DNA from: an uncultured Gammaproteobacteria bacterium
GTDB lineage: Bacteria > Pseudomonadota > Gammaproteobacteria > Pseudomonadales > Pseudohongiellaceae
Direction of reading: 5' to 3'
NCBI GenBank assembly: GCA_913060495.1
Contig: CAJXRP010000001.1
Coordinates: 62,001-126,000, forward strand
Length of the DNA: 64,000 nt
Shown: piece after piece, positions 1-64,000 of the stretch
Layout of the letters: each line of letters starts with the position of its first letter
How positions within the stretch are numbered: the stretch's first letter is position 1
The notes under the pieces: generated by a model
Told to the model about the DNA's origin: nothing
Database searches by the model: none
The model's input: the letters and a program-made list of their open reading frames with translations, nothing else
Position numbers and translations under genes: made by a program

Positions 1-1733
1 GCCTTCTTTGAAAATTTATCGAACAATATCTTGAAATCGTCGTAGGCAGAGATGCCTGGCTTCATCATCTTCGAAAGAGTCTTATCTTCACTGTGTTCCG
101 GCGCGATTTTCAGGTAGCCGCCAACATGATGAGTAACTAATTCTTCTATGTATTCTGGATCTTTCAAAGCTAGATCGTAGCGAAGACCTGACGCGATTGC
201 GACGCGCTTGACGCCGGGTATCGCTCTAGCTTTTCTGTAGAGCTGTGTCGTGGGGCTGTGATCCGTGTTCAAGTGTTTACAAATATTAGGGTAGACGCAA
301 GAAAGCCGTTTACAAGTCTTCTGAATTTTCGGTGACTTGCAGTTCAGTTTGTACATGTTCGCAGTGGGGCCGCCCAGGTCGGAAATGGTTCCGGTGAAGC
401 CGGGAACCTGATCTCTGATTTTTCCGATCTCACGTAAAATCGATTCTTCCGAGCGACTCTGAATGATGCGACCCTCATGCTCAGTAATGGAGCAGAACGT
501 ACAGCCACCGAAACATCCGCGCATGATATTCACAGAGGTTTTGATCATGTCATAAGCGGGAATGTTTGCATCGCCATAGGATGGGTGTGGTCGTCGCTGA
601 TAAGGAAGATCGAAAATCCAATCCATCTCTTCGGTCTCGAGAGGTATCGGCGGTGTGTTAACCCATATCTCTTGCGTGCCATGTTTCTGAACTAGCGGTC
701 TAGCATTGTAGGGGTTTGCTTCTTGGTGCAAGACTCGTGATGCATGTGCATACAGTGCCGGATCATTTGTTACCTTGCTGAAAGAGGGCAGTCGAATGTA
801 ACTGGTATCGGAGTCGTATTTCTCTTTACGCTGCAAGGGTAATGGGATTATTCGCACAGCCTGGGTTGTTTGGTCGTCAGCGGGCTTATCTGTCTCGGCT
901 CCCGCCGCCTCGGGATTGTCCGAAGTCTGCTTGTCTTTATACTCATAGGGGTTTGGTAGCTGCTCGATCTTCGATGGCCAGTCTATGCGAGTCGAATCAA
1001 TCTCAGTCCAACCCTCCGGCACTTCTGTAGCTACGCGGGCGGTTCCTCGTAAAAACTTCATGTCCTCGACTGTCTTGCCGGCAGCGAATTGATGGGCAAC
1101 TTCTACAAGGGCGCGCTCTGCATTTCCAAATAGTAGAATGTTCGCATTCGAATCGATTAGAACGGAGCGCCTAACCCGGTCGCTCCAATAATCGTACTGT
1201 GCGATGCGCCGCAGGCTGGCTTCGATGCCGCCGATGACAATAGGGGTGTCGTAATAGGCTTCGCGACAGCGCTGGCTGTATACAATAACCGATCTATCCG
1301 GACGCTTGCCTGCCTCACCGTTGGGTGTGTAGGCATCATCGCTGCGCATGCGCAAATCGGCAGTGTAACGATTGATCAGAGAATCCATGTTGCCAGCGGT
1401 CACACCGAAGAAAAGATTCGGCTTGCCTAGTACCTTGAAGGGCTCGGCGCTATCCCAGGCGGGTTGCGCGATAATTCCAACTCTAAACCCCTGTGCTTCT
1501 AACAATCGTCCTATTACAGCCATGCCGAAGCTTGGATGGTCTACGTAGGCATCCCCTGTGACTAGAATTATGTCGCAGCTATCCCAGCCTAATTGATCCA
1601 TCTCTTCACGGGACATGGGTAAATAGGGTGCCGTTTCGAAGCACTCAGCCCAATATTTCGGATAGGAGAAAAGCTTGCGTGGGGTGTGCTGATTATCGTT
1701 ACGCGAGGGTTTTTTGTTTGATTTTTGCGGCAT
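1..1733 (-). CDS. ygiQ: YgiQ-family (UPF0313) radical SAM protein, 3' end outside window
   Basis: Reverse-strand frame from ATG at 1733 reads [70 protein letters not shown]...; radical-SAM-type motif [21 protein letters not shown] read around 475-545. Not in the ORF track because it runs off the left edge. Confidence 0.9.
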
Positions 1734-1806
1734 GCTTGTCTGGAACTCGGTTTATGTGAAGTCGAATGAATGATGAATTTAAAATTACAGATTAGTCTTG
1801 TTGCGC

Positions 1807-3129
1807 CTAGAAGAATTGATCCAATGGCAATTCGTCGCCATTTACTCGGAGCACGCTATCTTGCAGACTTGCTTCAATCATTATTCTGCCGTTCGTAATG
1901 GTGAGATAGCCCTGTTGCACATAGGGGTCGACTAGTCCTGCTAGGGGGCTACGCATAATAGCCGCCTGATCTAATGATATTTCGAGCGTCATATTTAGTG
2001 CAGTGATGGCCTCACTCATATCGAGTTCTGCCGCACTGCTTAATGTGCTTATACCGGACCATAGAGCGCGCAAATCGGCTGTATGATCCCCGTCGTAGGA
2101 GCTTGCTTCTATTCTATTGTTTAGTTCTAAAGGGTTCTGTAAGACGAGTAAGTACAATTCTTGGGCGAGCTCGGTGAACTCTGCGGAAACAGCATCTTCG
2201 TCCGAATTGATCTCGTCCTGTAGTTCGCTAAGCAGTCTGTAATAGTCACGCAGCAGCTCATTGTTGAGTTGTTTAATTTCGCTAAGCCAGTTGAAAGAGT
2301 TTACTGGAACTTCACTCTCGATGTTAGCGATACGAATTGTCTGATATATCTCGCTAAAATTTTGCAGGGAGGGGGATGCCTGTAGCCCATAGTCAACGCC
2401 TATATCTGTTATTGAGAATGGCAGGGGTAAGGTGCTACTGACGGAGGGTATTGAAAATGTAGCGCGACTCTCGGCAAGCATGTCATTCAGTTGCGTAGTT
2501 GAGCTAGTTACAGTCATTCCTGCAATGAGGACGTTTGAATTTTCCGCGCTCTCGATGGCTGATAGCTCTCCCATTTGTATTGAGAAATAAGCAGACTGAT
2601 CGGAGGCTACGTCTACATTCGCATCTAGCCCATCGAAGCTAAAGTCTCCTGCTGTATCGCTGACGTTAAGTTCGCTGACGTTCATATTCAGCCATAACGA
2701 TTGGTCGAAGCGTGCCAATAGATTGAGTGTGATGTCTGGAAGAGGGAAGGATATTTCGGTAAGCGCGATGTCGAACATGTCGTTGCGAATACTCGGTTCG
2801 ATTACTGCATACGCTAGGCCGATGCTAAGTCCATCTGCGGTCTGCAGAAGCGGGCCATGATCGATATCGAAGTCCATCGATAGTGCGATCGCATCGGTGC
2901 CAATAGGTGTGTAGATTAATTCTATGGTAGTCGAGCTGCTAAACCAGCCGTCGCTAAATTCGCTGCGACGAATTTCAAATTGGCTCTGGGCCTCGGGTGG
3001 GATGAGAGCTATCAGGTTGTCGATGGTGGCACGCTCAATGTTTGCGCCAATAACTTTTGGCATAAGAACAAGTGCCAGGCCAATCAGCGTTGCGACTACC
3101 AGTGAGATTTTTGCAGTGTGAGACTTCAT
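1807..3129 (-). CDS. YdgA-like (DUF945) family protein, N-terminal signal anchor
   Basis: 440-aa ORF with N-terminal hydrophobic segment and DUF945-like layout (GWFSSSTTIELIYTP, late ...DPYVQQGYLTITNGRIMIEASLQDSVLRVNGDELPL). Confidence 0.65.
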   Translation of the reverse strand: MKSHTAKISLVVATLIGLALVLMPKVIGANIERATIDNLIALIPPEAQSQFEIRRSEFSDGWFSSSTTIELIYTPIGTDAIALSMDFDIDHGPLLQTADGLSIGLAYAVIEPSIRNDMFDIALTEISFPLPDITLNLLARFDQSLWLNMNVSELNVSDTAGDFSFDGLDANVDVASDQSAYFSIQMGELSAIESAENSNVLIAGMTVTSSTTQLNDMLAESRATFSIPSVSSTLPLPFSITDIGVDYGLQASPSLQNFSEIYQTIRIANIESEVPVNSFNWLSEIKQLNNELLRDYYRLLSELQDEINSDEDAVSAEFTELAQELYLLVLQNPLELNNRIEASSYDGDHTADLRALWSGISTLSSAAELDMSEAITALNMTLEISLDQAAIMRSPLAGLVDPYVQQGYLTITNGRIMIEASLQDSVLRVNGDELPLDQFF

Positions 3130-3219
3130 AGATTACCGAGTTGTACGCGCCCAGTGCCGCTGTGCCTGAGGAAGCGCACTACTATAGCAGAATTCGCATC
3201 GACATTTTTGCGTTTAGCC

Positions 3220-3852
3220 CTAGTGAGCCGTGATTTTGTAAGCGCAGCGCCTCGCTCCTGCTAGAAGGTGATCGGTGCGTTTTACCGTAGCCTCTTTCTC
3301 GAAGAGGTGTTGAAAAATTTCTAGTTCTGATTTGCAGAATTGTTGGCAGCTAGTAGCCGCGCTGCAGATAGGGCAGTGATTTTCTATCAGCATCCAGCCA
3401 TCGGGAAGCAAGCGTACTTCGGCCATATAGCCCTCATCGGTGCGCAGCTGAGCGAGCCGTTCGATCTGTTTTTGCAGTTCCGGTGCGGTGGCGTCTAATT
3501 CTGCACGATAGCTCGCCTCGATTTTTGCGCTGCGCGTGTCGATGAGTTGATTCAGACTTTCTTCGCCTAGGGACGAGCGGATGACGTCAATTAGCTCGAT
3601 CGTTGTCTGGGAGTGGCCGTCGGGGAATCTGTCGTGCCCGCTTTTGCTCAATTTCCACAGATGTACGGGGCGACCGCGAGTCTGTCGTTCCTCCTGAGTC
3701 TGTGCCACTAATCCCTTGGACTCTAGATCGGTGAGGTGTTGGCGAACCCCCATAGTTGTCATATCTAGCTGTTTTGAAAGGATTTTAACCGACTGAGGCC
3801 CCCGCGTTTTCAAACGCTGCATAATTCGATCTTGGCTTTTGGGCAATTCCAT
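3220..3852 (-). CDS. COG2345-type HTH transcriptional regulator with C-terminal Cys cluster (putative Fe-S/metal)
   Basis: N-terminal winged-helix (RIMQRLKTRGPQSVKILSKQLDMTTMGVRQHLTDLESKGLV) and C-terminal CPICSAATSCQQFC (C-X2-C-X5-C-X3-C). Confidence 0.75.
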   Translation of the reverse strand: MELPKSQDRIMQRLKTRGPQSVKILSKQLDMTTMGVRQHLTDLESKGLVAQTQEERQTRGRPVHLWKLSKSGHDRFPDGHSQTTIELIDVIRSSLGEESLNQLIDTRSAKIEASYRAELDATAPELQKQIERLAQLRTDEGYMAEVRLLPDGWMLIENHCPICSAATSCQQFCKSELEIFQHLFEKEATVKRTDHLLAGARRCAYKITAH

Positions 3853-3902
3853 GGCTATGGCTCGCTATTAACTTGCTAGTGATTATCTCCTTAATCGGCA
3901 CT

Positions 3903-3928
3903 TTAAATAAAGTATTTACTTTGTTTAA
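3903..3928. promoter_or_regulatory. 26-bp imperfect palindrome, candidate operator
   Basis: TTAAAT AAAGTA TT TACTTT GTTTAA: 11 of 12 arm positions complementary, in the divergent intergenic region. Confidence 0.5.
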
Positions 3929-3981
3929 GGTTTTAGTTATCTTTTAAAGCATACTAAAGCAATAGCTTTATTAATTAAATA

Positions 3982-4410
3982 ATGGATATCAAACTAGAGG
4001 GTTTAGTAATGCAAATGCTTGAGCATATACATGTAAATGTTGCCTCAATCGAGGCTACAGAGCGGTTTCTGAGGCTGGCAGTGCCTGGGTATTGCCCGCG
4101 GGGCGGGGGTGTAGACACCAGTTACGGAAAATGGCTGCATATCGGGACAGCCACCAACTACATCGCGCTCACAGAGGTCAGCAGGGCAAAACCAGTTGTG
4201 GGCCTGCGCCATATCGGTATCGTAGTTGAGGATATCAATGGCCTCATCGCTCGTTTGCGGGTGGCAGGCATCGAGCCCAGTGATGCGAGCGCATTGGATG
4301 AGCACCCGCACCGACGCCGCGTCTATTATTGTGACGACAATGGATTAGATTGGGAGTTCGTAGAGTATCTTTCCGATGATTCGGTGCTCCGTAACGACTA
4401 TTCACATTGA
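3982..4410 (+). CDS. VOC (glyoxalase/bleomycin resistance-like) family protein
   Basis: MLEHIHVNVASIEATERFLRLAVP...GLRHIGIVVEDINGLIARLRVAGIEP...RRRVYYCDDNGLDWEFVEY: VOC-fold pattern. Start may be internal (MQMLEHIHVNV). Confidence 0.75.
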   Translation: MDIKLEGLVMQMLEHIHVNVASIEATERFLRLAVPGYCPRGGGVDTSYGKWLHIGTATNYIALTEVSRAKPVVGLRHIGIVVEDINGLIARLRVAGIEPSDASALDEHPHRRRVYYCDDNGLDWEFVEYLSDDSVLRNDYSH

Positions 4411-4501
4411 ACTCGCCATTCTGTAGCATGAGCCAGCTTCTCCACCCCAAAATCTGAGGCATGCTTGGCATGCCTGCCGGACAATTCCGGGCAAGGCGCA
4501 T

Positions 4502-5971
4502 ATGAGTTTTGACGCACCGCTACTAGTAACCTTCGTTGCCTACCTGATTCTAATCTTGTTCCTTGGCATAAAGGCCTATAGACGCACACATAATCTGGAC
4601 GATTATATTCTAGGGGGGCGTAAGCTTGGCTCGATTGTCACCGCGCTCAGTGTTGGTGCCTCGGATATGAGCGGTTGGCTGCTGTTGGGGCTACCTGGCG
4701 CTATTTATTTGTCGGGGCTTAGTGAAATATGGATAGGCATCGGTCTGGTGTTGGGGGCGTATTGCAATTGGTTGTTTGTTTCCAAGCGCCTGCGAATCTA
4801 CAGTCAACACGCCAACAACTCGCTAACTCTTCCTGACTACTTCGAGAATCGTTTCAACGACACTACCAGGGTGTTACGTCTCGTGTCGGCCTTCGTGATC
4901 CTGTTGTTCTTTACCTTCTATACCGCTTCGGGCTTGGTGGGCGGTGCAATATTGTTTGAGAATAGCTTTGGCATGCAGTACTCGACCGCGTTGATCTCAG
5001 GTGGTTTGATAATTGTCGGCTATACCTTCATAGGAGGCTTTCTTGCGGTTGCTTGGACGGATGCGGTGCAGGCGGTACTGATGTTTCTGGCGCTACTAGT
5101 GGCGCCCACTGTGGTTATAGTTACTGGCGGTGGAGCAGACGCCGTGTGGCAACAGATGCAAGCGGTGAATCCACAGAGCACTGAGCTATTCAGCAACATG
5201 ACGTTGATAGGCTTCGTATCCCTAATAGCTTGGGGCTTAGGCTATGTAGGGCAGCCACACATCCTTGCGAGGTTCATGGCCGTTGAAAATCCGCAGAAAT
5301 TAGTAGCAGCAAGACGCATAGCGATGGTGTGGATGGTGTTAGTGTTAATTGGCTCGGTAGCAACAGGCTTGGCCGGTATCGCGTATTTTGCTGATAATCC
5401 ATTGGACAACCCGGAGACAGTCTTCATCACACTGAGTCAGCAGTTATTTAACCCTTGGGTTGCAGGAGTTATTACTGCTGCGATCCTATCGGCGATCATG
5501 TCCACCATAGACTCACAGTTATTAGTTTCTTCCTCCGTAATCAGCGAAGATTTCTATCGTGTATTCGTAAGGCCGGATGCAAGCGAGAAAGAGTTGCTGA
5601 TGGTGAGTCGAGCCGCGGTAATTGCGATCGCCCTGCTGGCTATGGTTATTGCCAGCGATAGAGAGAGCAGGGTGCTGGACCTTGTAAGCTACGCTTGGGC
5701 AGGCTTTGGTGCTGCCTTTGGCCCAGTCATTGTGTTCTCATTGTTCTGGCGATCGATGACGGCAGCCTCGGCGATTGCAGGAATGATAGTAGGGGCCGTA
5801 ACAGTCGTCGTCTGGTCTAATCTCAATGGAGGCCTCTTTGACCTCTATGAAATAGTGCCTGGCTTCGCCCTGGCGTCGCTGGTTATCGTGGTTGTTAGTT
5901 TGCTGAAGCCTGCATCGGATGTGCAGGCGCTAAACACCTTCGAGGAAGTCGATCAGCTAGTTAGGGATTAA
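4502..5971 (+). CDS. putP: Sodium/proline symporter
   Basis: 489-aa SSS-family protein: LDDYILGGRKLGSIVTALSVGASDMSGWLLLGLPGAIYLSG, GYVGQPHILARFMAV, AAILSAIMSTIDSQLLVSSSVISEDFYR. Confidence 0.9.
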   Translation: MSFDAPLLVTFVAYLILILFLGIKAYRRTHNLDDYILGGRKLGSIVTALSVGASDMSGWLLLGLPGAIYLSGLSEIWIGIGLVLGAYCNWLFVSKRLRIYSQHANNSLTLPDYFENRFNDTTRVLRLVSAFVILLFFTFYTASGLVGGAILFENSFGMQYSTALISGGLIIVGYTFIGGFLAVAWTDAVQAVLMFLALLVAPTVVIVTGGGADAVWQQMQAVNPQSTELFSNMTLIGFVSLIAWGLGYVGQPHILARFMAVENPQKLVAARRIAMVWMVLVLIGSVATGLAGIAYFADNPLDNPETVFITLSQQLFNPWVAGVITAAILSAIMSTIDSQLLVSSSVISEDFYRVFVRPDASEKELLMVSRAAVIAIALLAMVIASDRESRVLDLVSYAWAGFGAAFGPVIVFSLFWRSMTAASAIAGMIVGAVTVVVWSNLNGGLFDLYEIVPGFALASLVIVVVSLLKPASDVQALNTFEEVDQLVRD

Positions 5972-6422
5972 GCTGCATGCGTAGGTGAGGAATGCCATCC
6001 TCGTCATAGGGCTCAGATTTTGCCTCGAAGCCAAGCTCTGTGTAGAACTTCTGCAAATACTGCTGCGCCGAAATAGTAATCGCCTTGCCAGGCCAATGAG
6101 CCTTGCAGAATGCTAGCGAGTTCACCATCAGCGCCTTACCGTTGCCTTCACCTCGAGCGGATGTCTTAGTAACGACTCTACCAATCGAAGCGCCATCATA
6201 TTTGGCCCCTGGCGGAAGCAGTCTGGAATAACAAACGAGCGGTGTCTCATCAGAGCCGGATAGATGCCCCATGACATGTAAGGCATCCTGATCGAAGCCA
6301 TCCACATCCTGATATACACACTCCTGTTCGACGATAAAGATTTCTGCACGAAGTTGTAGAATGCGATACAGATCCTTTGTGCTCAACTCATCGAATCGCA
6401 AACATGACCAAACTATTTCCAT
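5961..6422 (-). CDS. elaA: ElaA-like GNAT N-acetyltransferase
   Basis: From internal ATG: MEIVWSCLRFDELSTKDLYRILQLRAEIFIVEQECVYQDVDGFDQDALHVMGHL..., ElaA signature. The longer ORF (to 6635) reads through the tRNA antisense and is rejected. Confidence 0.85.
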   Translation of the reverse strand: MEIVWSCLRFDELSTKDLYRILQLRAEIFIVEQECVYQDVDGFDQDALHVMGHLSGSDETPLVCYSRLLPPGAKYDGASIGRVVTKTSARGEGNGKALMVNSLAFCKAHWPGKAITISAQQYLQKFYTELGFEAKSEPYDEDGIPHLRMQLNP

Positions 6423-6551
6423 AACAAGTACTTCCAAGCAGTAACTAGCTGTTTCAAACAGCCTCCATTCTAGCCCAAGTCGCGAGAAGATGTGATCTTG
6501 CAGAGAGTATACAAAAACCAGTAGCGGCGATGCTATACTGCGCCCCCACAA

Positions 6552-6628
6552 GCCCCGGTGGCACAGCTGGATAGCGCGGCCCCCTCCTAAGGGGCAGGTC
6601 ACAGGTTCGACTCCTGTCCGGGGCACCA
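6552..6628 (+). tRNA. tRNA-Arg (anticodon CCT), CCA encoded
   Basis: GCCCCGG...CCGGGGC acceptor stem, anticodon stem GCCCC-CTCCTAA-GGGGC, T-arm CAGGTTCGACTCCTG, 3' ACCA. Confidence 0.95.
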
Positions 6629-6635
6629 TAAACAA

Positions 6636-6657
6636 ACCCGCTCGCGCGGGTTTTTTT
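6636..6657 (+). terminator. Intrinsic terminator of tRNA-Arg
   Basis: CCCGC-tcgc-GCGGG stem followed by T7. Confidence 0.75.
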
Positions 6658-6661
6658 ATGA

Positions 6662-6789
6662 TGCCCCGGACAGGAGATGACAGGTTCTCGTTCGCAAGCC
6701 GCGCAGCGGCGCAGACAGCCGAAGGCTGCCCCGAAGGGGAGAGTAATTTGGCTAAGCCAAATTAGGAATCACTCCTGTCCGGGGCACCA
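6662..6789. repeat. Multi-hairpin element bounded by inverted and direct copies of the tRNA-Arg 3' end
   Basis: TGCCCCGGACAGGAG (6662-6676) is the exact reverse complement of CTCCTGTCCGGGGCA (6772-6786); ACTCCTGTCCGGGGCACCA (6771-6789) is a 19-nt exact direct repeat of the tRNA 3' end (6610-6628). Interior hairpins: GCCGC-gca-GCGGC, CAGCC-gaa-GGCTG, CCCC-gaa-GGGG, AATTTGGC-taa-GCCAAATT. Confidence 0.85.
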
Positions 6790-7019
6790 AAAACAACGTA
6801 TAGGGCCATGCATAGGGGTACAGAATCGCTCCATCGCTCATCTACAGAGCGTATTGGTTCTGGTTGACAAGAATTGACCTAAACCCTATTGCCATATGAA
6901 GTTATAAATTACTAATATGCATTTGGAATCAAGCCAACACATAACAATTAAATCAAAAAAATCGGAGTTATTTCTGGTTGCGGTTTTAATCTCTTTAAAA
7001 ATAATAAAAAGGTGAGTTC

Positions 7020-7523
7020 ATGAACTGGGAAGCGATAGGAGCACTCGGAGAAGTGTTAGGTGCCATTGCCGTGTTTATTTCATTGTCCTATTTGGCATTA
7101 CAAATAAAGTCGAATACCGCATCAATGGAAGTTACAAGTCGGCAGAGTGTGGCCAACGAATACAGAGATTGGATTCGCGCATTTCATTCCTCCAATCCGG
7201 AGCACTTCACAATAGGCATGTCCGACTATCCGAACATGCCCTTTCGAGCACGATCTGAGTTCGCCGTCTGTTGCCATGATCTGGTGCTTTTCTATCAGTC
7301 GGCACAAGCCATGCACGAGGCAGGAACGCTGCCCGATGCAAATCATGAGCCTTACAGAGTCTGGGTGGCAGCTGTACTTAGCACCCCCGGTGGCCGTAAC
7401 TTCTGGTCAGAGTGGAAGCCTGCCTACAATGAGGGAATGACATCGGCGCTGGAAGAAAGAATCGAGAAAGGCGGGCTGCCTAATCCACTTGAATTTCCCA
7501 TGTTTCAGCTCGACAAAGGGTAG
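7020..7523 (+). CDS. Hypothetical protein with N-terminal transmembrane segment
   Basis: MNWEAIGALGEVLGAIAVFISLSYLALQIKSNTASME...; resembles a widespread uncharacterised marine-bacterial membrane protein type; ATG preceded by AAAAGGTGAG. Confidence 0.7.
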   Translation: MNWEAIGALGEVLGAIAVFISLSYLALQIKSNTASMEVTSRQSVANEYRDWIRAFHSSNPEHFTIGMSDYPNMPFRARSEFAVCCHDLVLFYQSAQAMHEAGTLPDANHEPYRVWVAAVLSTPGGRNFWSEWKPAYNEGMTSALEERIEKGGLPNPLEFPMFQLDKG

Positions 7524-7648
7524 GAATTCACAATCAAATCTAAGAGAGGTTGAAACGGCTTCTTCTCAAAGTGATCGCCTTTCTTCTTATGTATATCCAA
7601 AATATGTCATCTGCACCGCTAAAATATATCTCCTGAACCCCAACGCAG

Positions 7649-7678
7649 AAAAGTATGGTTCCCCCAAACCATACTTTT
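7649..7678. terminator. Strong hairpin, likely bidirectional terminator
   Basis: AAAAGTATGGTT-cccccA-AACCATACTTTT, 12-bp perfect inverted repeat. Confidence 0.6.
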
Positions 7679-7837
7679 AACTCTCAAGCTGCAATAGCCT
7701 CTATTCATGGCAGTAGAAACGGATGTCTAGCAATCTGCCTACTAGTAATCATGATGTGCGCTCTGTCGCGATTATGTTTACTAATCCGGTACCACAAACC
7801 GGCTATAACTCAAGTAATCTAAACAAAGGAAATATGT

Positions 7838-8575
7838 ATGATTTCTAAAAAATTAGTAACAAAGACGTTTGCTTTAGCTTTTGCCGCCCTTACAGGTGCG
7901 GCAGTGCTGGCCAATCCGGTAGTTCAGAGAGTAGGGATTGCAGGGAGTGGCCCGGTCGGTGAGTTGGAGTCGTTTCTAGAAAGAGCTCGCAGCGTCGCAG
8001 GGGAGCTATCGCCGAATGTGACCACGTCAGCTGTGATTCTTACCAATACCTTTCATGGTCCGGTAGGCAGTAATGATGTTTCTATCGCGCTGACCTTCGA
8101 CAGCCTAGAGGATTGGGCGGAATCAACGGCAATGCAGCGTGGCAACAGCAAATGGCAACAAGTTCTGCAAACGTTTCCTGTAGATAATTTCACGGTAAAT
8201 TATCAGGGACTGAGCGAGATTGTTTGGAGCACTGATAATGCTGCGCCTGCTGAGGATGGAAATGTTTTGCTCGTTTATGGAGTATCTATAAACCAGGGCG
8301 GCCTAGCGCCGATGATGTCTTATCTGGAGCGAGTAGCTGATGCTTCTCGTGAATTAGGTGCGAATCCTACAATAAATTTATTGTCTCCTATCGTTGCCGG
8401 TCCAGGCACGGCACGAGCCAATATTATTGTACGGTTTGACAGCGCAGAAGCTTGGGCGTCTGCAGATGCAAGGCAAAATGCCAGCCAAGACTTTCAGCAA
8501 GCCTTCACGAGTTTTCCTGCGCAAAACTACACGATTAATTATAGAGGTATGTCGGTTGTCACAGCTGTCGATTAA
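7838..8575 (+). CDS. Secreted hypothetical protein with internally duplicated domain
   Basis: Signal peptide MISKKLVTKTFALAFAALTGAAVLA; two homologous ~90-aa halves (FLERARSVAGELSPN...FPVDNFTVNYQGLSEIVW / YLERVADASRELGAN...FPAQNYTINYRGMSVVTA). Confidence 0.8.
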   Translation: MISKKLVTKTFALAFAALTGAAVLANPVVQRVGIAGSGPVGELESFLERARSVAGELSPNVTTSAVILTNTFHGPVGSNDVSIALTFDSLEDWAESTAMQRGNSKWQQVLQTFPVDNFTVNYQGLSEIVWSTDNAAPAEDGNVLLVYGVSINQGGLAPMMSYLERVADASRELGANPTINLLSPIVAGPGTARANIIVRFDSAEAWASADARQNASQDFQQAFTSFPAQNYTINYRGMSVVTAVD

Positions 8576-8585
8576 GTTGTGAGGA

Positions 8586-8624
8586 AGAGGCGGCTAGCTA
8601 TCCTCGGGGCCGCCTCTTTTTTTT
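8586..8624 (+). terminator. Intrinsic terminator
   Basis: AGAGGCGGC ... GCCGCCTCT followed by a T-tract, directly after the 7838-8575 CDS. Confidence 0.8.
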
Positions 8625-8666
8625 AACGTTAGTTGTTAAGCGTGGGAGTGCTTCCCATACAAAATT

Positions 8667-9629
8667 CTAATCAATACTCTCATTAGAACGGTGATACCGC
8701 TCAACCACCGCTGGGTCCGGTGATATTTTCACTCCAGCTGCTTTCTTTCCTTCGTAATCCAGTGCCGATAACAAATAGCGCATGCTCTCAACCCGAGCTC
8801 GCTTCTTATCATTTGCTTTAACAATAATCCAGGGACTACAGGCTGTGTGAGTCTTGCTAAGCATCTCTTCTTTATATTTAGTGTAGGTATCCCAGTTTTC
8901 CTGCGCTTTGTCATCTACCGGGCTAATCTTCCATTGCTTCAAGGGGTTGTGTCGACGCGACTCGAAGCGACTCTCCTGAACGTCCTTGCCAATTGAGAAC
9001 CAGAACTTAATTATCTCAATGTTGTCTTCATAAAGCATATGCTCAAATTCAGGAACTTGTTGCATGAAGGTCTTGTACTGCTTCTTGGTGCAGAAACCCA
9101 TAACCGGTTCAACTACAGCGCGGTTGTACCAACTGCGATCGAAGAAAACTATCTCTCCTGGGTTGGGAAGGTGTTCAGTATAGCGTTGGAAATACCACTG
9201 GCCCTTTTCGACGTCAGAGGGTTTGCTTAAAGCAACGACTCTTGCGCTTCTTGGGTTGAGGTGTTCGATGAAGCGACGAATAGTTCCACCCTTGCCGGCG
9301 GCGTCTCTGCCTTCCATTATGACAGCCACCCTACGCCCTTCCAATTGCACCGATCGTTGCAGGCGCACCAGTTCAATCTGCAGCTTCTCCAAATCTTCTT
9401 CGTAACGCAGCTTTTCTAGCGCCTTGCTTACATCGATATTCTTAGTTGAGAGCAGCTTAAGCAAGCCGGCTTTGCTGTTAATGTCTTTCAGCTCTTCGCC
9501 GGTTAATCCGACATTTTTGAGAACCTTGCCAACATGTTTCTCATCCTGAGTAATAGCACGAGCCTTATTTGTATTTTTGCTAGGCACAAGTGTGGGCGCG
9601 GACTCTGTGCTTACTGTGTTGCTGCTCAT
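8667..9629 (-). CDS. ppk2: Polyphosphate kinase 2 family protein
   Basis: VAVIMEGRDAAGKGGTIRRFIEHLNPRSARVVALSKPSDVEKGQWYFQRYTEHLPNPGEIVFFDRSWYNRAVVEPVMGFC; GAGGA-like SD before internal ATG at 9629. Confidence 0.92.
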   Translation of the reverse strand: MSSNTVSTESAPTLVPSKNTNKARAITQDEKHVGKVLKNVGLTGEELKDINSKAGLLKLLSTKNIDVSKALEKLRYEEDLEKLQIELVRLQRSVQLEGRRVAVIMEGRDAAGKGGTIRRFIEHLNPRSARVVALSKPSDVEKGQWYFQRYTEHLPNPGEIVFFDRSWYNRAVVEPVMGFCTKKQYKTFMQQVPEFEHMLYEDNIEIIKFWFSIGKDVQESRFESRRHNPLKQWKISPVDDKAQENWDTYTKYKEEMLSKTHTACSPWIIVKANDKKRARVESMRYLLSALDYEGKKAAGVKISPDPAVVERYHRSNESID

Positions 9630-10482
9630 CTTTTTTTTCCTCAAGTTAATTGAACAATACTCCTTTGCTCCTCTGTGAAATTCCAGCAGAAGGATCGTGA
9701 ATTCTTGGCAAATTCAAATGGGAGTCTAGATCTGTAAGAGCACAGAATAAGAATAGCAGTAGCAGCACTCAAAAGCCCTTGCAGGACTTAGGCTAGCGTA
9801 TTACAGAATGCCTCCATGTAGTAAGAGCTTGTCCCTGCTATGTTTGCGCCATATCAAGGTAGCTGCATTTGCTAAGACCTGGACGGAAGTGCTTAACAGT
9901 AGGGCGAAACAGGATAGAACTGTTGTCTTCTAATCTTGCGGTTTCTTAATCAGCTTAGGAATCAACAATGCCTAAAATCTATAAAGAGTCTTTCTATATG
10001 GATCACGAACCGAAGGAATTTTCCTAGAGACTGCAGATTCATTGGATTTCTGATTCTAGTATTATTCCTTAAGCTGGGATTTATCGATTAGTTGGTTGTT
10101 TTATGAGCATTGTTACTTCCCGCGCTCGAATTTTAGAAACTTTTACCAATCTACCCGATAAGTTTACCCTTCTTCTTTTCCCGTCCTTTGTTTGGGAAAA
10201 AATTCCTTCATTTCTCTTATGGAATTAGCCCCCAAATGGCTGTTTCAAAAGTGAAATCAGTCGGTTTTTTGCACTTATCAGTATGCTGATAATTCAAAAT
10301 GCAGTTAATTTTCTCTAGATAAATCAAGCTATTGACCCCTCGGTATTTTTGGGTCGAGAATCGTTCATCCACTTATTTCAGGGTGTTCAGGAATTGGATA
10401 ACGACACAGTCAATTCACAGTACATTTTGCAATAATTGGGTAAGTAGAGCCTGGTACATCTAAGAAGCATAAGGAAAGTGTC

Positions 10483-10860
10483 ATGAGTAACGTGATCAAT
10501 ATGAGCGATTACCGAAAGAAATTGGCTACTGAATCGAGCGAAGCAATGCGCGATGGACTTATCCCTATTGAATTTGCGATAGGTGTGAATGATCGAGCTG
10601 TATGCTTGGACAAAATTACTAAGTACGGTGTGAGCTCTGTTCACGTGCGTATGGTGAACGACGAGCCGGGTGCGCTGCTCTATCTTATCGGGGTAGGCGA
10701 GGCGATCTGGTTAAACAAGAAGATCCTGGAAAAGGAAGATATCTCTGAAGAAGAGATTGAGCGTCGTATCGACCTGATTCAGATGATGGAAAACATGAAT
10801 TTTGTAGGCATGGATGACTTGTGGGAGTCGTTCAGCAGCCAGAACAGCAGTCTGGTCTAA
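10483..10860 (+). CDS. Hypothetical protein
   Basis: 125-aa ORF MSNVINMSDYRKKLATESSEAMRDGLIPIEFAIGVNDRAVCLDKITKYGV...; AAGGAAAG SD-like sequence upstream; coding-like composition. Confidence 0.65.
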   Translation: MSNVINMSDYRKKLATESSEAMRDGLIPIEFAIGVNDRAVCLDKITKYGVSSVHVRMVNDEPGALLYLIGVGEAIWLNKKILEKEDISEEEIERRIDLIQMMENMNFVGMDDLWESFSSQNSSLV

Positions 10861-11813
10861 TCGAACTGCTTCGCGGCATAAGGCAGACTCTGGATGCGAA
10901 CTGCAGAGTCTGGCTGATCAGATAGTCGATACTCTTGCCCAGATTCTGCAGATTCACTGGCTAATACAGCCAACAGCAGAGCAGGCGTTTCGTCATTACT
11001 GTATGCGAGAATTCCACTTCCGCTAGACTCTATTGAATCAACACTACCTTGCTCAACCACGCGGCTATTTTCGGTAATCCTATGGCTTGAGTTAGCTAGG
11101 AAAAGGCGTTTCTTGGCAGTGCCGCGGTAGAACATACGCGCGACAATTTCTTGCCCCGTATAGCATCCCTTCTTGAAATCAATCAGCCCCGATATATCGT
11201 AGTTTAGCAATTGTGGAGTGTATTCTTCGCTCAGCTGTGGCGTTACGTGGATGATGCCAGCCTCTATTTCCACTCTTGACCACGCTCGCAGATCGTTGCT
11301 GACAGAAAGATCTGGGCTGGCAAGGAGCGCTGACTTCGCTGTTGATTCATGGAACCATATCTCGGCGCGCTTCGCAGAGCCGGGAAGCCGAATCACTGAG
11401 CAGTCAGTGCCTTGGCAGACCTCATCGGGAGCGTCCGGCAGTTTTAACTGCAAGAGGCTTACTGCGCTATCGACACTGTCCTCCATGCAGCCAAGTACGG
11501 TCGGTTTCGAGCTAGAATCACTGTTCAGTTGCTCGAGTTCGACCTTTGAAAAGACTGCATATTTACTGAGGGTTGCATGTATTTTTCCGGCCATGCCTGC
11601 GGCACACTGCAGGATAATCTCTTCATTTCGCTCAAGGAGTCGAAAATCGGCGATAACACGGCCCTTGAGATTGCACAGAGCTCCACTCAGACTGCGCTTA
11701 GCAGAGAGTAGGTCTGTGTTGCAGCTGAGTTGGCCCTGCAAGAAACTTTTACTGTCCGCGCCGCTAATGCGGATGAATTCGTAGGTCTCTAAAGGGTAAA
11801 TACTGTTTTGCAT
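10857..11813 (-). CDS. ygfZ: YgfZ/GcvT-like folate-binding protein
   Basis: MQNSIYPLETYEFIRISGADSKSFLQGQLSCNTD... and signature FKKGCYTGQEIVARMFYRGTAKKRLF; ORF track start at 11882 looks over-extended. Confidence 0.9.
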   Translation of the reverse strand: MQNSIYPLETYEFIRISGADSKSFLQGQLSCNTDLLSAKRSLSGALCNLKGRVIADFRLLERNEEIILQCAAGMAGKIHATLSKYAVFSKVELEQLNSDSSSKPTVLGCMEDSVDSAVSLLQLKLPDAPDEVCQGTDCSVIRLPGSAKRAEIWFHESTAKSALLASPDLSVSNDLRAWSRVEIEAGIIHVTPQLSEEYTPQLLNYDISGLIDFKKGCYTGQEIVARMFYRGTAKKRLFLANSSHRITENSRVVEQGSVDSIESSGSGILAYSNDETPALLLAVLASESAESGQEYRLSDQPDSAVRIQSLPYAAKQFD

Positions 11814-11934
11814 AATCGAGGATGATACAGGGTTGCAGGGTTTCATAAAGCGGATGTCGCAAGTGTGCGCAAATTTCCGCATAATTCATATTCGCCGAAT
11901 GTCTCGGCGGCTTACACAATTAGATGGCGACTAA

Positions 11935-12189
11935 ATGCAGGAATTCAATAAACAGAAGATATTTTGGCATAGTCGTCGTGGCATGCTCGAGTTAGATCTA
12001 CTCCTTGTTCCCTTCGCGACCGAGGTCTTCGAGTCGCTTTCCCGCCCAGATCAAGTGTTATACAGCGACCTGTTAAAAGAGGAAGATCAGGACTTGTTTA
12101 CTTGGTTGATGCAACGCAGTGCGCCTAACGATCCGCGCTTTGAGCCTATTATTCGTCAAATATTGGCACATAACAGCGGCTCGGACTAG
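11935..12189 (+). CDS. sdhE: Succinate dehydrogenase flavinylation factor SdhE (YgfY)
   Basis: 84 aa, WHSRRGMLELDLLLVPF...; RGM(L)ELD signature. Confidence 0.9.
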   Translation: MQEFNKQKIFWHSRRGMLELDLLLVPFATEVFESLSRPDQVLYSDLLKEEDQDLFTWLMQRSAPNDPRFEPIIRQILAHNSGSD

Positions 12190-12287
12190 GCTTAGGCAAG
12201 TTCATTGCTAAGAGGCTGACGGCTGGTCTGCTCCGCATAGAGGGTGTGCCTAGGCGGCTCTCACTAACTGCTCCTATCTAAATACCT

Positions 12288-12749
12288 ATGGTGAAATGTA
12301 GTCTGCTCTGGTCTCGCTGGGAGTTTTGTTTTGTGACTTCCTGTCATCTTGCTGCGGCGTTCTCTGCCTTGCTTGCCGATCTGTGGCTGACACTTGGAAT
12401 CATAGCAGCCGGTGGGGTGAGTATGAGTTATTTACTATATCTGCAGGATCGATTTAACACCTTCTATGAAAAGAGACTGGGCGTCTGGCGGCGTACGAAC
12501 ACTGAACTAGTTATTGGAGAGCAGTCCGCGAGTTTGAGTTATCTCGGCAAAGTCAGACAGATGCAACTGCCGAACGTCAGCTATTCTAGTGAGTTTCTGC
12601 TGGTGCTAAGTTTTTTTCCTGAGGCTGAGGTTGAGAAGGGGGCAGGGAGAGCAGTTAATCTGGTGTTGTGGCCCGATAGCCTAGCCCGCAGAGAGAATAG
12701 ACGCCTGCGACGCTATCTGCGCTTCGATCTGCCCTGCAAGCTCGGTTAG
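12288..12749 (+). CDS. YgfX-like small membrane protein
   Basis: Two N-terminal hydrophobic segments and position directly after sdhE, as in ygfY-ygfX. Confidence 0.55.
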   Translation: MVKCSLLWSRWEFCFVTSCHLAAAFSALLADLWLTLGIIAAGGVSMSYLLYLQDRFNTFYEKRLGVWRRTNTELVIGEQSASLSYLGKVRQMQLPNVSYSSEFLLVLSFFPEAEVEKGAGRAVNLVLWPDSLARRENRRLRRYLRFDLPCKLG

Positions 12750-12763
12750 TGCGTGGTAGGAAA

Positions 12764-14419
12764 TTAAGTAGATGCTTCGCCGGCAGCGGAAGGAGTGAGG
12801 ATAGTGTCAGTAGGGTTTTCCGCGAGCTCAGGATAATCTAGCGTGAAATGCAGCCCTCGACTTTCCTTGCGTGCAATGGCGCAGGCGATAATCAGTTCCG
12901 ACACGAGCGCGAGATTGCGCAATTCCAGCATATCTTTAGTAACGCGGTGTTTAGTGTAGTAATTCTGGACTTCTTCTCGCAGGATATTAATGCGCCGTTC
13001 TGCTCGCTGCAGGCGCTCATCATTTCTTACGATCCCAACAAAATCCCACATGCAGCGCCGCAGCTCATCCCAGTTGTGGGAGACAAGCACCTCGTCATCG
13101 GATTTCCTCACTCGGCTCTCGTCCCAGGCATCGATATCAATGCTATGGGTAGTAGAGGCGATTTTACTCTGGATGTCTTTCGCCGCTCCGAATGCCACTA
13201 CGAAGCACTCTAGCAATGAATTACTCGCCATGCGATTGGCGCCGTGTAGGCCGGTAAAGCTGGTCTCACCGATGGCGTAGAGATTGTCGATGTCAGTTTT
13301 GCCATCCTTGTTTACCATGATGCCGCCGCAGGTGTAATGCGCGGCAGGTACGACGGGGATTCGATCGGTAGTTATATCGATGCCAAACTCTAGGCAGCGA
13401 GAATAGATAGTAGGGAAGTGCTCGGCCAGGAATTCCGCTGGCTTGTGGGAGATGTTCAGATAAACACAGTCGCAGCCTAGTCGCTTCATCTCGTGGTCGA
13501 TTGCCCTGGCAACGATATCCCGCGGAGCTAGTTCTTCGCGGCTATCAAAGTTCGGCATGAACCTGCTGCCATCGGGTAGCTCCAGGGTGGCGCCTTCACC
13601 ACGCAGGGCTTCGGTAATCAGGAAGGATTTGGCATGGGGATGAAATAAGCAGGTTGGATGGAATTGGTTGAATTCCATGTTGGCAACGCGACATCCTGCG
13701 CGCCAGGCCATGGCAATACCGTCGCCGCTGGCTCCATCGGGGTTCGTAGTGTACAGATAAGCCTTACTGGCTCCACCGGTTGCCAGAGCGACAAACTTGC
13801 TCTTGATGAGGTCTACGCTGCCAGACTCGAGATTTAGCACGTAAGCACCTACGCAGACGCTCCCAGAGCCATCTTCTAGGCTCTGTGTCACTAAGTCTAC
13901 AGCGGTACAATCCGCTAGCAGTTCGATGTTTGGGTGGGCCTGGGCGCGCATTTGCAGGGTCTCGAATACCGCCTTACCGGTAGCATCCGTTGCATGGATT
14001 ATGCGCCGTTGGCTGTGCCCGCCTTCTTGAGTCAGATGCAAGGAACTTAGCTCTCCCGAGAGGGATTTGTCGCTATTGTCCAAGTTCTTCTTTGTGGTGA
14101 AGGGGACACCTTGCTCCACTAGCCACTTCACCGATTCGGCGCTCTCGGCGACAATATGCTCAACTATATCTTCATGGCACAGACCTACACCGGCGGAAAG
14201 TGTGTCTGTAACATGGGATTCGATGCTGTCTGATTCATCCAGCACGGCGGCAATGCCGCCCTGAGCATAAAATGTGGCTCCCTGATTGAGATCGCCCTTG
14301 CTAAGCACGGCCACGCGGGCAAAATCTGCCGATTTCAGGGCTAGCGTGAGGCCGGCAGCGCCACTGCCAATGACCAAGATGTCGAATTGTAGCTGATGTT
14401 GGCTTGTAGAAGACTTCAT
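12764..14419 (-). CDS. nadB: L-aspartate oxidase
   Basis: [121 protein letters not shown]. Confidence 0.95.
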
Positions 14420-14629
14420 AAGAGTTCTTCAACTAATTGAATTAGTTGGATTTTGTTTCTATTTGTGAGTTGAAAAAAGCTAAGCCTGTTGAGCTTATTA
14501 CCGGCAAGGTGAAGCACTTGCCTGCGTGCGAGCGAGGATTCTTGCACAGTTGCACCGAAGATCTCTAGCCTAATAATGTTTGGGACTCATCTCGATTGCA
14601 TAAAAATGCCATAATTTGCCTCAATACGA

Positions 14630-14656
14630 GAACTTTTGCAGAAACACGTTGTCTAT
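14630..14656 (+). promoter_or_regulatory. Candidate sigma-E autoregulatory promoter of rpoE
   Basis: GAACTT (14630-14635), 16-nt spacer, TCTAT (14652-14656); resembles the GAACTT-N16-TCTGA sigma-E consensus. Confidence 0.45.
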
Positions 14657-14717
14657 CGATGTGAATGAAAGCATTTGTTCCCTGTAGTGTCGTATTAGAA
14701 CCCCAGCAATAACGGAG

Positions 14718-15299
14718 TTGGAACAGATGTCAGAGGATACGGATCAACAATTAGTTGACCGGGTTTTAAGCGGCAATAAAAACGCATTTAACCTCTTGGT
14801 TTTGCGTTACCAGCACAGAGTATCGGCCTTAGTAAGGCGTTTCATCCACGATCCACATGAAGCTGAAGATGTTTGCCAGGAAGCCTTTATTAAAGCGTAT
14901 AGAGCTTTGCCTTTATTTCGTGGCGATAGTGCTTTTTACACGTGGTTGTACCGCATAGCGGTCAATACAGCGAAGAATTATCTGGTCTCAAGGAATCGAA
15001 GACCACCTGCTAGCGATGTAGAAGTAGAGGACGCGGAGCAGAGTGAAATAGGCAGCGTACTGCGGGAGATTGAAAACCCCGAGAGTAAGCTGGCCACCGC
15101 CAAACTAAAATTGGCGATTGAACAGGCGATAGAAGATTTACCGGAAGATCTGCGCACCGCGTTTACGCTTCGCGAGTTTTCAGGGCTGAGCTATGAGGAC
15201 ATTACCGAAGTCATGGACTGTCCAGTAGGTACAGTACGATCGCGGATATTTAGAGCCAGAGAAGCAATTGACAAGAAGATTAAGAATTTACTCGAATAA
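14718..15299 (+). CDS. rpoE: RNA polymerase sigma factor RpoE (AlgU)
   Basis: DQQLVDRVLSGNKNAFNLLVLRYQHRVSALVRRFIHDPHEAEDVCQEAFIKAYRALPLFRGDSAFYTWLYRIAVNTAKNYLVSRNRR. Start may be ATG 14727. Confidence 0.95.
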   Translation: MEQMSEDTDQQLVDRVLSGNKNAFNLLVLRYQHRVSALVRRFIHDPHEAEDVCQEAFIKAYRALPLFRGDSAFYTWLYRIAVNTAKNYLVSRNRRPPASDVEVEDAEQSEIGSVLREIENPESKLATAKLKLAIEQAIEDLPEDLRTAFTLREFSGLSYEDITEVMDCPVGTVRSRIFRAREAIDKKIKNLLE

Positions 15300-15314
15300 T
15301 CACAGGGGTGCTCA

Positions 15315-15908
15315 ATGAGCCAGAACGACTCAGAGAATATAAGCGAAACAATATCTGCATTACTCGATAACGAGGCAGATGACTTAGAATTGCGCCGCTT
15401 TCTAAAATCCTGTGAGCAGGATCCAACTTTGCTGGAGACTTGGGAGCGATATAGTCTAGTTCAGTCAGCCCTGCACGAATCAGTGAGGCCCGTGAAAGTG
15501 AGCCTTAGTCAGCGCATAGCAACACAAATTGAGCAAGAGGCGCCATTGTCGGCAACAGCAACGGCAGCAACACCGGTCCAATCTACCTGGAAGGAAAGTT
15601 TTACCAAGATGGCAATCGCCGCTTCTGTCGCTGCGGTATTCCTCGTTACTGTACAGGTCAATTTAGATAGTGGCTCTGCAACCTCTGCTGTTCCTGCGAT
15701 CGCCGAGCAATCTGCAGCTAACACCGAATCGCTGGCAGCAACTACGCTGTTAGCCGAATCGAGCAGCGATGCAGCTATGGTAAATGGCGGAATGCTAACG
15801 GAATACATCGAGAGCCTGACTCTTGACGATGACGAACCGCTGCGTATCGAGCATATCCAAGATTCACCACTGTATCGTCTGGTCAACGAGCTGCAGGAAA
15901 GGCCTTAA
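15315..15908 (+). CDS. rseA: Anti-sigma-E factor RseA (MucA-like)
   Basis: SALLDNEADDLELRRFLKSCEQDPTLLETWERYSLVQSALH plus single TM MAIAASVAAVFLVTVQV; directly after rpoE. Confidence 0.88.
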   Translation: MSQNDSENISETISALLDNEADDLELRRFLKSCEQDPTLLETWERYSLVQSALHESVRPVKVSLSQRIATQIEQEAPLSATATAATPVQSTWKESFTKMAIAASVAAVFLVTVQVNLDSGSATSAVPAIAEQSAANTESLAATTLLAESSSDAAMVNGGMLTEYIESLTLDDDEPLRIEHIQDSPLYRLVNELQERP

Positions 15909-16062
15909 AGCAACCCTCGAATACCTCTTAGGCCCAGTCCGTCCGGCTTGCGCGCTCCCCTTACCCTTGTGCTAAAGTAGTGCCTCGATTCAGGTTCGCC
16001 CTTGGCTGAGTTCAGTTTGCGGTGCCAGCCTGTGCAGTATTTCATAGACTCGGAAACCCTTT

Positions 16063-17487
16063 ATGCGAATTCTCAGTGAAGCAAGCCTCAAGTTGTCATC
16101 CATCGGCTTTGTAGTTGTCTTATTCCTCGCGGCGAGCGCTAGCAGCTACGCTCAAGGAGTGCTGCCAAATTTTGCCGACCTTGTTGAAAATAATGCACCG
16201 TCAATTGTTGAGATTTCCACTACCCGAAGTGTCTCCGGCCAAAGCGCCATAGGCGATGATGAAATTGAAGAGTTATTGCGACGATTGAACCCGGGGCAGG
16301 AGCCAGATCTCAATATTGAAGGCTTACCTGAGCAGCGCCAACGCGGCGCGGTAGGTTCTGGCTTTGTTATTTCCTCTGACGGTTACATCATGACAAACAA
16401 TCATGTCGTTGCGGATGCCGATGAAATACAGGTTAGTCTCAACGATCGAAGAGTCTATGATGCCAAAGTCATAGGACTCGATGAGCCTTCTGATCTTGCC
16501 TTGTTGAAGATAGACGCGACAGATTTGCCCTACGTTGATTTCGGTGATTCCGACAGCCTTCGAGTGGGGGATTGGGTATTGGCGATTGGTTCGCCATTCG
16601 GCCTGGAGTTTTCGGCAGCCGCCGGCATTGTGAGCGCAAAAGGGCGTTCTATGCCTGGCAGATCGACTTACAACTACATGTCCTTCATTCAGACGGATGT
16701 TGCTATCAATCAGGGTAATTCGGGCGGTCCTTTGTTTAATTTGGCGGGCGATGTCATTGGTATCAATTCGCAGATCCTGAGTAGCACTGGCGGCTCAAAC
16801 GGTATTTCTTTTTCCATTCCCAGCAATGTGGCGATGAATGTCATGGAGCAATTGCGTGACACCGGCGCAGTCGAGCGCGGCTTATTGGGCGTGCGTATGC
16901 GTGAGGTGGACTATGCGCTTGCCGAAATTTTCAATATGGATAGACCGCGGGGCGCATTCGTCGATGATGTGCAGTTCGAGAGTCCAGCAGAAGAGGGAGG
17001 CGTCTTGATTGAGGATATTATTCTCGAATTCAACGGTCACAACATTCAGCATTTTACCGATCTGCCTTTCTACGTTGGCCAATATCGACCGGGTACAGCG
17101 GCGAAGATGGTTGTGTATCGTGAAGGCGAGCTCAAAAACCTCACCGTTGTTTTGGGTAGTTCGCCGACTAATAGCGTGGCTGTCGCCGAGCCGGTGGTTG
17201 TGCGCGAACGCGGCAATCCCCTGGGCTTTCGTGTCAGCGAGCTTAGCGATGATATGCGCAGGGTAACTGGATTGAGCGGTGTGCAAATTGCAGAATTGAA
17301 TGAGGGCCCTGGCCGTGAGGCAGGCTTGCTGGTTGGAGATGTTATCGTTTCACTCAATCGGCAGGAGATCGACTCGGCCGATAAATTTGCGCTTGTCGCG
17401 AGTGATTTGCCTGAATCTGGCTTCGTTCCCGTTCGCATAGTACGCGAGGGTCAGGGCACCACTATGGCGCTGGAACTTGCCCCTTAG
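16063..17487 (+). CDS. mucD: Do-family periplasmic serine protease (MucD/DegQ-like), two PDZ domains
   Basis: Signal peptide; GSGFVISSDGYIMTNNHVVADADEIQV, FIQTDVAINQGNSGGPLFNLAGDVIGINSQI. Confidence 0.92.
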   Translation: MRILSEASLKLSSIGFVVVLFLAASASSYAQGVLPNFADLVENNAPSIVEISTTRSVSGQSAIGDDEIEELLRRLNPGQEPDLNIEGLPEQRQRGAVGSGFVISSDGYIMTNNHVVADADEIQVSLNDRRVYDAKVIGLDEPSDLALLKIDATDLPYVDFGDSDSLRVGDWVLAIGSPFGLEFSAAAGIVSAKGRSMPGRSTYNYMSFIQTDVAINQGNSGGPLFNLAGDVIGINSQILSSTGGSNGISFSIPSNVAMNVMEQLRDTGAVERGLLGVRMREVDYALAEIFNMDRPRGAFVDDVQFESPAEEGGVLIEDIILEFNGHNIQHFTDLPFYVGQYRPGTAAKMVVYREGELKNLTVVLGSSPTNSVAVAEPVVVRERGNPLGFRVSELSDDMRRVTGLSGVQIAELNEGPGREAGLLVGDVIVSLNRQEIDSADKFALVASDLPESGFVPVRIVREGQGTTMALELAP

Positions 17488-17643
17488 GCTGTGGCGTTTC
17501 TAAGGCCTGTTAGCCCACAGCTTACAGGCCTGATTCTACGCGGCTTAACTCACTAATTCTCCTGACACTCGCTTTGATTTGCTGTAGACTTGCCCGCTTG
17601 ATTTCACCCTGTCTAATTCCTCCAACTGTGACCCATTTGCTTC

Positions 17644-19443
17644 GTGACTGACTTAAGCCACATTCGAAACTTTTCGATTATCGCCCATATCGACCACGGT
17701 AAGTCTACGCTTGCCGATCGCTTCATTCAGACCTGTGGTGGTTTGAGCGACCGCGAAATGGATGTGCAAATTCTCGATACCCTTGATATTGAGCGCGAAC
17801 GCGGTATCACTATCAAGGCCCAGAGCGTGACTCTGTATTACGATGCGCTGGATGGTAAACGCTATCAGTTAAACTTTATCGACACCCCCGGCCACGTTGA
17901 TTTCACCTACGAAGTTTCACGCTCACTTGCCGCCTGCGAGGGCGCACTGCTGGTCGTGGATGCTGGGCAGGGTGTAGAAGCCCAGTCTGTTGCGACGTGC
18001 TATACCGCAATAGAGCAGGGCCTCGAAGTAATTCCCGTACTCAACAAGATGGATCTGCCGCAAGCAGAGCCGGATCGTGTGCGCGTGGAGATAGAAGAGA
18101 TAATCGGCATCGATGCCTCGGAAGCTGTCTGCGCGAGTGCAAAGTCCGGTCTCGGCATCAACGAAATCCTCGAACAGATCATCCTCAAAATTCCACCGCC
18201 GGTGGGAGATAGAGACGCCGATCTGCAGGCGTTAATCATCGACTCTTGGTTCGATAATTACCTAGGTGTAGTGTCCCTAGTGCGCGTCATGGCAGGCACC
18301 CTTAACAAGGGCGACAAGATTATTGCAAAGTCCTTGGGCAAGTCTCATGTGGTAGACAGTGTAGGCGTGTTTACCCCGAAGCGCACCGAGACAGGCAGTT
18401 TGGCGGCGGGCGAAGTTGGATTCATCGTTGCCGGTATTAAGGAAATTCTAGGGGCGCCGGTAGGCGACACAATTACTCTCGCGAGTAGTCCCGATGTGGC
18501 TGCGCTCGATGGCTTTCGAAAAATACAGCCGCAGGTCTATGCCGGACTCTTCCCGGTATCTTCCGATGATTTCGAAAACTTTCGTGACGCCTTATCGAAG
18601 CTAACATTGAATGATGCATCTCTGCACTTTGAACCCGAAAATTCTGATGCCCTAGGCTTCGGTTTTCGCTGCGGTTTTTTGGGTATGCTGCACATGGAAA
18701 TTATTCAGGAGCGGCTAGAGCGTGAGTACGACCTTTCGCTGATTACTACGGCGCCCACGGTTGTCTATGAAGTGTTGTTAGAGAATGGCGAGCAGCTCAA
18801 GGTAGATAGCCCTTCGCGTCTGCCTGCAGTAACGTCCATCGCAGAGATGCGCGAGCCTATAGTGAAGGCGAATATTCTCGTTCCACAGGAGCATTTAGGC
18901 AATGTGATAACACTCTGCGTAGAGAGACGGGGTGTGCAGAAAGACATGCAGTTTATCGGCAAGCAAGTCTCACTAACCTATGAATTGCCGATGAGCGAAG
19001 TGGTGTTAGATTTCTTCGACAAGCTAAAGTCGACGAGCCGCGGCTACGCCTCTCTCGACTATCAATTTGAGCGTTTTGAGCCAGCAAATTTAGTGCGTTT
19101 AGATATTCTAATAAACGGCGATAGAGTAGATGCGCTCGCAATTATTGTGCACCGTGATCATGCGCAATCGAAGGCTAGATCCTTAGTGGAGAAGATGAAG
19201 GAATTAATTCCGCGCCAGATGTACGATGTGGCTATTCAAGCTGCTATAGGCGGACAAATCGTCTCTCGACAGACGGTAAAAGCGCTGCGCAAGAACGTTA
19301 CGGCGAAGTGCTACGGTGGTGACATTTCCCGTAAGAAGAAACTGTTAGAAAAACAGAAAGCGGGTAAGAAAAGAATGAAGCAGGTAGGTAACGTTGAAGT
19401 GCCGCAGGAAGCATTTTTGGCGGTGCTAAAAGTTGATAGCTAG
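17644..19443 (+). CDS. lepA: Elongation factor 4 (LepA), GTG start
   Basis: [39 protein letters not shown]...; C-terminal [43 protein letters not shown]. Confidence 0.97.
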
Positions 19444-19472
19444 TTCTAAAATAAACGATAGATAAGAACGAA

Positions 19473-20312
19473 ATGGATATAGATTTTTCACTAGTATTGG
19501 TTTGCCTCGTTGGGGCCTGCGGAGCGCTGTGGCTGCTCGATAGTCTATGGATCAAGAAGTATCGCCTGCAAGCCATCGCGGATTATGAAGCGACTCAAGC
19601 GAAGGGAAAGAGCGAAGAGAAAGTAGCGCAGGACATCGCTGGCTTGTCGCAAGAGCCAATGATTATAGAGTACGCGAAGTCCTTTTTTCCCGTACTGCTG
19701 ATCGTCTTAATGCTGCGTTCATTTCTAGTAGAGCCCTTTCAAATACCAACTGGCTCGATGATCCCAACACTAGAGGTTGGAGATTTCATTCTCGTCAATA
19801 AATACGCCTATGGTGTTCGATTGCCGGTAATCGGGACTAAAATTATTGATGTTGCGGATCCAGAGCGCGGGGATGTCATGGTTTTCATTCCGCCCCACGT
19901 AGATAGCTATTATATTAAGCGAGTTATCGGCTTGCCGGGCGATACAATACGTTATGAGGACAAGCGATTGTTCGTCAACGGTGAGCTGGTCAGTGCAGAG
20001 TTTGTCGAAGATATAACAATAGAGACGAATCTCGGCGACTTAGCCGGCACCCTGTATACAGAGACTATTAACGGTGTCGAGCACGCTACTCAGCATATAA
20101 CAGCTGTGAACAGACAGCGTTCGCGTACCACCTGGGTAATCCCGAACGGGCATTATTTCATGATGGGCGACAACCGAGACAATAGCGCCGATAGCCGAGA
20201 ATGGGGCACGGTGCCAGAGAAAGACATAGTGGGCAGGGCGATAGCGGTTTGGATGCACAAGGAGCCGGGGCTAAATTTGCCAACCTTTGCCAGAAATCAG
20301 GGAATCAAATAG
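19473..20312 (+). CDS. lepB: Signal peptidase I
   Basis: FLVEPFQIPTGSMIPTLEVGDFILVNKYAYGVRLP, YYIKRVIGLPGDTI, YFMMGDNRDNSADSREWGTVPEKDIVGRA. Confidence 0.95.
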   Translation: MDIDFSLVLVCLVGACGALWLLDSLWIKKYRLQAIADYEATQAKGKSEEKVAQDIAGLSQEPMIIEYAKSFFPVLLIVLMLRSFLVEPFQIPTGSMIPTLEVGDFILVNKYAYGVRLPVIGTKIIDVADPERGDVMVFIPPHVDSYYIKRVIGLPGDTIRYEDKRLFVNGELVSAEFVEDITIETNLGDLAGTLYTETINGVEHATQHITAVNRQRSRTTWVIPNGHYFMMGDNRDNSADSREWGTVPEKDIVGRAIAVWMHKEPGLNLPTFARNQGIK

Positions 20313-20460
20313 TATTGTTGTGACAGTTGTGACAGTTGTAACGGAATTGACGGCTTCTACTCCGTAAGCTTGGCTGTCTGGCAATTTACCACCACACTAT
20401 TAGTCTTTCAGCAGTAGTTAACTTAACAGCAATCAGCACAACTTTCCCACGGGTGAGGCG

Positions 20461-20838
20461 ATGAGACAGATAAAATCAAAAAGCTTAAGAGAGCAAGCGG
20501 GCGTTTCCAAGTTTGGCATGCTTATGATGTTCATTTTGATCGTGGCATTTCTAACCTTTGGCTTGAAAGTAGTTCCTTTGTATGTCGATCATAATCTGAT
20601 CGCAGGGGTTTGTGAGGAGCTAATCGAAAGCGGTGAAGCGGCGAATATGAGCACTACTGATGTTCGTCAACGTGTCTCAAATACTTTACGCATCAATAAC
20701 GTAACCGATTTTGATTTGTCTTCCATTACGGTTCGCAAAGAAAATAACCAAGCCATCATTACTATCGACTACGAACGCCGTGTTGAACTGGTAGCGAATC
20801 TTGATGTTGTGGCAAAATTCAACACCGTTCTGCAATAG
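20461..20838 (+). CDS. DUF4845 family protein
   Basis: Small single-TM protein between lepB and rnc; GVSKFGMLMMFILIVAFLTFGLKVVPLYVDHNLI. Confidence 0.75.
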   Translation: MRQIKSKSLREQAGVSKFGMLMMFILIVAFLTFGLKVVPLYVDHNLIAGVCEELIESGEAANMSTTDVRQRVSNTLRINNVTDFDLSSITVRKENNQAIITIDYERRVELVANLDVVAKFNTVLQ

Positions 20839-21528
20839 ATGGTCAATAAACTAGAAACCCTCCAGCAGTCTTTAGCCTACGAATTCTCCAATCCGGAGTT
20901 GGCGCAGCGAGCGTTAACTCACCGCAGTGCAAATGCAGCACACAATGAACGGCTTGAATTCCTAGGGGACTCTCTTTTGGGGTTCATTGTTGCGGAAACC
21001 TTGTTCACATTGAATCCGCAGGCCAGCGAGGGGGAACTCAGTAGAATGCGTTCAGCCCTAGTCAATAAGAATGCGCTAGCTGCAGCGGCAAGAAGTCTTG
21101 GAATAGGCGCCTATCTGCAGCTTGGAACTGGCGAGGCAAATAGCGGCGGTAGCGACCGAGACTCTATTCTCGCAGATACAGTAGAAGCCCTAATAGCTGC
21201 CATCTACCTCGATGGCGGAATAGAGCCTTGCACTACATTCGTAAAAAAAATCAGTGAGAGTAAACTGGCTGTTGATGCAGCTGCGACTGAGAAGAAAGAT
21301 GCAAAGACTCGCCTGCAGGAGTTTCTGCAAGCGCAGGGAAAGAGTTTGCCTAAATACCAAGTAGTGGAAATTAGTGGTGCAGCCCATGAACAGGTGTTTC
21401 ATATTAAATGCAGGCTGGATTCGCTAGGCACAGAAGCAGCGGGCTCAGGTTCCAGTAAACGCGAGGCTGAGCAAGCAGCCGCAAAGAAAATATTAGGCGC
21501 GATAGAGGCGACAACAAACCAGGTATGA
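20839..21528 (+). CDS. rnc: Ribonuclease III
   Basis: HNERLEFLGDSLLGFIVAETLF, dsRBD DAKTRLQEFLQAQGKSLPKYQVVE. Confidence 0.96.
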   Translation: MVNKLETLQQSLAYEFSNPELAQRALTHRSANAAHNERLEFLGDSLLGFIVAETLFTLNPQASEGELSRMRSALVNKNALAAAARSLGIGAYLQLGTGEANSGGSDRDSILADTVEALIAAIYLDGGIEPCTTFVKKISESKLAVDAAATEKKDAKTRLQEFLQAQGKSLPKYQVVEISGAAHEQVFHIKCRLDSLGTEAAGSGSSKREAEQAAAKKILGAIEATTNQV

Positions 21529-22442
21529 ATAAACCCACCGAGCAAATCACACCCCCCAGTCGCTGTGGCTATATCGCCATTGTGGGTCGTCCTAATGTGG
21601 GCAAATCGACTCTGCTGAATCATCTATTACATCAAAAGATTAGTATTACTTCGCGCAAGCCACAGACTACCCGTCATAGAATCATGGGAATCAACAGTGA
21701 CGAGCACCACCAGTGTTTGTTTGTCGATACGCCAGGATTGAATGCTCAATTCAACAAGGCGTTGAACAAGGTTATGAATGACACCGTGCTCAACGTGATT
21801 AAAGACGTGGATGTGGTGTTATTCGTCGTGGAACGGTTCATCTGGAATGAAGCGGATCAGTATGTATTGGATGCGCTCACCTATGCGAAAGTGCCTGTGC
21901 TTTTAGTCATCAATAAAATTGACCTGGTGCAGGACAAGGAAGAGTTGTTACCGCACATTGCAAAATTAGCGCAGAAACGCGAGTTTGCCGAAATTGTTCC
22001 AGTCTCTGCTTTAGGCGGTCACAATCTCGACACCATCGATCAGTTGGTTAAGGGCCTGTTGCCGGAAGCACCATTTCTCTTTCCCGAAGATCAGGTAACC
22101 GATAGAAGTTCTAAATTTCTCGCTGCCGAATTGATACGTGAAAAAGTGACTAGGCAGTTGGGCGATGAATTGCCCTATGAAGTCACTGTGGAGATCGAGA
22201 AATTCGAGACTGTTAAGTCTGTATTACATATTCACGGCCTAATCTTAGTAGACAAGAAGGGGCAGAAGCGCATAGTGATTGGCAAAGATGGCGATCGCTT
22301 AAAACAGATTGGTAGCTCGGCTCGGGAAGACATGGAAACGGCATTTGAGAGTAAGGTTATGCTGAACCTTTGGGTAAAAGTAAAATCCGGCTGGGCTGAC
22401 GACGAAAGAGCCTTGCAGAGTCTGGGTTATGTAGACAGGTAG
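21525..22442 (+). CDS. era: GTPase Era
   Basis: GYIAIVGRPNVGKSTLLNHLLHQKISITSRKPQTTRHRIMGI; KH domain RIVIGKDGDRLKQIGSSAREDME; 4-bp overlap with rnc. Confidence 0.97.
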   Translation: MNKPTEQITPPSRCGYIAIVGRPNVGKSTLLNHLLHQKISITSRKPQTTRHRIMGINSDEHHQCLFVDTPGLNAQFNKALNKVMNDTVLNVIKDVDVVLFVVERFIWNEADQYVLDALTYAKVPVLLVINKIDLVQDKEELLPHIAKLAQKREFAEIVPVSALGGHNLDTIDQLVKGLLPEAPFLFPEDQVTDRSSKFLAAELIREKVTRQLGDELPYEVTVEIEKFETVKSVLHIHGLILVDKKGQKRIVIGKDGDRLKQIGSSAREDMETAFESKVMLNLWVKVKSGWADDERALQSLGYVDR

Positions 22443-22587
22443 TTGCCAGGGGTGTGCGCCATTGCCCGTTAAGGACAGTGTGAGTGCGCTTCAGTTCAGT
22501 TTTTTTTGGCGCACACAATGCTGCAAGTTCATGAATGGTTTTTCAGCATCGATTAAATAGCAGCTAGATAGAGCGGTCGAGACGATC

Positions 22588-23298
22588 ATGGATTCGAGAG
22601 TTGCACTACAGCCGGCTTACGTATTGCATAGCCAGCCTTTTCAGAATACTAGCCTGTTAGTAGATTTCTTCACCATGGACTATGGCCGCGTCCGCGCAGT
22701 TGCTAAGGGTGCGCGCAGCGCTAAGTCAAAATACCGTTCCCTTCTTCAGCTTTTTCAGCCGCTATTAGTTTCGCTCTCCGGTCGTGGTGAGTTGAAAACA
22801 TTAACCGGTTTGGAGAGTAGTCTGGGTGCGATGAGACTAGAAGGGCAGCGTCTGTTTAGCGGGATGTATACCAACGAGCTATTGACGCGATTGTTAATGA
22901 ATCACGTTGAGCACAAACAACTCTATCTCGCCTATCAGGATACCCTTGCAGCCTTGCAAGGAGATGCAGACATCCAATTGCTGCTGCGTCAGTTCGAATT
23001 GTGTCTCTTGAGCGAGTTAGGCTATGGCATCAATCTGGATTCGGATTGTCACTCTCAGGAACCGATCGAAGTTGATCGAAGTTATCGATTCACGCCGGAT
23101 GTTGGCTTCCAGGTTTTAACGGATGAAAGCCAACACAACAGCAATAAGGTCTACCTAGGAGCGCATATCGTCTCCCTGCGCGAGCATGACCTTGCGGATG
23201 CTGAGGTGGTCAAAACCGCCAAGCGGCTCCTGAGAACGGCATTGGCTGCGCATCTAGGCGGCAAGCCTCTTCATAGCCGCAGCCTATTTGCGAAGTAA
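22588..23298 (+). CDS. recO: DNA repair protein RecO
   Basis: QPAYVLHSQPFQNTSLLVDFFTMDYGRVRAVAKGARSAKSKYRSLLQLFQPLLVSLSGRGELKTLTGLE. Confidence 0.93.
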   Translation: MDSRVALQPAYVLHSQPFQNTSLLVDFFTMDYGRVRAVAKGARSAKSKYRSLLQLFQPLLVSLSGRGELKTLTGLESSLGAMRLEGQRLFSGMYTNELLTRLLMNHVEHKQLYLAYQDTLAALQGDADIQLLLRQFELCLLSELGYGINLDSDCHSQEPIEVDRSYRFTPDVGFQVLTDESQHNSNKVYLGAHIVSLREHDLADAEVVKTAKRLLRTALAAHLGGKPLHSRSLFAK

Positions 23299-23447
23299 TT
23301 GAAGCAAAGCCTCAGCTGAACCGAGTTTTCCTTAGCTCCTGAGATCACGCGCCAGCTTTCGTCTGCGGCGCTTTCCGTGTAGAATTTTGCGCTTTCCAAC
23401 TCCTACTAATCCTAGTTCATTTGAGCTAGGCGCCGGCCACTATTCTT

Positions 23448-24335
23448 ATGTCCTATCAAAGCATTCAGGCACAAATTGGCAACACGCCTTTGGTGAAGCT
23501 GCAGCGTTTGCCAGGTGATACTAGCAACACAATCCTGGCAAAACTGGAGGGTAATAATCCAGCCGGTTCGGTGAAGGATAGGCCGGCGCTTAGCATGATT
23601 CAGCAGGCTGAACTTCGCGGTGAAATTCAGCCCGGCGATGTGCTCATAGAAGCCACCAGTGGCAACACAGGCATTGCGCTAGCCATGGTCGCGGCGGTGA
23701 TGGGCTATCGGATGATTCTAATCATGCCGGACAATATGAGCGATGAGCGTAAGGCTTCGATGACGGCCTACGGAGCAGAGCTGATTAGTGTAAGTGAGGA
23801 AGAGGGCATGGAAGGTGCTCGTGATTTAGCCGCACGCATGCATTCGGCCGGCAAAGGCAAAGTGCTAGATCAATTTGCTAATCAAGATAATCCAAACGCG
23901 CATTACGTGCATACTGGCCCAGAAATCTGGCGCGATACCAAGGGTGAGGTAACGCATTTTGTTAGTTCCATGGGGACTACAGGCACAATAATGGGCGTAT
24001 CACGCTATTTGAAAGAACAGAATTCAGAAATAGAAATTATCGGTCTGCAGCCGAAGGATGGATCTCGCATTCCGGGCATTCGGCGTTGGCCCGAAGAGTA
24101 TCTTCCTTCCATATTCGATCGTAGTCGCGTCGACAGTGTGGTGGATGTTGAGCAGAGTGATGCAGAGCACATGATGAAAGAGCTAGCGAAGCAAGAAGGC
24201 ATTTTTTGTGGAGTTTCTTCCGGCGGCTCTATCTATGCCGCACTGCAGTTATCAGCGCAGGTGAGTAACGCCACCATAGTCGCGATAATCTGTGACCGTG
24301 GTGATCGTTATCTTTCCACTGGCGTATTTCAATAA
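23448..24335 (+). CDS. cysM: Cysteine synthase B
   Basis: IQAQIGNTPLVKLQRLPG...LAKLEGNNPAGSVKDRPALSMIQQAE...EATSGNTGIALAMVAAVMGYRMILIMPDNMS. Confidence 0.95.
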   Translation: MSYQSIQAQIGNTPLVKLQRLPGDTSNTILAKLEGNNPAGSVKDRPALSMIQQAELRGEIQPGDVLIEATSGNTGIALAMVAAVMGYRMILIMPDNMSDERKASMTAYGAELISVSEEEGMEGARDLAARMHSAGKGKVLDQFANQDNPNAHYVHTGPEIWRDTKGEVTHFVSSMGTTGTIMGVSRYLKEQNSEIEIIGLQPKDGSRIPGIRRWPEEYLPSIFDRSRVDSVVDVEQSDAEHMMKELAKQEGIFCGVSSGGSIYAALQLSAQVSNATIVAIICDRGDRYLSTGVFQ

Positions 24336-24427
24336 TCGCGCCTGACTAACCCTTAATCTAAGCACGTGAGCCGCTCTCATTATTGGTGCGCGCTACATCA
24401 CCTACCGAGTTAACAACGAATTCAACT

Positions 24428-25837
24428 ATGAGCAGACGCAGACACCGACGTGGCAAACTTCCAACCGAGCCCATTACCCTCGAGATAAAATCCCTAAGTC
24501 ATGAGGGGCGTGGCATTGCACATCCCGAGGGCAAAGTAGCCTTTGTAGATGGTGCGCTAGCGGGAGAGCAGGTGTCCGCCACCTACGTTAGGCGCCGTGG
24601 TCGATTTGATGAGCTAAAAACCATCGAGGTGCACAAGGCATCGGAGCACAGAGTAATTCCTCCCTGCGAATTTGCAGGCCTATGCGGGGGTTGTTCATTG
24701 CAGCATATGGATAGCGATGCGCAGATCGAGTTCAAGCAATCTGTGCTGCTCGAGCAGATGCAGCATGCAACCGGCAAAGAAATGGCTGCTATCGAGCTGC
24801 TGCCAAAGCTGCAGGATACTACGCAGTTTTATCGACGCAAGGCGCGGCTCGCGGTTCGTGTCGTTACTAAGAAGGGCGGTGCGCTAGTAGGGTTTAGAGA
24901 AAAATACAGTAGCTTCATTGCGGATATGGATAACTGCAAGGTGCTGGTAGAAGAAGTAGCTGTCTTGATTCGTCCGCTGCGCAGCCTGATTACCGGTTTG
25001 CAGGGCAATCTAAACATTCCGCAGATAGAAGTAGCGGTCGGTGAAGAGCTGCAAAACGATGCAGATGCTGCTGAAGCTTCGTCAGCAGAGGCGCGACTTC
25101 AAGTCGCGTTGGTTTTTCGTCATCTGCAACCGCTGTCTGAATCCGATACACAAAGTTTAGTTCAGTTTTCCCAGGAGCACGGTATCCAGCTCTACCTGCA
25201 GCCTGGGGGGAATGACACTGTCCACAAGGTATTCCCCGCGGACGCAGTAGAGCGCTTGCAATACTATCTTCCCGAGTTTGATTTGCAGCTAAATTTTCAC
25301 CCCATGGACTTCACTCAAATTAATGCAGGCATCAATCGAAAGATTGTTAGCCAGGCATTGTCGCTACTCGAATTGAGCGAAGAAGATACAGTATTGGATC
25401 TGTTCTGCGGCCTCGGTAACTTTACGCTGGCTAGTGCGCGCCGAGCTAAAAAAGTTGTGGGTGTAGAAGGAAGTCAGGAGATGGTGCTGCGCGGCTCAGA
25501 GAACGCATCTCTTAATGGTTTAGAGAATGTCGAATTTCATGCTGCCGATTTGTTTCAGCCCATAGCAGAAAAAGAGTGGGCCGCGCAGAAATTCAGTAAA
25601 ATAATCTTAGATCCGCCAAGATCTGGAGCTATCGAGATAATTCCGGAAATTGCAAAACTTGGAGCCAAGATTATCGTCTATGTTTCCTGTAATCCTGCAA
25701 CGCTAGCAAGAGATACCGCTGAATTGATTAGTGCGGGTTATCGATTACGAGCGACTGGGGTAATGGATATGTTTCCCCATACGACGCATGTAGAATCGAT
25801 GGCCGTATTCGATGCGGGGAAACGCTCGAAAAAATAA
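24428..25837 (+). CDS. rlmD: 23S rRNA (uracil(1939)-C5)-methyltransferase
   Basis: TRAM domain, PPCEFAGLCGGCSLQHM cluster, DLFCGLGNFTLASARRAKKVVGVEGS, KIILDPPRSGA, VYVSCNPATLARD. ATG 24428 preferred over the track's TTG. Confidence 0.93.
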   Translation: MSRRRHRRGKLPTEPITLEIKSLSHEGRGIAHPEGKVAFVDGALAGEQVSATYVRRRGRFDELKTIEVHKASEHRVIPPCEFAGLCGGCSLQHMDSDAQIEFKQSVLLEQMQHATGKEMAAIELLPKLQDTTQFYRRKARLAVRVVTKKGGALVGFREKYSSFIADMDNCKVLVEEVAVLIRPLRSLITGLQGNLNIPQIEVAVGEELQNDADAAEASSAEARLQVALVFRHLQPLSESDTQSLVQFSQEHGIQLYLQPGGNDTVHKVFPADAVERLQYYLPEFDLQLNFHPMDFTQINAGINRKIVSQALSLLELSEEDTVLDLFCGLGNFTLASARRAKKVVGVEGSQEMVLRGSENASLNGLENVEFHAADLFQPIAEKEWAAQKFSKIILDPPRSGAIEIIPEIAKLGAKIIVYVSCNPATLARDTAELISAGYRLRATGVMDMFPHTTHVESMAVFDAGKRSKK

Positions 25838-25880
25838 CACTGAGCCTAATTTAAACGCGATGTAGCGGAGGTAGTGATAG

Positions 25881-26747
25881 TTGAGTACAGGAAATACTGG
25901 TGAATTAGACGCGCTCACGGCGATCGATCGATTGATTGCAATTATGACGATGTTACGCGACAAACAACACGGCTGCCCTTGGGATCTGGAGCAGACCATC
26001 AAGTCGCTACTCCCTTACACGCTTGAGGAGGTCTATGAAGTTGCAGATGCTATCGAGAACAACGATCTGGTAGAGCTTGAAGATGAGTTGGGAGATCTAT
26101 TGTTTCAGGTGATCTTCTATGCCCAAATCGCTAAGGAGCAAGGCGCCTTCGATTTTCAGGACATTGCGACCGCCATAAGCGATAAGTTAGTAAGAAGGCA
26201 TCCCCATGTTTTTCCCGATGGTGATGTTGAGCAATTCGGAATTCCGCAAGACATCAGCGCGCAACAGGTAGTAGTCAATTGGGAAGCCATAAAAGAGATT
26301 GAGCGAGAAGAGAAGCGCAAGAAAGGCGGCAAACAAGCCGTACAGGAAAAAGTGAGTTTGTTGGATGATGTGCCAAGAGCATTGCCTGCAATGGAGCGAG
26401 CACGTAAGCTTCAAAAACGTGCCGCACAAGTAGGATTTGATTGGACTGAAGTGGCTCCAGTCCTCGCAAAGTTGAAAGAGGAAGTGGCGGAATTTGAAGA
26501 AGCCTTAGCCAGCGGCAACCACGAAAGAATGAGCGACGAATTAGGCGACGTGTTGTTCGCAGCTGTCAATCTGGCGCGACATGGCAACATAGAGCCTGAA
26601 GTAGCGCTTAGATCGGCAAATCGTCGCTTTGAAGCACGATTTAAATGGATCGAGACGGCCCTATCGGCACAGGGCAAGGTGTTTAAAGACGCAAATTTAG
26701 AGGAATTGGATGCACTTTGGGACCAAGCGAAGGCTACTGGTCTGTAA
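25881..26747 (+). CDS. mazG: Nucleoside triphosphate pyrophosphohydrolase MazG (TTG start)
   Basis: [36 protein letters not shown]...[19 protein letters not shown] and second MazG domain [28 protein letters not shown]. Confidence 0.95.
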
Positions 26748-26800
26748 AGCGTGCACATCGAATAACACGAACTATTACAATTAGGACACAGGAGTACGGA

Positions 26801-27448
26801 ATGAGAGTTATTTTGTTAGGGGCGCCAGGCGCAGGTAAGGGAACACAAGCACAATTCATCTGCGAGCACTTTGGAATTCCGCAAATTTCAACCGGCGACA
26901 TGCTGCGTGCAGCGGTTAAGGCGAAGACAGAGTTGGGTATGCAGGTTGAGCAGGTGATGGCATCTGGCGGCTTGGTTACCGATGAAATAATCATCGCATT
27001 AGTAAAAGAGCGTATTCAGGCGGACGACTGCAAATCAGGGTTCTTGTTTGATGGATTTCCCCGCACTATTCCCCAAGCGGAGGCAATGGTTGAGGCGGCT
27101 GTTCCGATCGACGTGGTACTGGAAATCGATGTAGCCGATGACGAAATTGTGAAGCGCTTGGGAGGCAGGAGAGTGCATCCGAATTCAGGTCGCGTCTACC
27201 ATGTTGAGTTTAATGCGCCGAAGGTGGCGGGTAAGGACGACGAAACAGGTGAAGATCTAATTCAGAGAGAAGATGATCAAGAAGATACAATACGTACGCG
27301 TTTAGATGTTTATCATGAGCAGACAGAGCCATTGGTTAAATTTTATCAGGATATTGAAGCGAAAGATCAGTCTGTAAAAGTTATAAAGGTAAATGGCATT
27401 GCTAGTGTGGATTCAATAAAGGAGCAGATTCTCGCGTCCTTAATTTAA
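26801..27448 (+). CDS. adk: Adenylate kinase
   Basis: [41 protein letters not shown]...; ORF track start at 26717 is over-extended. Confidence 0.97.
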
Positions 27449-27483
27449 TGCTTAGCGCTGACAAAGCGTTTTTCAGAACATAC

Positions 27484-27510
27484 AAAAACCAGGCTACGGC
27501 CTGGTTTTTT
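27484..27510 (+). terminator. Intrinsic terminator after adk
   Basis: AACCAGGC-tacg-GCCTGGTT followed by T-tract. Confidence 0.85.
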
Positions 27511-28066
27511 AGTTCCAGAAGTTAGGTTTACCAGCGATACTGTCCATCACTATGTGTTCTTGTAACGAAATTACACACTTGCCTGCAGTGCAACGCATTT
27601 CAATTCCTGTTAAGTGGTTCACAGTAGTCGCGCTTACTACTGCAGTAGCTTCTCTCTAGCAATTATTCGATGGCTTTTAATATGTATCTCAATGGTAGTT
27701 GTTAGAAGTATGGCGTTATTGTTGAAACACAGAGTTCGATCAATGTTTGCTCAAATAGGAAGATTTTAGAAACGAATAAAATAAAAGTTGGCAGATAAAT
27801 TGCTATTTTATGCGCCTGTTTTTAGTTATGTGATCAATATTCCATCATGTTTTCTTAAAGTTTTCATTATAGCTAGCGAAATAGAGGTTGATACCACGCA
27901 AAGGTGGGTATTATGCATGGACTGTTCAAAAGAATTTTTGCGTAACAGTTGTTGCAGAGAGAGTTTGCTGTAAGCCAGATTATTTATGTGATATGTTGCC
28001 GGCGAGCAGTGGTTACAATTCTTCAACTTAAGCGGGCACGATTCATAACCTAGGAGAGAAACGAGT

Positions 28067-29569
28067 ATGGCTAAAGTTAAGGCAAAAAAGAGAAAACCAG
28101 CAAAGAAAAAGTCAGTGGCTAAGAAAGTAAGTAGCCCAGCTTTGTCTAAAGCAAATGCCGCAGTAGCGAAACTTGAAAAAGCATCTAAAGCAGCAGCCAA
28201 AAATGTAGCAGCAGCAAGAAAGAAAGCTGTCGCTGCGAAGAAGGCTGCAGCAAAAACTAAAACAGCAGCTAGCAAAAGAGCTGCTAAGTCAGCTCAAGGC
28301 GCAGTAAAGAAAGCGTCTGCATCAGCAGCTGCAACTAACGCGAAGATCAGAACAGCAAAAGCCAGAGCTAGAGCCGCAGAAGCTGCAGCGAAGGCCGCAG
28401 CAGCAAAAGCTGCAGCTGCAGCTAAGGCTGAAGCCGATCTAAATAAGGCAGTAAAAGCGTTTACTGCTGCGTTTAAAGCTAAGCAAGCGAAGGCAAAAGC
28501 AAAACTAGCAGCCAAGAAGGCGCGTAAAGATGCTGCAGCCGCTAGAAAAGCCGCAGCAAAGGCCGCCAAGAAGGAAAAGGCTGCAGCAAAGAAAGCCGCA
28601 GCTAAAGCAAAGGCAGCCGCACGTAAAGCTGCTAAGAAGAAGCCAGCGAAGAAGAAAGCTGCTAAGAAGAAGGTAGCTAAAAAGAAGGCAACAAAGAAGA
28701 AAGCTAAGAAGAAAGCAGTAAAGAGACGCTCAGCGGCGAAGAAAGCCTCTCCTAAGAAAGTTGCTAAGCGTAAGCCAGCTGCTAAGAAGAAGGCCGCCAA
28801 GAAGAAGGTAGCTAAGAAGAAAGTTGCCAAGAAGAAAGTTGCCAAGAAGAAGGTAGCTAAGAAGAAGGTAGCTAAGAAGAAGGTTGCCAAGAAGAAGGTT
28901 GCTAAGAAGAAAGTTGCCAAGAAGAAGGTAGCTAAGAAGAAGGTTGCCAAGAAGAAGGTAGCTAAGAAGAAAGTTGCCAAGAAAAAGGTAGCTAAGAAGA
29001 AGGCTGCTAAAAAGAAAGCAGTAAAGAAGAAAGCCAAGAAAAAGACGGTTAAGCGCAGATCAGCAGCCAAAAAGGCGTTAAAGCGTAAAGTTGCTAAGCG
29101 TAAAGCACCTGCAAAGAAGAAAGCAGCCAAGAAGAAGGTCGCTAAGAAGAAAGTAGCTAAGAAGAAGGTTGCTAAGAAGAAAGTAGCCAAGAAGAAGGTT
29201 GCTAAGAAGAAAGTAGCTAAGAAGAAAGTAGCCAAGAAGAAGGTTGCTAAGAAGAAGGCGAAGAAGAAAGCTGTAAAGCGTAGATCGGCCGCAAAGAAGG
29301 CCACAAAGCGCAAAGTAGCTAAGCGTAAAGCGCCTGCAAAGAAGAAAGCAGCCAAAAAGAAGGTCGCTAAGAAGAAAGTAGCGAAGAAGAAAGTAGCGAA
29401 GAAGAAAGTAGCGAAGAAGAAGGTTGCTAAGAAGAAAGTAGCGAAGAAAAAGGTAGCCAAGAAAAAGGTAGCCAAGAAGAAGGCCGCTAAGCGAAAGGCT
29501 CCCGCTAAGAAGAAGGCTGTAAAGAAGAAAGCAGCAAAAAAGAAGGCTCCAGCCCGCAAGAAGAAGTAG
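28067..29569 (+). CDS. Histone H1-like Lys/Ala-rich repeat protein (AlgP-type)
   Basis: 500 aa of K/A/V/R; AAKA coiled-coil-like N-terminal region then arrays of VAKKK pentapeptides; SD GGAGAG upstream of ATG. Confidence 0.88.
28796..29490 (+). repeat. Three arrays of a 15-bp unit (GCTAAGAAGAAGGTA-like) encoding VAKKK
   Basis: Arrays at approximately 28796-29000, 29120-29258 and 29345-29490, separated by related [32 protein letters not shown] spacers. Confidence 0.9.
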
Positions 29570-29656
29570 GGCCTAAGCTGGATTGAGTGACTTTAGCCAG
29601 TACATCCACCGCCAGCGTGTCCGCTCGCAGGCGGTGGATGGATACTCAAAACTTGT

Positions 29657-29697
29657 AAAAAATCCTTGTTGGTAAGTGCCAGCAGGGATTTTTTCTA
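29657..29697. terminator. Bidirectional intrinsic terminator
   Basis: AAAAAATCCTTGTTGG-taagtg-CCAGCAGGGATTTTTT, 16-bp stem with two G-U positions. Confidence 0.75.
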
Positions 29698-29748
29698 TTA
29701 TAGCGCTGCAATATAGCGCAGAGACTCTAGGTCGTACTGAATCTAAAA

Positions 29749-30435
29749 ATGAATACCATACTGACAATAGATACTTCGTCCACCAACTGCTCTGTAGCAC
29801 TGCAGAGCGCAGGTGTCCTTATCGAGAGGGTAAGCGAGGCGCAGCGACAATCGGCTCAGCGTGTGCTTCCCATGATATCCGAGCTGCTGCTTGAGGCGAA
29901 TATTCAGATTAGTGATATCGGACTAATTGCGGTCGTAGCAGGGCCAGGTTCGTTTACGGGAGTTAGAATAGGTGTGGCGGTAGCTCAAGGGCTGGGCTTA
30001 AGCAGTGCGATACCTGTTGTGCCGCTCTCATCGCTAGCTTTGCTGGCAATGGCGGCAGTTTTCCAGAATTCCTCCGATCGTGTACTGGTTAGCGAAGAAG
30101 CAAGGGAAGGTGAACTCTATTTTGCTGCTTACCAAAGCTCTGATCAGCAAGGTGTAGAGATAGTTGGCAGGGAACAAGTTGCGTTGATTGAAGATCTAGA
30201 CCCGTTACCCGAGAAATTGGTAGGCGAAAGTTGGTGTCTCGCCGGTGGAGGGTGGAGTAGGCAGGATGAAATACTGCGGCATTTTGCTTGCAGTGCTTCT
30301 GCTGAACCGAACATACCGTTGATAAGCAACCAGCTAATAGCGAGATTAGGGTTGTTGCGTTTTAACTGTGGCGAAGCAGTAGATGCTGCGCAGTTACGGC
30401 CAAACTATGTGAAAGAGCAATTAGACTATACTTAG
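29749..30435 (+). CDS. tsaB: tRNA threonylcarbamoyladenosine biosynthesis protein TsaB
   Basis: MNTILTIDTSSTNCSVALQSAGVLIER...GPGSFTGVRIGVAVAQGLGLSSAIPVVPLSSLALLA. Confidence 0.94.
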   Translation: MNTILTIDTSSTNCSVALQSAGVLIERVSEAQRQSAQRVLPMISELLLEANIQISDIGLIAVVAGPGSFTGVRIGVAVAQGLGLSSAIPVVPLSSLALLAMAAVFQNSSDRVLVSEEAREGELYFAAYQSSDQQGVEIVGREQVALIEDLDPLPEKLVGESWCLAGGGWSRQDEILRHFACSASAEPNIPLISNQLIARLGLLRFNCGEAVDAAQLRPNYVKEQLDYT

Positions 30436-30485
30436 TCTGATTCGTGGCAAGTAGTGATAGTAATTAGCAGGAATGGGAAGAGTCA

Positions 30486-31292
30486 TTGGAACTAGATTTT
30501 CTTCAGGTAACATTTTTGGCCGTGTTGCAGGGTGCTACGGAATTTTTACCTATTTCTTCCTCTGGGCATTTAATACTCCCCTCGCTGTTGTTTGCTTGGA
30601 GCGATCAGGGCCTGACCTTCGATGTGGCAGTGCACGTGGGAACGCTATTCGCTGTATTGATTTACTTCAGATTCGACCTGCAGCGGCTCATCCTCGCTTT
30701 GACAAAAAGTGTATTTCAAAGAGTGCATTCAAAAGATTCAAAATTAGCATGGATGTTGCTTGCTGCTACGATCCCTGCCGGTCTTAGTGGTTTATTATTT
30801 GCTTCGCAGGTAGAGCAGTACGGGCGATCGCTGCTGCTTATTGGTGTTACATCGATTGGTTTTGGACTGTTGTTACTAAGCTCCGATCGAGTCGGTAGCA
30901 AGCAGCGCTCGCTATCTACCATGGATTGGAAAACAGCATTAATCATTGGTTTCTCTCAAATACTTGCATTGGTCCCAGGTACGTCCCGTTCCGGTGTCAC
31001 GATGACTGCTGCGCTTTTTTGTAATCTAGACCGAGCCGCCGCAGCTCGCTTCTCATTCTTGCTCGCGATTCCGATTATCACCGCTTCAGGTCTGCTCAGA
31101 GGCGTCGAATTGCTGCAGGCAGGGGCAGAGTCAGTTGAATGGCTTGTCTTGCTGTATGCCATATTAATTTCTGCTGTGGTGGCGTATTTGTGTATTCACT
31201 ACTTCTTACGCTTGATCGAGAGAGTAGGTTTTTTGCCTTTTGTAATCTACCGAGTCTTGCTCGGTGTTGTGCTGCTTCTTTTAGCCTTGTGA
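30486..31292 (+). CDS. uppP: Undecaprenyl-diphosphatase (TTG start)
   Basis: QGATEFLPISSSGHLILPSLLFAWSDQGLTFDVAVHVGTLFAV, LALVPGTSRSGVTMTAALFCNLDRAAAARFSFLLAIP. Confidence 0.95.
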   Translation: MELDFLQVTFLAVLQGATEFLPISSSGHLILPSLLFAWSDQGLTFDVAVHVGTLFAVLIYFRFDLQRLILALTKSVFQRVHSKDSKLAWMLLAATIPAGLSGLLFASQVEQYGRSLLLIGVTSIGFGLLLLSSDRVGSKQRSLSTMDWKTALIIGFSQILALVPGTSRSGVTMTAALFCNLDRAAAARFSFLLAIPIITASGLLRGVELLQAGAESVEWLVLLYAILISAVVAYLCIHYFLRLIERVGFLPFVIYRVLLGVVLLLLAL

Positions 31293-32062
31293 AAGTAGCG
31301 GTTGTTAGAACAGGTTCCGGTTCGGCAGAACGGGAAATCAAACTGTCTACTGCTCTAGGTTTGCCCGTTGTAGAATTGCCATCCTCATACTCCCCCAAAG
31401 AAATCACTGACTTCGACTATCTGCTAGCTTACCGTGATTCGAGATTGGTGTTGCACAGTTGTGGCAAAACCCAGGCCGGCGAGCTATGTGTTGATTTCTC
31501 CGAGGCCAAATTGAACTACCGTGCGAACAGCTCGATCAGAAATCAAAATATTGCCAAGGCATTGGGAATTAAGGGTAGTCAGAGGCCTGTTGTGCTCGAT
31601 GCGACTGCAGGTTTGGGTAAAGACGCCTTTCTTATGGCGAGTCTGGGATGCGAAGTCTCATTGTTAGAACGTTCTGCCCTAGTGTACAGGCTGTTGGCAG
31701 ATGGCTTAGCTCGAACCGAATATTATGGCGAAGAAATTTCCGCGATCTTAGGGAGAATGGATCTACAGTTTGGTGATTTGCTGAAATTCAAAGCAGATGC
31801 ACAGCAGTTCGATGTTGTGTACCTCGATCCTATGTTTCCACAGCGGCGCAAGAGTGCGAAGGTTAAGAAAGATATGGCTCTTCTACAGCAGTTGCTCGGT
31901 CACCAGACAGATGGAGCTGAGCTTCTTGATCGTGCGAAGCTGCTCGCGAAGAAGCGTGTAGTGGTTAAACGAGCGAAACTTTCTCCCCATCTTGGGTCAG
32001 ACAAGCCGGACATAGAGTTTAAGGGAAGCAGTAGCCGCTACGACGTCTATCTCATTACCTAG
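31289..32062 (+). CDS. rsmJ: 16S rRNA (guanine(1516)-N2)-methyltransferase
   Basis: VLDATAGLGKDAFLMASLGCEVSLLERSALVYRLLADGLAR, VYLDPMFPQRRKSAKVKKDM. GTG at 31289 overlaps the uppP stop; track start is over-extended. Confidence 0.88.
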   Translation: MKVAVVRTGSGSAEREIKLSTALGLPVVELPSSYSPKEITDFDYLLAYRDSRLVLHSCGKTQAGELCVDFSEAKLNYRANSSIRNQNIAKALGIKGSQRPVVLDATAGLGKDAFLMASLGCEVSLLERSALVYRLLADGLARTEYYGEEISAILGRMDLQFGDLLKFKADAQQFDVVYLDPMFPQRRKSAKVKKDMALLQQLLGHQTDGAELLDRAKLLAKKRVVVKRAKLSPHLGSDKPDIEFKGSSSRYDVYLIT

Positions 32063-32078
32063 GGCGTAAGGGCAGGAG

Positions 32079-33203
32079 TTAGCTGGCGAGCGTCTCTAGC
32101 ACGCTCTGATAGACGTCTGACAGCTTGTCTAGTTCGGCGACAGTTATTTTCTCATCAACTTGATGAATAGTTGCATTGCAGGGCCCGAGCTCAACAACTT
32201 CAGCTCCAGTGGGTGCGATGAAGCGACCATCGGAGGTGCCGCCTGCGGTTGAGCGATCGGTGTCTAGTCCACAATGTTGTTGGATACTTGTCGCAACAGC
32301 CTCCACCAGTCTCCCGGTGTCCGTCAGAAACGGTTGCCCCGATAGATTCCAATCAATCTGATAATTGAGCTTGGCCTCATCAAGGAGTTGAGTGACGCGA
32401 GATTGAATCGCATCTGCATTGAGTTCTGTGGAGAAGCGAAAATTGAAGTCGACCTCGATCTGTCCCGGAATAACATTCGTAGCGCCGGTGCCGGCATTTA
32501 TATTCGAAATCTGAAAGCTGGTCGCCGGAAATGATGCATTGCCTTCATCCCAAGTGATATCAGTTAGAGTTGCTAACACGGGTAATACTTTGTGTATTGG
32601 ATTGATAGCGAGTTGCGGGTAGGCCACGTGACCTTGCGTGCCTTTAACAACAAGCTTCGCACCCAGTGAGCCGCGCCTACCGATCTTGATGGTATCCCCC
32701 AGCTGCTCGCTGCTGCTGGGTTCTCCCACTAAGCAGTAATCGATGCTGATATTACGGCTAGCGAGTTCTTTTATGACTTTTTGCGTACCATTGATGGCAA
32801 TGCCTTCCTCATCGCTGGTGATTAGCAGCCCAATGCGCGCGTTGAGTTCAGACTCTGCTAGAAAGCGTTCGATAGCTATGATCATAGCGGCGATGCTGCC
32901 CTTCATATCTGCCGCACCTCGCCCATGGAGGAAACCATCGGCAACGGTGGCGCTAAAGGGTGGGTATTGCCACTTATCTTCCGGGCCAGTCGGTACCACA
33001 TCGGTGTGGCCAGCGAAGACAAAAAGCGGGCCGCTAGTGCCTATTGTGGCCCATAGATTGGTTACGTCATCAAACTGCAGTGTCTCGACACTGAATCCGA
33101 CGGCTGTCAGTCGCTTTGCTAACAGTTCCTGACAACCCTCGTCATGTGGGGTCACCGAGGGGCGTTGTATAAGCTGCTGTGCGAGTTCGAGAGATGCACT
33201 CAT
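32079..33203 (-). CDS. dapE: Succinyl-diaminopimelate desuccinylase
   Basis: [94 protein letters not shown]. Confidence 0.96.
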
Positions 33204-33256
33204 AGTGTTTTCTTTATCTTCTAGTGAGTAACCGTTGATGTTTACCGTGGCGCTAT

Positions 33257-34300
33257 TTAGTTATGACTATGTAGATCATCGTTAAGACTGATTGATGATT
33301 TAAGAGGCACACATTCCACACCGCCGGAAAGAGAGTTACGTCTAAACAGCAGATCCTCGACACCGACTAGTTCTTTAGCCTTCACTGTTTTCAATAATGC
33401 GCCATCCTGCCCTAGCACATTTAGTTTAGTGCCCGCTGTAAGGTAGAGGCCGGCCTCGACTGTGCAACCATTCGCTAGAGGGATGCCTATGCCGGCATTG
33501 GCGCCAATCAGGCAGTTTTCGCCTACCGAAATAACTTCAGTGCCGCCACCGGAGAGGGTGCCCATAGTGCTGCAGCCTCCGCCAAGGTCGCTATTAGCGC
33601 CGATCATAACACCTGCCGAAATACGTCCTTCCACCATCGCAGGGCCTTCTGTGCCGGCATTGAAATTCACAAAGCCTTCGTGCATGACCGTCGTGCCAGC
33701 TCCAAGGTAGGCACCGAGACGAACTCGAGCTGTATGGGCGATGCGAACGCCGGCCGGAACAATGTAGCTTGTCATCTTCGGAAATTTATCTACAGAGGCA
33801 ACTTCAAGAGTCGTGCCACGCAATCTGGCTACTAATTGGCGCTCGGGCAATTCTTCTAAATCGATTGCACCTTCGTTCGTCCAGGCCAAATTATGCAACA
33901 CGGCAAACAAGCCATCGAGATTAAGCGAATGGGGCTTGCAAAGACGGTGGGAGAGTAGGTGAAGCTTAAAGTAAGCCTCAGCTACGCTTTTGGGGGCACT
34001 GTCCGTAGATAGCACACAAAGAATCAGTTGGCCCTGACCCTCATTCATTTGCTGAACTTGTTTCGCGTGCTCAGGAAGCTTGGCTGCAAGTAATTGGGCA
34101 GCGAGTGCGGATGCCATCTTCTCATTGATCTCTATAACTGCGTTGTCACCGGGCTGAATCGCGCAACTAGTCAGTAACAAACTACTTAACTTTGTATCTG
34201 GGCTCAGTAGCGGCTGCGGATAATAGACTTCGATGATTTCTTGTTTTGTATTGCGGGTTGCCAGACCAAGGCCTAGGCTGTGTATTGTTGTATCGTTCAT
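33257..34300 (-). CDS. dapD: Tetrahydrodipicolinate N-succinyltransferase (long DapD type)
   Basis: [18 protein letters not shown]...[73 protein letters not shown]. Confidence 0.94.
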
Positions 34301-34656
34301 GTGGTGGAAGCCTTTTTTAGTAAATTCTGAATTTTTTCCTTGTCGTATCCGAGTAGCCACTTACCTTGGCTTTCGATAATCGGCCGCTTAATGATCGAGT
34401 TGTTCTCGCTCATTATTTTGATCGCTGAAGCCTCGTTTAGGTCTTGTTTTACCGCTTCGGGTAATTTTCGCCATGTAGTCCCCCGCGTATTGACCAGAGA
34501 CTTGAAATCGAAGTGCTTAAGAAATCGTTTAATAAGCGCTTCGTCACAGCCAAGCTTTTTGTAGTCATGAAATTCGTAGTCGACATTCAATTCAGTAAGC
34601 AGGGCGCGGGTTTTCTTGATGGTGTCGCAATTGTTGATTCCGTAAAGTGTAGTCAT
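34297..34656 (-). CDS. ArsC/Spx-family reductase-like protein (YffB type)
   Basis: MTTLYGINNCDTIKKTRALLTELNVDYEFHDYKK...; 4-bp overlap with dapD. Confidence 0.88.
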   Translation of the reverse strand: MTTLYGINNCDTIKKTRALLTELNVDYEFHDYKKLGCDEALIKRFLKHFDFKSLVNTRGTTWRKLPEAVKQDLNEASAIKIMSENNSIIKRPIIESQGKWLLGYDKEKIQNLLKKASTT

Positions 34657-34708
34657 GATTTTCTTGCTAAATACGTTCTGTCAGATGGATGAAAAGGTTA
34701 ATAGTTGC

Positions 34709-37426
34709 TTATGTGTCGAGTCGTTCCTCGAGTTCGGTTTTCAGTTCCAAGCTAATTTTTTCTATAAGCTCTTGGTCAACGATAGGCTTATTAAACTCGT
34801 CGGTAACGAAAAACAAATCCTCTACGCGTTCGCCAAGGGTAGTGATGCGGGCATCCTTAAGGTTTATTTGATGTTTTGCAAAGGTCTTACCTATGCTGGC
34901 GAGAATGCCTGGTTGGTCCGGGCAATCAATCTCTACGGTCGAATAATTCCTGTTAGAGGAATTGAGCCAATTAACTTCGATTGTGTGATTGAAGTACTTC
35001 TCTTTGCGGCTGCGACGGATATGCGATGGGGAGATAGCCGACATATCGGAATTGAGATAATCACTCACCATTTTTTCTATTTCGGCGAGGCGTTTTGGAT
35101 TGTTGCCTACCGGTTTTCCTGAAGATTCAAGAACCGTATAGGTGTCCATGCAATAGTCATTGTCGGAGGTAAAGATACGAGCGCCCTGAATATTCAAGTT
35201 TAGTTTTTCGAATGCCGCTGCCGTTTTTGCGAAAAGGTAGTTACTGTTCTTTGTATAGATAAATATCTGCGTGGCGCCTTCGAGTGCATTCTGAATTAAG
35301 CAGTCGGTTGATACTAGAGGGCCCGTTCCGGAGAACGACGCGATGGCCTCCGTATGCCAAATAATATTTGCCGCTGATTCGCGCAAAAAATACTCGTCGT
35401 TCGCGTTCGCCCAAACTTCAAGAATGCGCTGCTCATCGATGTTGTGCTCTGTCAGTTTCGTGAGAGCGGTTTCCTTCTTGTCGGCAATACGATCTTCTCT
35501 GTTGCGCGGATTCTCGAGTCCGAGTCGCAGGGCACGCTTTGTATTCAAATACAGCTGCTTCATTAGACTGGCGCGCCAGCTATTCCATAGTTCAGGATTC
35601 GTCGCGCGAATGTCGGCCACGGTCATTGCGTAAAGGTAGTCGAGATGTAACTTGTCGCCCATCAATGTGGCGAACTCATGAATCACCTCAGGGTCATTGA
35701 TGTCTCTGCGCTGAGCTGTCATCGACATGAAGAGATGCTTGCTGACTAGCCAGACGACGAGTTTGGTATCCCAGCTGCTGAGTCTATGCCGAACGCAGAA
35801 ATCTTCCGCGTCTTTCATTCCCAAAGTGGAGTGATCGCCACCACGGCCCTTAGCGATGTCGTGATAGAGACCTGCGATATACAGTAGCTCTACTTTTGGT
35901 AGGTTCTTATGGATATGCGCTGCTATTGGGTATTTTTCCGCTGCATCGGGTAGCCTGAACAGGCGCATGTTCTCGACTACTTGCAGGGTGTGCGCATCAA
36001 CCGTGTAGATATGAAAAAGGTCATGTTGCATCTGCCCTGTTATCTGTTCAAATTCCGGCAAGTATCTGCCAAGAATTCCGTAGCGTGCCATCCTGCGAAT
36101 TTGTAAGGTCATCTTATGGGGCGAGCGCAGCAGTTCCATGAACAAGGTAACGTTGCGAATGTCGTTCCTATATTCATCATCGATGAGGCGTCTGTTGTCT
36201 CGTAGTAGACGCACTGTCGAGGCACGAATAGCCTGAATTTTTGGGTTCTGCGCCATCAGTACAAAAATTTCTAACAGTGCCGACGGGTAGCGTTTGAAAA
36301 TATCGGGGCTGATTACTTCAATGTAGTCATTTCGAATCTGAAAGCGATTGTTTATTTTCTCAATCTTTACCCGTTCACCGTCACGAAGTATGGCTTCGTC
36401 GAAATGCTGTAGAAGCACGTCATTGAGCGCACGCATATTCGCCACTGCGCGGTAGTACTGCTTCATGAGTTTCTCGACGCCCAGGCTTTTCTCATCGTCC
36501 TTATAGCCGAAGAGTTTTGCGAGTTCTCTCTGCTTGTCGAACAGTAAGCGATCTTCTCGCCGACCTTCTAAGTGGTGCAGCCCGTAACGAAGCTTCCAGA
36601 GAAACTGCTGACCTCTGTTCAGCATCGTCATCTCGGATTCCTTCAGGAAGCCGAGCTCGACTAGATCCTTAAACGAGCTGGCACCGAAATGTCGCTTCGC
36701 TACCCAGGCAATAGTCTGAATATCTCTTAAACCGCCGGGTGAAGTCTTTACGTTAGGCTCGAGGGCATAGTCGATGTCGTGATATTTCTCATGACGTGCG
36801 TTTTGTTCGTCCCACTTTGCCCGTAGGAATTGTTTGATTGGCCAAACACGTTTGCCGGTAGTCAGGGCGTACATCTCGCTCTGCAATTCTGCGGGGCCGC
36901 AGATCGTGCGCGATTCCATCAGCGCTGTAGCCACGGTTATGTCATTGATGGATTCGCTCTTACATTGCTTGATAGAGCGAACGCTTTGACCAACCTCTAG
37001 GCCGATATCCCAGAGCAGGGTGCAGAATGAGCTAATGCAGCTCTTATAACGACTAGCATTGTCTTTGCGCGTAAGAATCAATATGTCGATGTCGGAATGG
37101 GGGAGTAGTTCGCTGCGGCCATAACCACCAACTGCGACTAGAGAGATGTCTTTCTCGTCAGGCCACGGCTGTGCCTGCCAAGCGAGTTTTAATATCTGAT
37201 CTATGAGCCAAGAGCGGCCGGAGACGATCTCGGTGATATTGAGATTCGCCTTATAGCGCTCATCTAGGATGTTGCTGGCGGTTTCTATTGCCTGCTTAAG
37301 GGTTTTGACTTGATTGCTGGAGTCATTGAATTCTGCCTGCAGGGCTGCTACGTCGAGCAGCTTGGTGCCCAGCTCGAAATCATCGTCGCTGTATTCTTCA
37401 TCGATTGCTAAAGTGTCTGGATTCAC
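34709..37426 (-). CDS. glnD: [Protein-PII] uridylyltransferase
   Basis: 905 aa; VAVGGYGRSELLPHSDIDILIL, HD motif LYIAGLYHDIAKGRGGDHS, C-terminal ACT domains. Confidence 0.96.
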   Translation of the reverse strand: MNPDTLAIDEEYSDDDFELGTKLLDVAALQAEFNDSSNQVKTLKQAIETASNILDERYKANLNITEIVSGRSWLIDQILKLAWQAQPWPDEKDISLVAVGGYGRSELLPHSDIDILILTRKDNASRYKSCISSFCTLLWDIGLEVGQSVRSIKQCKSESINDITVATALMESRTICGPAELQSEMYALTTGKRVWPIKQFLRAKWDEQNARHEKYHDIDYALEPNVKTSPGGLRDIQTIAWVAKRHFGASSFKDLVELGFLKESEMTMLNRGQQFLWKLRYGLHHLEGRREDRLLFDKQRELAKLFGYKDDEKSLGVEKLMKQYYRAVANMRALNDVLLQHFDEAILRDGERVKIEKINNRFQIRNDYIEVISPDIFKRYPSALLEIFVLMAQNPKIQAIRASTVRLLRDNRRLIDDEYRNDIRNVTLFMELLRSPHKMTLQIRRMARYGILGRYLPEFEQITGQMQHDLFHIYTVDAHTLQVVENMRLFRLPDAAEKYPIAAHIHKNLPKVELLYIAGLYHDIAKGRGGDHSTLGMKDAEDFCVRHRLSSWDTKLVVWLVSKHLFMSMTAQRRDINDPEVIHEFATLMGDKLHLDYLYAMTVADIRATNPELWNSWRASLMKQLYLNTKRALRLGLENPRNREDRIADKKETALTKLTEHNIDEQRILEVWANANDEYFLRESAANIIWHTEAIASFSGTGPLVSTDCLIQNALEGATQIFIYTKNSNYLFAKTAAAFEKLNLNIQGARIFTSDNDYCMDTYTVLESSGKPVGNNPKRLAEIEKMVSDYLNSDMSAISPSHIRRSRKEKYFNHTIEVNWLNSSNRNYSTVEIDCPDQPGILASIGKTFAKHQINLKDARITTLGERVEDLFFVTDEFNKPIVDQELIEKISLELKTELEERLDT

Positions 37427-38196
37427 AATGATTCGTCAGAACGTTGAGTAAAGACCTCGCAGCCATCATTGGTTACTGCCATTGTGTGTTCCCACTGCGC
37501 GGAAAGCCTGCGGTCTTTAGTAGTCACTGTCCATCCGTCCTTTTTTGATAACTTGGTGAAGCGGCTACCTGCATTCAGCATGGGCTCTATAGTAAAGGTC
37601 ATACCTTCGACAAGTGTTGTTCCGCTGTTAGGCCTGCCGAAATGAAGGACCTGAGGTTCTTCGTGGAAAATTCGCCCGATGCCATGCCCGCAATATTCTC
37701 TTACTATCGAATAATTATGTGCCTCGCCATGCTGCTGAATGATATGCCCGATATCGCCGAGTGTTATGCCAGGCTTGACGATGTCGATTGCCTTGTACAG
37801 ACATTCCTGTGTGACTTTAATAAGGCGTTTGGCGTGATCGGGTACTTCGCCTACACAAAACATCTTGCTGGTGTCGCCGTGAAAGCCGTCTTTTATGACA
37901 GTGATATCGATATTAATGATGTCGCCTGACTTGAGAGTCTTACCGTCGCTGGGAATGCCGTGACAGATAACGTGGTTTATTGAGGTGCAGATAGATTTAG
38001 GAAAGCCATTGTAGTTTAGCGGGGCAGGTATGGCTTTCTGCACATCGACGATGTGGTTATGGCAGATTCGATCAAGCTCGCCAGTGCTAACCCCAGGTTG
38101 AACATGTGGGCCAATCATTTCTAGTACTTCGGAGGCCAGTTTGCCGGCTACCCGCATTTTTACAATGTCGTCGGCTGTTTTAATATGAATTGTCAT
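37423..38196 (-). CDS. map: Type I methionine aminopeptidase
   Basis: ICTSINHVICHGIPSDGKTLKSGDIINIDITVIKDGFHGDTSKMF, EYCGHGIGRIFHEEPQVLHFG, GMTFTIEPMLNAG. Confidence 0.96.
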   Translation of the reverse strand: MTIHIKTADDIVKMRVAGKLASEVLEMIGPHVQPGVSTGELDRICHNHIVDVQKAIPAPLNYNGFPKSICTSINHVICHGIPSDGKTLKSGDIINIDITVIKDGFHGDTSKMFCVGEVPDHAKRLIKVTQECLYKAIDIVKPGITLGDIGHIIQQHGEAHNYSIVREYCGHGIGRIFHEEPQVLHFGRPNSGTTLVEGMTFTIEPMLNAGSRFTKLSKKDGWTVTTKDRRLSAQWEHTMAVTNDGCEVFTQRSDESL

Positions 38197-38613
38197 CGAG
38201 GTGTCAGTTATTTCCTGTCAATTTTTCCCAGGGCACCGCTGGCGAATGTCGCTAACGGCAAAAGTTGGGTATTGTAATGCAGGAGCCACCGTTGTAACAG
38301 CGGATTCCCGCTTTCAGGTGCTGATGAAACCTGCTTGGAATGGGCCGTAGAGGGCATCTGGCCGTTCGCTTGAATGCGATATTTTCTTTCCGTGGCGGTA
38401 CTATTATGGTATAAAGCGGCGCGTTTTCGTGGTTGCTGTCTCTAACTCTCTTTTGAGCCTGGGAAATATAAGCATTCTCGGAAGCCAAAATTAACCTTAA
38501 CTAACGTCGCACATACATCGTCACATGAGTTCTGGGTGCCTCTCTGAAGCAGTATTTTAGATTGGTTGAGCCATGGGGTGTATGGAGGCCTAACCCAAAC
38601 CGAAGGATATAAC

Positions 38614-39666
38614 ATGACTGTAAGTATGAAAGAGATGCTCCGCGCAGGAGTCCATTTCGGGCACCAGTGTCGCTACTGGAATCCAAAAATGGCCCAATAT
38701 ATCTTTGGCGCCAGAAACAAAATTCACATCATCAACCTCGAGCACACCGTTCCTGCTCTTAACGCCGCACTTGAAGAAGTCTCCTATCTTGCTGAAAAGA
38801 AAAGAAAAATCCTTTTCGTTGGCACGAAGCGAGCGGCTGGAAAGATCATTAAGGAAGAAGCAGAACGCGCAGGAATGCCGTATGTAAACCATCGCTGGCT
38901 CGGCGGTATGTTGACAAACTACAAGACCATTCGTGGCTCCATCAAGAAATTGAAAGATCTTGAGCAGCAAGAGACCGATGGCACGCTTAGCCGTTTGAGC
39001 AAGAAAGAAGCTCTTATGCGTACTCGTGCGAAGGAAAAGCTCGAGCGTAGTATCGGTGGTATTAAGGATATGGGTGGCCTTCCCGACGCGATTTTCGTCG
39101 TCGATGTAGATCACGAGCGTATCGCTGTTACTGAAGCGAACAATCTAAAGATCCCAGTAATCGGTATCGTTGATACCAATAGCAACCCTGACGGCGTTAC
39201 CACTGTAATTCCTGGTAACGATGATGCGATACGTGCAATTCAATTGTATGTAGCTGCGATTGCCAGTGCTTGTGTTGAGGGTCGCGAAAGAAATGGTCCA
39301 ACAGGCGGAGATAGCGAATTCATCGAGATAGAAGATGATGCAGTTGTTGAAGTGGCAGCAGAAGCAGAAGCAGAAGCAGAAGCCGAAGCGGCTCCAGCCG
39401 AAGCGGCTGAAGCAGTGGCAGCCGAGCCAGAGCAAGCAGTCGATGCTCCAGCTGAAGAAGCAGTAGCCGAAGCTGCGCCAGCAGCAGTAGCCGAAGCTGC
39501 GCCAGCAGCAGAAGCAGAAGCTGCTCCTGCGGAAGAGGAGAAGCCTGCAGCTGAGAAGAAGGCCGCAGTTAAGAAGGCTCCTGCTAAGAAGAAGGCTCCA
39601 GCTAAGAAGAAGGCAGCTGTTAAGAAGAAAGCTCCAGCCAAGAAAAAGGCTGAGGAAGATTCTTAA
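38614..39666 (+). CDS. rpsB: 30S ribosomal protein S2 with long low-complexity C-terminal extension
   Basis: [45 protein letters not shown]...; tail [19 protein letters not shown]...[31 protein letters not shown]. Confidence 0.95.
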
Positions 39667-39728
39667 TAGAAAACTTTATTGCTAACAGAATTCCCTGCTT
39701 AGCAGTAGCGAGAATAGGTTTGAATTAA

Positions 39729-39752
39729 GGGGGCGGATAGCCCCCTTTTTAC
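39729..39752 (+). terminator. Hairpin/T-tract between rpsB and tsf
   Basis: GGGGGC-ggata-GCCCCC followed by TTTTT. Confidence 0.75.
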
Positions 39753-39808
39753 AGGTGATTTAATAGAAGAGCGCGCTCTTCGAAATGATTAGAAAGAGGC
39801 ATTAAGAG

Positions 39809-40687
39809 ATGGGAAATATTACAGCGGGCATGGTTAAAGAGCTGCGTGACAGAACCGGCTTGGGCATGATGGATTGTAAGAAAGCATTAACAGAAGCAGA
39901 TGGCGACATGGATAAGGCTATCGATGATTTGCGCAAGGCGAGTGGTGTTAAGGCTGCCAAGAAGGCGAGTCGCGTTGCTGCTGAAGGCGTCGTACTGACT
40001 AAGATTGCTGATGATGGTAACTATGGCGTTATAGTCGAAGTTAACTCAGAAACAGACTTCGCGGCTAGAGACAGCAACTTCCTCGATTTTGCTCAGCAGG
40101 CGCTAGAGCTTGCTTACGCTAACAGTGAGGCCGATGTTGCTGGACTGCTTGATGCAGGCCTGGAAGACACTCGCTCTGCTTTGGTTCAGAAAATTGGCGA
40201 AAATTGTAATATGCGTCGTGTAGAGCGCATGCAGTTTACTGACGAAAACGCAGGCATCGTTGAGAGTTACGTGCACAGCAATAATAGAATCGCGGTTCTA
40301 ATCTCCGTTAACGGTGGTGACGAATCCCTTGCTCGTGATGTTGCTATGCATATTGCGGCTGTAAACCCGTTGGTTGTTAAAGCCGAAGATGTGCCTGCAG
40401 AAGAAATAGCAAAAGAGACTGAGATCTATTCAGCGCAAGCACGCGAGAGCGGCAAGCCAGAAGAAATCATCGAAAAAATGATTACTGGCAGATTGCGAAA
40501 ATTTGTCGCTGAAGTAAGCTTGTTAGAGCAGCCTTTTGTTAAAGATCCAGATGTTACTGTAGGTAAGTTGCTTAAGGATGCCGGTGCGAGCGTAGTTCAG
40601 TTTGTGCGCTTCGAAGTGGGTGAGGGCATCGACAAGGAAGAAGTAGACTTCGCCGATGAAGTAGCGGCACAAGTTAAAGGCTCCTAG
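39809..40687 (+). CDS. tsf: Elongation factor Ts
   Basis: ITAGMVKELRDRTGLGMMDCKKALTEADGDMDKAIDDLRK. Confidence 0.97.
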   Translation: MGNITAGMVKELRDRTGLGMMDCKKALTEADGDMDKAIDDLRKASGVKAAKKASRVAAEGVVLTKIADDGNYGVIVEVNSETDFAARDSNFLDFAQQALELAYANSEADVAGLLDAGLEDTRSALVQKIGENCNMRRVERMQFTDENAGIVESYVHSNNRIAVLISVNGGDESLARDVAMHIAAVNPLVVKAEDVPAEEIAKETEIYSAQARESGKPEEIIEKMITGRLRKFVAEVSLLEQPFVKDPDVTVGKLLKDAGASVVQFVRFEVGEGIDKEEVDFADEVAAQVKGS

Positions 40688-40720
40688 GAGCGCAATGACG
40701 ACATACGGATACCACTGAAA

Positions 40721-41440
40721 ATGCCAAATAAGGAACGTAAGTACAATCGTATTTTGTTAAAGCTAAGCGGTGAGGCACTCACCGGTGATGGCGATTTTGG
40801 CATAGACCCTCAAGTGCTCGATCGAATGGCTGTTGAAATCGGTCAGTTAGTGGGTCTGGGAGTGGAGATAGGCCTGGTCATTGGTGGTGGCAATCTATTC
40901 CGCGGTGCTGCTCTGCACGCCGCGGGTATGGAGCGTGTTACCGGCGACCACATGGGTATGCTGGCGACAGTCATGAATGCGTTAGCAATGCGCGACGCAC
41001 TTGAGCGAGCAAGCATTCCTACCCGTGTTATGTCGGCCATTCCCATGAGCGGTGTCGTTGAACACTACGATCGACGTACGGCTATTCGGCACTTGGATGC
41101 CGGTGATGTCGTTATATTTTCAGCAGGAACAGGAAATCCGTTCTTCACAACAGATACTGCCGCTTGCTTGCGTGGAATCGAAATCGATGCGGACCTAATC
41201 CTAAAAGCAACTAAGGTGGACGGTGTTTATTCTGCCGATCCGGAATTAGATCCTTCTGCGATTAAGTACGACAATCTTAGTTACGATGAAGTGATTGAAA
41301 AGAAACTCGGTGTCATGGACTTGACGGCTATTTGTCTAAGTCGCGATCATCAGGTGCCGATCAAAGTTTTTAATATGAATACCCCTGGAGCATTGCTGAA
41401 CAATGTTATGGGTAAGGCCGATGGCACTCATATCAAGTAG
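40721..41440 (+). CDS. pyrH: UMP kinase
   Basis: [33 protein letters not shown]...[12 protein letters not shown]. Confidence 0.97.
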
Positions 41441-41517
41441 CTGAGTCGCTAGGGCAAGATTGATGAATATTCTGCGCTGCTGCGCGGAGCTAGATTATAG
41501 GAAAGAGGAGCCAGACC

Positions 41518-42075
41518 ATGATCGATGAAACTATAGCCGATGCAGACGAAAGAATGCAGAAGAGCATCCTTTCTCTGGAAGAAGCTTTTAAGAAGATTCG
41601 AACGGGAAGAGCCCATCCAGCTATTCTAGATAGCGTGCAGGTTTCCTACTACGACTCGGATACTCCTTTGAGCCAGCTGGCCAACGTCACAGTGGAGGAG
41701 GGTCGTTCTTTGATCATCTCCCCCTGGGAAAAGCCAATGATTGCTGAGATCGAGAAAGCCATCATGAAATCGAATTTGGGGCTGAACCCTTCGAACAATG
41801 GCGACACTATTCGTGTGCCTATGCCGCCTCTAACTGAAGAAACGCGCAAGGAATATACCAAGCAGGCGAAGGCCGAAGCTGAAAACGCGCGAATTGCGAT
41901 TCGAAACATTCGAAGAGATGCAAACTCTGACTTCAAAGAGCTCGAAAAAGAAAAAGAGATTAGCGAAGACGAGCAGCGCAGAGCGGAAGATCGCATACAA
42001 AAGATCACAGATAAGTATATTGCAGCTATTGAGGCTTCATTCCTGGCTAAAGAAGCCGATCTGCTATCCTTCTGA
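41518..42075 (+). CDS. frr: Ribosome recycling factor
   Basis: [61 protein letters not shown]. Confidence 0.97.
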
Positions 42076-42142
42076 GGCTGCGATTGCTTCAGTTTGATTA
42101 CTCAATACGGGCTTTAGGTGGACAGGGGTTTGGTAACTGTAA

Positions 42143-42886
42143 ATGACTCCTGATAGTAAGCCAAAATTGCCCCAGCATATCGCCGTTGTTATGGATGGAA
42201 ATAACCGCTGGGCTAAATCTCGTGGCCTACCTGTCAAATCTGGCCACCGTCATGGTGCCGAGGTGGCGCGAGAGATCGTCAATTCCTGTCTCTCCCGAGA
42301 TATTAAATACCTCACCTTATTTGCCTTCAGTAGTGAGAATTGGTTGCGCCCACGGCAGGAAGTTAGGGCCCTGATGGCGCTCTTTCTTACCGTTCTAAAG
42401 CGTAAGGAAATCAGCCAGTTGCACAAAAAAAATGTGCGCTTGCAGTTTATCGGCAATCGAAGTAGCTTCTCGCAGAAATTGCAGCAAAATATGCGTGAGG
42501 TGGAAGAGTTAACAGGTGATAATACCGGCATGACGGTGATTGTGGCGGCAGACTATGGCGGTCGCTGGGATATCGCGAATGCAGTGAAAAGCATAGTCGA
42601 TAAGGTGGCCTGTGGAGAGTTATCAGCGGATACAATCGGTGTGGATCTGCTGGATCAGCACATTAGCAGCAGCGACTACCCGGATCCGGATCTTTGTATC
42701 CGCACTGGTGGCGAGCACCGCATTAGCAATTTTTTGCTTTGGCAGTTTGCCTATACTGAACTTTATTTTACAGACTGTTATTGGCCTGACTTCGGCGACA
42801 CGCAGTTTCAGCTAGCGCTGGATGATTTCGCAAAGCGTCAACGCCGCTATGGCAGTCATGATAATCAGGAATATACGAGCGACTAA
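42143..42886 (+). CDS. uppS: Undecaprenyl diphosphate synthase
   Basis: LPQHIAVVMDGNNRWAKSRGLPVKSGHRHGAEVAREIV...CIRTGGEHRISNFLLWQFAYTELYFTDCYWPDF. Confidence 0.96.
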   Translation: MTPDSKPKLPQHIAVVMDGNNRWAKSRGLPVKSGHRHGAEVAREIVNSCLSRDIKYLTLFAFSSENWLRPRQEVRALMALFLTVLKRKEISQLHKKNVRLQFIGNRSSFSQKLQQNMREVEELTGDNTGMTVIVAADYGGRWDIANAVKSIVDKVACGELSADTIGVDLLDQHISSSDYPDPDLCIRTGGEHRISNFLLWQFAYTELYFTDCYWPDFGDTQFQLALDDFAKRQRRYGSHDNQEYTSD

Positions 42887-42887
42887 A

Positions 42888-43763
42888 GTGTTAAAGCAAC
42901 GAGTCATTACCGCCGTAATACTTCTGGTGGCATTAATTGCCGCTACTACTCAGCTGTCTTCATTTTATTTTGCTTTTTTCGTTGCCGCTGTAATTCTAGT
43001 GGCGGCATGGGAATGGGCCGGGCTTGTTAGTTCGGATAGAGAAATAGCAAAGCTTCCCTATCTTGCAAGTATCGCTGCTATGTTGCTGGGCAGCTTCTTT
43101 CTTTTGGGCATTTCTCCAGAGGCCGAGGGTATCGATGGTCTTCGCGCGAGCTTCGTACTGATGCTGGGCCTTTTGTTTTGGCTTTTATCTTTGTTTTTTC
43201 TAGCGGGGTATCCCGAAAATAGTAAGCATTGGAATGATGAGTCGAAAATAGCCTTGATGGGCGTATTGGTGCTGATGCCCACCTTCGTTGGCATTGTAGT
43301 ATTAAAATATCTGATGCCTTCCGGTTATTTGGTTCTAGCTTTAGTGATCTTGGTAGCAGCCGTCGATATCGGTGCCTATTTCGTCGGGGTGAATTTTGGT
43401 TCAAGAAAGCTGGCGGCGAAACTGAGTCCCAAGAAATCTTGGGAGGGCGTCTGGGGCGGAACAGTTGTCTGTTTGCTCGTGGCAGCCCTTTTTATCTGGC
43501 TAATGCACAACAATCTTCAAGCGCTATCCTTGATGCAGGTGTCTTCCTTGCTGATTTTGTCAGTGGGTGTCACTTTCTTTAGCGTGGTAGGAGATCTTAT
43601 AGAGAGCATGCTTAAGCGCAACTGCGGTGTTAAGGATAGCGGCACGATCCTGCCTGGGCACGGCGGTGTATTGGACCGGGTGGATGGCCTCGTGGCTGCC
43701 ACACCTCTGTTCGTTTTGACGATGATGTTGGTGCTCGATAACGAATTCCTGGTGGGTCTGTAA
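42888..43763 (+). CDS. cdsA: Phosphatidate cytidylyltransferase (GTG start)
   Basis: LKQRVITAVILLVALIAATTQLSS..., SPKKSWEGVWGG, GDLIESMLKRNCGVKDSGTILPGHGGVLDRVDGL. Track start overlaps uppS and is over-extended. Confidence 0.94.
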   Translation: MLKQRVITAVILLVALIAATTQLSSFYFAFFVAAVILVAAWEWAGLVSSDREIAKLPYLASIAAMLLGSFFLLGISPEAEGIDGLRASFVLMLGLLFWLLSLFFLAGYPENSKHWNDESKIALMGVLVLMPTFVGIVVLKYLMPSGYLVLALVILVAAVDIGAYFVGVNFGSRKLAAKLSPKKSWEGVWGGTVVCLLVAALFIWLMHNNLQALSLMQVSSLLILSVGVTFFSVVGDLIESMLKRNCGVKDSGTILPGHGGVLDRVDGLVAATPLFVLTMMLVLDNEFLVGL

Positions 43764-43764
43764 A

Positions 43765-44973
43765 GTGACGCAGAGTAATCTTCAAATCAGCATCCTAGGT
43801 TCGACCGGCTCGGTTGGCGTTAACACGCTTAATGTCATCGATGAGAATCCCGCCTATAAAGTTTTTGCGCTTACAGCACACCGAAATGCACAACTGCTCT
43901 TTGAGCAATGCCAAAAGTACCGCCCGAAGTTAGCCGTGTTGAGTGAAGAGGCTGCTCCTGAATTTAACGCGCTACTGCACGAGAGCAATCTCGATACAAA
44001 GTTGCTGATTGGTAAAGCTGGCTTGGTTGAAGCGGCGAGTAATGCCACTGTTGATATTGTGATGGCTGCAATTGTTGGCGCGGCAGGTCTCGAATCCACA
44101 CTCGCTGCTGCCTCAAATGGCAAGCGCTTGCTGCTGGCTAATAAGGAATCTTTGGTGATGACTGGAGATTTGCTTAAGCAGGCGGCGAGAGAATCTGGCG
44201 CTGAGATTTTGCCCATCGACAGTGAGCACAACGCAATTTTTCAGTGTCTGCCGCAGAGGTCGACTAGTGTTCATACTGGGGCTAGCGCCGGTGTAGAGAA
44301 AATTGTATTGACGGCATCCGGCGGGCCGTTCCTAAACACGCCAATTGAACAGCTCGAATCTGTCACGCCTGAACAGGCCTGCCTGCATCCGAAGTGGTCT
44401 ATGGGTAGAAAGATATCTGTGGACTCGGCAACAATGATGAATAAGGGTTTGGAGTTTATTGAGGCCTGCTATTTATTCGATGTAGAGCCGTCTCAGGTCG
44501 ATGTATTGATCCATCCGCAGAGTATTGTGCATTCGATGGTTCACTATAAAGATGGTTCGGTATTGGCGCAGATGGCGAACCCCGATATGCGTGTTCCCAT
44601 AGCCTACGGATTAGCGTGGCCAGAGCGGATTGAGTCAGGTGCTGCAAAGCTAGATTTGACGGCAGAGGAGCCGCTGCAATTCTCTAAGCCGGATCTTTCT
44701 AGATTTCCCTGTTTGCGGCTAGGTATCGAAGCTGCGCGAGAGCGTGGCACGGCGCCAGCAGTTCTTAATGCAGCAAACGAAGTGGCGGTGGAGGCATTTT
44801 TGCAGGGAGAGGTTGGTTTTGCGGAAATTCCCTCCATAATAGAGGCAGTTAGGGCACAAATACCTTGTGAACCAGCGCCTAGTCTCGCTATTATTCAAGA
44901 ACTTGATCAGCAAGCAAGAAGACTATCTAAAGAATTGATATTAAAGGATTTCTGTCGCGGAGCTAGCGCCTAG
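43765..44973 (+). CDS. dxr: 1-deoxy-D-xylulose 5-phosphate reductoisomerase (GTG start)
   Basis: ISILGSTGSVGVNTLNVIDENP..., LLANKESLVMTGDLL, SEHNAIFQCLP, HPKWSMGRKISVDSATMMNKGLEFIEACYLF. Confidence 0.96.
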   Translation: MTQSNLQISILGSTGSVGVNTLNVIDENPAYKVFALTAHRNAQLLFEQCQKYRPKLAVLSEEAAPEFNALLHESNLDTKLLIGKAGLVEAASNATVDIVMAAIVGAAGLESTLAAASNGKRLLLANKESLVMTGDLLKQAARESGAEILPIDSEHNAIFQCLPQRSTSVHTGASAGVEKIVLTASGGPFLNTPIEQLESVTPEQACLHPKWSMGRKISVDSATMMNKGLEFIEACYLFDVEPSQVDVLIHPQSIVHSMVHYKDGSVLAQMANPDMRVPIAYGLAWPERIESGAAKLDLTAEEPLQFSKPDLSRFPCLRLGIEAARERGTAPAVLNAANEVAVEAFLQGEVGFAEIPSIIEAVRAQIPCEPAPSLAIIQELDQQARRLSKELILKDFCRGASA

Positions 44974-44996
44974 GCCTGGTACTGGGACGAATATTT

Positions 44997-46388
44997 ATGA
45001 TACTTGAAGTTTTAATTAGCGTTATAGCTCTCCTAGCTACTCTAGGCATACTGGTGACGATTCATGAATTTGGCCATTTTTGGGTCGCTCGTCGCTGCGG
45101 TGTAAAGGTCCTTAGGTTTTCTATTGGCTTCGGCAAGGCCGTTAAGACATGGATAGGCAAGGATGGCGTTGAATATGTGATCGCCCCAATCCCGCTGGGT
45201 GGCTACGTTAAGATGCTAGGCCAGGAAGATACAACCGTAAGCGAGGCAAGCATTCTGCCCGCTAGCCAGCGCGAGTACTCGTTTGCCTACAAGCCCCTGT
45301 GGCAGAGGATGGCGATTGTCGCAGCTGGGCCTATCGCGAATTTCCTGTTGGCGATATTCATATTTTGGCTAATTAATATTTCCTATGGAGTTTCCGGTAT
45401 TGCGCCGGTGGTAAGCAATGTAATTGAAGACTCTATTGCCGAAACAGCAGGGCTAAGAGCAGGTGATGAAATTCTTGCCGTCGATGGTGAAGAAACCATC
45501 ATTTGGCAGCAAGTTACCATGCAGTTGCTGGCGCGACTGGGTGAAACTGGTGAAATAACTCTGACTGTCGACCCTGCTGACTCCAGTCGAGCAAGAGATA
45601 TCCAAGTCCCTATTAATGGCTGGATGAGTACCGAGACAACGCCGAATCCAGTTGGCAATCTCGGTATTATTCAATTCGAAATCCCAGCTGATATTGCCGG
45701 CATCGTGCCCGGCGGTGCTGCCGAGGCAGGGGATCTGCGCGCAGGCGATGAAATCATCTCTGTGGATGGCAGGGCTATACGTGGCTGGACCCATTGGGTG
45801 GAGGTTATCCGAGCGAATCCGGAACTCACGCTGAATGTCGTGGTCCAACGTGATGGAATCAATACTGATTTGTCGATTCGGCCGGAAACAGTGACCCTCG
45901 ATGACGGGACAGTAATTGGCAGCATTGGTGCCTATGTACAGGAGACGACGTTGGCAGAATTGCTGCCTCCGGAGATGCAGCGGCAGGTAGATTACAATGT
46001 CCTATCGGCGATTCAGCCGGCGATAGTCGAGACCTGGAACAAGTCGATTTTTGTATTGGATTCTGTGAAGAAGATGGTCGTCGGCTTGATCTCGGTGAAG
46101 AATGTAAATGGGCCGATAACTATTGCCCAGGTTGCTGGAGAGACGGTGACTTACGGATTTGATGTGTATCTAGGGTTTTTGGCTCTATTAAGTATTTCAC
46201 TAGGAGTACTTAACTTGCTGCCGATACCAGTTCTTGATGGTGGGCATCTGCTGTACTACGCGATCGAAGCGGTCATCAGAAGACCGGTACCAGAAAGAAT
46301 TCAAGCCTGGGGCTTACAGTTAGGCTTGTTGATGATTTCAGGAATAATGGTTTTAGCTATGTATAACGACGTTAATCGCCTGTTGTAA
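44997..46388 (+). CDS. rseP: Site-2 metalloprotease RseP
   Basis: ILVTIHEFGHFWVARRCGVKVLRFSIGFG, two PDZ domains, LGVLNLLPIPVLDGGHLLYYAIE. Confidence 0.96.
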   Translation: MILEVLISVIALLATLGILVTIHEFGHFWVARRCGVKVLRFSIGFGKAVKTWIGKDGVEYVIAPIPLGGYVKMLGQEDTTVSEASILPASQREYSFAYKPLWQRMAIVAAGPIANFLLAIFIFWLINISYGVSGIAPVVSNVIEDSIAETAGLRAGDEILAVDGEETIIWQQVTMQLLARLGETGEITLTVDPADSSRARDIQVPINGWMSTETTPNPVGNLGIIQFEIPADIAGIVPGGAAEAGDLRAGDEIISVDGRAIRGWTHWVEVIRANPELTLNVVVQRDGINTDLSIRPETVTLDDGTVIGSIGAYVQETTLAELLPPEMQRQVDYNVLSAIQPAIVETWNKSIFVLDSVKKMVVGLISVKNVNGPITIAQVAGETVTYGFDVYLGFLALLSISLGVLNLLPIPVLDGGHLLYYAIEAVIRRPVPERIQAWGLQLGLLMISGIMVLAMYNDVNRLL

Positions 46389-46466
46389 AAAATAGCCAAA
46401 AAAGAATAGAAGAAAATATAAGTAACTCGCCGCCAAGTAACACAATTAATTGAGAATGCAGCGCAA

Positions 46467-49142
46467 ATGAAAAAACTCCTTTTTTGTTTGTTGGTGGCTT
46501 TTGGAATTTCAAAATCCCTCAACGCTCAGGAATTTGTAATAGCCGACATTATTGTCGATGGCTATCAACGTATTTCGCCCGGAATTATTTACAATCTATT
46601 GCCAGTAGGCATTGGTGATGAAGTTACGGCGGGCACCTCTGCGCAAATCATTCGAGAACTCTCTCAGTCGGAATATTTTGACGAGATTGAAGTGGCGCGT
46701 GAAGGCAATGTGCTGATCGTTACTGTTTTGGAGAGGCCTTCCGTAGCCGAAATTACTATAGAAGGAAATAGTGTTCTCGAGACTGAAGATATTCTCGAAA
46801 ACATGGCAACGGCAGACATTGCCGAGGGCCAAATTTTTACGCGCGCTGCGCTAGAAGTAATCCGCCAAGGAATACAGGACGTGTACTCTTCGCGTGGCCG
46901 CTATGGCGCGGCAGTGGACATCGAAGTAGAAGATCTACCTAGAAACCGTGTTGCTATTAGCCTGACTATTAACGAAGGCGAAGAATCACGCATCCGTCAT
47001 ATCAATATCGTTGGTAATGAAGCTTACAGCGAAGAGGATCTGCTCGGCCTCTTTGAGCTCGGCACCAAGCCTTGGTATTTAGTGCTAAGCCGCAAGGATC
47101 GTTATTCCCGCGAACAGTTTTCTGGTGATCTAGAACGCCTCGAATCATTCTATCTAGACAACGGTTTCGTAGAATTCAACATAGACTCCACCCCCATTTC
47201 CATCACGCCGGATCGTAAAGAAGTCTATATCACTATTAATCTGAACGAGGGAGACCTGTTCACTATCAACGAGGTTGATCTTGCTGGCGATCTGGTCGAT
47301 GCCGAAGCGCTTCTGCGGGCGGCGGTGTTCGTGCGCCCCGGTCAAATCTATTCCCAGGGCTTGGTCACCGGCACGGAAGAAATTATGGTGCAGTTTCTAG
47401 GCAACTTAGGTTATGCCTTTGCCGAGGCCACAGGCGTGCCCGAAGTCAACGAGGAAGACCAAACTGTTGATGTAACATTCTTTATCGAGCCGGGTAACCG
47501 AACTTATGTAAATCGTATAAATTTTGCGGGCAATATTTCTACGGCAGATGATGTGTTACGAAGAGAGATGCGGCAGTTAGAGTCTGCCCCGGCGTCCAGC
47601 CTGCAGATCGAGCAGTCGAAGGTTCGTCTACAGCGACTCGGTTACTTTGAGACAGTTGAAGTCGATACGATTGAGGTGGCTGGAACGGAAGACCAGATTG
47701 ACGTTAACTACGATGTGCTTGAACAAAACTTTGGCGCGATTAGTTTTCAAGTCGGAACAGGCGGCGGCGGAAACTTCTTCATCAGTTCTAACCTGCAGGC
47801 GCAAAACTTTCTGGGTACTGGTAAAACATTGGGCGTTGGCATTAATAAGAGTCGATTTCAAACGGGTCTAAATTTCCAGTACCAAGATCCCTATTATACG
47901 CCTGACGGGGTGAGTAGGGGGTTCAACCTATTTGCTCAGAAGATCGAGTCACCTTTCAATGTATCTGATTTCAATACATCTTCCTTTGGAGGGTCACTGA
48001 GTTTCAGTTATCCATTGAGTGAGATTGAATTGCTCGGTTTTGATTTCGGATTCACGCACACAGAGTTGAGTGCCGGACTGGGTTCCGTTCAAGAGATTGT
48101 TTCCAGCCCAACTTTCTTCGATGGTGTAGACAAATACATTATTACACCTGCTAATCCTAACGCTTTTGATGGCCCGGTAGCGGACGCGGTTCTCGGTGAT
48201 GTGGCCTCACTAAGCCCGTTGCAGCTGCGATCGAATATAGATCAGGGCTTTGTAGATAAGTTTGGCGACACCTTTGATAATTTTACGATTACAGGTAACT
48301 GGTTTCGCAACACGCTAAATCGTGGCCAGATGGCAACAAGCGGCAAGCTTCACAGTGTCGGTGTAGAAGTCACCTTGCCAGGTAGTGACCTGCAATATGC
48401 CAGAATTAACTACAACAATGAGATGTATTGGCCGCTTTCTCAGGATCAACGCTGGGTTATAGGTTTGCGGGCTAATCTGGGCTACGGCATAGGTTATGGC
48501 GATACCGAAGAAATGCCTTTCTTCAATAACTACTTTGCTGGCGGTATAAACTCGGGCGGTATCGTGCGCGGCTTTGAAGAAAATAGCCTAGGGCCACAGA
48601 GTACACCAGGCGCTAGATATCTAACTGATTTTGGGCTGACTTTGTTACGTGATGAGAATGGTGAAATCCTGCGCCGCGTAGATGGTTCTGCGGAAGGTTT
48701 TAATAGAGACGTAGGTTATCAGACAGAGCTTCTTTTTGACGAAAACGGCCAACCAGTAGTGGGTGCAGACGGAAATCAGGAAATCGCTCTGGCGGTACAA
48801 AGTTTCTTCCTAGACGAGGATTTTGACAGTTTTGGTGGTAATATACTCGCCACCGCGACTTTGGAGCTGTTATTCCCGATTCCGTTTATCGATGATTCGA
48901 GCCGAGTTAGATCGGCTTTCTTTATAGATGCCGGAAACGTATTCTCGTCGCACTGTACAGAACGGCAGACACTTCTAAACAATTGCACAGATTTCGATCT
49001 GGGCGAGGTTAGATACTCTGCAGGAATTAGTGTTACTTACATCTCTCCATTTGGTCCGCTGACATTTTATGTCGCGAAACCATTCGGTAAAGATGGAGAC
49101 GATACAAAGAGCTTCGATTTCACCGTTGGAAATGGTTTTTAG
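46467..49142 (+). CDS. bamA: Outer membrane assembly protein BamA, expanded loops
   Basis: Signal peptide, five POTRA-like segments, VRGF motif (GGIVRGFEENSLGP), C-terminal FGPLTFYVAKPFGKDGDDTKSFDFTVGNGF. Confidence 0.96.
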   Translation: MKKLLFCLLVAFGISKSLNAQEFVIADIIVDGYQRISPGIIYNLLPVGIGDEVTAGTSAQIIRELSQSEYFDEIEVAREGNVLIVTVLERPSVAEITIEGNSVLETEDILENMATADIAEGQIFTRAALEVIRQGIQDVYSSRGRYGAAVDIEVEDLPRNRVAISLTINEGEESRIRHINIVGNEAYSEEDLLGLFELGTKPWYLVLSRKDRYSREQFSGDLERLESFYLDNGFVEFNIDSTPISITPDRKEVYITINLNEGDLFTINEVDLAGDLVDAEALLRAAVFVRPGQIYSQGLVTGTEEIMVQFLGNLGYAFAEATGVPEVNEEDQTVDVTFFIEPGNRTYVNRINFAGNISTADDVLRREMRQLESAPASSLQIEQSKVRLQRLGYFETVEVDTIEVAGTEDQIDVNYDVLEQNFGAISFQVGTGGGGNFFISSNLQAQNFLGTGKTLGVGINKSRFQTGLNFQYQDPYYTPDGVSRGFNLFAQKIESPFNVSDFNTSSFGGSLSFSYPLSEIELLGFDFGFTHTELSAGLGSVQEIVSSPTFFDGVDKYIITPANPNAFDGPVADAVLGDVASLSPLQLRSNIDQGFVDKFGDTFDNFTITGNWFRNTLNRGQMATSGKLHSVGVEVTLPGSDLQYARINYNNEMYWPLSQDQRWVIGLRANLGYGIGYGDTEEMPFFNNYFAGGINSGGIVRGFEENSLGPQSTPGARYLTDFGLTLLRDENGEILRRVDGSAEGFNRDVGYQTELLFDENGQPVVGADGNQEIALAVQSFFLDEDFDSFGGNILATATLELLFPIPFIDDSSRVRSAFFIDAGNVFSSHCTERQTLLNNCTDFDLGEVRYSAGISVTYISPFGPLTFYVAKPFGKDGDDTKSFDFTVGNGF

Positions 49143-49327
49143 ATTGTCTTGATTTGAGGAGTTGACATTCATCGTCATTGCTCGACTAAACAAGATTCAG
49201 GGATTGCAAAATTTGGTACGTTATTGGGCTGCGCGTTTTAGACGTCTAAGTACAAAATTGTAGTGTTAGTAGTTAATTGTCAGTTGGGCGAATGCCCAAT
49301 AGTGTTTGTAAGAATTGGAGAATTACC

Positions 49328-49846
49328 GTGAAATTATTTAAGAGTCTAATTGTCTGCCTGAGTTTGGTTTTAGTGTCTCAAGGTGCTGCCGCTCAGGACA
49401 CCAAGATAGGTGTGCTTAATGCATTGCAGGCATTGTTTAATTCAGATGCGGCTCGTGTCGTGCAAGAGGAATTGGAGCAGGAGTTTAGTTCCGATGAAGA
49501 GAGAGCTCAGGAACTTACTGATCAGCTAAACGCTCTGCGTGAAGAATTTCAACAGAACGAAGCTGTTATGAGTGAGCAAGAGATTAGCCGTATGAATTCT
49601 AGCGCACAAGACTTGCAGGTTCAGCTACAGCTGATACAAGAAAGAGTGCAAACAGCGTTGCAGACAAAGAATCAGCAATTTCTTGAAAGTATGCAGGGCG
49701 CTCTTGCCGAAGCTGTAACCGATGTAGTCGCCGAGGGCGGTTACGATCTGATTCTCAATTCAGATACCGCACCTTATTTTGCTCCAGTATTGGATATTAC
49801 CGCTAAGGTAACTGCAAAGCTGAATGAAAAATCGCAGACTAATTAG
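49328..49846 (+). CDS. skp: OmpH/Skp family periplasmic chaperone (GTG start)
   Basis: VKLFKSLIVCLSLVLVSQGAAAQDTKIGVLNALQALFNSDAARVVQEELEQEF; between bamA and lpxD. Confidence 0.9.
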   Translation: MKLFKSLIVCLSLVLVSQGAAAQDTKIGVLNALQALFNSDAARVVQEELEQEFSSDEERAQELTDQLNALREEFQQNEAVMSEQEISRMNSSAQDLQVQLQLIQERVQTALQTKNQQFLESMQGALAEAVTDVVAEGGYDLILNSDTAPYFAPVLDITAKVTAKLNEKSQTN

Positions 49847-49878
49847 TAAAGGAAGTCTCATTATCGGGTTAGTGTCAG

Positions 49879-50907
49879 GTGGCACATAAAACAAAATATA
49901 CATTGGCGAAGCTAGCAGAATTGCTGGATGCCAAATTGACGGGCGATGGCCAGTGTGAAATCACTGGTCTAGCTACTCTCAAGAATGCCAAGCCTGGCGA
50001 ACTGAGTTTCCTAAGCAATCCTTCCTATGCAGACCAACTGAAGAGTTGTCAGGCGTCTGCGATCCTCATCGATGAAAAATTTCTAGACAGCTGTCCAGGC
50101 AACAAGCTTGTGACAAGCATTCCCTATGTGGCTTTCGCAAAAGCTACCGCCTTATTCAACCAGTCTCCGCTGCCTAGTATAGGCGTTCATGAGTCCGCGA
50201 GCGTGGACACTTCTGTCGTACTTGGAAAGAACGTAAGCATCGGGGCAAATGCCGTACTCGCCGCCAACGTCATAATTGGTAACGATGTCGAAATAGGCGC
50301 TGGATGTTATATAGGCGAGGGCGCCAACCTCAGCGATGGCTGTAAACTGCATGGCAACGTAACGTTGTATCACCGTGTCATTCTGGGCAGGAATGTAGAG
50401 ATTCATTCTGCGTCGGTCATCGGTGCGGATGGATTTGGTTTTGCTTTTGACGGCAGCAAGTCTGTTAAAATTCATCAGCTAGGCACAGTTAGAATAGGCG
50501 ACAATGTTGAGATTGGTGCGTGTACCACGATAGATCGGGGTGCTCTGGACGACACCGAGATTGGTAACGGCGTGAAGATAGACAATCAAGTACAGATCGC
50601 CCACAACTGCAAGATTGGCGAATACACTATAATCTGCGGCTGTGCTGGCATTGCAGGCAGCGTGACAATAGGCAAATACTGCATCATGGGTGGCGGTTCA
50701 GGTGCTGTAGGCCATATAAACATAGTTGATAAGGTCCAAGTGAGTGCGATGACGCTGGTGAGCCAGTCGATTCCGGAGCCGGGCATGTACTCTACTGGTA
50801 CAATCCAAGCTAAGACTTCCCAGTGGAAGCGCAATGCGATTCGGTTTCAGCAACTAGATAGCATCGCGAAGAGATTGAAAGAAATCGAGAATTCTACCGA
50901 TAAGTAG
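49879..50907 (+). CDS. lpxD: UDP-3-O-(3-hydroxymyristoyl)glucosamine N-acyltransferase (GTG start)
   Basis: SFLSNPSYADQLKSCQASAILI, left-handed beta-helix hexapeptides, GADGFGFAFDG, QVQIAHNCKIGEYTIICGCAGIAGS. Confidence 0.96.
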   Translation: MAHKTKYTLAKLAELLDAKLTGDGQCEITGLATLKNAKPGELSFLSNPSYADQLKSCQASAILIDEKFLDSCPGNKLVTSIPYVAFAKATALFNQSPLPSIGVHESASVDTSVVLGKNVSIGANAVLAANVIIGNDVEIGAGCYIGEGANLSDGCKLHGNVTLYHRVILGRNVEIHSASVIGADGFGFAFDGSKSVKIHQLGTVRIGDNVEIGACTTIDRGALDDTEIGNGVKIDNQVQIAHNCKIGEYTIICGCAGIAGSVTIGKYCIMGGGSGAVGHINIVDKVQVSAMTLVSQSIPEPGMYSTGTIQAKTSQWKRNAIRFQQLDSIAKRLKEIENSTDK

Positions 50908-51011
50908 TAGGTCGGTAGAATCAAAACCAGAGCTTCGAGCAAGAAGCCGTAGAATTAACAACAAACCTAGCACGCAGTTATTCGCGCGCAAGACAGACTA
51001 GAGAACCACAC

Positions 51012-51461
51012 ATGTTAATGACCGTCCAAGAAATTAAAGAATATCTTCCCCAGCGTTACCCCTTTCTGTTGGTGGATAGAGTGGTCGAGATGGACCTCGG
51101 TAAATCTATCGTGGCTTACAAGAATGTTACTGTTAATGAACCATTTTTTGATGGCCACTTTCCGAATCAGCCTATTATGCCTGGCGTTCTTATCATCGAA
51201 GCACTGGCGCAGGCAGCCGGCGTGTTGGGGTTTAAGAGTCAGGAAAAGAAACCAAAGGATGGTTATCTATATTATTTCGTTGGTGCGGACAATGTGCGCC
51301 TACGTAGACCCGTAATACCTGGAGATCGTCTTACCTTAGCGGCTGAAATTGTCACCAACAAACGCGGCATCTATAAGTTTGCTTGCCGCGCTTCAGTGGG
51401 TGAGGAGCTAGTTGGAACAATGACCATCATGTGTGCAGAGAGGAAGGTGGATGTCGATTGA
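51012..51461 (+). CDS. fabZ: 3-hydroxyacyl-[ACP] dehydratase FabZ
   Basis: [63 protein letters not shown]. Confidence 0.96.
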
Positions 51462-52224
51462 TTCCAGCGCAAGGATAGATCCTAAAGCTGAAATAGATTC
51501 CGATGTAACGATTGGTCCCTGGACTATCATCGGGCCGAATGTGCAGATTGGATCTGGCACTGTCATCGACTCCCATGTGATGATTCGCGCCAACACAAAA
51601 ATAGGCAAGAATAACCGCATATTCCAATTCAGTTCTGTGGGTGAAGATCCTGCTGATTTGAAGTTCAAGGGAGAAGAGACCTGGCTGGAGATTGGTGATA
51701 ACAATGTCCTGCGTGAAGGCTCTAATTTGCATCGTGGCACAGGCTTTGGCGGCGGTCTCACTCGAGTCGGTAACGACAACCTATTTATGCCCTATGTGCA
51801 CATTGCCCATGACTGTATGGTGGGAAGCCACACAATCTTTGCTAACAACGTGGGAATCTCTGGCCACGTGGAAGTCGATGACTGGGCCATCCTAGGCGGC
51901 TATGCCGGCGTAAACCAATTTCTCAAGATCGGTGCTCATGCGATGGTCGGTGGGGTAACGCATATCGATCATGATGTGCCCGCCTATATGATCGTCAGTG
52001 GCCAACCGGCTGCGGTGAGGGCGGTTAACACTATCGGGCTCGAGCGTCGTGGTTTCGATAAGCCTACCATCAAGCAATTACGTAACGCCTTTAAGGTCAT
52101 CTACATGCGTGGACACAAATTGCAGGATGCCATAAGCGAATTGAAAACCCTGCGCGAAGATTGTGATGCGCTGCAGCTTCTCATCGACTCGCTGGAGAGT
52201 TCGAAGAAAGGAATTCACCGCTAG
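51451..52224 (+). CDS. lpxA: UDP-N-acetylglucosamine acyltransferase
   Basis: [45 protein letters not shown]..., [39 protein letters not shown] 51451 overlaps fabZ. Confidence 0.95.
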
Positions 52225-52316
52225 AGCTTAAGCTCTACCGCGTCATAGATTCACCCGTCTGTTTGTCATGTAAGCTGCGAGTGTAACCAAAGCCACTTAT
52301 CACGATACATCTAACT

Positions 52317-53477
52317 ATGAGCGACGCCCCACTTATCGGAATTGTTGCTGGCGAAAAATCCGGAGACATTCTGGGTGCCGGTCTGATTGCCGCGCTACGC
52401 CTTAAATACCCCGATGCGGAATTTGCCGGTGTTGGTGGGCCCGACATGATTGCGCTGGGATTCAATTCCCTCGTCGAGATGGAGAGGCTTTCGGTTATGG
52501 GCTTCGTTGAGCCTTTGGGCAGGTTGCCTGAGTTATTCGCGCTGAAGAAACGCCTCAGGGAATTCTTTGGTCAGAGGCGACCGCTGGTCTTTATCGGTAT
52601 CGACAGCCCTGACTTCAATCTGCGCCTCGAAGAGGAGCTGAAGATTGATAACATCAAAACAGCTCACTATGTCAGTCCAAGTCTTTGGGCCTACCGCGAG
52701 AAAAGAATCCATAAGGTGAAGCGTGCAGTAGATCTAATGCTGACCTTGTTTCCCTTTGAGACTGACGTCTATACGCAGCATGGAGTCGAAGTTAAGTGTG
52801 TAGGTCATCCGTTGGCAGATACCATCGGTTTCGAAGACAAGAAGCTATCCTCCCGTGAACAATTTGGCCTCGCTGCTGATGATGCTGTGGTTGCTCTAAT
52901 GCCCGGTAGCCGCGGCGGCGAAATCAAGCGGCTTGCGCCGGTATTCCTTGCGGCAGCGGTGGGGGCTTTAGAGGACTGTCCGCAGCTAAAGTTTTTAATT
53001 CCCTATAGCAGTGCCGCGAACAAGTCGCAGATCGAAGCGCTGTTTCGTGAAGAGTCAATAATCCAAGGTGATCAATTCGTTTTGGTCGACGATTCTCACG
53101 GGGCTATCAGTGCGGCAGATTTGGTCGTGCTGTCTTCCGGGACTGCTACTTTGGAAGCGCTGCTGCTAAGGCGACCAATGATCGTCGGTTATAAGCTTGC
53201 GGCAATCACCTTTGCCATCGCCTCACGCATTGTGAAGATCCCTTATGTAGCCTTACCTAATCTGCTCGCAGGAAGGCAGCTGGTGCCTGAATATATTCAA
53301 CACGATCTCACCGCAGATAAAGTGCGCGATGGGATAGTCAGGCATATGACCGGTTCGGAGGATCATCAGGCGCTAATGCAGGAGTTTGAGCGAATACATA
53401 AGAGCCTGCGCCTAGACGCCTCCTCCCAGGCAGCACAAGCCGTAGCGTCATTGATAGAGAAAGACAGTAGTCAGTAA
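52317..53477 (+). CDS. lpxB: Lipid-A-disaccharide synthase
   Basis: IGIVAGEKSGDILGAGLIAALRLKYPDAEFAGVGGPDMIALGF, YVSPSLWAYREKRIHKVKRAVDLMLTLFPFE. Confidence 0.96.
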   Translation: MSDAPLIGIVAGEKSGDILGAGLIAALRLKYPDAEFAGVGGPDMIALGFNSLVEMERLSVMGFVEPLGRLPELFALKKRLREFFGQRRPLVFIGIDSPDFNLRLEEELKIDNIKTAHYVSPSLWAYREKRIHKVKRAVDLMLTLFPFETDVYTQHGVEVKCVGHPLADTIGFEDKKLSSREQFGLAADDAVVALMPGSRGGEIKRLAPVFLAAAVGALEDCPQLKFLIPYSSAANKSQIEALFREESIIQGDQFVLVDDSHGAISAADLVVLSSGTATLEALLLRRPMIVGYKLAAITFAIASRIVKIPYVALPNLLAGRQLVPEYIQHDLTADKVRDGIVRHMTGSEDHQALMQEFERIHKSLRLDASSQAAQAVASLIEKDSSQ

Positions 53478-54095
53478 ATGATCAAAGGCCCTTCATTTTC
53501 TCCCGCAAGCGAACCCTATACTCTGATTGCGGGTACCGATGAAGTAGGGCGTGGACCCTTGGCTGGGGACGTTGTCGCCGCCGCCGTGATACTCGATCCC
53601 GCAAAGCCTATCAGCGGCCTCGCTGACTCGAAGAAATTATCCCCCAAGCAAAGACAGATTTGTTTCGATGCCATCGTGAAGAGCGCTCATTGCTATGCCA
53701 TAGGGCGAGCATCGGCGCGAGAGATCGAGCAGATTAATATATTGCAGGCGAGTATGTTGGCAATGAGCAGGGCGATTGCCGGCTTGCAGGTGAAGCCCGA
53801 ATTCGTCTATGTCGACGGCAATCGCTGCCCTAAGTGGGAGTATCCCTCGGAGGCTGTGATCAAAGGCGACTCCCTAGTGCAGAGTATTTCTGCCGCCTCA
53901 ATTATTGCCAAGGTGACTCGCGACAGGGAAATGCAGGAAATGGATCTGCGTTACCCAGGCTATGGTTTTGCGAGCAATAAGGGATACCCAGCACCGGCGC
54001 ATCTAAAAGCGCTTGAAACCCTGGGAATAACGCCTATACACCGACGTACCTTCGGGCCGGTTGCGAGGATCTTAGAAGCGTCGAATCCGGGGTAA
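53478..54095 (+). CDS. rnhB: Ribonuclease HII
   Basis: [44 protein letters not shown]. Confidence 0.96.
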
Positions 54096-54167
54096 ACTTT
54101 TGTCCCGTTTTCGATAAAAAAAAGGTATATTGGGGGCCTCTTCGCAACCCAATAATTAGATTCGTAA

Positions 54168-57100
54168 ATGTCTGAAAATCTGCCTAATCAGCCCTTCGCG
54201 CACCTCAGACTTCACACCGAATTTTCAATCAATGATGGTCTCGTAACCATCAAGCCTCTCATCGCGAGACTGCGCGAACTTTCAATGCCGGCGGTTGCTG
54301 TTACCGACCTGGCAAACATGTTCTCTCTGATTAAATTTTACAGCGCTTCCTTAAAGTCAGGCATCAAGCCTATTTGTGGCTGCGATGTATTGGTAGAGAG
54401 TGATGATGGCACGAAACAGACTCGCCTGGTGTTATTGGTTAAGAACGAGCTTGGCTATCTCAGTCTAACGAAGCTTGTTTCTGAACTGTATACCGAGAAT
54501 CCTAGCCAGAGTGAGCCAGTGGTACGTAAGTCGCAGTTGGCAGGGCGTGTCGACGGCCTGATCGCTTTATCAGGCGCGCAGAATAGTGATATCGGGCTAG
54601 CGTTGCTCGCCAATGAGAAGGATCTAGCTAGAGAACTACACGCTGAATGGCAGGAGCTGTTTCCACAAAGTTTCTATCTAGAGTTGCAGCGTGTGGGTCG
54701 AGTCGAAGAGGAAGACTATATAGAAGCGGCTGTCGCTCTCGCTATCGAGACGAATTCACCAGTGGTCGCAACTAATGATGTGCGCTTCATCGATCAGGAT
54801 GATTTCGATGCACACGAGGTGCGCGTCTGCATTAATGAGCGGCGCACTCTAGATGACTCGCGGCGTCCGCATAATTACAGCAATCAGCAATATCTAAAGA
54901 CCAGCGCCGAGATGGCGGAGTTATTCAGCGACATTCCCGAGGCGCTGGAAAACGCCTGGGAAATCGTCAAGCGTTGCAATCTGTCGCTAGAGCTAGACAA
55001 GCCCTGTTTGCCGAACTATCCCGTACCCGAAGGCATGGGCATGGAGCAGTATTTCTCCGAATTAAGTTCCGACGGACTCAGAGTACGTCTTCGTAGCCTT
55101 TACGGGGATGACTACGAGACGATGGACGTAGAAAAGCCTTACTGGGAGCGTTTGGAATTCGAGTTGGGTGTTATCAATCAGATGGGCTTCGCAGGCTACT
55201 TCCTGATCGTGATGGAATTTATTCAGTGGTCCAAAGACAACGACATTCCAGTAGGGCCGGGGCGTGGTTCCGGTGCCGGCTCCATCGTAGCTTATGCGCT
55301 GAGAATTACCGATCTGGATCCACTCAAGTACGACCTGCTGTTCGAGCGTTTCCTAAACCCTGAGCGGGTGTCGATGCCTGACTTCGATGTGGATTTTTGC
55401 ATGGAAGGCCGCGACCGCGTTATTCAGCACGTAGCCGAGTTATATGGCAAAGACGCGGTATCGCAGATCATCACCTTCGGCACCATGGCGGCAAAGGCTG
55501 TAGTGCGTGATGTGGCACGTGTGCAGGGCAAGCCTTATATGCTGGCGGACAAGCTTTCGAAGTTGATCCCCTTTGAGCCAGGCATAACCCTGAAGAAGGC
55601 GTTCGAGGCAGAGCCGCTGCTGGGCGAATTCGTCGATTCCGATGAGGACGCGCAGGAAATCATGGAGATGGCCTATAAGCTTGAGGGCATCACGCGTAAT
55701 GTAGGAAAGCACGCTGGTGGTGTGGTGATCGCGCCTACTAAGCTAACCGACTTTACGCCTCTGTATTGCGACGAAGCGGGCCAAGGTCTAGTTACACAAT
55801 ACGATAAGAACGATGTAGAAACCGCGGGTCTGGTGAAGTTCGACTTCCTCGGACTGCGTACGCTGACGATCATCGATTGGGCTGTAAAGATGATCAATGA
55901 GCGAGCCGCCGAAGGTGAGCCGCCTGTCGATATAACGCAGCTGCCCTTAACCGACGAGCGCGTTTACCGCTTGCTGCAGAAGGGAGAGACAACGGCGGTT
56001 TTTCAGCTTGAATCCCGCGGCATGAAGGACTTGATCAAGCGGCAGGTACCAAATAGCTTCGAAGACATCATCGCCTTGGTGGCCTTGTTTCGTCCCGGTC
56101 CTCTGCAGTCAGGCATGGTGGATGATTTTATCGATCGTAAACACGGTCGTACTCAGGTGGTCTATCCTCACGAGGAATTGGCGCCAGTGCTGAGCAATAC
56201 CTACGGTGTCATTCTCTATCAAGAACAGGTGATGCAGATCGCCCAGGTTCTGGCGAACTACTCACTGGCTGGCGCGGATATTTTGCGTAAGGCCATGGGC
56301 AAGAAGAACCCAGAGGTCATGGCGAAGCAGCGCACCTTGTTTCAAGAGGGAGCAGAGGCGAGGGGAATCGATGCCGATCTGGCTGCGTCTATTTTCGATC
56401 TGATGGAGAAGTTCGCGGGCTACGGTTTTAACAAGTCGCACTCGGCGGCCTATGCACTAGTCTCTTATCAAACAGCCTGGCTGAAGACGCATTATCCTGC
56501 CTGTTTCATGGCGGCGGTGCTCACCGCTGAAATGCAGAATACCGATAAGATCGTGACCCTGATCGATGAGTGTCGCTCGATGAAATTGGTCATCGTGCCG
56601 CCGGATATCAACCGTGGCCAGTTTAACTTCACGGTAAATGACAAAGAGGAAATCGTATACGGCCTAGGCGCGATTAGAGGCTTGGGTGAAGGCCCAGTTG
56701 GCGCGATACTCGCTGCCCGAGCAGAGCGACCCTTTACGAATCTGTTGGATATCTGCCAACGTGTGGATACGCAGAGTGTTAACAAACGTACTATGGAGGC
56801 ATTGATACGCTCCGGAGCCCTGGACAATATGGTTGAGGGCGATCTCGACTATGCGCGTTCCTTGCTCTCGGCGATGTTGCCCCAGGCGATGCAGGCGGCG
56901 GAACAAGCTAGCCGAAATCAGGCCAGCGGTGTTGAGGATATGTTCGGAGAGATTGCGCCAGCGGGCACCGAAGATGCAGATCTCAGCGCCTCCAATATCA
57001 CTGTCCGTGCATGGGCGGAACAGCACCGCCTGAAGGTAGAGAAGGAAACTTTGGGTCTGTGGCTATCGGGTCACCCTATCGACGAGTTCCTGGATGAGCT

Positions 57101-57800
57101 TTCCCATATTACCAAGAATAGGCTGGTTAATTTGCGCCCGGAGCGAGGGCCTCAGACTATTGCAGGGGTATTGCATAGCATCCGTACTATGAAGAATAAG
57201 GCAGGGGACACCATAGCGTTTCTGGTATTGGATGACAGTAGTGCGCGTTTCGAATTCTCCCTGTTTGCAAAAGAATACGAGAAGTACCGAGAGACACTGC
57301 AGAAAGACGTGATCGTAGTGGTGGAGTGTGCCGTGAGCATCGACGATTACAGTGGAGGCATGCGCGGCCGTGGCAAGAGTGTAATGACACTGGCAGAGGC
57401 GCGTAAACGCAATGCTTACAGGGTGGCACTAAATCTCGAATCACAGTCCCTTGGCAGCAATTTTTGCGAGCATCTTGAGCGTATCCTCGAGCCTTATCGT
57501 AAGCCAGCTGCGGTAGCAGAGGTAGAGGATTTGGCGGCTGCAAACGGTTCAAACGGTAGTTCAGTTGCCCACAGCAGTAATTCTCAGTCCCCTCCAGGGC
57601 TGCCCCCGCCCAATAATCACGCGATCTGGGGAGAAGTAGACGAGGGCGGAGGGTGTCAAGTCATGGTGCGCTATCAGCGCTCTGACTCCATAGGGTGTAT
57701 AATGTTGGGTCAAGAGTGGGTCGTATCGCCTGCCGACGACCTGATTCAGCGTCTGCGGCTTGAGTACGGTAAAGACAAGGTAGTGTTAAGTTACAAATAG
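54168..57800 (+). CDS. dnaE: DNA polymerase III alpha subunit
   Basis: 1210 aa; FAHLRLHTEFSINDGLVTIKPLI, VGPGRGSGAGSIVAYALRITDLDPLKYDLLFERFLNPERVSMPDFDVDFCMEGRD. Confidence 0.98.
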   Translation: MSENLPNQPFAHLRLHTEFSINDGLVTIKPLIARLRELSMPAVAVTDLANMFSLIKFYSASLKSGIKPICGCDVLVESDDGTKQTRLVLLVKNELGYLSLTKLVSELYTENPSQSEPVVRKSQLAGRVDGLIALSGAQNSDIGLALLANEKDLARELHAEWQELFPQSFYLELQRVGRVEEEDYIEAAVALAIETNSPVVATNDVRFIDQDDFDAHEVRVCINERRTLDDSRRPHNYSNQQYLKTSAEMAELFSDIPEALENAWEIVKRCNLSLELDKPCLPNYPVPEGMGMEQYFSELSSDGLRVRLRSLYGDDYETMDVEKPYWERLEFELGVINQMGFAGYFLIVMEFIQWSKDNDIPVGPGRGSGAGSIVAYALRITDLDPLKYDLLFERFLNPERVSMPDFDVDFCMEGRDRVIQHVAELYGKDAVSQIITFGTMAAKAVVRDVARVQGKPYMLADKLSKLIPFEPGITLKKAFEAEPLLGEFVDSDEDAQEIMEMAYKLEGITRNVGKHAGGVVIAPTKLTDFTPLYCDEAGQGLVTQYDKNDVETAGLVKFDFLGLRTLTIIDWAVKMINERAAEGEPPVDITQLPLTDERVYRLLQKGETTAVFQLESRGMKDLIKRQVPNSFEDIIALVALFRPGPLQSGMVDDFIDRKHGRTQVVYPHEELAPVLSNTYGVILYQEQVMQIAQVLANYSLAGADILRKAMGKKNPEVMAKQRTLFQEGAEARGIDADLAASIFDLMEKFAGYGFNKSHSAAYALVSYQTAWLKTHYPACFMAAVLTAEMQNTDKIVTLIDECRSMKLVIVPPDINRGQFNFTVNDKEEIVYGLGAIRGLGEGPVGAILAARAERPFTNLLDICQRVDTQSVNKRTMEALIRSGALDNMVEGDLDYARSLLSAMLPQAMQAAEQASRNQASGVEDMFGEIAPAGTEDADLSASNITVRAWAEQHRLKVEKETLGLWLSGHPIDEFLDELSHITKNRLVNLRPERGPQTIAGVLHSIRTMKNKAGDTIAFLVLDDSSARFEFSLFAKEYEKYRETLQKDVIVVVECAVSIDDYSGGMRGRGKSVMTLAEARKRNAYRVALNLESQSLGSNFCEHLERILEPYRKPAAVAEVEDLAAANGSNGSSVAHSSNSQSPPGLPPPNNHAIWGEVDEGGGCQVMVRYQRSDSIGCIMLGQEWVVSPADDLIQRLRLEYGKDKVVLSYK

Positions 57801-57840
57801 ACAATTTCGACAATCAAACTAGCAGGATATTGAGAGCAGC

Positions 57841-58794
57841 ATGGATCCTAATTATCTCGAATTTGAACAACCCATTGCGGAGTTAGAAGCCAAGATCAGT
57901 GAGCTGAGATTGGTGGGTAGTGACAATGAGTTGAATATCGGTGAAGAAATTCAGAACTTGAAAGACAAGAGCACTAAGCTCACCGAGAAAATATACTCAA
58001 ATCTTTCTTCCTGGCAAATCTCTCAGGTAGCCCGGCATCCGCTTCGGCCTTATACGCTGGACTATCTAGAGCACATCTTTACAGACTTCGATGAGTTGCA
58101 TGGTGATCGCCTGTTCGCCGACGATCAGGCTCTAATTGGTGGTCTGGCTAAAATAGATGGCCGTCCAGTTGTTGTCATCGGTCATCAGAAGGGCAGAGGC
58201 ACGAAGGAAAAGGTTAGGCATAATTTTGGTATGCCTAGGCCGGAAGGTTATAGGAAGGCTCGCCGACTGGTGCAGCTCGCAGAACAATACAGGCTTCCCG
58301 TGTTGAGCTTTATAGATACACCTGGCGCTTATCCAGGAATGGATTCGGAAGAGCGTGGAATCAACGAAGCAATCGCCGTGAACATGGCGATGATGTCACA
58401 TGTAAAGACGCCACTGATTGCTACAGTTACCGGCGAGGCTAACTCAGGTGGCGCTATCGCTATCGGTGTTTCCGATCAGCTCAATATGCTGCAGTATTCG
58501 ACTTACACGGTAATTACTCCAGAGGGCTGCGCAACCATTCTCTGGAAGTCTTCCGATCATGCAGCAGCAGCTGCCGAAGCGATGGGTGTAACGTCTAAGC
58601 GATTAGAAGAACTAGGTATAGTCGACCATACAATACCGGAGCCCCTAGGCGGTGCCCACAGAGATGTTGCTGCTACGGCGGTGAGCATTAAGGCAGCACT
58701 AATCGAGCAGTTAGATAGGCTGACCGCTATGGAAGTCGACGATTTGGTGGAGCGTCGTTATAAGCGTTTGATGAGCTACGGTATATCCAGTTAG
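57841..58794 (+). CDS. accA: Acetyl-CoA carboxylase carboxyltransferase alpha subunit
   Basis: [19 protein letters not shown]..., [69 protein letters not shown]. Confidence 0.97.
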
Positions 58795-58876
58795 TCATTC
58801 GCCCTGCGTTAAATCTTGTAAAGATTGCAGCGGCGCAAGAAGTGTCTGGGGAGGTGCAACTCCTCCCTTTATTTGA

Positions 58877-60268
58877 ATGGACCAAACCATAGCGTTGCTA
58901 TGCCCCCAGGCCATGAACTATTCACCGCAATTACTCCACGAAAAATTAGCAGCGGCTCTCGCTGAGTTCGCCTGCGAGCGTAAATTCCTGATCGGCTTAA
59001 GCGGTGGCTTGGATTCCGTTGTGCTGCTACACGCCATGGCAAGACTGCGTGATCAGCAGGGCGCCGATTTTCAGTTGCGTGCCCTGCATATCAATCACCA
59101 GCTTCAGGATCAGGCGCAGAGTTGGGAACAGCACTGTTCGAGTCTATGCGAAAAGCTCGGGGTGGAATTCACCAGTATCAAGGTGGAAATATCCGGCAGC
59201 TCAGGCCTAGAGAATGCCGCCAGAGAGGCTCGCTATCGCGAATTTGAAACGACTTTATTGCAAGACGAGGAGTTGCTGTTAGCGCATCACCGTGACGACC
59301 AGATGGAAACCCTGCTGCTGCGCCTCGTTCGTGGCTCCGGGAGTCGCGGGCTTAGCGGCATTCCTCGCAGCCGCCCGCTGGGCGTAAGCAAGTTACTGCG
59401 TCCCTTGTTGGATATCGATTCCGCAGAGCTGCAAAGTTACGCTGAGTCCGAGCAGCTCGTTTGGGTCGAGGATCATTCCAACAAAGATCAGGCTTTCGAC
59501 AGAAATCATTGCCGTCACAGTTTGCTGCCGCTGATCGAGGCGCGGTGGCCCGGGTATAGAGAGAGCTGGTCGAAGTCTGCGGCGCTCGCTAGCGAGAGCG
59601 AAACCCTGCTTCAGGAGTTGGCAGTGATCGATCTGGCAGCAATAGTCACGGAGTCTGCATCTGTAGTGAGTCAGGAAGGATTGCTGGCGCTTTCGGAGCC
59701 ACGGCGGCGCAATGTTCTGCGCCATTGGTTGGCAGATCTAGGCGCCAAAGAGCTGGGTTGGAATCAATTGCAGCAACTGAGTAACGAGGTGTTGCTTGGT
59801 GCTAGCGGTCAATTCATAGCGGAGGATTTTCAAGCCTTCTGTTTCCGCGAGCGCGTCTACGTATTGGCCTCCCCAGAACTCGAGTATGAACCAGATGAAA
59901 TCACTCTAGATTCTATGCCCAGTTTGCCAGCGAGTGGAGAAGTTCTGCTTGAAGGTAATGGCCGGTTGCTGCTTCGCGAGTCGCAGGGGGAAGGAATTTC
60001 TGCAGGCAAGCTCGGCAACTTGTCGATCCGTTACAGGCAGGGTGGTGAAACCTGCCGTCTTGCAGGGCGCCCGAGTAAGGCCTTGAAGAAAATTTTGCAG
60101 GAGAGCGAAATTCCGCCTTGGTTGAGGAGCCGCATTCCGTTGCTGTATGACGGGGAAAGCCTGGCTTATATTCCCGGGCTTGGCGTTAGTCAGGAGTTAG
60201 CGGCAAAGGGCGCAGAGCCCGGCTGCATTATCGAATGGGAGCAGCCCGACCTTACGCTGCAGTCATGA
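58877..60268 (+). CDS. tilS: tRNA(Ile)-lysidine synthase
   Basis: PP-loop LIGLSGGLDSVVLLHAMARL, LLLAHHRDDQMETLLLRLVRGSGSRGLSGIP. Start could be ATG 58913. Confidence 0.93.
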   Translation: MDQTIALLCPQAMNYSPQLLHEKLAAALAEFACERKFLIGLSGGLDSVVLLHAMARLRDQQGADFQLRALHINHQLQDQAQSWEQHCSSLCEKLGVEFTSIKVEISGSSGLENAAREARYREFETTLLQDEELLLAHHRDDQMETLLLRLVRGSGSRGLSGIPRSRPLGVSKLLRPLLDIDSAELQSYAESEQLVWVEDHSNKDQAFDRNHCRHSLLPLIEARWPGYRESWSKSAALASESETLLQELAVIDLAAIVTESASVVSQEGLLALSEPRRRNVLRHWLADLGAKELGWNQLQQLSNEVLLGASGQFIAEDFQAFCFRERVYVLASPELEYEPDEITLDSMPSLPASGEVLLEGNGRLLLRESQGEGISAGKLGNLSIRYRQGGETCRLAGRPSKALKKILQESEIPPWLRSRIPLLYDGESLAYIPGLGVSQELAAKGAEPGCIIEWEQPDLTLQS

Positions 60269-60355
60269 ATATCAGCTGCCTGCTCGAGTGCATTTTAGGC
60301 GGTTATTTTACTCTGCGATTTTACGTTACTGGAACATTTCAGATTGTTCTATTGA

Positions 60356-62116
<1,761 letters not shown>

Positions 62117-62145
62117 GCGCTAGAAAAAGGGCCCGGTAGCTACTC

Positions 62146-62991
62146 ATGACAGCAAAGCAAATTAAGCTTGGTGATTTTACGATTGCCAACGATCAACCTT
62201 TTGTCCTATTCGCCGGCATGAACGTGTTGGAGTCTAGGGACTTGGCTATGACAGTGGCCGAGCAATTCCACAATGTCACGAATGAGCTGAATATCCCCTA
62301 TGTATTCAAGGCTTCATTCGATAAGGCAAACCGCTCCTCAAAAGACTCCTACCGTGGCCCCGGCTTAGACGAGGGTTTAAAGATACTCGCCGAGATCAAA
62401 CAGCAGTTTTCTGTTCCGGTGATCACCGACGTACATGAAGTGTCTCAGGTAGCTCCCGCAGCGGAGGTTGCAGACATTTTGCAGCTGCCCGCGTTCCTGT
62501 CTAGACAGACGGATCTGGTTGTCGCCATGGCGGAAAGTGACGCAATCATCAATATTAAGAAGGCGCAGTTTCTAGCGCCGCAGGAAATGGGGCATATCCT
62601 TAAGAAATTTGAGTCGGCAGGCAACGATAGGCTGATTCTCTGCGAGCGGGGCAGTAGTTTTGGCTACAACAACTTGGTAGTCGACATGCTCGGTTTCGCG
62701 GTCATGAAGCAATTTGGCAGTCCGCTGATGTTCGACGCGACCCATGCCTTGCAGAAGCCAGGCGGCCTCGCTGATGCCGCCGGTGGGCGCCGCGCTGATG
62801 TTACTGCGCTTTCTCGTGCAGGCTTGTCGCAGGGTATCGCAGGCCTATTTATCGAGGCACATCCGGACCCAGACAAGGCGCGCTGTGATGGCCCCTGCGC
62901 ATTAAGGCTGGAAGCTGTTCGGCCCTTCTTGCAGCAGATGCGAGACCTGGATGCACTAATAAAGTCGCTACCTGAGCTAGATACAGCATAG
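62146..62991 (+). CDS. kdsA: 3-deoxy-8-phosphooctulonate (KDO-8-P) synthase
   Basis: [26 protein letters not shown]..., [60 protein letters not shown]. Confidence 0.97.
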
Positions 62992-63040
62992 TCTTTCGGG
63001 TAGTTTAATCTTCATTTTTTGATTTAAGATAAGTTAATAA

Positions 63041-64000
<960 letters not shown>

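Follow-up and report, generated by a model that had tools for sequence, protein, structure and literature searches.

Within a 64,000-nt stretch of DNA from an uncultured gammaproteobacterium of the family Pseudohongiellaceae (the window), a compact, hairpin-rich block follows a tRNA-Arg(CCT) gene and is bounded by an inverted and a direct copy of the tRNA 3′ end. What is this element, and how did it come to carry its neighbor's end twice? In E. coli K-12, the repeats called TLRs, first seen in 1978 and present as 22 copies at ten loci, carry an 18–19-bp copy of the 3′ end of the linked gene and have no known function; one of them is part of the rrnB T1-T2 terminator that many plasmids carry, and PMC8144298 treats the origin and role of TLRs as open. 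The window copy is probably a divergent new representative of this known class. Our preferred reading, to which we assign a probability of about 0.6, is that the window element is a TLR whose core sits at G57/A58 (a slash marks a junction) of a partial tRNA copy, and that such cores are non-autonomous mobile units resembling REP or MITE elements. An initial annotation of the locus overlooked both the class, to which E. coli rtT belongs, and the position of the core inside a T-loop.

The locus behind tRNA-Arg(CCT)

The window element lies 62 nt downstream of tRNA-Arg(CCT) on the same strand. The following features were assigned, where R1 and R2 are the repeat models described below.

6552–6628, plus strand: intact tRNA-Arg(CCT), detected by ARAGORN
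6610–6628, plus strand: tRNA positions 58–76, the original of the 19-nt tail, read from the sequence
6634–6657, plus strand: intrinsic terminator, the center of a palindrome with tRNA-tail arms; fold of 6610–6680, −54.2 kcal/mol, z −12
6662–6676, minus strand: inverted copy of the tRNA tail, TGCCCCGGACAGGAG on the plus strand; 15-nt exact match, 18/18 nt in the orthologous copy L242
6681–6694, plus strand: degenerate direct copy of the T-stem 5′ strand and T-loop start, CAGGTTCTCGTTCG, by comparison with CAGGTTCG of the tRNA
6695–6770, plus strand: core unit with four hairpins, CAAG...GAATC; R1 100.1 bits, R2 87.3 bits
6698–6710, plus strand: hairpin H1, GCCGC-gca-GCGGC (fold; covariation)
6716–6728, plus strand: hairpin H2, CAGCC-gaa-GGCTG (fold; covariation)
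6729–6739, plus strand: hairpin H3, CCCC-gaa-GGGG (fold)
6744–6764, plus strand: hairpin H4, TAATTTGGC-taa-GCCAAATTA (fold; covariation)
6771–6789, plus strand: exact direct copy, ACTCCTGTCCGGGGCACCA, of tRNA positions 58–76 including CCA; 19/19 identity with 6610–6628

The initial annotation had described the inverted tRNA 3′ end, the 19-nt direct copy including CCA, the four hairpins with 3-nt loops and the pairing of the element's ends as a 15-bp perfect stem in the window copy. These observations are correct to the base, and the pattern far exceeds chance expectation. The folding that it had proposed as a check, as RNA and as single-stranded DNA, gave structures far stabler than shuffled sequences; RNA folding of 6660–6789 yielded −67.7 kcal/mol compared to −43.0 kcal/mol for the shuffles (z = −6.4), and ssDNA folding of the same segment gave z = −7.5.

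Positions 6610–6676 constitute one large palindrome centered on the tRNA terminator, of which the inverted copy is the right arm. The inverted tail in the window has two mutually exclusive partners, namely the upstream tRNA tail across the terminator and the downstream tail around the core. The terminator separating the tRNA from the element is strong, and the promoter scan showed no match within the window element. Because that scan was empty inside the element, any RNA of the window element would most likely come from read-through. In such transcripts, we would guess that the downstream tail holds the inverted tail off the real tRNA. Tentatively, read-through past the terminator might allow the closing stem to form a CCA-ended minihelix of the acceptor/T-arm kind, which tRNA-processing enzymes could excise by analogy with the TLR RNAs that are cut out in E. 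coli.

Pfam names five neighbors of the window copy, consisting of an SSF symporter, a GNAT acetyltransferase, PPK2, a weakly matched regulator and a weakly matched glyoxalase. The earlier statement that no integrase or transposase is nearby holds for these five, and three further neighboring ORFs match no family. Nothing resembling an integron, with attC sites in a cassette array and an IntI integrase, adjoins the window copy.

Copies of the core and their probable insertion sites

Judged by its nearest database relatives, the host belongs with marine gammaproteobacteria of the OM182/Pseudohongiella type. A DNA search of its whole genome revealed further copies, mostly adjoining broken tRNA copies, with one pair beside a 5S gene. 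R1, a covariance model built from nine copies, detected 19 copies in the same genome, and copies were also found in 26 of 58 relatives (about half of the genus genomes sampled), with a maximum of 28 per genome. Of the 281 gammaproteobacterial genomes sampled, 44 contained copies (E ≤ 1e-4). R2, a core-only model without tRNA bases, was built from genus copies only, because the class-wide MAFFT alignment misaligned H4; when 370 class genomes were searched, it gave 28 loci outside the window's own genome. There was no gene-carrying autonomous relative among the model matches, the longer of which extended to only 133–149 nt, and neither a transposase nor an integrase could be tied to the core.

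The linkage to tRNA genes was also analyzed. A same-strand intact tRNA was found within 600 nt in 79 of 137 R1 matches, and only 2 of the 137 had a tRNA on the opposite strand alone. The tRNA was upstream of the element in 62 of the 79, with its end mostly 60–75 nt before the model match. The linked tRNAs were chiefly Ser and Arg, but Pro, Lys, His, Cys, Phe and Gln were also observed. Similarly, 14 of the 28 R2 loci had a same-strand tRNA and none had an opposite-strand tRNA only; 80 control loci, chosen to surround a metabolic gene, were devoid of tRNAs. In 17 of the 79 linked copies, the tail agreed with its own tRNA to at least 90%, versus 1.2% for other tRNAs, and many genus copies retain just the T-stem portion of the tail. 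As the initial annotation had anticipated, copies thus lie 3′ of many tRNAs and many of them match their own tRNA; what the searches found was neither a single-copy sequence nor a known IS/REP family unrelated to tRNA ends.

Other tRNA regions held arrangements of their own. At L069 (G025:C1:3752500-3756200), an intact tRNA-Ser is preceded by a tandem array of four 217-bp units, each a tRNA-Ser(GCT) body that carries the core in its T-loop. At L261 (G012:C2, about 670200-671040), the 3′ half of tRNA-Arg(CCT) recurs in tandem with a repeat length of 149 bp; its five partial copies lack the hairpin core. In the tRNA-Ser regions L109, L116 and L118, sub-threshold matches to Rfam sX4 (RF02223) span the tRNA-Ser gene plus the spacer, so the sX4 sRNA family may overlap tRNA-Ser together with its linked repeat.

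The flanks of the tRNA-linked copies read TTCG/AAAG...GAATC/AATC, and the conserved core unit, AAAG...GAATC, consists of the four hairpins in about 76 bp. The direct tail begins at tRNA position 58, and the core therefore sits at G57/A58 of the T-loop in a partial tRNA copy. Since position 58 to the CCA end at position 76 comprises 19 nt, the 18–19-bp hallmark of E. coli TLRs would be explained, as an arithmetic consequence, as the part of the tRNA that lies 3′ of the insertion point. We know of no earlier statement of the hallmark as positions 58–76, on a basis to which Rudd 1999 and a 1991 paper do not belong.

Sites of the G/A type were also observed outside T-loops, namely in the variable arm of a tRNA-Ser (GGGG/AAAC; L012) and in the 5S copy of E. 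coli rrnB (GAGTAGG/ACAAAT...CCATA/AACTGCC versus GAGTAGGG/AACTGCC). In genome G021, the core is found at TGCG/AC within an unrelated repeat, GAGATTCTGCG/ACT...CGCAGAATGAC. This 38-bp repeat (GAGATTCTGCGACT...CGCAGAATGAC) is exemplified by L306:3984-4021 and L306:5044-5157. By exact pattern, it had 122 empty copies, compared to 0 in the reversed control, and about 20 further copies contained a TLR-like core. The dispersed G021 copies could be a single insertion amplified along with its host repeat; no replication-strand bias was seen among them (10 of 18 along the positive skew).

Units adjoin without a spacer at GA(A or G)TC/AAAG or similar junctions. At L243, which has the same tRNA-Arg(CCT) gene as the window, two consecutive units are 73% alike, and neighbors in the abutting units of five further loci are 63–78% alike; such unlikeness between neighboring units is as expected from repeated independent insertion. 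Neighbors at L090 (87% alike) and in the L073 arrays (87–100% alike) are nearer to tandem duplication, and some stacked arrays, with units 96–100% alike, are simple tandem duplications. In L073 (G013:C6:2700-16500), a 78-bp variant unit is arrayed head to tail, in up to five or more copies that are 96–100% alike, and no tRNA is nearby.

The tRNA-Arg(CCT) locus itself has the element in L244, L242 (genome G338) and L243 (genome G351), and there is none directly behind the tRNA in the other relatives examined, a comparison that the initial annotation had proposed. L251 showed a weaker match at another place in this locus, not directly behind the tRNA. Among the tRNA-linked copies, no closely related genome pair differing by one clean insertion was found.

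From the comparison of these copies, we infer that the core is mobile. The comparison shows a core unit at G57/A58, in the T-loop of a further, incomplete copy of the neighboring tRNA; the 19-nt tail (positions 58–76) is the 3′ remainder of that copy, and 5′ of the core an inverted tail completes the palindrome around the terminator. Under the preferred reading, cores would enter G/A sites, probably in the form of a folded strand, without target duplication and with a preference for T-loops (TTCG/AATC), and the GAATC end would re-create the target site for the next unit. The discrete, stackable units agree with the earlier proposal of a small non-autonomous REP/MITE-like element; the accompanying idea that it regenerates tRNA 3′ ends was not supported. 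The wider generalization that TLR cores are, class-wide, mobile non-autonomous units inserting, probably as a folded strand, at G57/A58 and other G/A sites, with the hallmark being the tRNA tail, is more tentative, and we place it a little short of even odds.

Alternatively, a tyrosine integrase acting at the tRNA might have left an attL/attR scar or mini-island, in which a short satellite lies between the 19-nt repeats and tandem copies are accretions. Such an origin would suit the start of the direct repeat in the T-loop, where integrases commonly act, as well as a spacing that permits tandem arrays of 170–217 bp. However, the same hairpin core is found at unrelated tRNAs, at 5S and in a non-tRNA repeat, yet the tail matches the local gene, and no integrase gene adjoins the window copy. 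We consider this origin highly unlikely.

Hairpin folding and the inverted tail

In an alignment fitted to the model, and hence biased toward it, double changes were observed in 21 of 24 pairs (349 cells versus 80 in shuffles); a nine-copy alignment built without the model agrees. The covariation vanished when the pairing partners were slid. Paired cells comprised 2597 Watson-Crick pairs, 58 G-T pairs and 113 other mismatches, including 18 A-C. The number of G-T relative to A-C therefore points to selection on single-strand folding of the element, as RNA or as ssDNA, between which the pair counts do not separate. An argument for DNA, not RNA, from the rarity of G-U was considered and set aside as not decisive, since G-T was still above A-C. 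The H1 loops were mostly GNA or GNNA and closed by C-G. In the GNNA loops, the third position was a pyrimidine in about 21 versus a purine in 13, an excess that would suit the known, highly stable loops of DNA more than the GNRA loops of RNA. H1 and H4 loops of AGGA, TGGA or GGGA, which resemble CsrA sites, were observed in L119, L123, L125, L132, L135 and the G021 copies, and are absent from the window copy.

These features bear on the alternative that the element is a selected, structured TLR RNA derived from read-through and processing, whose hairpins are kept for protein binding (an Hfq/CsrA-like sponge) and which, with no mobility, spread by duplication with tRNA or rRNA. Strong hairpin covariation, the G-T excess indicating that single-strand folding matters, and the AGGA/TGGA loops of several class-level cores all favor it; furthermore, the rRNA-linked E. 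coli TLRs rrA, rrB and rrF are transcribed, processed and bind both Hfq and CsrA (PMC8144298). Against it, GGA loops are missing from the window copy, and the 19 TLRs in E. coli tRNA operons were judged unlikely CsrA binders (PMC8144298). Moreover, G021 and G013 contain core units at a distance from all tRNA and rRNA genes, and the same core with differing tRNA flanks requires a core that moves by itself. We regard an immobile RNA as unlikely, although it retains some weight.

The spacer between tRNA and core was analyzed for the inverted tail. Runs of at least 7 bases of the inverted own-tRNA tail were observed in 20 of 41 copies versus a null of 10.6% from other tRNAs, and direct tail copies in the same 41 spacers showed no comparable excess over the null. 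By local alignment, the own tRNA was preferred over 95% of others in 15 of the 41, where 2 were expected. The inverted tail is a perfect 18 nt in L242, 22 nt with 3 mismatches in E. coli tyrT and 14 nt with 2 mismatches in argV, and the entire T-arm is inverted in some class copies (L113, L131). What the family shares, E. coli included, is thus the tail of the intact tRNA in inverted form. A perfect 15-bp closing stem was rejected as a family rule; at least 7 contiguous complementary bases between the flanks were found in 6 of 42 linked copies versus 6 of 180 in the null.

Template switching during replication or repair at the terminator hairpin might have made both tails, with the core as a by-product spread by gene conversion between tRNA loci. 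That the terminator and tRNA tails form one long palindrome, with the perfect inverted tail of L242, and that the inverted tail is specific to the own tRNA would be accounted for. The conserved core at the same T-loop position class-wide and the stacking of unlike units would be left unexplained, and we consider this origin highly unlikely as well.

Comparison with TLRs and other known repeats

The literature on rtT and T-loop repeats offered little besides PMC8144298, PMC2965389 and PMC4986893. In Actinobacillus, relatives of RtT are reported close to tRNAs (PMC4986893); a connection between rtT-like sequences and BIMEs has also been drawn (PMC2965389), and a claim made for the tyrT rtT RNA was withdrawn (PMC8144298). 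Copies throughout the class with a defined insertion point, discrete ends, empty sites and stacking make the nature of TLRs testable, and their comparison may explain what this class is. If cores do jump into T-loops, a so far unknown enzyme would recognize folded strands and tRNA genes.

REP/BIME elements, which are mobilized by RAYT/Y1 proteins, are likewise short, palindromic, dispersed and non-autonomous, but the ends of the window family are AAAG and GAATC and its target is a T-loop. RAYT/Y1 was rejected as the mobilizing enzyme, since the Y1 loci bear another repeat. In the genus, GGGGTCAGAGTA is the repeat that flanks Y1/RAYT genes, and no convincing R1 match was found at 18 Y1 loci (genus plus one relative). 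In L221–L229, several RAYT-like Y1 transposase genes lie between inverted repeats, GGGGTCAGAGTAAATATCCAGTAG or close variants.

Among Rfam families, AaHKsRNA22 (RF02902; Aggregatibacter sRNA 22) gave full-model matches of 26–33 bits to paralogues in the window's own genome and to class copies, below its gathering score of 39.8. RtT RNA (RF00391; E. coli rttR) has the same order of parts as the window element, with an inverted tail, GGTTCGA, hairpins, GAGTAATCC and a tRNA tail with CCA, but it left the window copy unmatched up to E = 1, and the gathering threshold of 45 bits was not reached there. The RtT model did find some class loci detected with R1, at 45.4, 44 and 42.1 bits, and these matches to loci found with a window-derived model tie the window family to RtT.

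As for TLRs, the E. coli tyrT (rtT/RttR), argVYZQ and rrnB T1-T2 spacer loci, when read, showed their parts in the same order as the window element, and R1 and R2 matched the tyrT, arg and rrnB copies weakly (6–15 bits). The window copy lies directly downstream of a tRNA gene and has full 19/19 end identity, both of them traits that define TLRs. Shared by the two are a same-strand position directly downstream of a tRNA or 5S gene, the exact 18–19-nt end copy, hairpins H2–H3 with TGAG or CGAG and GAGT or GAAT ahead of AATCC, and an inverted tail upstream. The window family differs in its four well-separated hairpins, its long A+T-rich H4, its head-to-tail stacking and its spread through relatives in a marine genus, where some copies are far from tRNAs.
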